Positions 1-44,122 of a stretch of 44,122 bases of DNA are shown here, one piece after another; the stretch's first letter is position 1, and every line of letters starts with the position of its first letter. The stretch is from the NCBI GenBank assembly GCA_016926735.1, contig JAFGOA010000031.1, positions 1 to 44,122 of the forward strand, in the 5' to 3' direction. Position numbers and translations under genes: made by a program. Below the pieces are notes generated by a model, which saw nothing but the letters and a program-made list of their open reading frames with translations, was not told the DNA's origin and did not search any database. The stretch is from Promethearchaeota archaeon. GTDB lineage: Archaea; Asgardarchaeota; Lokiarchaeia; Sigyniarchaeales; SOKP01.

Positions 1-319
1 ATTGAATACATGAATTAACCCATTTGCATGAGATATTAAAATAAAATAGTCATTGAGATGATACAAGCGTTTAAATACAGTCCAGATGTGTCAAGAAATC
101 CCTCAACTATGAATTTACACTAAAAGTCTTATTTTTTTTTATTCCTTCATTCGTATAATGACTTTTAGCTGCCGATATTGAGATCATCGGAGGATTATTT
201 TCACATATTCCACACCATGCAATGGTCATAAAATTAGCTTTTTCTTGAATTTTTGACCCTATAATGACTACAGGCATAGGATATAAATAAGTATTAGGTT
301 TAATTTCAATTTTAGACAT
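1..319 (-). pseudogene. Decayed flavin reductase-like (flavoredoxin) gene
   Basis: The intact N-terminal 70 codons (319 down to 107) read like the start of the flavin reductase-like FMN-binding family: a YPMPVVIIGS strand, then NFMTIAWCGICENNPPMISI and KSHYTNEGIKKNKTFSVN. Family members are about 180-200 residues long. Here an in-frame TAG follows FSVNS, exactly where the family normally continues with an IPS-type turn. Beyond the stop the same frame still reads like the family (DFLTHLDCI, then a TAA, then TLVSS, then a TGA) up to the window edge. At least three in-frame stops therefore interrupt a recognisable sequence. I read this as a pseudogene in progress of decay. The alternatives are several sequencing errors or a short expressed N-terminal product. 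The rest of the gene lies outside the window. Confidence 0.7.
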
Positions 320-514
320 TAAAATTACTAAGGGATTTTAAAAAATAAATTTATTAATAATTATAAAAGATTAAATGTAATTTTATATCATAATTTAATT
401 TTAGAAAATAAATTATTCTATGAAAAAAGAAATACTACAAAGATTTTTAACAAGATTTTTTCTTTATTTATTCATCTGTAATTTATCTTATTTTTAAAAA
501 GGATTTTATAAAAA

Positions 515-625
515 ATGACACAATGGAAATGTGATAAATGTGGTACTGAATTTAAATTGGAAGATATCCCAGAAGAATGTCCTAATTGTAAAGCAAATGA
601 TGGAACATTTACCTTAATTGAATAA
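515..625 (+). CDS. Tiny rubredoxin-like zinc-ribbon protein (36 aa)
   Basis: A 36-codon ORF starts with ATG at 515 and ends with TAA at 623-625. It carries two CxxC knuckles, WKCDKCGTEF and EECPNCKAND, spaced like a rubredoxin or small zinc ribbon. An AAGGAT sequence 8-12 bases upstream can serve as a ribosome binding site. Proteins of this size with the pattern YxCxxCGxxF...P..CPxC are common as electron carriers or metal-binding modules in archaea. It is isolated between AT-rich gaps of about 195 and 150 bp. An antisense ORF over the same bases has no recognisable features and is a shadow. Whether it binds iron or zinc cannot be told from the sequence. Confidence 0.75.
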   Translation: MTQWKCDKCGTEFKLEDIPEECPNCKANDGTFTLIE

Positions 626-776
626 ATATCAATAATAAATAACCTTTTTATACTCAAAATTTTCATTTAAAAATAATTAAATTAAGTAATGGTACTAAAT
701 TGATTCTTAAGAAATATATTTAACATAATTACTATATTTTTAAAATTTCTTTAATTCAAAAATTAGACTATGTATT

Positions 777-1388
777 TTATTTGGAAGTCAAATCTATATC
801 TCTGATTTTTGCACCACAATTCTCACATAAAATTTGATCATCATCTTTTAATAGATGTCCACATTTTTCACATCTTTCCATATTAAAAGATTGATATAAT
901 TGATTTTTATTATAATCTGTAATATCTTTATAAGAAAATAATATTTCCTCCAATTTTTTAATCATTTCTTCAATCCATAATAAGAATATGTATTTTTCTG
1001 TTTTTTCAACCGTTTTAAAGGATTTATATCTTACTTCTTTAACATTAGGAATCTCAATGAATTTTTCATTTCCAATTGATACAAAATTGTTATAAAATAA
1101 CATTCCATCATAAATTAGTTTTTTAATAGCATGATTTTTTTCTACTTCATAAGCCAAATCAAATCCAGTTGCTCCATTTTTAATCATTTCTAATAAATGC
1201 TTGAAAAATTTCAAATCATTCTTATAATTATTAAGAATTTTAATAAAATCATCCTTATTATATTGTTTTTTTATTATTATAAGTTGCTCTTCGGGTAATA
1301 GATAATCTCTTTCTTTAACAGAACCTATTTTTATTTTTTCAGATAATTTATTATATTGCGTTGATAATCTTGTTTGTTTTTTATCCAA
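777..1388 (-). CDS. Zinc-ribbon protein of unknown function, paralog A
   Basis: A 203-residue protein with no recognised family name. The body (about residues 50-150) is alpha-helical and charged. The C-terminus is a zinc ribbon with two CxxC pairs, CEKCGHLL and CENCGAK. The start is TTG: a GGTGA sequence lies about 5 bases upstream, and no in-frame ATG occurs before the conserved body. It overlaps the end of the upstream gene by 8 bases, so the two are probably co-translated. The stretch MIKNGATGFDLAYEVEKN aligns with MIEQDATGYDIAYEIEDN of the neighbour, and YKSFKTVEKTEK aligns with YKTFKTMGDSHK. The pair is therefore a tandem duplication. Paralog A has an N-terminal extension of about 45 residues that the other lacks. 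Confidence 0.8.
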   Translation of the reverse strand: MDKKQTRLSTQYNKLSEKIKIGSVKERDYLLPEEQLIIIKKQYNKDDFIKILNNYKNDLKFFKHLLEMIKNGATGFDLAYEVEKNHAIKKLIYDGMLFYNNFVSIGNEKFIEIPNVKEVRYKSFKTVEKTEKYIFLLWIEEMIKKLEEILFSYKDITDYNKNQLYQSFNMERCEKCGHLLKDDDQILCENCGAKIRDIDLTSK

Positions 1389-1833
1389 TTATTTCACCAC
1401 ATTCCTCACATACTTTCTGATTTTTATTTTTTACTCTTGCTCCACATTTTTCACAATAAATATCTTGACTCTTCCATTTTTTTCTTGATTCTTTATACAT
1501 TTCATATTCCTTTTTGATTTTAATTGGATTTTCAAATTTTTCAATAATATTGTTTGCCCAATTCATAAATTGTTTTTTATGACTATCTCCCATAGTTTTA
1601 AAGGTTTTATAATTCTGTTTTTCTTCATTAGGGATATTTTTCACACTTTTATCGCCAATATTCAAAAAAATATTATAAAATACTATTCCATCAGAAATTA
1701 AATCATTTTTAAATCCATTATCTTCAATTTCATAAGCAATATCATAACCTGTGGCATCTTGCTCGATCATAAGCAAAATTCGTTTTAAAAATTTAATCAA
1801 AATTTCGTTATTTTGATCGATTATTGTAATCAC
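1381..1833 (-). CDS. Zinc-ribbon protein of unknown function, paralog B
   Basis: A 150-residue protein homologous to its downstream neighbour across the helical body (FLKRILLMIEQDATGYDIAY, YNIFLNIGDK, NYKTFKTMGD). It also has a C-terminal zinc ribbon (CEKCGARV and CEECGEII). The longest frame begins with GTG at 1833. A GAGGTGA sequence overlaps this codon and is too close for normal Shine-Dalgarno pairing, so the exact start is uncertain; no ATG is available before the conserved part. It is first in a two-gene operon with paralog A (8-base overlap). The function is unknown. The body plus ribbon layout fits a scaffold or nucleic-acid adaptor, but this is only a guess from architecture. Confidence 0.78.
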   Translation of the reverse strand: MITIIDQNNEILIKFLKRILLMIEQDATGYDIAYEIEDNGFKNDLISDGIVFYNIFLNIGDKSVKNIPNEEKQNYKTFKTMGDSHKKQFMNWANNIIEKFENPIKIKKEYEMYKESRKKWKSQDIYCEKCGARVKNKNQKVCEECGEIIG

Positions 1834-1993
1834 CTCAAAGGAAGTATAAATTCAAAAATCTTTGATGTAAATAGTATTCCTATCTTATATAAATATATTT
1901 TATAAAAAAAATTATTCTCTTTCTATAATTAAGTACGATTCTATTACAATTAAATCCAAAAGATTAAATAAAAAAAGAAAATAATAACAAAAA

Positions 1994-2323
1994 TGACAAC
2001 TGAGATCCATACCCGCCTTTTTGTACTATTCTCGTCACCAAGAAATAGCTGAGGCATCTAACTAAGCGGCCTACCTAAAGCTCGCTCCAAGTACTCATCA
2101 CTTTCATTTGGCCTTGCACCAAGGATTTAGTTCGTTTCAACCATTCCCTTAAGCTATTTCTTTGGCTTATCTCCAAATCATTAATATAGGCTAAAGGGCA
2201 GTGTCGTTTCTATTACTAAATATACGATTTTCATCGTAGTGAGAAGACTCACACCTTGCTTGGAGTGTGAGGCGAGGTTCCTCAGCTGGAAATCCAACCG
2301 TCAGCCTCGGATCTCATTTGTCA
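1994..2323 (-). ncRNA. rnpB: RNase P RNA (archaeal type A)
   Basis: The minus strand carries the diagnostic conserved regions of RNase P RNA. A P1 helix of 15 bp with one mismatch pairs 2309-2323 with 1994-2008. The 5' P4 strand GAGGAACCUCGCC (2283-2271) pairs with the 3' strand ACAAAAAGGCGGGUAU (about 2025-2010), leaving the universally bulged U. GCAAGGCCAAAU lies at 2117-2106, and GGUAGGCCGCUUAGUUAGAUG-like sequence at 2075-2055, both matching conserved blocks of the bacterial RNA. P2 (GAGGC/GCCUC) and a P3 hairpin (UGGA-UU-UCCA core) are also visible. The length of about 330 nt is normal. GC content is clearly higher than in flanking DNA. The RNA is the catalytic subunit that trims tRNA 5' leaders. 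End points are set from P1 and may shift by a few bases. Confidence 0.96.
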
Positions 2324-2440
2324 AATAAGAACTAGTATTTATAAATTTATAATTTTTATTATTTTTTTCAGCAAATCCATGATAAGATCAAATATTAATA
2401 AGTAAAAATTGATTTTCTTAGAAAAAACTCCAGATGAACC

Positions 2441-2899
2441 CTAGGGCATTTCAACTTTCATTCTTGTTTTATAATTAATTAACATCTTATCATATTCTTT
2501 AGAAAATAATGGAGAAGATATCAAAAAGTCTGCTGTAGATCTATTACATGCTACTGGTATATTATATACAACACCAATTCTAAGTAATGCACGAACATCT
2601 ACATCATGAGGTTGAGCTTCTAAAGGATCCCAAAAAAATATCATACAATCTATTTCACCCAAGGATATTTTCGATCCAATTTGTTGATCTCCCCCTAATG
2701 GTCCAGATTGCATTCTAATAATGTTTAATCCTAAATATTCTTTTAAGATTTTTCCTGTTGTACCTGTAGCATATAATTCGTGATTAATAAGTGTTCCTTT
2801 ATTATATCGAGCCCAGTCCAATAAATCTCCTTTTCTATTATCATGGGCAATTAAAGCTATTCTCTTCTTTTTTCCCATTGTTTCAAATTTTTCTGACAT
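2441..2899 (-). CDS. mgsA: Methylglyoxal synthase
   Basis: A 152-residue protein matching methylglyoxal synthase (EC 4.2.3.3) along its full length. The enzyme converts dihydroxyacetone phosphate to methylglyoxal and phosphate in the cytosol. Residues known as important in the E. coli enzyme occur at the same numbers: His19 (IALIAHD), Asp71 (GPLGGDQQ), His98 and Asp101 (PHDVD). The phosphate-binding YATGTTGK segment (residues 43-50) and FFWDPL are also present. It starts with ATG at 2899 in an isolated position, with the RNase P RNA downstream and the pyrophosphatase gene further on. In archaea lacking a full pentose phosphate route, such a bypass may relieve triose-phosphate build-up; that role is inferred. 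Confidence 0.95.
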   Translation of the reverse strand: MSEKFETMGKKKRIALIAHDNRKGDLLDWARYNKGTLINHELYATGTTGKILKEYLGLNIIRMQSGPLGGDQQIGSKISLGEIDCMIFFWDPLEAQPHDVDVRALLRIGVVYNIPVACNRSTADFLISSPLFSKEYDKMLINYKTRMKVEMP

Positions 2900-3097
2900 T
2901 ATTATCTATTAATTTAAATGATTTATTACAAATGAATTTTATTATTATAAACATCTAAATAATAAAAGAATGTTATTTATATCCTATTAAATAATCTATT
3001 CTCTATTTGTTAGTATATTTATCTATAATATCTCTATTGTTATAATTAATAAAAATAGAGAAAAATAAAAAAAAAGAAAGTTTAAAAATTTTAATTC

Positions 3098-5215
3098 TTA
3101 TATTAGAAAATTTATCAAACCAGCACCATTGCCAATTAAAATAAATAGTCCGATAAGTAATGTAGCTGTAAGAGACATAACAACTAATAATGTATTAATA
3201 CTTGGACCGGATGTATCTTTAAAAGGGTCTCCAACAGTATCTCCTGTAATTGCTGCTTTATGAGTCTCTGTGCCTTTGCCACCTAAATTACCATCCTCTA
3301 TAAATTTCTTGGCATTATCCCACGCACCTCCACTATTACTCATAAAAATAGCAAAGACAAAACCAGATAATATTGCTCCTGCTAGAAAAGCTCCTAAGGA
3401 AGCAACTCCAAATAGAATACCTATGATAATAGGAAATCCTATTGATAACATGCTCGGAAGAAGTAGTTCTTTTATTGATCCCTTAGTAGCGATATCAATA
3501 CATTTATTGAAATCAGCAGCTTCTTCACCACTTAGAATTTTTGGATTTTCTTCAAATTGTCGTCTAATTTCCAAGACCATTTTACCTGCATTTCTCTGAA
3601 CAGCTAAAACTAAGAGAGCTGAAAAAATCGCAGGAGTAACAACTCCAAGAAATGCTCCAATTAAAACACCAGGATCTAAAAGATTAATTGTAGCAAATAA
3701 TGCACCAGCATCTTCTGCTTCTTGTCTGTAAGAAAATAATAACGCTAAGACTGTTAAATTAGCAGCTCCAATTGCAAATCCTTTTGTAATTGCTTTTGCT
3801 GTATTTCCTGCGGAATCTAATCTATCTGCGGTTCTTATTACATCTTCTCCTAGATCTCCTTGTTCTGCTATTCCTCTAGCATTATCACAAATTGGACCAT
3901 ATGCATCATTAGATACGATTGTTGCTACTATTGATAACATGCCTACTGCTGCAATAGCAATTCCAAAAATACCACTGCCATCTATAGCCATTTCGGCAAT
4001 AAGATACGATCCTGCCATAGCAGCTACAATACCTATTGCTGGAGGAAAAACACTTAAAAGACCATAGCTAAAACCACTTAATATTGTTACTGCATGTCCT
4101 TCTTGTGCTGCATTTGCTATATTTCTGGTTGGTGTTTTATCTTCTCTTGTAAAATAATCACTTGTCCATCCAATAATAACACCTGATAAGATACCTAAAG
4201 TAGCACATAACCATAATGCCCAAGCAAACATTATTTCTTCACTATTTGCCAAAAATAAGGTAACTATACCAATACAAACTGCTGCTAAACCTATAAAAAG
4301 AACAGTTGCTAAATAAGTACCACCATTTAGTAATTTACTAAGAACATCAGTCTTCCATACTTTAATTATATATATTCCAATAATTGAAGCAAATAATCCA
4401 AAAGAACAAATCAAGATAGGAAGAATTGCAAATATAGTATTAGATACTAATGATGATAAACCTCCTGTTAGAAGCATAGCAGCTACTATTGAAGCAACAT
4501 AACTATCAAATAAGTCACTGCCCATACCAGCAATATCACCTACATTATCTCCAACATTATCGGCAATAGAAGCTGGATTTCTGGGATCATCTTCAGGAAG
4601 ATTATATTCGGCTTTTCCGACTAAATCAGCTCCTACATCAGCAGTTTTAGTATAAATACCTCCACCACATTTGGCAAATAAAGCAACACTACTAGCGCCA
4701 AAACTAAAACCTAAAACAACAGTAGCGGGATCTTCAACTATATCAGTTGCTCCAGCAATCCAGTATATTGTGGATACGCCTATTAAAGCTACACCAACAA
4801 CTGCCAATCCCATAACGCATCCTCCAAAAAAAGATACGACAAATCCGGGTTTTATTCCTTTTGTACAAGCTTGAGCTGCCCTTGTATTGGCTTTTACTCC
4901 TACAATCATACCTAACCATCCAGCCCACATAGAACCTGCTGATCCTATTAAATATGCTATCATGTGAGCCCAACTATATTCACCAGGTTTTATAGCAAAT
5001 AATAAAACGAGTGAAAGAATTGCTACAAAAATTATTAGGATTTTATATTGTACAGAAATAAAAGTTTTAGCACCACTTTCGATATAACCAGAGACTTCTT
5101 GCATTTTTTCATTTCCTGCATCTTGTTTCATAACATTTTTAGCAAAAACAAGTGCTAAAAGAATAGCAAGAATACCCGAAGCTAATGAAATTATAATTAA
5201 TAAAGGTATTTCCAT
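3098..5215 (-). CDS. hppA: Membrane-bound ion-pumping pyrophosphatase, K+-independent type
   Basis: A 705-residue polytopic membrane protein of the V-type/membrane pyrophosphatase family, which hydrolyses PPi and pumps H+ (or Na+). The substrate loops are intact: TADVGADLVGKAEYN (about 191-205), IADNVGDNVGDIAGM (about 218-231), and the C-terminal GDTVGDPFKDTSGPS. The residue that sorts the two classes is Lys474 in DSAGNTAKAITKGFAIG. Lysine here (instead of alanine) marks the K+-independent class, whose known members pump protons, so H+ pumping is the likely activity. Length is typical. It is transcribed alone, with no paired second copy. The long ORFs on the opposite strand are shadows. PPi made by biosynthesis would be used to energise the membrane. 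Confidence 0.96.
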   Translation of the reverse strand: MEIPLLIIISLASGILAILLALVFAKNVMKQDAGNEKMQEVSGYIESGAKTFISVQYKILIIFVAILSLVLLFAIKPGEYSWAHMIAYLIGSAGSMWAGWLGMIVGVKANTRAAQACTKGIKPGFVVSFFGGCVMGLAVVGVALIGVSTIYWIAGATDIVEDPATVVLGFSFGASSVALFAKCGGGIYTKTADVGADLVGKAEYNLPEDDPRNPASIADNVGDNVGDIAGMGSDLFDSYVASIVAAMLLTGGLSSLVSNTIFAILPILICSFGLFASIIGIYIIKVWKTDVLSKLLNGGTYLATVLFIGLAAVCIGIVTLFLANSEEIMFAWALWLCATLGILSGVIIGWTSDYFTREDKTPTRNIANAAQEGHAVTILSGFSYGLLSVFPPAIGIVAAMAGSYLIAEMAIDGSGIFGIAIAAVGMLSIVATIVSNDAYGPICDNARGIAEQGDLGEDVIRTADRLDSAGNTAKAITKGFAIGAANLTVLALLFSYRQEAEDAGALFATINLLDPGVLIGAFLGVVTPAIFSALLVLAVQRNAGKMVLEIRRQFEENPKILSGEEAADFNKCIDIATKGSIKELLLPSMLSIGFPIIIGILFGVASLGAFLAGAILSGFVFAIFMSNSGGAWDNAKKFIEDGNLGGKGTETHKAAITGDTVGDPFKDTSGPSINTLLVVMSLTATLLIGLFILIGNGAGLINFLI

Positions 5216-5454
5216 TTTTTTTTCACTTTATAATTTATTTCTATATTTAATTTTCTAAAATACTACTTTTTATATCTATATTAAATTCTATTGATACAAA
5301 ATAGATTAATTATGAAAAATAATTACTCAAAACTTATAAAGTGAATGAAGAAAAATAAGCTATAAAAAAAAGATATGATTTATAAAGATATAATAATGAT
5401 TGATGGATAAATTAACTTTTCTATTTCATAAAAAATAAAAATTTTGGTAAAAAT

Positions 5455-6516
5455 CTATAAATATTCAAATAAAATAAGATTTTTTCTAATCCAAGATGTT
5501 GTTTTTTCTAAACCTTCTCTTATATTAACTATGGGATACCAATTAAGCGTCTTATTTGCTTTTCTTATGTCAGAAATATAAAATAATTGATCACCTTCTC
5601 TCCATTCTTTAAATTCATACGATATTTCATAATTTAATATCCCTTGTAATTCATTGATTAGTTCTAATATTGATATTGTACTGTCATATCCTCCGCCTAT
5701 ACAAAAAACTTCATTTTTAACGTCTTTTTCTATTAGTAAATCAAATAAATTTATTAAATCTGATATATAAAGAATATCTCTTACTTGCTTTCCATCTCCA
5801 AAAATTTTTATTTTCAATTTTTTTATTGCTGAAGCAATCATAAAACCTAACCATCCTTGATCTTCAGTTACCATTTGCCTTGGTCCATATATACAAGATA
5901 AACGACATATATTTGTATCTAAACCATAAGAAGATCCATACTCCTGAAAATAAAGATCAGATGAGAGCTTTGAAACACCGTATGGGGTATGCTTACATAA
6001 ATCTATTCGATATTCCTCATTAATACCCCTAAAATCTTTATCTTTTATTTGATATCTTAATTCAATCTCGTCTAATTCTATTTGGTTAACATTGTCTCCA
6101 TATATTTTATTAGTTGAACATAAAATTAATTTTGGATTTAATTCAGAAAGTCTTACTGCTTCAAGTAAATTTATTGTAGAGATTACATTATTTTTAAAAT
6201 CTCTATAGGGATTAACAAGTGAGTTGGTTACTGCTGTTTGTCCAGCAGTATGAAAGATAATGTCATATTGATTTGTTTTTATTAATTTGTTTAAATATTC
6301 GAAATTATTTAGATTTTCTACAAAAAAATCGATGTTATTAAATTTCCTAAGATATTCATAATTATAATTAATAATATTACAATCTTTGGAATTAAGTAAT
6401 TTGTATCTTGAAAAATTGTCGATTATATGAATGTGGGAGATCTTCTTTTTTTTTGCATAATATTCCGCGATATTTGAACCAATGAATCCTCCTCCACCTG
6501 TAATTAATATCTTCAT
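5455..6516 (-). CDS. NAD-dependent epimerase, CDP-paratose 2-epimerase-like
   Basis: A 353-residue extended short-chain dehydrogenase. The Rossmann motif TGGGGFIGSN sits at residues 6-15. The catalytic pair is YGVSK (YxxxK) in HTPYGVSKLSSD. Three signatures point to the CDP-paratose/CDP-tyvelose 2-epimerase branch rather than generic UDP-glucose 4-epimerase: GQTAVTNSLVNPYRDF, CSTNKIYGD, and SCIYGPRQMVTEDQGWLG. That branch interconverts C2 epimers of a nucleotide-activated dideoxyhexose for surface glycans. The other genes of that pathway (CDP-glucose 4,6-dehydratase, glycosyltransferases) are not in the window, so the true substrate is open. It starts with ATG at 6516, beside the 7TM gene with a 74-bp gap. 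Confidence 0.85.
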   Translation of the reverse strand: MKILITGGGGFIGSNIAEYYAKKKKISHIHIIDNFSRYKLLNSKDCNIINYNYEYLRKFNNIDFFVENLNNFEYLNKLIKTNQYDIIFHTAGQTAVTNSLVNPYRDFKNNVISTINLLEAVRLSELNPKLILCSTNKIYGDNVNQIELDEIELRYQIKDKDFRGINEEYRIDLCKHTPYGVSKLSSDLYFQEYGSSYGLDTNICRLSCIYGPRQMVTEDQGWLGFMIASAIKKLKIKIFGDGKQVRDILYISDLINLFDLLIEKDVKNEVFCIGGGYDSTISILELINELQGILNYEISYEFKEWREGDQLFYISDIRKANKTLNWYPIVNIREGLEKTTSWIRKNLILFEYL

Positions 6517-6590
6517 TCTGATCTAAATTCTTTAGGATTTTTTTTTATTGAATATTTCTTAATTTTATTAGACAAATAGATTTAGTTATT

Positions 6591-7898
6591 TTAGTCTAAT
6601 AAATCCAAATCAATATCGAGAGGTATTTTATAGATTGATTCTTCTGATTCATCTTTCAATTCTTCATATAATTCTAAGAATTCTTTATTGAATGATATAG
6701 GGGTTTTTAGTATATCTTCTTTTATTGATTGAAATTCATTATTATCTGTAATAATGTTTTTTATTTTAGTCTCAAGCAAACCCAATTCTTTTTTCGTTGT
6801 ATGTGATAGATAAATTGGACTATTTTTACTTTTTATAAATCTGGTTGAATAATTAGAAAAATGTTTTTTTACAAGTAAATAAGCAGACTTATAATCATTT
6901 TTATCTATACACGATATTTTCAAATTTCTTTTAAATAAACTCTCAAAATCATGAGTAAAATTTATTAATGATTCTCGTAAGGATTTAGAGGACTTAGATG
7001 CTACAATTGCTACGGTAACATAATCAGATTCATTTAAATTTAAGATTCCTTCTTCAAGAGTTATATTCAGAACACCTCCTATATTCATAATCTCTTCACT
7101 CATCATTTGAACTGCATTAAGAAAACCTGTAAAAATATTTTCTCTGATATTATAATCTGACCAGTTAAAATCATATAACGGATTACCATTCCTATCTTTT
7201 ACAATTATTCTATATATTTGAATAGGTAATATAGAGAGGATTCTTGGATCTTTAGTTAGTGCAACTATCATGAGACATAAACCTATAGTTAATGAAATAT
7301 TCGCTATCACTATGAATATAGCTTCAAAGAGATATAATGTTAGAAAAACAACTGCCCCTATTGTAAAAATAACATGTCCCGATAAAAAGATAATAGATTC
7401 CCTTTTCGTAGAATATGGTGAATCTCTCCATGTCCTAATACCCCATAATAATAAATAAAGAGGATTTATAAAATTGAAAATTCCTGTTATAATTAAAAAA
7501 GCTCCACTCCATCTGTAAATATTATTATTGATATCAAAATAAACAGAATTGGGCTGAAATCCTAAATAGGTGAGCACACTTCCTAAAGCTATAATAGCCA
7601 ACAAACTATTTGAAAAATACGAGTCTTTTAATGAGTAATTAATTGCAATAATCATAAAAAATACACATGGGAACATCAACATCCCTGTCAATCGTGAGAA
7701 GATCTCATTATTAAAAATTATTGATAATGAATTTGATATATTGAATAAGCCAAAACATAAGACTGCTACCTGAATAAAAAATAAAGACATAATTTTATTC
7801 TGCTTTTTTGTTGTTGATTCTATAAATATTACCACTATTATCGACATAATTGCTAATATCATTTCAGTTATTATTTCTAACAAATTAAACAGTTCCAA
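6591..7898 (-). CDS. Seven-helix membrane protein with cytosolic C-terminal domain
   Basis: A 435-residue protein. Residues 1 to about 215 contain seven hydrophobic helices (for example IIVVIFIE, SLLAIIALGSVLTYLGF, IVIANISLTIGLCLMIVAL). The remaining 220 residues are soluble. The soluble part begins IYRIIVKDRNGNPLYDFNW and continues IFTGFLNAVQMMSEEIMN, VLNITLEEGILNLN and VTVAIVASKSSKSLRESL. This alternation of strands and helices resembles the longin/roadblock-like sensor modules frequent in Asgard proteins. That assignment is my inference; I do not recognise a named family. The start codon in the long frame is TTG; an ATG 12 codons later is possible. The layout suggests a membrane receptor with a signalling or GTPase-partner domain. 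Confidence 0.65.
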   Translation of the reverse strand: MELFNLLEIITEMILAIMSIIVVIFIESTTKKQNKIMSLFFIQVAVLCFGLFNISNSLSIIFNNEIFSRLTGMLMFPCVFFMIIAINYSLKDSYFSNSLLAIIALGSVLTYLGFQPNSVYFDINNNIYRWSGAFLIITGIFNFINPLYLLLWGIRTWRDSPYSTKRESIIFLSGHVIFTIGAVVFLTLYLFEAIFIVIANISLTIGLCLMIVALTKDPRILSILPIQIYRIIVKDRNGNPLYDFNWSDYNIRENIFTGFLNAVQMMSEEIMNIGGVLNITLEEGILNLNESDYVTVAIVASKSSKSLRESLINFTHDFESLFKRNLKISCIDKNDYKSAYLLVKKHFSNYSTRFIKSKNSPIYLSHTTKKELGLLETKIKNIITDNNEFQSIKEDILKTPISFNKEFLELYEELKDESEESIYKIPLDIDLDLLD

Positions 7899-7930
7899 AT
7901 ATTTCTCATCTCATTTTATTTATTTTTAGC

Positions 7931-8650
7931 TTAATATTTAATTTTATTAGTATCTTTTTTGATTTTATAACTACTATTATATACTCTTTTTATTTTCTGA
8001 ATAATACATAATTCTTTTTCAGAATTATTATATGATTTAATTATGTTATTCTCAGTTAAAACTTTCAATCGATAATATACATTTTGACGTTTTTCATTAA
8101 TGATTTTATAAATTTCTGCTCTATTTATTTTTTCAATAGACATCATCAAGGAAATAATTTTTTTATTTATTTTATCTTTTAAAAAGTAATTTAGTCTTCC
8201 ATAATCCTCATCTATATGAAATGGAATAAAAATTGTAGAATTTCCAATCTTTATTTTTTTTATTAATTCAAATTTTATAAGCATTCCAATATGCCATATA
8301 AGTTGACCACTACTTCCTGATTGTTTTTCATATACTATTTTTTTCAATAATGAAAAATTAATACCATTATTTTTTTTTATAAGATTGTAAATTTTACGTC
8401 TGAATTGGTTATAAAGAACCGTTTTTTTTGTATATTTCGATCCTTCAATTAAGACTTTTTTATTTATTAGGAACTCTATCTTTTCTATTATTTCTTTTCT
8501 TGGACGTTTTAGAATTCTTTTTGCGGTAGTTTCAAGAATTTTGATATTTAGATATTCTTTTTTTACAAGAATATCTTCTGCGATTTGTATTATTTTTTGA
8601 ATATCTAGGTTATCAAGATCAAGAGTTTGATTATTATATTGTTCTATCAT
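7931..8650 (-). CDS. Two-domain winged-helix DNA-binding protein
   Basis: A 239-residue basic protein with at least two winged helix-turn-helix units. The first runs about residues 88-150 (RRKIYNLIKKNNGINFSLLK, then QLIWHIGMLIKFELIKKIKI). The second runs about residues 163-215 (NKKIISLMMSIEKINRAEIY, then QNVYYRLKVLTENNIIKSY). The final 20 residues are lysine-rich. An N-terminal helical region of about 80 residues is unassigned. The start ATG at 8650 has AGGA six bases upstream. It lies 32 bp upstream of the 7TM gene on the same strand, so the two may form one transcript and could be functionally linked as regulator and receptor (inference). The target is unknown. Confidence 0.7.
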   Translation of the reverse strand: MIEQYNNQTLDLDNLDIQKIIQIAEDILVKKEYLNIKILETTAKRILKRPRKEIIEKIEFLINKKVLIEGSKYTKKTVLYNQFRRKIYNLIKKNNGINFSLLKKIVYEKQSGSSGQLIWHIGMLIKFELIKKIKIGNSTIFIPFHIDEDYGRLNYFLKDKINKKIISLMMSIEKINRAEIYKIINEKRQNVYYRLKVLTENNIIKSYNNSEKELCIIQKIKRVYNSSYKIKKDTNKIKY

Positions 8651-8982
8651 AGATATTCCTAATCACAAAAATTATCTTCTTTCCATTAAAACAATTTTAT
8701 CAATTATGATAAAATATAATTTAGATTTTTTAGAGTAATAATATAATATTATCAATGTATTTAATGCTAATATGAAAAATTATAAAATATTTCTCCTTTT
8801 CGATTTATAAATCAAATATTTAAATATATCTACTTTGATTTTTGTATCTTAATGTCTTATTTTATTTTTTTTAAATATTAATGTTAACTTTTATTAAAAT
8901 TAATTCATATTATTGATTATATTTGATTAGCGTATATGATTTAAAAATATCTGTTTGAGAATATCTGAGTCAATTGATAAAT
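8651..8982. other. Divergent intergenic region (332 bp)
   Basis: This gap lies between two divergent genes, the winged-helix gene (minus) and the thioredoxin reductase-like gene (plus). It is extremely AT-rich and must hold both promoters. TATA-like stretches are visible around 8803-8826 (ATTTATAAATCAAATATTTA), but AT-richness makes any single box unreliable. I see no ORF of coding character, no hairpin above background and no RNA gene. Confidence 0.5.
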
Positions 8983-9921
8983 ATGTTAGAAATAATGAAA
9001 GAATATCAATGTGATATTTGCATTATTGGTGCAGGTCCAGCAGGATTAAATGCAGCCCTATATTGTAGTAGAGCAAATCGGGATATAATAGTTCTTGAAG
9101 GTAAGGTACAAAGCGCTTTAGAAAAAACAAAAAAAATAGAGAATTGGTTAGGAGAAAAAAGCATTAAAGGAGAAACATTATTAAATAAATTTAGAAATCA
9201 TGTGAATAAATTAGAAAATGTTAGAATCATAAAAGGAGATGTTATTTCTCTCATGTTAGGAATGGGAAAAAATATGATTTCAACAAGAGCAGCAAATATA
9301 ACTGCAGATGTAATTGTTATTGCTACAGGAACCGGAGAAAGAAAAGAAGTTATTAAAGGAGAATCTAATCTTTTGGGCTATGGAATTTCATATTGTGCAC
9401 TTTGTGATGGTCCTGCATACAAAGAAAAAATAGTGTATCTATATGGTGAAGATGATGAATTAATTGAAGACGCTCTAATTCTTCATCAAATGGGATGTAT
9501 AGTGAATATAATTACTCCAAAGGATATTACTGAATTACCTGTAAACATAGAAAAAATAAAGAAAAAATCAATAAATATCCTTGATAAAATGAATATTATT
9601 GAATTAATTCCAAATTCAGAAGGTTTATTAGAAAAAATGAAATGCAAATCAGTGTCTTCCGAACAAGAAGAAGAAATTGAATTGGATGCTCTATTTATTT
9701 TTTCACATGTTCCTTCTACTTCAATTTTTAAAAAAGCCGGTGTTGAATTAGATGATAAAGATAATATCTCTGTTAATCAAAACCAAGAGACAAATATTAA
9801 AGGGGTTTATGCTGCTGGAGATGTAACTGGAGGGCTCTTTCAAGCTATATTTGCTGCCGCGGAAGGAGCAAAAGCAGGGATAAATGCTGCAAAATATTGT
9901 AGACAATTGGAGAAAAAATAA
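8983..9921 (+). CDS. Thioredoxin reductase-like flavoprotein lacking the NADPH motif
   Basis: A 312-residue protein (from ATG 8983) of the low-molecular-weight thioredoxin reductase family. The FAD motif CDICIIGAGPAGLNAALYCS is near residues 10-29, the redox pair is CALCDG (Cys138, Cys141), and the second FAD motif is GVYAAGDVTGG near the C-terminus. In NADPH-dependent members, the segment after the CxxC domain reads GGGDSAxEEA and is followed by an HRRxxxR element. Here it reads YLYGEDDELIEDALIL, and no HRR motif follows. The protein probably uses another electron donor, as known for archaeal deazaflavin- or ferredoxin-linked enzymes. A TTG at 8974 and an ATG at 8995 are alternative starts; none has a clear Shine-Dalgarno sequence. 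No thioredoxin gene is adjacent. Confidence 0.85.
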   Translation: MLEIMKEYQCDICIIGAGPAGLNAALYCSRANRDIIVLEGKVQSALEKTKKIENWLGEKSIKGETLLNKFRNHVNKLENVRIIKGDVISLMLGMGKNMISTRAANITADVIVIATGTGERKEVIKGESNLLGYGISYCALCDGPAYKEKIVYLYGEDDELIEDALILHQMGCIVNIITPKDITELPVNIEKIKKKSINILDKMNIIELIPNSEGLLEKMKCKSVSSEQEEEIELDALFIFSHVPSTSIFKKAGVELDDKDNISVNQNQETNIKGVYAAGDVTGGLFQAIFAAAEGAKAGINAAKYCRQLEKK

Positions 9922-9990
9922 TCAATCAACTAAAAATTCTTTATATATTAATCTTAAATCTCAGTTCTTGGTTATTATTTTTACTATTAT

Positions 9991-10150
9991 TTAAACTACA
10001 CGCTCTTCAATAAAATTATCTTTGATTATATCTTCAATTTTAATTAAATCATTATAATGTTTTATTATCACATTTTTATTCTGACTGTAACCTTTTTTAA
10101 AAAATAAAAAAGTAAATTTATTCCAATTTTTAATTTTCTTGATTATTCAT
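9991..10150 (-). pseudogene. Possible frameshifted small gene (about 51 aa)
   Basis: On the minus strand a 51-codon open frame ends at 9991 with a coding-like sequence (KKIKNWNKFTFLFFKKGY, YNDLIKIEDIIKDNFIEERV). It has no start codon: an in-frame TGA lies directly upstream at 10149-10147. That TGA overlaps an ATG at 10150-10148 which is preceded by AGGTGAT, a good Shine-Dalgarno sequence, but which is one base out of frame. One extra base just after the ATG explains the arrangement. It is either a frameshifted small gene, a sequencing error or chance. I do not recognise the product. Confidence 0.35.
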
Positions 10151-10157
10151 ATCACCT

Positions 10158-10185
10158 AAATATTACAAGGTATTATGTAATATCT
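10158..10185. repeat. dif-like palindrome upstream of xerA
   Basis: Two 11-bp arms, AAATATTACAA and ATGTAATATCT, are separated by a 6-bp spacer, GGTATT. One arm matches the reverse complement of the other at 9 of 11 positions. This is the geometry of a XerA/dif recombination site (11-6-11). It ends 21 bp before the xerA start codon. The sequence does not clearly match the dif known from Thermococcales, so it could equally be an operator for xerA or for the small gene on the other strand. In such AT-rich DNA a palindrome of this quality is only moderately surprising. Confidence 0.4.
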
Positions 10186-10206
10186 CCATAATATATCTAA
10201 ATAACT

Positions 10207-11130
10207 ATGGAAAATTATAAGATTTCTGACTTTTTAGAAGATTTTCTAATTGCAAAAGAAGTAGAAGAAGGATGTAGTTCATCTACAATTAGAGCTTATC
10301 GTTATGATTTAGAAAAATTAATTGAAATAATTGGAGATATTGAGATAGAACACAAACTCATTCGTCAAAAAATAAGATTTTTTTTAAAAATACTAAAAGA
10401 TAAAAATTATACTAAAAAAGCAATAGGAAGAAAAATAGCATGTTTGAGATCATATTTTAAATTTCTTACACTCAATGAGTTTATTTCAATCAATCCTATG
10501 TTAACAATTAAGACTCCTAAAATAAGGATAGAAGAAAGTCTTCCGAAATTTTTAGATCTTAAAGATATAAAAATAATTCTTATGCGATTAAAAAATAGGT
10601 CTATTTTTAATACAAAAAAGAGCGAAAGATATTACTTAATGATTAGATTATTGTATTCTACAATGGCAAGAGTAAGTGAATTGTGTAATATAAAAATAAA
10701 AGATATTAATTTTGAAAAGGGGTATATAAACCTAAGGGGAAAAGGGAATAAAGAACGAATTGTACCTGTTGATAATGGAACTTTAGCTAATATTTATGAG
10801 TATTTAGATAATCGAATTAAATATAATTCAGATGAATATCTTTTAGTAAATACAAGAAATGAACAATTAAAACCACGAGTTGTACAAAATGATATTAAAT
10901 TTATTAAAGAAAAATGTGATTTTCCAGATTCTAAGAAAATTACTCCCCATGTATTTCGTCATACAGGTGCAACTCATTTAAGGAGACATGGTATGGATAT
11001 AAGTGAACTCCAAGACATTTTAGGACATAGTTCTCCAAATACTACACGAATATATGCTAAAAATGATATATCAAAGTTAAAAGAATCTTATATTACAATG
11101 CATCCACTAAGTAATTCAAGAGATTTATAG
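10207..11130 (+). CDS. xerA: Tyrosine recombinase, XerA/XerC/D family
   Basis: A 307-residue protein with the two-domain layout of chromosomal Xer recombinases. The SAM-like core-binding domain is at about 5-95 (SSSTIRAYRYDLEKL) and the catalytic domain at about 112-300. The active-site residues are all present: Arg155 (TMARVSELCNI), Lys179 in the beta-hairpin (LRGKGNKER), His248 and Arg251 (HVFRHTGATHL), His274 (LGHSSPNTT) and nucleophile Tyr283 (RIYAKN). The compact size and lack of extra domains favour a host XerA resolving chromosome dimers over a phage integrase. The Orc1/Cdc6 gene is 200 bp downstream on the same strand, and a dif-like palindrome lies just upstream. An integrative element role cannot be excluded, but no other mobile genes are nearby. 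Confidence 0.88.
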   Translation: MENYKISDFLEDFLIAKEVEEGCSSSTIRAYRYDLEKLIEIIGDIEIEHKLIRQKIRFFLKILKDKNYTKKAIGRKIACLRSYFKFLTLNEFISINPMLTIKTPKIRIEESLPKFLDLKDIKIILMRLKNRSIFNTKKSERYYLMIRLLYSTMARVSELCNIKIKDINFEKGYINLRGKGNKERIVPVDNGTLANIYEYLDNRIKYNSDEYLLVNTRNEQLKPRVVQNDIKFIKEKCDFPDSKKITPHVFRHTGATHLRRHGMDISELQDILGHSSPNTTRIYAKNDISKLKESYITMHPLSNSRDL

Positions 11131-11178
11131 AATATTTTTTTTTTCAAAAATGATTTTATTGTCATTCATTATTATTAG

Positions 11179-11297
11179 ATCAATTCAAATTGATTAAGAA
11201 CCTGAATTATAAAATTTTATAATTTTTACAATATTTATCAATGTATTGAGAATTAATATAAGAAAGTTTAAACTTTAGATATTCTATATCTAGATAT
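11179..11297. promoter_or_regulatory. Palindrome cluster upstream of orc1/cdc6
   Basis: The 200-bp gap between xerA and orc1 holds several perfect palindromes. ATCAATT-CA-AATTGAT is at 11179-11194. ATTATAAAATTTTATAAT is at 11206-11223. AGATAT-TCT-ATATCT (11277-11291) overlaps ATATCTAGATAT (11286-11297). The last pair sits about 34 bp before the orc1 ATG, where autoregulatory operators or initiator-binding sites would lie. Archaeal origins are often next to orc1/cdc6 and combine an AT-rich unwinding element with inverted ORB motifs. I do not see a canonical ORB consensus, so the origin role is a hypothesis. Confidence 0.4.
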
Positions 11298-11330
11298 TAC
11301 TTTTTGAAAAGGCTATTTTTAAGGATAATT

Positions 11331-12521
11331 ATGGATGAGGATAAATTTAGAGCAGAATTCAGTAAAAAGTCTATCTTTAGACAAGCAAGCTCATTAGATT
11401 TAAGTTATGTTCCAGATAAATTATATTGTCGTGATGATGTTCTAACTGAACTAATTCATAATCTTAAACGTATTGTTGATGAAGATAAACAACCATCAAT
11501 GAATATCTTAATCCATGGTAAAGGAGGAGTTGGTAAAACCGTCACAGCTCGATTTTTTGGCAAGAATTTCAAAACCATAGCATTAGAGAAAGATGTTCAA
11601 ATATTCATAGAATACTTTAATTGTGTGAATTTTCGTTCAAAAAGTAAAATTATTAGAGAGTTATTAGGTAAATATACACATGGATCTGGAAGAGGATTTT
11701 CTGATGATGAAGCAATAAAGCTTATTCTTGGTCAATTAATAAGAGACAATGGTTATATGATTTTAATCATTGATGAAATACACCTTTTAAATCCAAAAGA
11801 AGTTTGGGCTATATTAGATATAGCAGAAACGTTTGGACATCAAAATGCTAAATTATCTATAATACTTATTTCTAGAACTAAAGATTGGATGCGATTAGAA
11901 ACAGAACGTATATTGAGTAGATTGAATTCAAAAATAAAATTAAATCCTTATAATATTGACGAGGCTAAACAGATAATACAATATAGAAGTGAACTTGCAT
12001 TAAAAGATGGGGCATTAAGTGATGAAATTATAGAAATGATCTCACAGATTGTCGTAGAACATGAAAATATGAGACATGGTATTGAAATTTTAAGAAAATG
12101 TGGACAACATGCTGATAAAAAAGCGTTTAATGAAATAACAGCAGATATGGTTCGTGAAGCATCTAATGATGTATATCCCACTTTTCGAGGAGATATTGTC
12201 GATAAATTGAACGAACAAGAATTATTGGCATTATATGGAGTTGCTCAATCATTACTTGAAAAAGGAACGCCCTATACTATTGTAGATGATGCATATGAAC
12301 AATATCAAATTATATGCGAGACTTATGAAGTTGAGGTTCATGTAAAGATGAGTTATAGAAAATATATAAGACAACTCACTCAATTAAAAATAATCTCATC
12401 AAAAACAGTAAGAATTGATGATGATAAAAGAGGGAGACATCTTGAGATAACACTATTAGATATTCCTCCAATAAAGGTAATAGAACTTTTAAATAAACTA
12501 TTTGATAAAAAATATAATTAA
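11331..12521 (+). CDS. cdc6: Orc1/Cdc6-type replication initiator
   Basis: A 396-residue AAA+ protein of the archaeal Orc1/Cdc6 family, which binds origins and helps load the MCM helicase. Walker A is HGKGGVGKT (about 62-70), Walker B is LIIDEIH (about 145-151), and a sensor-like SIILISRTKDW follows. The lid domain spans about 205-280. A C-terminal winged helix (about 290-390) includes YRKYIRQLTQLKIISS and a RGRHLEITL wing. I chose ATG 11331 because AAGGAT lies just upstream and because the protein then starts MDEDKFRAEF. The longer frame would begin with TTG at 11304. The sensor-2 region is not easy to place. The gene ends 58 bp from a convergent zinc-ribbon gene. Confidence 0.93.
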   Translation: MDEDKFRAEFSKKSIFRQASSLDLSYVPDKLYCRDDVLTELIHNLKRIVDEDKQPSMNILIHGKGGVGKTVTARFFGKNFKTIALEKDVQIFIEYFNCVNFRSKSKIIRELLGKYTHGSGRGFSDDEAIKLILGQLIRDNGYMILIIDEIHLLNPKEVWAILDIAETFGHQNAKLSIILISRTKDWMRLETERILSRLNSKIKLNPYNIDEAKQIIQYRSELALKDGALSDEIIEMISQIVVEHENMRHGIEILRKCGQHADKKAFNEITADMVREASNDVYPTFRGDIVDKLNEQELLALYGVAQSLLEKGTPYTIVDDAYEQYQIICETYEVEVHVKMSYRKYIRQLTQLKIISSKTVRIDDDKRGRHLEITLLDIPPIKVIELLNKLFDKKYN

Positions 12522-12578
12522 CACTTGAATGATTATAGGAAAAGTTATTTCTATTTATTCGACTCTTATAATCCAAAT

Positions 12579-12812
12579 CTAATATTTTTGTTTATCATCC
12601 TTAGATTTTGCATACCAATCCAACCAATCTTTTTTTCGTTTTTTCTTTCTTTCTGATTCATCTAAATTATCAAGGTTTTGATTTCTAATTTTTTGCCAAT
12701 AATTATCCAATTCAAAACGATTTAATGAAAGACCACATGAATTACATACCATACATTTTAAGTCTGGATTATAAGTCATTTTACCCGCACATTCTGGACA
12801 GCGTGAAGCCAT
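12579..12812 (-). CDS. Small zinc-ribbon protein with basic tail
   Basis: A 77-residue protein. The N-terminal zinc ribbon has two CxxC pairs, CPECAGKM and CNSCGLSL (about residues 5-28), in the TFIIB/TFS-like ribbon style. The rest is a charged, lysine-rich helix (ESERKKKRKKDWLDWYAKSK). It is convergent with orc1/cdc6. Short ribbon plus basic helix proteins of this kind are widespread in archaea and are usually unnamed; a nucleic-acid or ribosome-associated role is plausible but not shown. A gap of about 410 bp separates it from tldE. Confidence 0.8.
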   Translation of the reverse strand: MASRCPECAGKMTYNPDLKCMVCNSCGLSLNRFELDNYWQKIRNQNLDNLDESERKKKRKKDWLDWYAKSKDDKQKY

Positions 12813-12963
12813 ATTAAAAAATTTCCTTTTAGGTAGTTAGTATTATTTAAAATTAAAATAATTTTTGAATACTTAAAAAAAAAAGGAGATATTAGAAATT
12901 ATTAATATCTAAAGATTGATTTTAGAACAAAAGAAACAAAATAAGTATATCTTTTTTGAACTG

Positions 12964-13086
12964 CTAACATTTAAGTAGTTGGATTCTTGATTCTATGACC
13001 CCTTCACTAAGTGTGTCTTGTACCATCTCTATAAACATAACTTCCCGTTCTCCCCATGATAGATGGATAATAAATAATTGTTCTTC
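12964..13086 (-). pseudogene. Possible gene remnant in the 408-bp gap before tldE
   Basis: The gap 12813-13220 has no intact gene. Within it, the minus strand reads 40 open codons ending at 12964 with protein-like composition (LSWGEREVMFIEMVQDTL, SEGVIESRIQLLKC). Upstream, fragments in another frame (HVVAESNVLYGLDE, about 13160-13203) also look coded, but they are broken by stops. The stretch 12980-13075 is richer in G+C than normal intergenic DNA here. Together these suggest a decayed gene, although a structured RNA would give the same base composition. I cannot name the parent family. Confidence 0.3.
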
Positions 13087-13220
13087 TTAATTATCAATAT
13101 CATTAATTGATTTTGCTTTAATTTATAATATAGAGTATAATAATTTAGGGAATTTTATGCTTATTCATCCAAACCGTAAAGAACATTACTTTCTGCTACA
13201 ACATGGCAAAAATTATTTTA

Positions 13221-14549
13221 TTAAATAGATATTTTTAAATTCGAGAAAGCGATGTAAGGAAAATATGTATTTTCAGAGAATTTTTGCTCTTTTGAAATAT
13301 AAGCACAATTTTTAAGCATTTCTAATATATTTCCACTAATATTTCCCCCTTTAATTGGATTATTTATAGTTCCATTCTTTATATAATATCCATTTCTTAT
13401 CTCTGCTCCAAAATTCCCTGAAAATTGATCAGGATTCAACCAAGAACATTTTTCTATGAAATATCCTTCTTTAATAGTTGATATTATTTCTTGTATAGAT
13501 AAATCTCCTGGAGGAATTATTAAATTGGAAACCGTATTAGCTATTGTTCCTTCAGAAGTTCTAATTCCATTACCTGTAGAAGATATATCTTCTAAAATTG
13601 CATATTTTTGATCAAATATTCGGGTTTTGAAAACTCCATTTTCTATTAGAATATTTTGTTGGTGTGGATTTCCTTCGCCATCCCAAGGATTTGAATTTAA
13701 TCCTCTTTGAAATAATCCATTATCAATGATGTTAAAATTGTCGCTAGCTATCTTTTCATTAAGTTTGAAAGAAGTTGTTTTATCATGAAAAGCTTGCCCT
13801 GAAGTATGAAAACTTAACACTGGAATTAATGCATCTTTTAATAAATTAGGAGATAAAATTACGATAATATTATTCTTTGATTCAGGTAGTTTAGCTTTTA
13901 AAGCATCCTTTGCATTATTTGCCCATTTTTCGATTCTTGTCTCTAAATGTAAATCTTTAGAATCTTTTATATATTCAATATCCCAAAATTCTGATAATTT
14001 ACCATTATTTTTTGCTTTAAGTGCAAATTCAAAGAAAAAATATGTTTTAATCGATTTTAAATCCAAATTATTACTATTTCTTAAAAATCTATTTTGAATA
14101 TGAACTCTAAACTTGCCAAAACTAGGGTTAATTTTATCTTGATTTTTAATTGCTGATTGTAATATATCAGAATATTTATTTTTAGTCTCTAATGGATTTT
14201 TTATAATAAAATTCTCTGCTAATTTAATATTTTTATAGGATTTTTTATCAGGAAAGTAATACTTAGAAGTATCATTAATCATTGATAATTTCTTACATTT
14301 TTCTATATCCTTTTCTATTTTATCATCTTCCAATGAATTACCCTTTATTAATCCAATTCCGGTTTTGTCTCCTTTTTGCTCAAGAATTCGTATAAAATAT
14401 TGAATAGTGTTAATATCTCTTTCTGATTCTGTCTCATTTTGAATAAATTGAGTTTCAAATACTTTTGATTCTAAAAAATAAATATCATAATCTTCAACAT
14501 TACTATTTTTAATCTTTTTTTCTAATAAATCTAAATTATAAATTGACAT
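13221..14549 (-). CDS. tldE: TldE/PmbA-like subunit of the TldD/TldE metalloprotease
   Basis: A 442-residue protein (from ATG 14549) of the modulator-of-gyrase (TldD/PmbA) family. It has the family C-terminal fold (LSPNLLKDALIPVLSFHTSG, PWDGEGNPHQQNILIENGVF, TSSTGNGIRTSEGTIANTVS) but lacks the HExxxH zinc motif, as expected for the TldE partner. TldD and TldE form a heterodimeric protease that degrades unfolded peptides; in bacteria it also processes microcin and quinolone-toxin antagonists. The longer frame begins with TTG at 14558; I prefer the ATG three codons on. The gene is 55 bp downstream of tldD on the same strand, a typical operon. N-terminal parts are diverged, as usual for the family. 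Confidence 0.9.
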   Translation of the reverse strand: MSIYNLDLLEKKIKNSNVEDYDIYFLESKVFETQFIQNETESERDINTIQYFIRILEQKGDKTGIGLIKGNSLEDDKIEKDIEKCKKLSMINDTSKYYFPDKKSYKNIKLAENFIIKNPLETKNKYSDILQSAIKNQDKINPSFGKFRVHIQNRFLRNSNNLDLKSIKTYFFFEFALKAKNNGKLSEFWDIEYIKDSKDLHLETRIEKWANNAKDALKAKLPESKNNIIVILSPNLLKDALIPVLSFHTSGQAFHDKTTSFKLNEKIASDNFNIIDNGLFQRGLNSNPWDGEGNPHQQNILIENGVFKTRIFDQKYAILEDISSTGNGIRTSEGTIANTVSNLIIPPGDLSIQEIISTIKEGYFIEKCSWLNPDQFSGNFGAEIRNGYYIKNGTINNPIKGGNISGNILEMLKNCAYISKEQKFSENTYFPYIAFSNLKISI

Positions 14550-14604
14550 AAGTTCCAAATCTTTTTTTTAATTTTTTTTTTTTCAATGATAACGAAATAA
14601 TACT

Positions 14605-15975
14605 TTATCCAGGACTTATTAATGCTTCTTTTACTCGTACATAACTTCCTCCACTAGTAACAGGAACAAAATCTTCATATCCTTTTCCGCACATCCCTGG
14701 TTTCAAACTTAAATTATCCTTACTTATTGCATCTATTGATTGCAATAAATCTAAAACAGAACCACTTAAAGTTATTGATTTTAATAATTTTGTTTGTTCA
14801 CCATTTTTAATTTGATACCCTTTTTTTGATGTAACTTGTAATCCTCCTCCGAGAGGATCTTCCATTCCAAAATATCCTCTACATAACATTACACCGTCTT
14901 TTATGTCTGAAATCATTTCCTCTAAAGAATTATCTCCTGGCTCAAAATAAGTATTACTCATTCTAACATTTAAAGAATGAGCATTACTTTCTCTTCTGCC
15001 ATTTCCTTGAGGAATAGCATCTAATATAGAAGCTGTCATTCGGTTATGAATAAAGTTTTTTAATATACCTCCTTCAACTAGTATATTTCTACCTGATTTT
15101 ATTCCTTCATCATCAAAAAAATATGAACCTAATTCATTATTTATATTGGGTGCATCATAGATATTACATTGATCTGATGCGACCTTTTTGTTTAAAAGGG
15201 TTTTTAAATAACTTCTATCTCTCATTATTTGATCAGCTTCTAAACCGTGTCCAAAGGACTCATGGGCAATTAAACCTGACATATCAGGATCAAGAATAAT
15301 TATGAAATTTCCAGACTCTGTATGTTCTGCTTTTAACATGTCTAAAGAATTTTGAGCTATATTTTCAAGTTTATTGTCAATTTCATTGAAAATTTCATAC
15401 CCTATTTCTCCTCCTGCAGAATAATAGTCAAAATCAATATTATTTCCCTCTTTAGCAATAGGTTGGATAAAAATTCTAGTTCTAGGAATAACTTGGCGTA
15501 AAATACTTCCTTCATTATTAACCAAAATTCGAGAGGATAAAATCTCAGTATAACCTATTATAGGATTTACTATCTTATCATCAAAATTCTTAATGAATTT
15601 ATATATTTCACGAATTTTATCAATTTTATCTTCAATATTTATCTTTTGAGAGTCTATTTGAGGAAGAATTGTCTTATCTAACTGCCAACCTTCATTTATT
15701 TTTAGTTTATTTTCTATTTCTGATGATCTTGGAAACATTGATTTGATTTCTTTTATTTGAGATAAATTATCAAAAGCAAATTCCCTCCATTTTCCTACAA
15801 AGGTTCTTCCTACACATCCCATTTGACTACTATTCTGAATAATTTCATCCGATCGTGTTTTTCTAATTTTTAAAGAGGACGTCTCATCATATAAAATATC
15901 AAAATATTGATTTTTCCTTTTAAAATCATTTGAAATCTCTACAAATGATGATATTATTTCTTCATATGATTGCAT
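14605..15975 (-). CDS. tldD: TldD metalloprotease subunit
   Basis: A 456-residue protein with the TldD zinc motif LIAHESFGHGLEAD: His238, Glu239 and His243 form HExxxH, and a Glu follows at 246. The C-terminal end has the family signature around CGKGYEDFVPVTSGGSYVR, and a central DDEGIKSGRNILVEGGILK block. The active protease is the dimer with the metal-free TldE encoded just downstream. Length matches family members (about 450-480). It begins with ATG at 15975; a gap of 118 bp separates it from the next gene upstream. A cytosolic peptidase role is well supported; the archaeal substrates are unknown. Confidence 0.95.
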   Translation of the reverse strand: MQSYEEIISSFVEISNDFKRKNQYFDILYDETSSLKIRKTRSDEIIQNSSQMGCVGRTFVGKWREFAFDNLSQIKEIKSMFPRSSEIENKLKINEGWQLDKTILPQIDSQKINIEDKIDKIREIYKFIKNFDDKIVNPIIGYTEILSSRILVNNEGSILRQVIPRTRIFIQPIAKEGNNIDFDYYSAGGEIGYEIFNEIDNKLENIAQNSLDMLKAEHTESGNFIIILDPDMSGLIAHESFGHGLEADQIMRDRSYLKTLLNKKVASDQCNIYDAPNINNELGSYFFDDEGIKSGRNILVEGGILKNFIHNRMTASILDAIPQGNGRRESNAHSLNVRMSNTYFEPGDNSLEEMISDIKDGVMLCRGYFGMEDPLGGGLQVTSKKGYQIKNGEQTKLLKSITLSGSVLDLLQSIDAISKDNLSLKPGMCGKGYEDFVPVTSGGSYVRVKEALISPG

Positions 15976-16093
15976 TTTAATTTACCAATATTAAATTATT
16001 CATAGAAAAAACAGCTAAGGTTATAAATATTTACCTACCTAAAATCCGTGTTTTTTTATAGAATTTTCCAATATTTTATGAATAATTAGAGGG

Positions 16094-16984
16094 TTAAGAT
16101 ACAAATCCGTTTTCCATTTTAGAAATTCTTTTTTCTAATACAGTTATTGTTTCGATAATATTACTAATTTTAATTGTTATTGTTTTAATTTGATTTTCCA
16201 ATGATGATAATCTATTCAAAGTCCAATAAATTACATCAGATTCTCTACTTGGTTTCATTAACCAATTAATAATATTTGAGATTAATTTTTTATTATCTTT
16301 TTGACTGATACCTATATTAGGATCATTAGTAAAGATATCAATATCTCCCAAGGTTATTATTTTACCTTGTCCAAATTTAGAATAAGCTCCAACAATAAAT
16401 TCTTTTTTTGATTTATCTTCATCCCATTTCTTTATCGTATCATCATACTTCTCTGCCCAAGTATTTTTACTTAATTTGAGTATGGGGGAAGAATTTTCTT
16501 TTAACAATAGTGAGCATGTTCCTCCGATAACAATCTCTCTTAATTGATTAGTTAATTTATGGTTTGGAAAAGAATCAATCGTTAAAATGCTCGAACAATT
16601 TATATTTTTCTGATTTTCTTCTTTAACAATATTATCTTCGAATAAAATATTAAAAAAGTTACCTGAGATATCATTTAAATTAGTCTTTTGAAGATAATCT
16701 CCCCCATATTCACTAATTAAAAGGAGCGAGCCCCCTGTTCTAACATAATTCATGATATTTTCAATTTCTAAATTTGAAAAATAATCATTTATAGGATTCC
16801 CAATGATAAGAATATCTATATTTTTTAATATACCCTTGTTTATTTCTGAACTTTCATTATGAACTATTTTGAGATTAAACATCTCTAAAAGACTTAAAAA
16901 ACCAGAAAATTCATTATCAGAAGGATTTAACATTTCATTATGAGATAGATCAAATAATATGACTACTTTATCAGAAAAAGGCAT
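16094..16984 (-). CDS. GATase/GIFT-like domain protein with C-terminal coiled coil
   Basis: A 296-residue soluble protein. Residues 1 to about 240 form an alpha/beta fold of the class I glutamine amidotransferase/ThuA type: KVVILFDLSHNEMLNPSD, ILKNIDILIIGNPINDYF, IENIMNYVRTGGSLLLISE and a late GAYSKFGQGKIITLGDIDIF. The pattern recalls the GIFT domain shared by bacterial GldG and eukaryotic IFT52, which also starts with a short strand followed by an asparagine-rich loop. No catalytic cysteine is visible in the nucleophile-elbow position (LLLISEYGGD), so a binding rather than hydrolytic role is likely. Residues about 255-292 form a coiled coil (LSSLENQIKTITIKISNIIE). It is upstream of tldD on the same strand. 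The assignment is moderate. Confidence 0.6.
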   Translation of the reverse strand: MPFSDKVVILFDLSHNEMLNPSDNEFSGFLSLLEMFNLKIVHNESSEINKGILKNIDILIIGNPINDYFSNLEIENIMNYVRTGGSLLLISEYGGDYLQKTNLNDISGNFFNILFEDNIVKEENQKNINCSSILTIDSFPNHKLTNQLREIVIGGTCSLLLKENSSPILKLSKNTWAEKYDDTIKKWDEDKSKKEFIVGAYSKFGQGKIITLGDIDIFTNDPNIGISQKDNKKLISNIINWLMKPSRESDVIYWTLNRLSSLENQIKTITIKISNIIETITVLEKRISKMENGFVS

Positions 16985-17227
16985 TTTTTTAAGATAACAA
17001 TTTAAACTTTATTTCCATAAAGAAAAAACACCTATAAAAATAATTCTATGCATTTTTTTGCTTTTTTAAGTATTTTATAATTTATATGAAAATTTTCGGA
17101 TTTTTAAATTATAATAGAAAAACAGAAAATTAGATCTTTTTTTTTCAATATAATTAATGGACAAAAATCTTATCTTGAGTAATTTTCAGAAAATTATACA
17201 AAAAATGATTAATAAGAAGATTTTTAA

Positions 17228-17254
17228 AAGTTATAAAATAATTCCATTTGGAAT
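17228..17254 (+). promoter_or_regulatory. purA promoter with palindromic operator candidate
   Basis: A TATA-like AAGTTATAAAATA (17228-17240) is followed directly by the perfect palindrome ATTCCATTTGGAAT (17241-17254), 27 bp before the purA ATG. An operator lying between the TATA box and the expected start site is a classic archaeal repression layout. The rest of the 297-bp gap 16985-17281 shows only AT-rich sequence. Confidence 0.4.
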
Positions 17255-17269
17255 ATAACAAATACATAA

Positions 17270-19550
<2,281 letters not shown>

Positions 19551-19639
19551 AATTAATTTATCTTTGAAATAAATATTTAAAATTAATATGTTTTCTTATT
19601 TCTTTTTGGAAAATAGATTAATATATTTTAAAAGTCTAT

Positions 19640-19652
19640 GTACATGATGTAC
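19640..19652. promoter_or_regulatory. 13-bp palindrome upstream of the PfkB kinase
   Basis: GTACATGATGTAC is a perfect odd palindrome (6-1-6) in the gap between the PfkB kinase start and the end of the upstream membrane protein gene. Its G+C content and symmetry stand out from the surrounding AT tracts. It could be an operator for the kinase, 90 bp before the ATG. Chance occurrence is possible. Confidence 0.25.
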
Positions 19653-19726
19653 TTTTTCAAACTAGGATTTCTATTTTAAATTATTTTTTATAAAAAATAA
19701 AAGAGAATTAAAAGAAAAGAAAAAGA

Positions 19727-20215
19727 TTAAATATCAACTTCTAAAGGCTTTACTGAAAGATTTTTTCCACATTGTTCGCAGAAAGCAGATCCTTTTGTAT
19801 TTAGAAGTGTTTTAACATTACTTGAGAATGCTTTACCACATTCAGAGCAAAAGCTAATCTTACCTGGACGTTTTTCTATTATTGCGGAAACTCCGCTATT
19901 ATAATCACCATATTGATAAGATGACACTGGTTGATTTGTTCTTCCTTGAACAGAATTATAAGCACGCTTAAATAACTTAGCAAAACCTAAAACTAACGCT
20001 TTAAATAAATGATAAAGACCTTTTGCTAAATAGTAAATTAGATAAGCCACACCTTTAATGATATAATATACTAAAATACCCGCTAATATAAGAGCCGCAA
20101 CGATCCCGATAATTATTAGAATTTGACCAAATAATGGTTGAGCTAGAAACCATTCTGCAAATTGAGTCCAATAATATTCAATCCATTCTAATGCATTGTT
20201 TGCTATATCACTCAT
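19727..20215 (-). CDS. Membrane-anchored zinc-ribbon protein
   Basis: A 162-residue protein. Residues about 29-55 form a strong transmembrane helix (FGQILIIIGIVAALILAGIL). An amphipathic, aromatic segment follows (VAYLIYYLAKGLYHLFKALV), perhaps a second membrane-associated helix or re-entrant part. The C-terminal third carries a zinc ribbon: CSECGKAFSSNV and CEQCGKNL. An AGGTG lies upstream of ATG 20215. No family name is recognised. The form (TM helices plus cytosolic ribbon) is common among uncharacterised archaeal proteins. Confidence 0.75.
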   Translation of the reverse strand: MSDIANNALEWIEYYWTQFAEWFLAQPLFGQILIIIGIVAALILAGILVYYIIKGVAYLIYYLAKGLYHLFKALVLGFAKLFKRAYNSVQGRTNQPVSSYQYGDYNSGVSAIIEKRPGKISFCSECGKAFSSNVKTLLNTKGSAFCEQCGKNLSVKPLEVDI

Positions 20216-20395
20216 TTTATTATAACACCTAATTATTTATTTTATTTTCTTAATTATTGAATAGAATAAGCATAATAAGAATAAATCGGAGTCCAATTTT
20301 TAATACCAGAATTAATAATTATTTGGTCTGTAATTATGATGTTAATTATATCTTCTTTGATAGAGAACGATTTTTAAGAGATATTAAATAAATCT

Positions 20396-21742
20396 TTATA
20401 ATATAAAATCATTTCTCATTTTCATTTTTTCATGTATATCAGGAAAAAGATTCTCCAATCTTTTAATATCTTTAAATTGTATAGATTTGAATTTACATAT
20501 CTCTCCATATAATTTTCCACTCTTTTTTAATGTTCTTTTAAAAGTATTATAATCCACATGTATAAGACCAAAACGAGGATTAAATCCATAAGTCCATTCA
20601 AAATTATCTAATAAAGACCAATAAATATATCCTTTTACATTAATCTTATTCTGTATTGCTCTATACACTTCTAATAAGTGTGAAATAATATAGTATTGAC
20701 GCCATTCATCATTTTCTGTAGCAATCCCATTTTCAGTGATAATAAGAGGTTTATCCGTAAACTTTGATGCTTTTTCTAAAATATTAAATATTCCTGAGGG
20801 AAATGGTTGCCAACCAAGATCGGTATAAAGATACTCATTTTTTATATTTGGGAGACTTGGGGACTCACCTTTAGGAAAGTCCTCTGATGAGAAATAAATG
20901 CGATGATAATAATTTAATCCCAGAAAATCAAAAGAATCTTTTAAATTTGGTACTTCCTCTTTTTCTGAACGATAAGGTAATTTTCCTGTTTTTATTGAAT
21001 TAAAAAAAGAGTTATTCATAAATTCCTCTCTTTGAGAGGCCTTTTCATGATCTTCAATTTGATTTGATAATACTTCTATATCTTCAATAACTTTTACGAT
21101 TCCAATAAATTTGATATTATAATTGTTTTTTAGAATATTATATGCCGAAGCATGCATTCTTAATAAATTATTAACAACTTTTTGGGTAATTTGAGAGTCT
21201 TTTTTAGAAGGAGGCATTTTCCCTAAACCATATCCAAGTAAAGCTAAAATTAATGGTTCATTGATTGTACACCAATAGTCTATTTTATCCTTGAACTCTT
21301 TTGCTAATAAATCGACGAATTTTTCAAAATAAATAAGATTCTTTTTATTTTCTAATCCTCCTTTCTTTGAGAACCATAATGGTAAGGTGAAATGAAAGAT
21401 TGTAAGCATTATTTTAATATTATTTCTATTAAGCCAATCAAACATTTTATGATAATGTTTAATAGCTTCAAAATCGATTTCGCCTTCTTTGGGAATTATT
21501 CTACTCCATTCAACAGACATTCTGTATATATCACAGTTCATTTTTTTTATTAGACTAAAATCTTCTTCATATAAATTCCAATGATTTGTTGCGAATCCTG
21601 CTTTTTGATTGTTTTGTATTTTTCCTGGAATTTGTTCAAATTCCCACCAATCAGAATTGTCAATATTACCTTCTATTTGATATGAAGAAGTTGCAGCTCC
21701 AAACAAAAAACTATCTGGAAATCGTATTCCATTTTTCACCAT
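20396..21742 (-). CDS. bglA: Glycoside hydrolase family 1 (beta-glycosidase)
   Basis: A 448-residue GH1 enzyme (from ATG 21742) hydrolysing beta-glucosides or beta-galactosides. The acid/base Glu162 is in TINEPLIL and the nucleophile Glu337 in LIITENGIA. Sugar-binding signatures include FLFGAATSSYQIEGN at the N-terminus, FHFTLPLWF, and YWSLLDNFEWTYGF near the C-terminus. The longer frame would start with TTG and add eight residues ahead of a normal GH1 N-terminus; I prefer the ATG. No signal peptide is present, so it acts in the cytosol on imported oligosaccharides or glycosides. No sugar transporter is adjacent. Confidence 0.94.
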   Translation of the reverse strand: MVKNGIRFPDSFLFGAATSSYQIEGNIDNSDWWEFEQIPGKIQNNQKAGFATNHWNLYEEDFSLIKKMNCDIYRMSVEWSRIIPKEGEIDFEAIKHYHKMFDWLNRNNIKIMLTIFHFTLPLWFSKKGGLENKKNLIYFEKFVDLLAKEFKDKIDYWCTINEPLILALLGYGLGKMPPSKKDSQITQKVVNNLLRMHASAYNILKNNYNIKFIGIVKVIEDIEVLSNQIEDHEKASQREEFMNNSFFNSIKTGKLPYRSEKEEVPNLKDSFDFLGLNYYHRIYFSSEDFPKGESPSLPNIKNEYLYTDLGWQPFPSGIFNILEKASKFTDKPLIITENGIATENDEWRQYYIISHLLEVYRAIQNKINVKGYIYWSLLDNFEWTYGFNPRFGLIHVDYNTFKRTLKKSGKLYGEICKFKSIQFKDIKRLENLFPDIHEKMKMRNDFIL

Positions 21743-21869
21743 ATTTAAATGAAAAGAGGTTTTCAAAATAAATTTTTATAAATCGATAATATATTTTTTT
21801 GAATTTTTCAACTATAATAATAAGTTGGGAGAGAACCAAATGATATTAAAAATTTCAGAAAAATTTTGA

Positions 21870-23102
21870 TTAAGTAATCTTTGATCCACATACTGGACAA
21901 ATTATTGAATCTTTTACAGTTGCACCACAAATAGAGCATAATGTTACAGATTTTCTTGTTTGTGGTGGCCTTAAACTAGTAATAGAAACATTTTCACCAT
22001 TACTTAGAGCTTTATTGGTATCTTTTTTTGATGAATTTGCATTTATTGTAACTTCTTTACCAAAAAATCCCCCTACTTTAACTTTTTTTTGTACAACCTC
22101 AGGTACATTTTTTCCTGAATCTATATTTGACATTGCTTGATTGGATTCTTCTGAAATTAATTCTCCTTCTATTAAATTCTCACCTGATTCTGTTTTTTCT
22201 TCTAAAACCATCTCAACAAAATCTTTATCCAATTTCAAAATTGCACTGCACTTTGGACAACGAAAAATATATGCTAATCCTATATTATTAACTATTGAAT
22301 ATTCAGCTGCACAGCAACTATGGTAAGGACTATTACAATTATAACATTTATGAACCTCATCACTATATGCTTCACATATAGGACATAATTCTTGTTCACA
22401 TAATATACATTCTTTTTTATCTTCTGGAGAAAGAGAGATAAGATCAGTTGCTAATTTATCATAAAAAGTATGCTCATCTTCTAAAATTTTTTTAGATTCA
22501 GCTTTTATTAGATTAAATTCACTCTTACTACGTACCAATGAATTTAAATAGTTTGAAAATTGTTTACTTTCATTGCAATAAAGTGTGCCTCCAAATGTTT
22601 CACTTGTAAGAACTTTTAACTTTACATCATCTTCATAGAATTTATCTTCTCCAATACGAATTATATCGATAAATGTATGAAAATTTTTAGCTTTTAATAC
22701 TAAATTATAAAGAGCAGTGTGATATTCTTCTGATTGTGTGCTTGGTGTATCAGATATAACAATTATTCTATAGATCTTGGGTTCAATTCTACTTTTTTTA
22801 AAAATATGAGCTAATGTTTCATAAAGTCCATTTTCAAAATAGCTTATACCTTCTTCTCTTTCTTCCCAAATATCTTCAATTTTTTCTAAAATAAAAGAGG
22901 CTATTTGATCATAAATACTAAATACTTCTTTTTGTTTTTTAAAGATAACAAATCCATATGTAAAATTGCCCACTTTATTATTCGCATCCATAAATGATTT
23001 AAGACTTTTCAATAAACCTTTTTTTTTAAGGAACTCAGTTGATATATCTAAGTAGAAAATAATTTCCTTTGAATCTAAATTTTCATCATTACTTATTTGC
23101 AT
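21870..23102 (-). CDS. vWA plus C4HC3 RING/PHD-like zinc-finger protein, paralog 1
   Basis: A 410-residue protein. Residues 13 to about 195 form a von Willebrand A fold: strand EIIFYLDIS (Asp19), RIIVISDTPS (112-121) and VKLKVLTSETFGGTLYCN. The MIDAS is degenerate: DxSxE replaces DxSxS. A zinc finger follows with spacing C240-x2-C-x9-C253-x2-C-x4-H261-x2-C-x17-C282-x2-C, preceded by an extra CILC pair (232, 235). A linker contains the peptide VGGFFGKE (343-350). A final zinc ribbon uses Cys389, 392, 402 and 405. The vWA plus RING order and the FGGT strand recall p44/Ssl1 of TFIIH; a ubiquitin-ligase-like role is another option. The adjacent upstream gene is a paralog. Function is inferred from architecture only. 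Confidence 0.75.
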   Translation of the reverse strand: MQISNDENLDSKEIIFYLDISTEFLKKKGLLKSLKSFMDANNKVGNFTYGFVIFKKQKEVFSIYDQIASFILEKIEDIWEEREEGISYFENGLYETLAHIFKKSRIEPKIYRIIVISDTPSTQSEEYHTALYNLVLKAKNFHTFIDIIRIGEDKFYEDDVKLKVLTSETFGGTLYCNESKQFSNYLNSLVRSKSEFNLIKAESKKILEDEHTFYDKLATDLISLSPEDKKECILCEQELCPICEAYSDEVHKCYNCNSPYHSCCAAEYSIVNNIGLAYIFRCPKCSAILKLDKDFVEMVLEEKTESGENLIEGELISEESNQAMSNIDSGKNVPEVVQKKVKVGGFFGKEVTINANSSKKDTNKALSNGENVSITSLRPPQTRKSVTLCSICGATVKDSIICPVCGSKIT

Positions 23103-23335
23103 ATTATATTTTTACCTTTGATTTGATATCGGATATAATTTAGTGAAAAAAGCATTCTGTTTTATTAATGAAAAATTAATAAAATTTTATTTAGGAACAA
23201 TAAAAAAGAATTCTTATTTATTTTTATTCTAATTTCTATCAAAGTTCATATTAGTCCTATTACATTAAAAAAAAAATTTCAAGATTACTCAAAAAAGACT
23301 ATGAATGACTCACAATGAATTAATACTAATAATGA

Positions 23336-23359
23336 TAAATCATTTTGTTCAATGATTTA
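23336..23359. repeat. Inverted repeat between the two vWA genes
   Basis: TAAATCATT and AATGATTTA (9 bp, perfect) flank a 6-base loop, TTGTTC, in the 315-bp gap 23103-23417 between the two vWA genes. A smaller AGCG/CGCT hairpin follows at about 23369-23382. The gap is otherwise AT-rich with no coding-like ORF. The structure may end or protect the upstream transcript, or be an operator of the downstream gene about 235 bp away. Confidence 0.3.
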
Positions 23360-23417
23360 CCATATAAAAAGCGATTATACGCTCATAGCAAAATAATACT
23401 TCTATACATTGAATAGG

Positions 23418-24614
23418 TCATAATGTAAATTTCTCATAGGTCACTTTTCCTTCCTTTTTGCGTACCTTATACAGTTTTCCAAAGTATCCTCCAACTCTTA
23501 TTATTTTTACACCCTCCTCTTCAATATTTTCCATCTCAGATTTAGATTCTTCTATCATTAGATTATTTTGTATTTCTATATTTATATCTTGATCTAATAT
23601 ATTTGGTTCATTTTTAGGAAAAATGAGTTGGTCTTTTCTATTTATGTCTGATCTTGGTTCAGGTTTTTTCTTTAGATATAAATCAATAAATTTATTTTCT
23701 TTTTTTTCTTTTCCTTCTTTATCTATAATCTCTCTATCAAGTTTTAATAATATACCACATTTAGGGCATCTAAAAATATATGGTATTCCAACATTATATT
23801 CCACTGAATATTCTAATATACAACAATTATGAAATGGAGACCTGCATTCTTCACAAATTTGAGGGATATCATAAACATCTGAACAAATAGGACAAATTTC
23901 TTTATTGCATATATTACAGACTAAATCTTCTTTACTTTCAGGTTCTATCAAATTTTTTGATAAATTTCTGTAAAATTTTAGATCATCTTGAGTAATGTCA
24001 AAATGTTCTGGTCTATCTGAATAAAGATTTACTATTTCCTTTACTTTCACAAGTTGGTTAAATACAAGTGTAAGTTCTTTCTTGTTATGGGTGTAAAAAA
24101 TACCTCCTTTTGTGTCTGATGCAAGAATATTCAATTTTACATCATCTTTAAAAAACCTATTACCTTCCCCAACAACACGAATAATATCTATAAATGTTGG
24201 AAAAAATTTTACTTTTGATATCAATTCAAACAAAGCATCTTGATAATCTTCAGAAAGTTCACTTGGTGTGTCAGTGAGAACTATAATTCTATTTGATTTT
24301 GATTTCTTTCTAATACTATCGGCAATATATGATAATATATAAAATAATCCCTTTTCAAAATTAGATTTATCTAAAGATCTATTTTTCCAATTTAAATCAA
24401 ATGTTTGAGAAAATTCTGTAATATCACTTTGTTCACTTAAGAATATTGGAAAATCATCATTACTAAAAAAAAGGAGCCCAAATTTACCCTTTAAATTAAG
24501 TTTTTCCTTTTTCTCTATATAATCTTTTATTAGATTATAAAGAGTCTTCTTTTTTATATACTCTTTTGTTAAATCTAAATAAAAAAAAACATCTTCATAT
24601 TTTTCTGCTGACAA
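23418..24614 (-). CDS. vWA plus C4HC3 RING/PHD-like zinc-finger protein, paralog 2
   Basis: A 398-residue paralog of the downstream protein. The vWA fold (about 8-195) shows DVFFYLDLTKE, NRIIVLTDTPSELSEDY and VKLNILASDTKGGIFYTH; the MIDAS has DxTxE in place of DxSxS. The zinc finger repeats the other paralog's spacing exactly: C241-x2-C-x9-C254-x2-C-x4-H262-x2-C-x17-C283-x2-C, with an extra CNIC pair before it. After an acidic linker the peptide RVGGYFGKLYK (373-383) matches VGGFFGKE of paralog 1, but the terminal zinc ribbon of paralog 1 is missing. The start is TTG at 24614; no near ATG exists. It is divergent from the HTH/coiled-coil gene, 283 bp away. Confidence 0.72.
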   Translation of the reverse strand: MSAEKYEDVFFYLDLTKEYIKKKTLYNLIKDYIEKKEKLNLKGKFGLLFFSNDDFPIFLSEQSDITEFSQTFDLNWKNRSLDKSNFEKGLFYILSYIADSIRKKSKSNRIIVLTDTPSELSEDYQDALFELISKVKFFPTFIDIIRVVGEGNRFFKDDVKLNILASDTKGGIFYTHNKKELTLVFNQLVKVKEIVNLYSDRPEHFDITQDDLKFYRNLSKNLIEPESKEDLVCNICNKEICPICSDVYDIPQICEECRSPFHNCCILEYSVEYNVGIPYIFRCPKCGILLKLDREIIDKEGKEKKENKFIDLYLKKKPEPRSDINRKDQLIFPKNEPNILDQDINIEIQNNLMIEESKSEMENIEEEGVKIIRVGGYFGKLYKVRKKEGKVTYEKFTL

Positions 24615-24897
24615 TTTTTTAAAATATCTCCTATTTCTCTAAATAAACATAATTGATTTTTCTTAAATTTCTTTCTATATAAAAAATCCAGATATTTTAT
24701 ATTAATTTATGAATAAGGTGAAAATTGAGTTAAATTATATTGGAATTTTTGAATAACAAATCTTTTTATAGACATACGTTTAAGGATAAAACATACTTTA
24801 AAATATATAAGATCATAAATTTAATATTATAAGCTAATTATTTAATAAAATTGTAAGTTATAATAATTAGAACCAATAAAAACTAAAATGAACTTAT
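24615..24897. promoter_or_regulatory. Divergent promoter region of the vWA/coiled-coil pair
   Basis: This 283-bp gap separates two divergent genes. A TATA-like TTTAAAATATATAAG lies near 24798-24812, about 85 bp before the plus-strand gene. It is preceded by a patch with slightly more G+C (GACATACGTTTAAGGA). No strong palindrome is visible. Co-regulation of both directions is possible from this shared region. Confidence 0.3.
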
Positions 24898-26871
24898 ATG
24901 GAAGAAATACTTAATAAATTAGAATTATCAGAAGAATCAATAAAACTGTATCTAGGAACTTTTGGGAAAGACATTTTATCATTTCAAGAACTAAAGTTAA
25001 TTATTCCAGAAATTATTGAAAAAAATCTAATTAAAAGATTAAACGAACTTCTCAATGCGGGATTATTAATTCAAGTCAATACCGATAAAGATGTATCACA
25101 AACAGATTTCTTTGCTATTCCTCCTTTTGATCCAATTCTAAACTACTTTAAAAACATAAAAGTAAGTTTTTCAGATATCAGTAGAGCTCTTAATGATTTA
25201 ATTGATTCTACAACAAAAGATATTTTTAAGAATAATAAAATTGAGCTTGAAACGGTTTATAAAGACTTCAAAGATATAGAAAAAGATTTTGTTGAGGATA
25301 GTCTTTTACAAAAAAAGGATGCTGAAGATATTTCAAAACAAATGGATGTAATTAGAAAAATAGGTGAAATTATCTCAAACATTCAAAATATAATAAAAGA
25401 TATCTCCCAAACAGAATTTTCTAATCTTATAAAAAGATTTGTAACTCTTAAAGAAGAGTTAAAATCAAAAATAGAAAGTCTTGAAATCAGGAAAAAAAAG
25501 GAAGAACTATTATTCCAAATACTTGATGATACCTTTAAAGATAGACTCGGAAATACAGTGAAAGATTTCATAAATACATTGAATTCTATGATAAAGCAGG
25601 AATTTAATAAAGTACCATTTAACGAAATTATTGAAAATGTTATCCATTCTCGTGATGACTTTAAAATCATGCTCTTAAATTTACTGAATAGTTTTGAATT
25701 GAATATAAATAAGATTTCAGATTTAATAAATGATAAAAAAACGAATCTAAATCAAAGTTTTGATGAACTTAAAAATCAAATAATAAATAAAATAAATTCT
25801 ATTGTTCAGAAAACAATAAAAAAAATAGAAAACCTAAATGATCCCATTATAACCTTGATATCCGAATCCAAATTAAAAACAACTTCTATAAAAACAGATA
25901 TCATTAAAAAATCTCAAGAAATTAGAAGCCTTACGAAGATTAAACAATATTTATTATCATCTATTAAAGATTCCAAAGAAGAATTATTATTAATCATTCC
26001 CAAAATAGAGGATTATATAGAGATAGGAATGTTTAAAAAATTACCTAAAACATTGAAAATCAAAATTGCTTCCTCTGATCCTCATGTTAATAGTAAAGTA
26101 AAACAATTTAAAGAACTTAATAATCTTGAATTTCGAAAATATGACAAACAGAATTTTATAGGAATAAAATCTGATAATAATTTAATTGGATTTGGACTAA
26201 TAATAGAAAATAAAGATCCTATGGATAATTTTATTGGTATTTCATCTAATAATAGTATTCTTATTGATTTATTGAAACCTTCCCTATATAAGATTTGGTC
26301 AGATGCTGAACATGGATCAAGTAGAATATTCGTTGAAGAAAAAAAATATAATTTTCCAAAAGTTGAAAATATGATGATTTCTCAAGAAAAAGAAATAAAC
26401 AGTATTGGGAAAAATAGAATACATATACCTAAATCTACTGAACCTCCAAAAAATATACCCCCACCTTCTGATATTTCAGAAATGTCTGTGGAACCTAAAA
26501 ATTTTAAATTAGAACAAGAACCGATAAATACTTCTTCTTTTCAAAAACAAAACTCTGAATTAAATATAAATGAATCTGTAAAATTTATCTCATTAGTTAA
26601 TCCAAAAGCAGGAGATAATTCTGGAATGATAATAAATGAAGCATTTAATACTTTGATTCAAAATATAAATATTTATTCTGGAGAAACCTTATCTCAAGAA
26701 TTAAATAGAATTACTGAATTAATATTAGAGAAAAGAGGATTTTCAGTAACTTTACATAACATTCGCACAACTATAAATGGTTATAAGAATCAAAAAATTC
26801 TTTTAACAATTGAGCAAAAGAACAAGATTTTTAACATAATTGAGGAATGGAAGAAAAGATTATTCACTTAG
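24898..26871 (+). CDS. TrmB-like HTH protein with long coiled coil
   Basis: A 657-residue protein. Residues 1-70 look like a TrmB-type winged HTH (LSEESIKLYLGTFGKDILSF, then NLIKRLNELLNAGLLIQV). Residues about 75-340 are almost continuous heptad-like coiled coil. Residues about 350-475 resemble the TrmB C-terminal sensor region (LLLIIPKIEDYIEIGMFKKL, LKIKIASSDPH, LIGFGLIIENKDP). A proline-rich linker (about 507-525) and a separate C-terminal alpha-helical domain of about 80 residues follow (ETLSQELNRITELILEKRGF). I know no protein with the whole layout. Divergence from the vWA-RING pair suggests a shared process. It could be a DNA-binding architectural factor or an adaptor whose HTH serves protein contacts. 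Confidence 0.65.
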   Translation: MEEILNKLELSEESIKLYLGTFGKDILSFQELKLIIPEIIEKNLIKRLNELLNAGLLIQVNTDKDVSQTDFFAIPPFDPILNYFKNIKVSFSDISRALNDLIDSTTKDIFKNNKIELETVYKDFKDIEKDFVEDSLLQKKDAEDISKQMDVIRKIGEIISNIQNIIKDISQTEFSNLIKRFVTLKEELKSKIESLEIRKKKEELLFQILDDTFKDRLGNTVKDFINTLNSMIKQEFNKVPFNEIIENVIHSRDDFKIMLLNLLNSFELNINKISDLINDKKTNLNQSFDELKNQIINKINSIVQKTIKKIENLNDPIITLISESKLKTTSIKTDIIKKSQEIRSLTKIKQYLLSSIKDSKEELLLIIPKIEDYIEIGMFKKLPKTLKIKIASSDPHVNSKVKQFKELNNLEFRKYDKQNFIGIKSDNNLIGFGLIIENKDPMDNFIGISSNNSILIDLLKPSLYKIWSDAEHGSSRIFVEEKKYNFPKVENMMISQEKEINSIGKNRIHIPKSTEPPKNIPPPSDISEMSVEPKNFKLEQEPINTSSFQKQNSELNINESVKFISLVNPKAGDNSGMIINEAFNTLIQNINIYSGETLSQELNRITELILEKRGFSVTLHNIRTTINGYKNQKILLTIEQKNKIFNIIEEWKKRLFT

Positions 26872-26912
26872 ATAAAAAGAAAATATTAAAAAAAATATCT
26901 TATTAAATTAAA

Positions 26913-27701
26913 TTAGCTGGATTTTTTATTTATATGTGATCTTACTATTCCAACAATAATATAACCAACTTCAATAATTACAAAACCAAAAAAGATGGAA
27001 CTTACAATTATAGCTAAAATAATTGTTGGATTTAATATCCCAATAATTCCAAAGATAGGACATAATGGTGCAAGCACAATAAAATAGATATAGATTTTCT
27101 TATCCTTTTCTCCAAATTTTATGCTTGTAGTGATATTTGACCATCCAAGAAAAATCATTATTATGGGAAGTAAAATATATGAAAAGAAAGGAAAAGCTAT
27201 ATCATAGGCTTGATATCCTCCTCCTCCTTCAAAAATAGCAAAAAAATAATTAGCATAAAATAAATTAATCATTAATAACGCACTCATTGGTGTAGGAACT
27301 CCAGTATATCCTGGAACATCAGAAATATTGAATCGAGCTAATCTTAAAATAGCACATAATGCAAATATAATACAAGCAATCAACAAAAAATAATCATAAG
27401 GTTCTAATGTATCTACAACTCGTCTAAATCCTTGAAACATAAGAATTGCAGGTGCAATTCCAAAAGTTAAAGAGTCATTTAATGAATCTAATTGTTTTCC
27501 TATTTCATTTATCGTTCCTGTCTTCCGAGCTATAAATCCATCTAATAAATCTGTTCCAATTGTAAAAGCAAGTAAGAAAAATCCTAAAGAAACATAACCA
27601 CGTCCACCAAGAGTTACTAAAAGAACAGCTATTAATCCAAGAGTTGTTCCTGTTAGTGTAATATAATCTTTTAATTTTAATAGATTAACAATTTTTGACA
27701 T
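26913..27701 (-). CDS. pssA: Archaetidylserine/phosphatidylserine synthase (CDP-alcohol phosphatidyltransferase)
   Basis: A 262-residue integral membrane enzyme. The CDP-alcohol phosphotransferase signature is complete: D54-G-x2-A-R59-x8-G68-x3-D72-x3-D76, in LLDGFIARKTGTINEIG followed by KQLDSLNDS. The SLNDSLTFGIAPA and GVPTPMSALL segments place it in the serine-transferring branch, which in archaea attaches L-serine to CDP-archaeol. About eight hydrophobic segments are visible. It starts with ATG at 27701. No decarboxylase gene (archaetidylserine decarboxylase) is adjacent. It is convergent with the HTH/coiled-coil gene and divergent from the gelsolin-domain gene. Confidence 0.9.
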   Translation of the reverse strand: MSKIVNLLKLKDYITLTGTTLGLIAVLLVTLGGRGYVSLGFFLLAFTIGTDLLDGFIARKTGTINEIGKQLDSLNDSLTFGIAPAILMFQGFRRVVDTLEPYDYFLLIACIIFALCAILRLARFNISDVPGYTGVPTPMSALLMINLFYANYFFAIFEGGGGYQAYDIAFPFFSYILLPIIMIFLGWSNITTSIKFGEKDKKIYIYFIVLAPLCPIFGIIGILNPTIILAIIVSSIFFGFVIIEVGYIIVGIVRSHINKKSS

Positions 27702-27876
27702 TATATATTTATTAAATAAACCAATAATTAAAGATTTCTCCCATCTCTATTCTAATAAAAAATTGTCTTTTTTCTAATTCAAAATTAAAATCTTTGAGTT
27801 ACCAAAATTTTTATTTACATACTTTTATATTTTTTTAAAGAAGATTTTTATATTTAAAATAGTTATTGTGCCAAAA

Positions 27877-29085
27877 ATGACTGAATATGACTATTTCATG
27901 GTTTATGAGCTTTTAGAGACCGGTGAAGAAGAGAGAATTGAGGCAGATCAAAATAATCTACAAGAAATTCTTCATCCAGAACAAGTTTTTGTAATTGTTA
28001 AAGAGGATGTAAGAAGAATATTTATATGGAAAGGAGCAAAATCTCCTGTTAGAAAACGATTCATTAGTTCAAGAGTAGCAAGTAAATTGCAAGATGAACT
28101 TATGAAACAAGCTGCTTTTCATCGCTGTAAAATTGTCTCTGTAGATCAAGGTGATGAACCTGAAGAATTCCTTAAGGTCTTCAGATTGGAAACTATGGAA
28201 GTTAAAGAAAAATTAGAAGATATGAGATATGTTCGAAATATCGAGAAAGATCTCGATGTTATAAAAGGAAAAGTTGTTGATGATGTTCCTATTAAAAAGC
28301 AAGTAGATGAAGAGTATTATTCTCCAGCATTAGAAGAGATGAAACGTAAAGGAATAGAAATAACATCAAAACCAATTCAACAAGATACAACCACAACTCA
28401 ATCAATGAAAATAAAAACATATCAACCTCCTCCTCATAAATTTGAAAAACCAAATCAAGATGAAATAATCAAAAAGATTTTGTCAAATAATGTTCCAAAT
28501 CAATATAAAAGACAAAATTTAATAATTGGAGAATCTTTGTTTGGTGCTGTTTCCAAAATAACAAATGTATTTGGAGAAGATATCGAAGAAACAGAATGGG
28601 AAAAAGTTGAAAAACTTCCCAAAGGAATTTTTAGTCTTGATAATTATTTATGTAGAATTTATTTCAACACACAAAAGGGAACTGTTGATGCTTTAGAAAT
28701 TTTAAAACCAGATAATGGAAAACCCGAGATGAAAAAAACGTCTTTTAAGATATCTGATGATGATATTTCATTAGAAAAGAAAATACTAAAATTAAAAACA
28801 CCTGAAAATTCATATCGAGAGAATTTAATAATTGGTTATAATTTATATGGTGCTATTTCAAAAAAAATTGAAGTTTTTGGAGAAGAAAGAGAAGAAGAAG
28901 AATGGAACTCTTTAAAAAAGGTTCCAAAAGAAATAGTTACATTGTCATCTCATTTATTCCGAATTTATTTTAATGAAAAGGAAGATAATGTTGATGCTAT
29001 TGAAATTTTGAAAAAAGAAGGGAATAGCGCTAATAAAAGCAGTACCAAAAGAAATTTACCAAAAATTCCCAGTAACAATGATTAG
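27877..29085 (+). CDS. Gelsolin-domain protein with duplicated C-terminal module
   Basis: A 402-residue protein (from ATG 27877; a GTG at 27868 would add three residues). Residues about 5-105 form a gelsolin/ADF-like domain: EDVRRIFIWKGAKSPVRKRF, then ISSRVASKLQDELM, and KIVSVDQGDEPEEFLKVF. This is the pattern of actin-severing gelsolin repeats, an Asgard hallmark. A charged linker (about 110-190) leads to two tandem copies of an 85-residue module (about 194-279 and 297-382). Their cores align: NLIIGESLFGAVSKITNVFG with NLIIGYNLYGAISKKIEVFG, and CRIYFNTQKGTVDALEILK with FRIYFNEKEDNVDAIEILK. I do not recognise the module. An actin-regulating role is inferred from the first domain only. Confidence 0.8.
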   Translation: MTEYDYFMVYELLETGEEERIEADQNNLQEILHPEQVFVIVKEDVRRIFIWKGAKSPVRKRFISSRVASKLQDELMKQAAFHRCKIVSVDQGDEPEEFLKVFRLETMEVKEKLEDMRYVRNIEKDLDVIKGKVVDDVPIKKQVDEEYYSPALEEMKRKGIEITSKPIQQDTTTTQSMKIKTYQPPPHKFEKPNQDEIIKKILSNNVPNQYKRQNLIIGESLFGAVSKITNVFGEDIEETEWEKVEKLPKGIFSLDNYLCRIYFNTQKGTVDALEILKPDNGKPEMKKTSFKISDDDISLEKKILKLKTPENSYRENLIIGYNLYGAISKKIEVFGEEREEEEWNSLKKVPKEIVTLSSHLFRIYFNEKEDNVDAIEILKKEGNSANKSSTKRNLPKIPSNND

Positions 29086-29159
29086 AATTAAAGAAAGATA
29101 CGTTATTCTTAAAATTGTTTTTTATTATGTAAATTAAAGAGATATGAAAATATAAAGAA

Positions 29160-29621
29160 CTATTCAAATAATTTTTTATAGCAATTACAGCAAGGAATTC
29201 CTATAATAAATGTAAATTTTCTTTTTTTTTCGAAATACATAAGATCAATAAGCTTATTTTTCATATATGAAAATTTATCATCAAAATATAAATGTTTTAG
29301 ATTATAATAATGATTATCATTACCACAAACAGGGCAATAAGAAAAGTATTTTATAAAATTATTATATACTTCTTTTTCTTTTTGAGTTAATTTGCTTATT
29401 TTTATATCTGGATTATTAATAATTAAATCTTTTAAATAATCCAATTCTGTTAACATTTCTTCTCTTAGACTGTCTGTATTGATTAAATTATTTGAATTAT
29501 TTATCGAATTAAAGTTCATAGATGTAGTATTGCATATATCAAATTTATTAATATATTCTACAGCTTCGTTGAAAAATCTTAATTTTTCTTTTTTTTCAAT
29601 ATTTTCTTTTAGATCTTTCAT
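29160..29621 (-). CDS. Hypothetical protein with C-terminal zinc-binding cysteines
   Basis: A 153-residue protein. The N-terminal 90 residues are helical and polar, with an asparagine-rich stretch (NFNSINNSNNLINTDS) that is probably disordered. The C-terminal part has two cysteine pairs, YCPVCGNDNH and IPCCNCYKK, about 45 residues apart, enough for one zinc site. ATG at 29621 is the only good start. It is 75 bp from the convergent gelsolin-domain gene. I do not recognise a family. Confidence 0.65.
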   Translation of the reverse strand: MKDLKENIEKKEKLRFFNEAVEYINKFDICNTTSMNFNSINNSNNLINTDSLREEMLTELDYLKDLIINNPDIKISKLTQKEKEVYNNFIKYFSYCPVCGNDNHYYNLKHLYFDDKFSYMKNKLIDLMYFEKKRKFTFIIGIPCCNCYKKLFE

Positions 29622-29819
29622 TTGTAATATATAATTTTTAATTATTTTTTCTTTTCACTCGATATAATGGTTTGAAAAAAAATCAATGCAAATAATAATT
29701 TAATAATAATCAATCACAATTTTATAAAAAAATGCTTATCCCCAATTTAATTTAAAAATAATTCTCTCTTTTTAATTTTTCTAACAAAAAAATTAAATAA
29801 TAATAATCTGACTTTTTTA

Positions 29820-32210
29820 TTATAATTCCTGCAATTTTTGTCTTTGTTTTTCTGTATCTTTAATATGACTTCTATTTAGATATTCATTTAACCTAAGTGG
29901 TCCTAGTTTATTTATCTTGTTTATGAAGGTTGTAACAACTGTTGCAAATTTTTCTCCCTCGCCAGCAGCTACACTTTCAATTTTTATACGATCTTTATTA
30001 ATACCTGTTTTGATTAAAATTTCTTCGATACTTTTATGTCTTTTTTCTGCTTTAATAAATCCAGTATCATAATGACAATCATTCTCATAACATCCCATAA
30101 TAATTACTCCATCAGCGCCTAAAAATAAACTTTCGAATACTAAAGAAGGATCAAGCATTGCAGTACACATTACTCTAATTGTTCTAATATTAGTAGGATA
30201 TTCAATTTTACTTGTTCCTGCCAGATCAGCTCCTGCATAAGAACACCAATTACATAAAAAACCTATAATTAAAGGAAATTCATTTTTTTTCTCTAATACT
30301 ATTTTAATTTGTCTCAAAATTTGACTTTTAGTAAAACCAGGTATATATAGCGCATCATTTGGGCACATTGCAGCACAAGCTCCACAGCCAGTACAAATTT
30401 CCTGAATGATCTTTAATTCTTTATTTTTAATATTTATTGCATTATAATCGCAAATATTTTCACATAAACGACATAAATCACATTTTTCTTTTTGCAAATA
30501 AACAATATATGGTTCTAACTCAACTCTTCCCTTTGTAAATAAAGCAATTACTTTAGCAGCAGCACTTTCTGCCTGAATAATACTCGAAGCAATATCTTTT
30601 GGTCCTTGAATAGCACCTGCTATGAAAATTCCATTTATTGAGGATTCTGATGATCGTAATTTTTGATGTTTTTCTAATATAAATCCATATGTATCTTGGG
30701 AAATATTAAGAATTTGACATAGTTCTTTTGTATTCTTTGCTGGTTCTATTCCTACTGCTAATACTACTAGATCTGTTTTATTTTCAAATAATATATCTTC
30801 ACTAACGCTTTCTCCTCTTATTATTAATTCATCAGAAGTATCACTTTTTACTATGGCAGAAATATTACTATTAATAAATCTTATTCCAAAATCTTCTCTT
30901 GCTCTATTATAAAATTCTTCACAATTCTTACCAACAGCTCTTATATCAATGTAATAGATATTTATATTGATATTTGGTAAATTTTTTTTTATTAATATTG
31001 CTTGTTTAATTGCAGCATTACAACATACTTGACTACAATAATCATGATGTATTTTTTTATTTCTAGAACCTACACATAATACAAATGAGACTCTCATAGG
31101 AGGTTTTCCTGTTGAAGGTCTTAAAATCCTTCCATTTGTAGGACCATCTCCATTTAATAATCTTTCTAATTGAAGAGTTGTGATAATATCTTGATAATTA
31201 TTATAGTTTAATTCTGATAACATTGATGGATCAAATGGTTTAAGACCTGTAGATACAATAATTGACCCTACATTAAATTCTAATAATTCTTCTTGTTGAT
31301 TAAAGTCAATCGCATCTCGTTCACATGCTTGGGCACATGCTTTACATCCTATACAATATTCTTTTTGAATATCTGGAAAAAGAGGTACTGCTTGAGGAAA
31401 TGGCACATCTATTGCCCTTCGAGGAAAAAAAGTATCTTTTATTTCAATTGGACATACCTCTCTACAAATATCAAAACAATGAATACATTCTTCTTCTTTT
31501 ATATAACGCGGCTTCTTTACTACAGTTACTTTAAAATTTCCAATACTTCCCTTAACATTTTTTACTTTTGAAAGAGTTAAAAGCTCAATATTTGGATGAT
31601 CATCTATTTCAGACATTAAAGGACCTAAAGCACAAATCGAACAATCAAGAGTTGGAAATGTTTTATCAAATAAAGCCATATATCCTCCAATAGTGGGTCT
31701 TTTTTCAATCATATATACTTTATATCCTGCATTCGCAATAACTAAAGCTGCTTTTATTCCTGCTATTCCTCCGCCTATGATTAATGTTTTTGGAATAATT
31801 TCTCGATATTGTGCTTCTAAAGGAAATAATAATTTAACTCTTTCTATTGCCATATTAATTTGATCAATAGCCTTTCTTGTTGCTTTAATTGGATTTTTTG
31901 AATGAACCCATGAATTTTGTTCCCTAATATTAGCAAAAGATAATAAATATTTATTAATTCCAGCTTTTTCGATAGTTTTTTGAAATAATGAACCATGTAA
32001 TTTAAAAGAACATGCGGCGATTACAATCCTTTCAATTTTATTTTTTTTTATCTCTTTTATTATATTATTTACTCCCGATTCTGAACATAAATATTGATCT
32101 TTAAAAACATGATAAATAGATAAATTCGAAAAATGCTTATACAATTTATCGACATCTATCGTCCCACTAATATTTCTTCCACATTCACAAATAAATAATC
32201 CTATATTCAA
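29820..32210 (-). CDS. hdrA: HdrA-like protein fused to MvhD
   Basis: A 796-residue iron-sulfur flavoprotein of the heterodisulfide reductase A family, which performs flavin-based electron bifurcation in the cytosol. The N-terminal Cys pair is FICECGRN. The FAD motif LIIGGGIAGIKAALVIANAG is at about 143-162. DCSICALGP, CVGSRNKKIHHDYCSQVCC and four ferredoxin-type clusters follow (Cys242/245/249/253, Cys286/289/292/296, then KCDLCRLCENIC and ICTGCGACAAMC). Residues about 645-785 form an MvhD domain (FLCNWCSYAGADLAGTSKI, VMCTAMLDPSLV, GCYENDCHYDTG), which normally links a hydrogenase or formate dehydrogenase. HdrB and HdrC are not adjacent. The start codon of this frame is TTG. The electron partners are unknown. 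Confidence 0.93.
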   Translation of the reverse strand: MNIGLFICECGRNISGTIDVDKLYKHFSNLSIYHVFKDQYLCSESGVNNIIKEIKKNKIERIVIAACSFKLHGSLFQKTIEKAGINKYLLSFANIREQNSWVHSKNPIKATRKAIDQINMAIERVKLLFPLEAQYREIIPKTLIIGGGIAGIKAALVIANAGYKVYMIEKRPTIGGYMALFDKTFPTLDCSICALGPLMSEIDDHPNIELLTLSKVKNVKGSIGNFKVTVVKKPRYIKEEECIHCFDICREVCPIEIKDTFFPRRAIDVPFPQAVPLFPDIQKEYCIGCKACAQACERDAIDFNQQEELLEFNVGSIIVSTGLKPFDPSMLSELNYNNYQDIITTLQLERLLNGDGPTNGRILRPSTGKPPMRVSFVLCVGSRNKKIHHDYCSQVCCNAAIKQAILIKKNLPNININIYYIDIRAVGKNCEEFYNRAREDFGIRFINSNISAIVKSDTSDELIIRGESVSEDILFENKTDLVVLAVGIEPAKNTKELCQILNISQDTYGFILEKHQKLRSSESSINGIFIAGAIQGPKDIASSIIQAESAAAKVIALFTKGRVELEPYIVYLQKEKCDLCRLCENICDYNAINIKNKELKIIQEICTGCGACAAMCPNDALYIPGFTKSQILRQIKIVLEKKNEFPLIIGFLCNWCSYAGADLAGTSKIEYPTNIRTIRVMCTAMLDPSLVFESLFLGADGVIIMGCYENDCHYDTGFIKAEKRHKSIEEILIKTGINKDRIKIESVAAGEGEKFATVVTTFINKINKLGPLRLNEYLNRSHIKDTEKQRQKLQEL

Positions 32211-32323
32211 AGAATTTCACATAAATATTTTCAGATCTATAATTAATAATTTGAGTAAATACTAATACAATTAAAATTTATTATTTTAAAAAGATAATCT
32301 TGATGCTTAAATTTAAAAATGAA

Positions 32324-32932
32324 TTACCTTGAAATATCTTTTGGTAGAAATTTGTAAGTCTTAAAAATATCAAAATTATTTTTTTTCATTTCTATAAAAA
32401 AACCTTTTTCCAATTCATATTCTTTTTTTGCCCATTCAAGAATTTGCTCGGGTTTATATAATTCTCCTTTTTTTTCTAAGGAATTTCTTAATGCAGGACA
32501 TTCCTTAGAGTACTTTCTAAAATTTCTCATATTCTTTATCAAAATATTCCATCCAATAGGATATGCTCTACATTGAAATGGGCGGGCAATATGAACTGAG
32601 CATAAGTCATTTTTATCAATAAATTCACAATGTTCATCATTTCCTGTAAATTTGAAACCAAGAGCAAAGAAATAATAATTTTTTCCTTTTGTTTTACCTT
32701 CTTCTTTCCAATAAAAACTTGTTCTAATAAGCTTTAAATATTTTTTTGCAAATGATTTTTGAGTATAATGCTCTCCTTGTTTGTTCAGATATTCCACTAG
32801 TTTTTCAATATCATTTTTATAAAGATATACTTCTCCATTATTTAATCCTTTACAGCATGCTCCACATTTTTCACATGAGAAATATAAACCATTTTTAAAA
32901 AATTCAGAAAGTCTTATATCTTTAGAAGGCAA
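32324..32932 (-). CDS. YkgJ-type cysteine-cluster (metal-chelating) protein
   Basis: A 202-residue protein with the YkgJ/CxxCxxCC family signature. The N-terminal cluster is FSCEKCGACCKG (Cys20, 23, 26, 27), and a second one is HCEFIDKNDLCSVHIARPFQ followed by CRAYPIGW. The family binds zinc or a 2Fe-2S/4Fe-4S-type cluster and lacks a settled function; some members help with protein maturation. The start in this frame is TTG at 32932. It lies directly upstream of hdrA (114 bp) on the same strand, so it may be co-transcribed and act on iron-sulfur proteins (inference). Confidence 0.85.
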   Translation of the reverse strand: MPSKDIRLSEFFKNGLYFSCEKCGACCKGLNNGEVYLYKNDIEKLVEYLNKQGEHYTQKSFAKKYLKLIRTSFYWKEEGKTKGKNYYFFALGFKFTGNDEHCEFIDKNDLCSVHIARPFQCRAYPIGWNILIKNMRNFRKYSKECPALRNSLEKKGELYKPEQILEWAKKEYELEKGFFIEMKKNNFDIFKTYKFLPKDISR

Positions 32933-33152
32933 TGTTCTATTAATCTTGTTTTTAAAAAACTGATCGGTTTAACATTTTTAATCTTTTCTTAATATGAAAG
33001 AATAAAATTTATTTGATTTTTTTAGAAGGTTTTTTTATTTACCATTATTTTTTTATCTATTATACATTATTCTCTGAGAAATAATTCTTACTAACCTTCA
33101 ATAGGTTGTTTAAATGTAATTATTTTAAATATCATAAATGAGTAAATAAATT

Positions 33153-35396
33153 TTGGAAAAAAAAATCAATATAATCGATGAAAAAATAAAACTTAAACAA
33201 CTAATTACTAATTTAATCAATATAACATCAACAATAAAAAAAAAAAATATCGAGAATAATTCTAGTTATATCCAATGGAAGAAAAAATTTTACGATCTCT
33301 ATAATAAGGATAATCTCGATGTCGATCTCTATCTCTATTTTTCAATAATATATTACATGGGTTATATTTTAATTTCTAAATTTTCTTTAGGCTTTGATTT
33401 ACCCAAAAAAAGTAATATACTAACTAAAAATTATTTTCAGAAGATATATTATGATTTTTCTCAAAAAAAAAAAGAAATTGATTTATTTACTTTGGGTTAC
33501 TTTAATTATATTTTAGAAATAGATTTAGATATATCTACTAGGTTTCTATCTATTTTATGGAAAATAATACAATTATTAACAAAATTAAATATAGAACCAG
33601 AATTATATTTTGATTTTATCGTTCAAAATATTATTCCAAAAGAAATTCGCCATGATACAGGTGAATTTTATACTCCATTTTTTCTTGTTCAAAAGATGGT
33701 TGATCATTCATATATTTTTGGTGAAAAAGTCTTGGACCCTTGCTGTGGTTCAGGGAATTTTTTAATTATAATTATAAGAAAAATTTTGAATTCAGATCTT
33801 CCTGATCTAAAAAAAAAACAAGCTATAAATAATCTTTATGGATTTGATATCAATCCCGTCTCGATATATATGGCTAAAATTAATATTATTTTATTATTAA
33901 GTAATAAATTTGAGAATTTTAAAATCAATATATTTAATTTAAACTCATTATACTCAAATAATAAATTTAAAGATTATTTATTTGATTTAATAATAGGGAA
34001 TCCTCCTTGGTATACCTTTCGAGATATAGATTCTATTGAAAAACAAGAAATTATAAGAAATCTTGTTGATAAAATGGAAATAAAACCATCGCCTAAAAAT
34101 ATTTTAAATATTGAGATATCTACTGTATTTTTTTATTCTTCTTATGAAAAATATATGAAAACAAACTCGAAGATCTTTTTTGTAATAACTAAAGGGGTTA
34201 TAACTGGTTCTCATACTTCTCGATTTAGAAATTTTAGAGGATTTGAATCAATAGAAATTTGGAATTTTAATAATTCGTTAAAAAAGGTTTTTCCTGTTGA
34301 TTTTATTTGTCTATTTGCCAGAAAAAGTAATAATAATAATCCTGTATTTGAATTAAGGATTCCTTGTTATAACTATATTGCACAAAAAATTAATGATAAT
34401 AGTTATAATTTAATTAATTACAATTTAAAACTTGAATCAAAAGAGATTTTAGTACCATATAATAGAGTAATAAAGGGTAATAAAATATATATAAAAAGAT
34501 TAGTCACCCAATCAAAAAAAGAAGAATTATTTGATTTAAAAGAAAGTATCTACAAATCATTATTTAGAAAAGGTGCAGATCTCAATCCTAGAAATTTAAT
34601 TTTTGTAAATGTAAAATCAATAGAAAATCCTCTTGTAAAAATTAATCCAGATGAAAGAATTTTTAAACGAGCAAAAAAACCTTGGAATAAAATTGAATTT
34701 AGAGATGAAATAGTTGATAAAAAAAATATTTTCAATGTATTGAAGAGTACAGAGTTATTGAAATTTTATATTTATAATAATTATAAAGTATTTTTACCCA
34801 TCGATAATAAAAATCTGAAATTTGATTTGAACACTCTAAATGAATATTCAAGATCATTTTATAATAAAATAAATAAGGTCTATTTAAGGTTAAAAAAGAC
34901 TACTACTAAAAATAAATCATTGATGGATAATCTCAATAGATGGGGTAAACTTCTACATACAGCACAATCGAAAAAAATCAAAGTTATTTATAATAATTCT
35001 GGAGGAATTCTCAAGTCAGCTGTAATTCAGGGCAATTATATAATATCTGGGGATTTAAGTTATTATTCAACTGATAATCTTGAAGAAGCTTATTATTTAT
35101 CAGCAATATTGAACTCAAATCTTATCACAAATCAGATACAAATTATAAAGAGTTCAAGGCATATCTTTAAAAAACCATTTAATTTTCCGATAAGAAAATT
35201 CAATCCTCAAAATAAAAATCATCGAGAACTAGCTTCTCTAAGCAAAAAAGCAGAAAAAGAAGTAATAATTTATTTTAGTAATCTTGAAAAAAAAAGACCT
35301 ACTACTTTTTTTTTCCCTAAAGGGATTATAAACAATAAAATTTCTCAAATTATAAATGATATAGATAATATTGTTAAGTTTGAATTATCTTCATAA
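33153..35396 (+). CDS. Orphan N6-adenine DNA methyltransferase (type IIG/BREX-like)
   Basis: A 747-residue gamma-class adenine methyltransferase. The HDTGEFYTPFFLVQKMV segment (167-183) and motif I LDPCCGSGNF (195-203) bind S-adenosylmethionine; catalytic motif IV is NPPW (283-286). The C-terminal third has a TaqI-like target-recognition region (GKLLHTAQSKKIKVIY, then LSYYSTDNLEEAYYLSAILN). An N-terminal helical domain of about 150 residues precedes the catalytic core. I see no nuclease motif and no HsdR, HsdS or BREX partner nearby, so it could mark DNA for housekeeping, or be a remnant of a defence system. The start is TTG at 33153, since no ATG occurs early. Very AT-rich codon use matches the neighbours. 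Confidence 0.85.
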   Translation: MEKKINIIDEKIKLKQLITNLINITSTIKKKNIENNSSYIQWKKKFYDLYNKDNLDVDLYLYFSIIYYMGYILISKFSLGFDLPKKSNILTKNYFQKIYYDFSQKKKEIDLFTLGYFNYILEIDLDISTRFLSILWKIIQLLTKLNIEPELYFDFIVQNIIPKEIRHDTGEFYTPFFLVQKMVDHSYIFGEKVLDPCCGSGNFLIIIIRKILNSDLPDLKKKQAINNLYGFDINPVSIYMAKINIILLLSNKFENFKINIFNLNSLYSNNKFKDYLFDLIIGNPPWYTFRDIDSIEKQEIIRNLVDKMEIKPSPKNILNIEISTVFFYSSYEKYMKTNSKIFFVITKGVITGSHTSRFRNFRGFESIEIWNFNNSLKKVFPVDFICLFARKSNNNNPVFELRIPCYNYIAQKINDNSYNLINYNLKLESKEILVPYNRVIKGNKIYIKRLVTQSKKEELFDLKESIYKSLFRKGADLNPRNLIFVNVKSIENPLVKINPDERIFKRAKKPWNKIEFRDEIVDKKNIFNVLKSTELLKFYIYNNYKVFLPIDNKNLKFDLNTLNEYSRSFYNKINKVYLRLKKTTTKNKSLMDNLNRWGKLLHTAQSKKIKVIYNNSGGILKSAVIQGNYIISGDLSYYSTDNLEEAYYLSAILNSNLITNQIQIIKSSRHIFKKPFNFPIRKFNPQNKNHRELASLSKKAEKEVIIYFSNLEKKRPTTFFFPKGIINNKISQIINDIDNIVKFELSS

Positions 35397-35525
35397 CTTT
35401 TAAATTATTTATAAAAAATTATAAATTTTTATAGACTTTTAATAAACAGTTAGAATTACATTAAAAAAAAAAACTAAATGGATAGGCATATTATTTAGGA
35501 ATTATTTATTTTATTCTATAGATAA

Positions 35526-36068
35526 GTGGGTATTAATAGCGTGGAAAAAAGAAAGTACTTATTTAAAATTGTAACTATTGGAGAAGGAGGATCAGGAAAA
35601 ACATCTTTACTACGTCGATATGTTGAAGGTAAGTTTGATGAATCAACTGTTTTGACTGTTGGTGTAGATTTCTACATAAAAGAACTCGACAGTAATTCAG
35701 AAGCAGAATGTACTTTACAATTATGGGATTTTAGTGGTCAATTAAGATTTCGACATATGTTAGGAAATTATGTTATGGGAGCTCGAGCTGCTCTTCTCCT
35801 AGTTGATCTTACTCATATGCCTGAAATGGAAGAATTGATAGAATGGGTAAATATAGTTAGATCTCATGATCCCGTCTTACCTATTCTTTTGGTAGGAGCA
35901 AAAGCAGATCTAAAAGACTTAATTGCTGTTGAAGATGAATTTATGTTGAATGTTGTGAATACCTTTAATATGGCGGGATATATAAAAACTTCTGCAAAAA
36001 CGGGACATAATGTAAATAAAGCTTTTAAGCTAATCGCTAAAACCTTAATGAATCGATGCAAATATTAA
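35526..36068 (+). CDS. Ras-like small GTPase
   Basis: A 180-residue small GTPase of the Ras superfamily, close in layout to Rab/Arf-like Asgard proteins. The P-loop is GEGGSGKT (19-26), switch I has TVGVDF (Thr44), switch II is WDFSGQ (67-72), G4 is GAKAD (124-128) and G5 is TSAK (155-158). The G4 motif normally reads NKxD; here alanine replaces Asn/Thr, which weakens a key guanine contact and may change nucleotide preference. There is no C-terminal prenylation cysteine box, only NRCKY. The frame begins with GTG at 35526; a second GTG at 35541 is an alternative. A gap of 91 bp separates it from the MBL-fold gene on the same strand. Confidence 0.93.
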   Translation: MGINSVEKRKYLFKIVTIGEGGSGKTSLLRRYVEGKFDESTVLTVGVDFYIKELDSNSEAECTLQLWDFSGQLRFRHMLGNYVMGARAALLLVDLTHMPEMEELIEWVNIVRSHDPVLPILLVGAKADLKDLIAVEDEFMLNVVNTFNMAGYIKTSAKTGHNVNKAFKLIAKTLMNRCKY

Positions 36069-36159
36069 TATAATGTTATTCTGTATGAGAAATATTTAGA
36101 TTCGGTACATTAGATTTCCTAAATAATACGCATTAAATTAACCTTATATTTCCTAAATT

Positions 36160-36969
36160 ATGTCTGAAAAAGATGAGCTTGTAATTCTTGGTTCTGGGGG
36201 AGGTCGCCATCATGTTCGAACTCAATATAGAGCTACCGGCGGGATATTATTTAAATTTAACAATACACAAGCTCATATTGATCCTGGTCCCGGAGCTATT
36301 GTAAGAATAAATCAATATAAAGAGGATCCAACTAAAACTGAATTATTTATTGCAACACATCTACATTTAGATCATTCAGGAGATATGGGGGCCATTATTG
36401 AAGCTTCTAGAGAATATTTGTATGATAAAAATAAAGTCTTTTTTAAAAAAGGGACTTTACTCACAACTTCAGATACATTACCTATAATATCTAAATACCA
36501 TCTTAATATGCTAGAAAAAATTGTTGAATTCAAAGCTGGTGCATCACTGAAATTTAAAAATACAGAAATCTTGGGTACAAAAGTGCTGCATTCAGATGAA
36601 GAGGGTTTTGGGGTTAGATTTAACTTTGATACATATTCTATAGCATATTCTAGTGATACAACTGTTTTTGATGGATTTGCGAGTCAATATAATGGAGTTA
36701 ATATTTTAATTTTAAATCTCCTTAGACCAGACTCCGTTTTATGCAAACGTCATCTTGCTACTGATCAAGTACTTCCATATTTAAAAAAAATAACACCCCC
36801 TCCGAAAACAATCATTTTAAACCATTTTGGGGTATATATGGATAGTCCTATATCAAAAAAAAATTATATTCCAAGTCAAATAGAAAAAATAAAGAAATTT
36901 ACCAATATTAAAAACGTTATCGCAGCAAGAGATGGATTAAAACTTAGAATAAAGGATTTATTAGATTAA
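36160..36969 (+). CDS. MBL-fold metallo-hydrolase (RNase Z-like)
   Basis: A 269-residue metallo-beta-lactamase-fold protein. The zinc motif is THLHLDHSGD (His67, His69, Asp71, His72). Later ligands are probably the His in KVLHSDE, the Asp in YSSDTTVFD and the His in ILNHFGVY. The N-terminus LVILGSGGGRHHVRTQYRAT resembles RNase Z-like and phosphodiesterase-type MBL proteins. The KRHLATDQV segment is typical of this archaeal group. The substrate could be RNA, a phosphodiester or a thioester. It follows the small GTPase gene by 91 bp and may share its transcript. Confidence 0.88.
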   Translation: MSEKDELVILGSGGGRHHVRTQYRATGGILFKFNNTQAHIDPGPGAIVRINQYKEDPTKTELFIATHLHLDHSGDMGAIIEASREYLYDKNKVFFKKGTLLTTSDTLPIISKYHLNMLEKIVEFKAGASLKFKNTEILGTKVLHSDEEGFGVRFNFDTYSIAYSSDTTVFDGFASQYNGVNILILNLLRPDSVLCKRHLATDQVLPYLKKITPPPKTIILNHFGVYMDSPISKKNYIPSQIEKIKKFTNIKNVIAARDGLKLRIKDLLD

Positions 36970-37003
36970 AACTCTTATATGAACGTAATTCTATTCAAAA
37001 TAG

Positions 37004-37852
37004 CTAATCAATTTTAAATTTCTTTCCTCTTATATTTTTAAAAATGAAATAGGTGGTTATTATAACCAAAGATAAAAGAATATATCCAAATAATTCTATA
37101 CCAATACTATCATATTTAAATCCAATATATATACTATTGATATCAAAATCTTCATTATTCCATGTCCAGATATAACTTCTATTATCTTGATAATCGAAAA
37201 TCTCCAAATTCTCATCTTTTGATACATAACTTGGTATAGTTCCAAAAATTTGAATTTCTATTTTTTCATATATTATGCTATTCCAATGATTAGATGTAAA
37301 CAAATCATGATATATTTCACTCTTTCTAGCCATATACCCGACATCTTCAATCATACAACCAATAGATATTATTATTGAATCCTTCTCAGGTAATGTGATG
37401 TTATATCTAAAGATCACATTATTATATGAATTTCTTGAAAAATAAGAAGAAAATTCATCATTTTGTATCCAATGCCATTGATCTATGTAAGCTACAGGCT
37501 GAAATGGTATTGTTTGAACGTTAAAACCAGCATGATTGGTTGTTGAACCTAAGGGAAGAGAAATTAGAAAGGTCATGTTGCATTCTGAACCATTATTATA
37601 TACAGTATAATAATGAATAGTAGTAATATTAAACCTTGAACTCTCTGGATAATTTAAAGGATACTCAACGTGATATAAAATAGTTGCATTTAACAATGTG
37701 CAATTGTTATCATTAATTGGAAATGTATTACTTGATCCAAATTCTTCATACGGTAGAGGTGCTATAGCCAAAACTGGGTTTATTTTAATTTGTAATAATT
37801 GAAAAAAAACAAAAAATAATAGTACTAATTTTATACTCTTTTCTTTTTTCAT
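37004..37852 (-). CDS. Predicted secreted, C-terminally anchored membrane protein
   Basis: A 282-residue protein. The N-terminus is a signal peptide: KKEKSIKLVLLFFVFFQLLQ, ending near VLAIAP. A long extracytoplasmic part rich in Asn, Tyr and beta-strand-like sequence follows (residues about 35-245). One transmembrane helix (GYILLSLVIITTYFIF) and a short basic tail (KNIRGKKFKID) close it. This is a type I topology with the bulk outside the cell. No family is recognised. It is convergent with the MBL-fold gene (34 bp gap). It may be a surface protein; glycosylation sequons (NNCTLL, NMTF, NITL) are present. Confidence 0.75.
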   Translation of the reverse strand: MKKEKSIKLVLLFFVFFQLLQIKINPVLAIAPLPYEEFGSSNTFPINDNNCTLLNATILYHVEYPLNYPESSRFNITTIHYYTVYNNGSECNMTFLISLPLGSTTNHAGFNVQTIPFQPVAYIDQWHWIQNDEFSSYFSRNSYNNVIFRYNITLPEKDSIIISIGCMIEDVGYMARKSEIYHDLFTSNHWNSIIYEKIEIQIFGTIPSYVSKDENLEIFDYQDNRSYIWTWNNEDFDINSIYIGFKYDSIGIELFGYILLSLVIITTYFIFKNIRGKKFKID

Positions 37853-38046
37853 TAGTATTACTTCATTATAATTTAGATTTTATTAAGATTTCTAACAATT
37901 ATTAATAATAATTAAGTTTATCATATATATAAATGTTTCAGCTTTTCAGAAATTATGAAATAGTATCTATGAAAAATAAATCCCAATAATAATTAAAAAG
38001 ATATATGATCTCATTTACTATTTCTATAGTTTTTAGGAAGAGAAAG

Positions 38047-38171
38047 GAAGGGACAACATCATCTAGACAAATAAAAATAATGAGGGAGAGAATTAAACTC
38101 TATTTTAAGAGTTTAATAGAGGGCGAAATCCAATGTTAGTCTTGATATGATGTTTATTCTTTAAACCCTTC
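38047..38171. ncRNA. Candidate structured RNA
   Basis: This lies in the 556-bp gap 37853-38408. Nested complementary segments define one folded unit. GAAGGG (38047-38052) pairs with CCCTTC (38166-38171). ACATCAT (38056-38062) pairs with ATGATGT (38147-38153). AGAC (38065-38068) pairs with GTCT (38139-38142). A perfect 10-bp hairpin ATTAAACTCT/AGAGTTTAAT has a 6-base loop (38092-38117). Purine-rich GAGGGAGAG and GAGGGCGAAAT flank the hairpin. G+C is higher than in the rest of the gap. The strand is not determined. It could be a leader of the membrane protein gene starting 238 bp downstream, or a free RNA. It does not match any riboswitch I recognise. Confidence 0.4.
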
Positions 38172-38408
38172 TTATGAGATAATTGTTCTTCATATTATTA
38201 AAAACATCTCGTTTAAGATTATTATGTGATACCCTCAAGAACAAATAAATTGAAATATATATAATAGATAAATTTATAAATTATAAAATTGCAATCAACT
38301 GATTTTAAAATTTTAATAATAAACAACGGATAAATATTATTATACAATAAAAAACATCGATTTAGAATTAACTTTTTTTTTTATATATCTTCAACAGTTT
38401 ATTTATCT

Positions 38409-39308
38409 ATGTTTGGTATTTTTAATGTTTTTCTGATTATATTAATATCAGGATTTTTTCTGAGTATTCTTATCAGCTTTATAGAATCAAAGACGCTAGG
38501 AACTATTTTTGATATAATTTCTTTTATAGGTATCATTCTTCATGAACTCAGTCATTATACTATGTGTCTTCTTATGGGGATTGTCCCTTCAGAAATTCAT
38601 ATGAGCTATAAAAATATGAGTGGTTATGTTTTGAGTAAAAAAGGAACCTTTATGCAAGGATTTTTAATCAGTCTAGCCCCTCTTTTCATTGGAAGTTATA
38701 TCGCTTGGTTTTGCTTAGATTTCATATTATCAAGTTTAGTTATCTGGTATTACCGACTTTTAGCTTTTATTGTTGTAATTTCGATTCTTATAGCAGCAGG
38801 GCCTTCTTATGCAGATATAAAATGTTTAGGCAGGTCCTTTAATGATGATATTAAAAAATCACTTGGACAAATCGCAATTGTTGTTATCTCTAGTGTCTGT
38901 GTTTGGTTTATAACAAAAGATATAGCAATACCAGAGAAGTTTAGCTTTCTTTATTTTATCTATATTACAATCGGTTATTTTTTAATAAAGTATCTTATCT
39001 TGGGAATTCTATATTTATCATCTATACTTGGAATTTCTACAAATTCAGTTGGTAGTATCTGTCATAATAATTCGAATACTACCTCGATTTCTATCTGTAA
39101 ACCAAAAAGGAAAAAAAGAAAAAGGGAATTATATCCAGATGAGATTGCCCAAAATAGATATATAGATCTTTTAGATAAAGAAAAATATGATAGAAGTGAA
39201 GAAGATGAGCAATCTACTAAGGATGCTATGAGTGAAATATGTGCAATAGATATAATTTTACGATCGGGAAAGAAAAAGAAAATAAAAATTAAAAGAGCTC
39301 AATGGTAG
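38409..39308 (+). CDS. Membrane metalloprotease, M50-like (HELSH)
   Basis: A 299-residue integral membrane protein. The zinc motif HELSH (45-49) sits inside a transmembrane helix (FIGIILHELSHYTMCLLMGI), as in M50/site-2 proteases. A second conserved segment AAGPSYADIKCL may hold the third metal ligand (Asp). About six membrane segments precede a basic, charged cytosolic tail (CKPKRKKRKRELYPDE onward, about 65 residues). Its role would be intramembrane cleavage of regulators or membrane proteins; the target is unknown. No PDZ domain is present. The ATG at 38409 is directly preceded by AT-rich sequence without a clear Shine-Dalgarno sequence. Confidence 0.7.
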   Translation: MFGIFNVFLIILISGFFLSILISFIESKTLGTIFDIISFIGIILHELSHYTMCLLMGIVPSEIHMSYKNMSGYVLSKKGTFMQGFLISLAPLFIGSYIAWFCLDFILSSLVIWYYRLLAFIVVISILIAAGPSYADIKCLGRSFNDDIKKSLGQIAIVVISSVCVWFITKDIAIPEKFSFLYFIYITIGYFLIKYLILGILYLSSILGISTNSVGSICHNNSNTTSISICKPKRKKRKRELYPDEIAQNRYIDLLDKEKYDRSEEDEQSTKDAMSEICAIDIILRSGKKKKIKIKRAQW

Positions 39309-39503
39309 ATGACTAAAAAAAATAGTAATTTATAACATTTAATTGATGAATTATATCTCTTTTTTATACATCTATAGTTAAAATTTATACTTACTATATA
39401 GTTTAATATAATATTTGTATTCAGAGTGAAATGTTAACCTCTTGATTCAATATTCTAGTTTGTTATTGTAATAGTGCATGTAAGCATGTCTCGATTATTT
39501 AGG

Positions 39504-40490
39504 TTATATAGTATCATTTGATGTTTTATTATATGGCGACTTTCTTAACAAAATTAGTTTTACGATTGGGGAAATAATTTTCAGACCTAACCTCCTCAAT
39601 CGGAATTTTCGCTTTAATTTTTCCACATATTGTTGAAAATTCTCAGTTTGGAAATTAAGAATCTCTTGGGACTCTTTGGTATCCATCCAATCTGTATAGA
39701 ACCAATCTTCTTTTTTTTTTGGAATTTTAAAAGCTTTATCTGGAAGCATGGTTAATCCAAGAGCATTGAAAAAGCCCCTTATAAATTCTCTTTCTAAAAG
39801 CTGACAATCCTCACCCCCTCCAATAAGATAAATTTTTTTAATTTTATCTATCATTACAGCATTAGCAAATGCAATTCCACAATCAATTGAAGAAACAAAT
39901 TCGATACGTTGGTCAAGTGGTATTTCAAATAACAGAGTATCAAATTTTAAAGGAATTTTTTCAACTGAAACAGCACCTAATCTCAGGATCATCCAAGGAA
40001 GTTCACTTTCTATTAATATCTTTTCACATTCTACTTTTGTATGTGAATAATGATTAGAAGGATTCAAGGGAGTATCTGCCTTTACTGGAGGCTTTAAATG
40101 CATTGTTGTTCCATAAATGCCTATAGAACTTGCCATTATGATTCTTGGTTTATTTGGTAATGCTTTTACAGCATTTATAAGATTCTGGGTTCCTTCAACA
40201 TTTACTTTATATGCTAATTCTGGTTTTTTTTCACTTAAAGGAGGTATAATAGCTGCAAGATGAATTATGCAGTCCATTCCCTTAACAACATTATTTAAAT
40301 CATTTATATTTAAAATATCTCCCCATATCGTTTTAAATTGCCAATTTTTTAACAATTTCTTACGTGATTTTTCATTTGGAGAATTTTTTATATCAAAACA
40401 TGTTACTTCATATTCCCGTGTAAGGAGTTGTTTTAGGGTGTTTTGCCCAACGTTACCAAAGGCACCAGTTAAAAGTATTTTCTGTTTCAT
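39504..40490 (-). CDS. NAD(P)-dependent sugar epimerase/dehydratase (SDR)
   Basis: A 328-residue extended SDR protein (from ATG 40490; the longer frame starts with TTG). The dinucleotide motif is LLTGAFGNVGQN. DCIIHLAAIIPP, MASSIGIYG and the catalytic YSHTK (YxxxK) follow. The C-terminal part has an altered substrate region with YLIGGGEDCQLLEREFIRGF and a basic tail ending in a hydrophobic segment (LGLKIISPIVKLILLRKS), perhaps membrane-associated. The substrate is unknown; nucleotide sugars or sterol/isoprenoid-type substrates are both possible. It is monocistronic. Confidence 0.85.
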   Translation of the reverse strand: MKQKILLTGAFGNVGQNTLKQLLTREYEVTCFDIKNSPNEKSRKKLLKNWQFKTIWGDILNINDLNNVVKGMDCIIHLAAIIPPLSEKKPELAYKVNVEGTQNLINAVKALPNKPRIIMASSIGIYGTTMHLKPPVKADTPLNPSNHYSHTKVECEKILIESELPWMILRLGAVSVEKIPLKFDTLLFEIPLDQRIEFVSSIDCGIAFANAVMIDKIKKIYLIGGGEDCQLLEREFIRGFFNALGLTMLPDKAFKIPKKKEDWFYTDWMDTKESQEILNFQTENFQQYVEKLKRKFRLRRLGLKIISPIVKLILLRKSPYNKTSNDTI

Positions 40491-40620
40491 TTTTATTTCA
40501 CATTTTCGATATGAAAGATATTTATCTATTATTTTCAAATTGAATTAATATATTATATTATAAATTAATTTAGAGTTTAGAGTTATTAATCTTTGTATGA
40601 TAAAATATCAATAAAATAAG

Positions 40621-40779
40621 TTAATCTAATGAATACCAGTGCCTACAAATAGCGCATTGACGAATTTTTATATATTTTACATTACCATTATTTTTTATAG
40701 ATAGTTTCCTATCAATCATATTAAATCCACATTTATGACATGTATATGCTTCATGCAATTCTGTTTTTGGGGATGTCAT
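40621..40779 (-). CDS. Small zinc-ribbon protein (52 aa)
   Basis: A 52-residue ORF on the minus strand with a strong Shine-Dalgarno sequence, GAGGAG, six bases before its ATG at 40779. It encodes two CxxC pairs, YTCHKCGFNM and RQCAICRHWY, around a basic central strand (DRKLSIKNNGNVKYIKI). It ends with TAA at 40621. The pattern is a classic two-knuckle zinc ribbon. The good ribosome site and the spacing make it a convincing gene. The function is not known. Confidence 0.82.
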   Translation of the reverse strand: MTSPKTELHEAYTCHKCGFNMIDRKLSIKNNGNVKYIKIRQCAICRHWYSLD

Positions 40780-41223
40780 TATTTCTCCTCATTGTATTAC
40801 ATTATTTTATTAATTTCACTATGAACAATTTTAGAATAAAATATAAAAAACCTTAATATATTTATAAACTCAATTTATTTAAATGTATGTTTGAATAAAA
40901 ATTTTGTTATCAATCTCCTTATAGTGTTTATAAGTTTTATTATCTCAAATAAATAATTATTTTTAAGAATACTTAGATAATTTACATTCTTTTTAATAAA
41001 AATTGATGAAAAAAAATCTTTAATTTTGATTTAATCTAAATAAAAATTAAAATCAATATATTTGTCTAAAATTTTAAAAAATTAGAATTTTTAAAAGTAA
41101 TTGGGTTTTATTTAATTTCAGCAAATAAATTGATAACCTAAGATAAGAATAGATTCTGTTTTGAGAAATAATCTTAATAATAACTCTATATACTATATTA
41201 TTTTATAAGAATAAACAATAAAA
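40780..41223. other. AT-rich intergenic region (444 bp)
   Basis: This gap separates the small zinc-ribbon gene (its start at 40779) from the end of the XRE-CBS gene. It is nearly pure A and T with oligo-A runs. I see no ORF with coding character, no palindrome above background and no RNA gene. It must contain the promoter of the small ribbon gene. Confidence 0.5.
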
Positions 41224-41778
41224 TTATGTAAGTTTTAAAAAGTCTGCATCAGTGACAATTCCAATATATTTATCGAATTTTTTTACTAAAACTGCTGAAT
41301 ATCTTAATAAAATATTAGAAACATCCTTTAAACTCCAATTATATTCAACTTCAGGAAAAGGAAGTTCTTTTAAAACCATTATATTTACATTTAATATATC
41401 TAAATTATCTATTATTAATTTTTGTGCTTTTTTTGAAGTAATACTTCCCAAATTACGATCATTTTCAATTATTGGTAATTGAGAGATATTATGTTTATTC
41501 ATTAATGAGATTGCGTCTTTTAATTTTGAATTTGTTTCGATAAAAATTAGTTTTTTTGTAGCAATATCTTCAATTTTTTTTGATGCTTTATTCATTTTTT
41601 TTCTCTCATTATTTAAATATTCAAAAATCATTTTCACTTTGGAGTATGGTGGATCTTCTAATCCATTTTCAATTCTAGAGAATGAAGATTGTGAAATGTT
41701 GCACATTTGACTGATCTTTAATTGACTTAAATGAAGCTTTTTACGTAAATCTTTTATCTCTCCTAAATTTGGCAACAT
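41224..41778 (-). CDS. XRE-type HTH regulator with CBS domains
   Basis: A 184-residue protein. The N-terminal Cro/XRE HTH spans residues about 5-55 (LRKKLHLSQLKISQMCNISQ, SFSRIENGLEDP). Two CBS motifs follow (about 66-184): LIFIETNSKLKDAISLMNKH, ISQLPIIENDRNLGSITSKK, and YSAVLVKKFDKYIGIVTDAD. CBS pairs bind adenosyl compounds such as ATP, AMP or S-adenosylmethionine. Divergence from the homocysteine-synthesis gene (131 bp between starts) suggests control of that gene by S-adenosylmethionine or adenylate level (inference). A TGCATA-TAT-TATGCA palindrome lies 19 bp upstream of its own ATG and could be its operator. Confidence 0.9.
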   Translation of the reverse strand: MLPNLGEIKDLRKKLHLSQLKISQMCNISQSSFSRIENGLEDPPYSKVKMIFEYLNNERKKMNKASKKIEDIATKKLIFIETNSKLKDAISLMNKHNISQLPIIENDRNLGSITSKKAQKLIIDNLDILNVNIMVLKELPFPEVEYNWSLKDVSNILLRYSAVLVKKFDKYIGIVTDADFLKLT

Positions 41779-41796
41779 AAATCAAAATGCATCTCC

Positions 41797-41811
41797 TGCA
41801 TATATTATGCA
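41797..41811. promoter_or_regulatory. Candidate operator of the XRE-CBS regulator
   Basis: TGCATA-TAT-TATGCA is a perfect 6-3-6 palindrome in the 131-bp gap between the two divergent genes, nearer the regulator gene. A further ATGCAT half-site lies just beside it (41787-41792). The position suits autoregulation and joint control of the homocysteine genes. Confidence 0.45.
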
Positions 41812-41909
41812 CTTTATGAATAAAAATAATTTAAACCTTTATAAAGTATTCCATTTTTCATATGTTAAGTTAAATTAAATTTTAGAGCATAATAACATTA
41901 GGTGACAAA

Positions 41910-43382
41910 ATGACTAAAACTTATGAGGAAATTAATAATAAAATAAAAAATGGCAATGTAGTTGTAGTCACAGCTGAAGAAATGATAAAATTTGTTGAAC
42001 AAAATGGACCAAAAGTAGCTGCTGAAGAAATAGATGTTGTAACAACAGGCACTTTTGGGCCGATGTGCTCAAGTGGGGCATTCCTTAACTTTGGTCATTC
42101 AGATCCCCCGATAAAGTTCGAACATTTATGGTTAAATGACGTTCATGCTTATCATGGTAATGCAGCGGTTGACTGCTATATTGGAGTGACTCGGATGGTA
42201 GATATTAGACCTTTTGAATATGGCGGAGGTCATTTAATTGAAGATCTTGTAGCAGGAAAAAAAATAAGATTAAGAGGAAATTCATATACAACAGATTGTT
42301 ATCCATTATCTGAAATTAATACTGAATTTTCTATTGATGATCTAAATCAAGCTATATTGTGTAATCCAAGAAATGCATATCAAAGATATGTATGTGCAGT
42401 AAATAGTACTGATAGAACTCTTTATACTTATATGGGTAAATTACTCCCAAATTTTGGAAATGCTCATTTTGCTGGAGCTGGTGAATTAAGTCCTTTAAGT
42501 AATGATCCCGATTATGAGACTATAGGTATTGGTACAAGAATTTTTCTTGGTGGAGGAATTGGATATGTACTTGGAGAAGGAACTCAACATAATCCAAAAG
42601 GGAGATTTGGGACTCTTTTTGTAAAAGGAGATTTAAAACAAATGTCTCCAGAATTTCTTAGGGGAGTCACCTATCCTAAATATGGTAGTTCCATGTGTGT
42701 TGGTATTGGAATTCCCATACCAATTTTAAATGAAGGATTAGCGTTAAAGACAGCAATAAATAATTCGGAAATCTTAACAGATATAGTAGATTATGGTGTT
42801 CCCAGAAGAAATAGACCAAATATTAGACAAATTTCATATAAAGAATTATATAGTGGTGAAATAGATATAAATGGAAAGAAGGTAAAATGTTCTTCTTTAT
42901 CATCTCTATATCATGCGAGAAAAATAGCCAGTGAATTAAAAAATTGGATTAAAAAAGGAAAATTTCTTTTAAATCCTCCTGCGGAAACATTACCTACTGA
43001 TAGTAATTATAAACCTATGAGACAAACTATAAAACTCAAATTTGTAAAAGATCTGAAAAAGAAAGCGGTGATTTGCTATGAAGATTGTGAAATTAAAAAA
43101 GTAGCAGAAAGGATAATTGACAAAAATACAAATCATATCATCATTACTACTCATGATAATAAATTAAGAGGAATTGTTACCAGTTTTGATATCACAAAAG
43201 CAATAGCTCAAGATAAAACTGAAATAAAAGAAATTATAACAAAAAGAGTGATTACAACTACGGATAATGAACCAATTGATGTAGCTGCAAGAAAAATGAA
43301 ACAACATGAAATTTCTGCTCTACCTGTTATAGATGATCAAAATAATGTATTAGGAATAATTAGTTCAGAGGAGTGGATGTAA
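41910..43382 (+). CDS. L-aspartate semialdehyde sulfurtransferase (DUF39/HcyBio) with CBS pair
   Basis: A 490-residue protein of the HcyBio (DUF39) family, which in methanogens makes homocysteine from aspartate semialdehyde and sulfide with a ferredoxin partner. The catalytic domain spans about 1-365 with VTTGTFGPMCSSGAFLNFG, GGGHLIEDLVAG, NPKGRFGTLFVKGD and YGVPRRNRPNIRQ. Cys53 and Cys130 sit in strongly conserved places and are candidates for the persulfide relay. Residues about 375-490 form two CBS domains (IIDKNTNHIIITTHDN, VTSFDITKAIAQ, KQHEISALPVIDDQNNV), probably binding an adenosyl ligand as a feedback signal. GGTGA lies five bases before ATG 41910. The partner gene starts two bases after this stop. 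Confidence 0.95.
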   Translation: MTKTYEEINNKIKNGNVVVVTAEEMIKFVEQNGPKVAAEEIDVVTTGTFGPMCSSGAFLNFGHSDPPIKFEHLWLNDVHAYHGNAAVDCYIGVTRMVDIRPFEYGGGHLIEDLVAGKKIRLRGNSYTTDCYPLSEINTEFSIDDLNQAILCNPRNAYQRYVCAVNSTDRTLYTYMGKLLPNFGNAHFAGAGELSPLSNDPDYETIGIGTRIFLGGGIGYVLGEGTQHNPKGRFGTLFVKGDLKQMSPEFLRGVTYPKYGSSMCVGIGIPIPILNEGLALKTAINNSEILTDIVDYGVPRRNRPNIRQISYKELYSGEIDINGKKVKCSSLSSLYHARKIASELKNWIKKGKFLLNPPAETLPTDSNYKPMRQTIKLKFVKDLKKKAVICYEDCEIKKVAERIIDKNTNHIIITTHDNKLRGIVTSFDITKAIAQDKTEIKEIITKRVITTTDNEPIDVAARKMKQHEISALPVIDDQNNVLGIISSEEWM

Positions 43383-43384
43383 AA

Positions 43385-43783
43385 ATGACAATAATAAATA
43401 CAACTGTACCTTTAGGATTGATAAAAAATATAGACGATTATTCAAGAATAATTAATGAAATATTGAAACATGATGTTTCTTTTAATATTCTTAAATTTTC
43501 AACAACTTCTGAAGGAATAAACTTATTATTAGATGTACCTGAAGAAAAAATTAAAACTATAACAGAATCACTTACAAAAAATAATATTCTTGTTAATAAA
43601 AAAGGAAGAGTAATTGTTGATAAAAATTTATGCATTAATTGTGGTTCATGTATAAGTCTTTGTCCTACAGATGCATTACACTTTAAAGAGGATCTACAAC
43701 TTGAATTTTCTGAAGATAAATGCATAGGATGTCTTTTATGTATTGATTCATGTCCTAGGTTTGCAATTCAAGAGAGTCGATAA
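43385..43783 (+). CDS. NIL-domain ferredoxin, partner of the sulfurtransferase
   Basis: A 132-residue protein (from ATG 43385). Residues about 1-70 form a NIL domain (INLLLDVPEEKIKTITESLT), then two 4Fe-4S clusters follow: CINCGSCISLCPTDAL and CIGCLLCIDSCPRFAI. This matches the ferredoxin protein that works with DUF39 in aspartate semialdehyde sulfuration. A GAGGAG Shine-Dalgarno sequence lies inside the end of the upstream gene, 11 bases before the ATG. The longer frame from GTG 43373 is less likely. It is the second gene of a tight two-gene operon. Confidence 0.95.
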   Translation: MTIINTTVPLGLIKNIDDYSRIINEILKHDVSFNILKFSTTSEGINLLLDVPEEKIKTITESLTKNNILVNKKGRVIVDKNLCINCGSCISLCPTDALHFKEDLQLEFSEDKCIGCLLCIDSCPRFAIQESR

Positions 43784-43948
43784 TAGATAATTATAATTAT
43801 TTATTAATAAAATGAAATATAAACACATTAATCGTTATGTTCTTTTCTTATTCTTTTTCTTCTATAAATTGCTTTTTTGGAAATATTATTTCAACTCTTT
43901 ATTGAAATTTCATAAAAACTTATAATTTTTTATAAAAATCATAAAAAT

Positions 43949-44030
43949 CATCTCCCTCCCTTATTTTAAATATTGATCTCACTTAAAATAAAAGTAATTC
44001 ATATATTATGTTATAACAAGGAGGGAGATG
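43949..44030 (+). promoter_or_regulatory. Stem that would mask a Shine-Dalgarno and start codon
   Basis: CATCTCCCTCCCTT (43949-43962) is complementary, apart from one extra C, to AAGGAGGGAGATG (44018-44030). Inside the loop TATTTTAA (43962-43969) pairs with TTAAAATA (43982-43989). The second arm contains GGAGG and the ATG of a short ORF, so in the transcript the arm would block translation, like a thermosensor or riboswitch. The stem is the most G+C-rich stretch of the 339-bp gap 43784-44122. The start of the transcript is unknown; a mobile inverted repeat is an alternative. Confidence 0.4.
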
Positions 44031-44081
44031 AAAAGACAAGTATCGAAAATAAAATCATTGGAATTAAATAGCTTAAATTAG
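44028..44081 (+). CDS. Possible 17-residue leader peptide
   Basis: An ATG at 44028 follows a strong GGAGG by three to four bases and opens 17 codons (MKRQVSKIKSLELNSLN) before TAG at 44079. Such a strong ribosome site before so short an ORF suggests a leader peptide for a gene beyond the window edge, or a spurious ORF. No homology is known to me. Confidence 0.25.
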   Translation: MKRQVSKIKSLELNSLN

Positions 44082-44122
44082 AACTTCTCAACGATAAATA
44101 CTGTCAATATTTCCTCTTACAA

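Follow-up and report, generated by a model that had tools for sequence, protein, structure and literature searches.

Several described proteins combine a vWA domain or a winged helix with further modules in ways that can be compared with the locus reported here. The p44/Ssl1 subunit of TFIIH (Pfam PF04056 and PF07975, the latter its C-terminal C4C4 RING) consists of a vWA domain followed by two zinc modules within about 400 residues, and p34/Tfb4 (PF03850) of a vWA domain and a C-terminal zinc finger, without a RING. In the case of TFIIH, the vWA domain of p34 contacts the RING of p44, and Ssl1 has been suggested to act as an E3 (PMC4094531). The proteasomal Rpn10/PSMD4 also has a vWA domain, accompanied by UIM helices, not RING fingers. 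Among archaeal regulators, TrmB and TrmBL2 consist of an N-terminal winged helix-turn-helix (wHTH) and a PLD-fold TrmB domain; we know of no TrmB regulator with a coiled coil of 260 residues or a four-helix C-terminal domain.

In this study, we analyse a stretch of 44,122 nucleotides (the window), contig 228 of a Lokiarchaeota MAG (3.88 Mb, 99% complete, 4.8% contamination); Lokiarchaeal hosts are relatives of the eukaryote lineage. Two tandem genes for vWA-RING proteins, A and B, lie there divergent from the gene of a TrmB-type winged-helix/coiled-coil protein (TrmB-CC). Comparisons covered 148 genomes of the phylum and 14 control genomes, nearly all of the genomes being MAGs, and genes were called as simple open reading frames.

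A tandem pair of vWA-RING paralogs

The features of the pair are as follows:

21870..23102, minus strand: vWA-RING protein B, 410 aa, member of an orthologous clade of 19
22533..23075, minus strand: vWA domain of B, aa 10-190, with a degenerate MIDAS (D19 and D118 kept, DxSxS lost)
22248..22409, minus strand: RING/PHD-like cross-brace finger of B (C232, C235, C253, C256, H261, C264, C282, C285; extra C240/C243)
22056..22088, minus strand: conserved GG[FY]FG motif of B, in a disordered tail
21888..21938, minus strand: C-terminal zinc ribbon of B, aa 389-405, aligning with the second RING of distant paralogs (clades D1 and D2, together D)
23418..24614, minus strand: vWA-RING protein A, 398 aa
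23757..23918, minus strand: RING/PHD-like finger of A, aa 233-286

Both reading frames were recovered at these positions, and the proteins are 35% identical over a nearly full-length alignment (E=3e-67), which identifies them as paralogs, as a sequence-only reading of this DNA had proposed. That reading was also right about the degenerate MIDAS: a residue table made per clade from a family alignment of 76 sequences shows that DxSxS is absent from A and B, that D19 and D118 are retained, and that DxSxS is intact in D1 and D2. In the AlphaFold model of B, confidence is good over the vWA domain (mostly pLDDT 75-93) and fair over the finger (64-85), for which a strand-strand-helix arrangement is predicted; the alignments behind the structure models comprised 14 and 7 sequences.

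The finger is a C4HC3 cross-brace. The spacing quoted in the sequence-only reading, C-x2-C-x9-C-x2-C-x4-H-x2-C-x17-C-x2-C, is literally present, but it starts at C240/C243, a lineage-specific pair that is consistent only in A, B and the single copies of a further genus (g6), is partly found in the sister family (f2), and is mostly missing from distant clades. The family-wide ligands are instead the eight positions listed above for B, conserved with few exceptions across all clades of the 76-sequence alignment, and their spacing, C-x2-C-x17-C-x2-C-x4-H-x2-C-x17-C-x2-C, begins eight residues earlier and is as compatible with a PHD as with a RING. In this regard, the D paralogs share with the C4HC3 fingers of FANCL, PHD and RING-CH the ligand order as well as C-x-I-C, a W and C-P-x-C, although the matches are weak (PHD at best 3e-6, FANCL_C at best 5e-4, among 20 family members) and no other FANCL domain occurs in the vWA-RING proteins.

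Two elements had not been part of the earlier description, the C-terminal zinc ribbon and the tail motif. The latter is nearly invariant in A, B and the g6 copies, its GG and FG being present in 18 of the 19 members of clade B and in 16/16 of clade A. The ribbon is found in 14 of the 16 clade-A members and is missing from A in the genus of the window, whose own A lacks it.

Likeness to p44/Ssl1 and distribution of the family

Taken singly, the window proteins gave no convincing Pfam or PDB match to vWA, RING or HTH families, and relatives were therefore brought in. No Ssl1, vWA or RING model of Pfam matched A or B (for Ssl1, PF04056, none at E<=1), and when A, B and the HTH protein were compared directly with PDB and Pfam sequences, no significant match emerged other than a weak one at the C-terminal zinc ribbon of B. 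A weak alignment to a spike protein in the direct PDB comparison is a chance one.

The resemblance to p44/Ssl1 that had been proposed from domain layout was supported by structure search, in which the top 19 Foldseek PDB hits of the B model are p44/Ssl1 or p34/Tfb4 of TFIIH, with p44 first (E=1.7e-10 over 360 columns, but with an rmsd of 21 Å) and p34/Tfb4 at ranks 3 and 5. These alignments extend over 280-360 columns and include the zinc parts, at rmsd values of 12-21 Å. The vWA fold by itself yields E values of about 1e-7 against unrelated vWA domains, and with the vWA domain alone the lead of p44 is small (TMt 0.74, against 0.70 for Rpn10 and 0.68 for TEM8). The pair resembles p44 in having zinc modules after the vWA domain, in its approximate length and in a G-G in the late vWA strand; it differs in failing PF04056, in its degenerate MIDAS, and in that the first zinc module is a C4HC3 finger and the last no more than a zinc ribbon.

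The resemblance is supported mainly because of the D paralogs and the layout. D members keep DxSxS and carry two RING-like fingers (vWA-RING-RING) in about 390-425 residues. They exceed the Ssl1 cut-off of Pfam in 35 of the 148 phylum genomes, all of this class, with up to 49.7 bits; four of them scored 31.9-47.6 bits against PF04056 (cut-off 27). Apart from D, no Ssl1 match was obtained at E<=1e-6 in the 148 phylum and 14 control genomes, and none of the controls has one, though ordinary vWA domains are encoded in 12. PF07975 matched neither the window proteins nor the four D paralogs, and a profile alignment across the p44 RING was collinear but reached only about 3 bits or less. Against PF03850, D stays under the cut-off (24.7 versus 27 bits) and the window pair has no match. 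In profile searches of the PDB, D finds Rpn10 (3e-13) and p44 (3e-12) before bacterial BatB-type vWA domains (2e-8 to 4e-6), and the profile of the whole family finds Rpn10 (1.8e-10), its top match, and then Tfb4 (6e-5), MERIT40 and p44, at 6e-5 to 5e-4. The Rpn10 likeness is a vWA profile match only, Pfam having detected no UIM in the window proteins. The term p44-like is thus well supported for the vWA-RING family; common descent is not proven.

In the family tree, clades A (16 sequences) and B (19) are sister groups from one duplication, only one copy occurs in sister family f2 and in genus g6, and the further branches are clade C, the small clade f4, D1 and D2. Among the Asgard genomes sampled, the family is apparently restricted to Lokiarchaeia. 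We found no description of it in the literature searched, the coverage of which was incomplete.

The divergent TrmB-type protein

The divergent gene and the region that separates it from A comprise the following features:

24615..24897, no strand: intergenic region between the divergent A and TrmB-CC genes
24898..26871, plus strand: TrmB-CC, 657 aa
24898..25122, plus strand: wHTH, aa 1-75 (model and Foldseek; weak TrmB/HxlR Pfam matches)
25126..25911, plus strand: predicted coiled coil, aa 77-338, of low to moderate confidence (model)
25912..26307, plus strand: TrmB-like (PLD-fold) domain, aa 339-470 (model and Foldseek)
26605..26868, plus strand: C-terminal four-helix domain, aa 570-657 (model)

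The HTH, long coiled coil and C-terminal domain anticipated by the sequence-only reading are all predicted in the structure model, which also places a disordered linker between the TrmB-like and four-helix domains. Its assignment of a TrmB-like domain likewise agrees with Foldseek, which ranks TrmBL2 (1e-7) first, with TrmB at 5e-5; the sequence signal is weak. Compared with these regulators, TrmB-CC has the same N-terminal wHTH and PLD-fold domain, but separates them by about 260 residues of coiled coil and adds the four-helix domain.

TrmB-CC has paralogs, 500-1006 residues long, within this family of genomes. The four-helix domain is found more widely: other Asgard classes have it in small coiled-coil proteins, and one genome encodes it, without an HTH, as a fusion to a Roadblock domain next to a gelsolin-domain gene. 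Relatives of 171-211 residues had suggested that the C-terminal domain might be an ESCRT subunit, and no ESCRT Pfam model matched. The spacer between the vWA and TrmB-CC genes measures 125-257 bp in most of the directly adjacent relatives, 551 bp within the same genus, and more than 2 kb at loci with intervening genes. One close relative was too little to define a shared operator in 24615-24897, and a bacterial promoter scan of the region performed no better than chance.

A conserved gene neighbourhood

Two genes downstream of TrmB-CC belong to the conserved surroundings:

26913..27701, minus strand: CDP-alcohol phosphatidyltransferase, archaetidylserine-synthase-like, conserved neighbour in 20/20 loci
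27868..29085, plus strand: gelsolin-domain protein, conserved neighbour in 16/20 loci (Gelsolin 19.6 bits, cut-off 21)

Whether the trio stays together in related genomes had been posed as a check. In all 20 loci examined within the family of the window genome, the vWA gene (leftward), TrmB-CC (rightward) and the phosphatidyltransferase (leftward) keep their order and strand, four of the loci having one or two extra genes in between, and the arrangement is under selection. Because neighbours alternate strands, the locus is not an operon. A LOR/scramblase-like gene is present in 18/20 loci and a gelsolin-domain gene in 16/20, and some of the absences fall where a contig stops; LOR is missing from this position in the window and in its closest relative. 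Across the trio loci, LOR scores above its Pfam cut-off and Gelsolin just below it, and the phosphatidyltransferase is closest to archaetidyl/phosphatidylserine synthases, but below their cut-offs. The remaining neighbours recur in 2-10 of the 20 loci.

A/B-type vWA-RING and TrmB-CC genes occur together in 20 of the 24 family genomes and are both missing from four, three of which are 61-74% complete. An Asgard-wide trio was considered and rejected, the trio being confined to this one family among the phylum genomes sampled. As for the relatives, D2 adjoins a Rag/Arf-type GTPase in eight loci; the single copy of f2 has no TrmB-CC neighbour and, in 4/6 loci, lies next to genes for a Ras GTPase and an actin homolog.

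Discussion

Our preferred explanation, with a probability of roughly 0.4, is that A and B are a MIDAS-dead RING scaffold pair for a membrane/cytoskeleton module, with TrmB-CC as regulator and/or partner. The pair is a duplicated, MIDAS-dead branch of the apparently Lokiarchaeia-restricted family, and would form a heteromeric cytosolic scaffold in which the vWA domain of one protein may bind the zinc domain of the other, by analogy with p34 and p44. The RING and the tail motif might recruit partners, possibly a ubiquitin E2, in the service of a module shared with the gelsolin, LOR/scramblase-like and archaetidylserine-synthase-like neighbours, and TrmB-CC could regulate the genes of the pair, contact their products through its coiled coil, or do both. 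It is the gelsolin, LOR and lipid-synthase company of the trio, together with the GTPase and actin company of its relatives, that points away from DNA and towards membrane and cytoskeleton, and A and B probably serve as hubs for protein interactions, not as DNA-repair machinery. On the other side, shared location need not equal shared function, and an HTH, putatively DNA-binding, fits a DNA role of the trio equally.

Catalytic activity of A and B as RING E3 ligases, in a hetero-RING pair with substrates on the vWA domains and a Lokiarchaeal E2 on the RINGs, is in our opinion unlikely. A retains all eight RING ligands, as do nearly all B sequences, C-x-[ILFV]-C is conserved, weak RING/PHD/FANCL Pfam matches occur in the family, E2 genes are found in the same genome as the pair, and the E2-contact triad I-W-P is complete in D1 and D2. 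In A and B, however, the residue table gives Y or H for W268 and loss of P283 in 7/19 B, no linchpin Arg/Lys directly follows the last Cys, and C240/C243 is atypical of a standard RING, in a finger whose spacing suits a PHD too. The change of W to Y/H and the frequent loss of the C-P-x-C proline in B make E3 catalysis doubtful, and a scaffold or adaptor is therefore favoured over an active ligase, one that is possibly ubiquitin-linked. We regard it as quite unlikely that TrmB-CC is simply a divergent local regulator of the vWA-RING genes, or a TrmBL2-like chromatin protein, with the lipid and gelsolin genes as unrelated long-term neighbours. The divergent layout of all 20 loci, the mostly short intergenic region and the structural matches to TrmBL2 and TrmB fit such a role, to which the coiled coil and the four-helix domain would be foreign; the latter, moreover, turns up in further Asgard proteins that have no HTH, including the Roadblock fusion beside a gelsolin-domain gene.

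Very unlikely, finally, is the reading of the trio as a TFIIH precursor or analogue in archaea, in which A and B would correspond to p34 and p44 and TrmB-CC would provide a winged helix for repair or transcription initiation. The Foldseek ranking, the Ssl1 scores of D, the vWA-zinc layout and the existence of a paralogous pair of such subunits, a trait of TFIIH too, recommend it. Against it stand the rmsd of the full-length alignments, the failure of PF07975 in the four D members and the restriction to a single class; in addition, genes for XPB, XPD, p52 and p62, repair genes and other TFIIH-type genes are absent beside the examined copies, the window pair included, and Tfb2 was not found in its own genome, in a search run without a positive control. 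The sequence-only suggestion of an ancestral DNA-repair/transcription module is thus unsupported on both counts: no TFIIH partner or DNA-repair gene adjoins the trio, relatives lie beside Rag/Ras GTPase, actin, gelsolin and lipid genes, and both the one-family trio and the one-class vWA-RING family are too narrowly distributed, among the Asgard genomes sampled, for the word ancestral.

A broader proposal, bolder and somewhat unlikely as it stands, is that the vWA-RING proteins are an adaptor family which Lokiarchaeia evolved for themselves, from a stock shared with eukaryotic p44, p34 and Rpn10, and which couples ubiquitin signalling to a GTPase/actin/lipid membrane system, the window trio with its gelsolin, LOR and archaetidylserine-synthase-like genes being one such undescribed module. 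If so, Asgard archaea would have a diversified set of p44/Ssl1-type vWA-RING proteins that belong to no TFIIH, one branch would be tied to actin-regulator and membrane-lipid genes, and a syntenically defined set of proteins would be at hand for testing a connection between ubiquitin-type scaffolds and the cytoskeleton in relatives of eukaryotes. A Met-tRNA synthetase gene next to D1 is most likely plain synteny.

GTPase genes beside vWA-RING relatives

At eight loci (L154, L080, L155, L158, L160, L162, L164 and L172), a Rag/Arf-type GTPase gene, mostly divergent in orientation, adjoins or stands near a vWA-RING-RING gene of the distant D2 clade, and this GTPase appears to have a Roadblock-like C-terminal part. 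Sister family f2 has one vWA-RING gene only, and at L101, L077, L078 and L102 its neighbours encode an actin homolog and a GTPase of the Ras family; this GTPase shares 33-35% identity with the Ras-like GTPase of the window.

L154:280-1485 and L154:1746-2942 (G000:C220), D2 vWA-RING-RING / Rag/Arf-type GTPase locus
L101:10790-12828, f2 vWA-RING / Ras-family GTPase / actin homolog locus
Window 35526-36068, gene of cluster c11, encoding a Ras-like GTPase
Window 20396-21766, GH1 glycosidase gene, directly downstream of vWA-B

Unlike in the window, the glycosidase gene is missing from this position in the closest relative (L083).

TrmB-CC domains and paralogs

The C-terminal four-helix domain of TrmB-CC also occurs in coiled-coil proteins of 171-211 aa from other Asgard classes, which belong to no Pfam family:

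L184:5308-5919
L186:5438-5965
L188:5594-6115

At L190:5331-7195, consecutive genes encode a gelsolin-domain protein, a Roadblock protein with this four-helix domain, and another Roadblock-like protein. Paralogs of TrmB-CC are adjoined by a conserved protein of 375-417 aa (cluster c36; L165, L166, L167, L168 and L192), which is without a Pfam match and often lies next to a very large exported protein.
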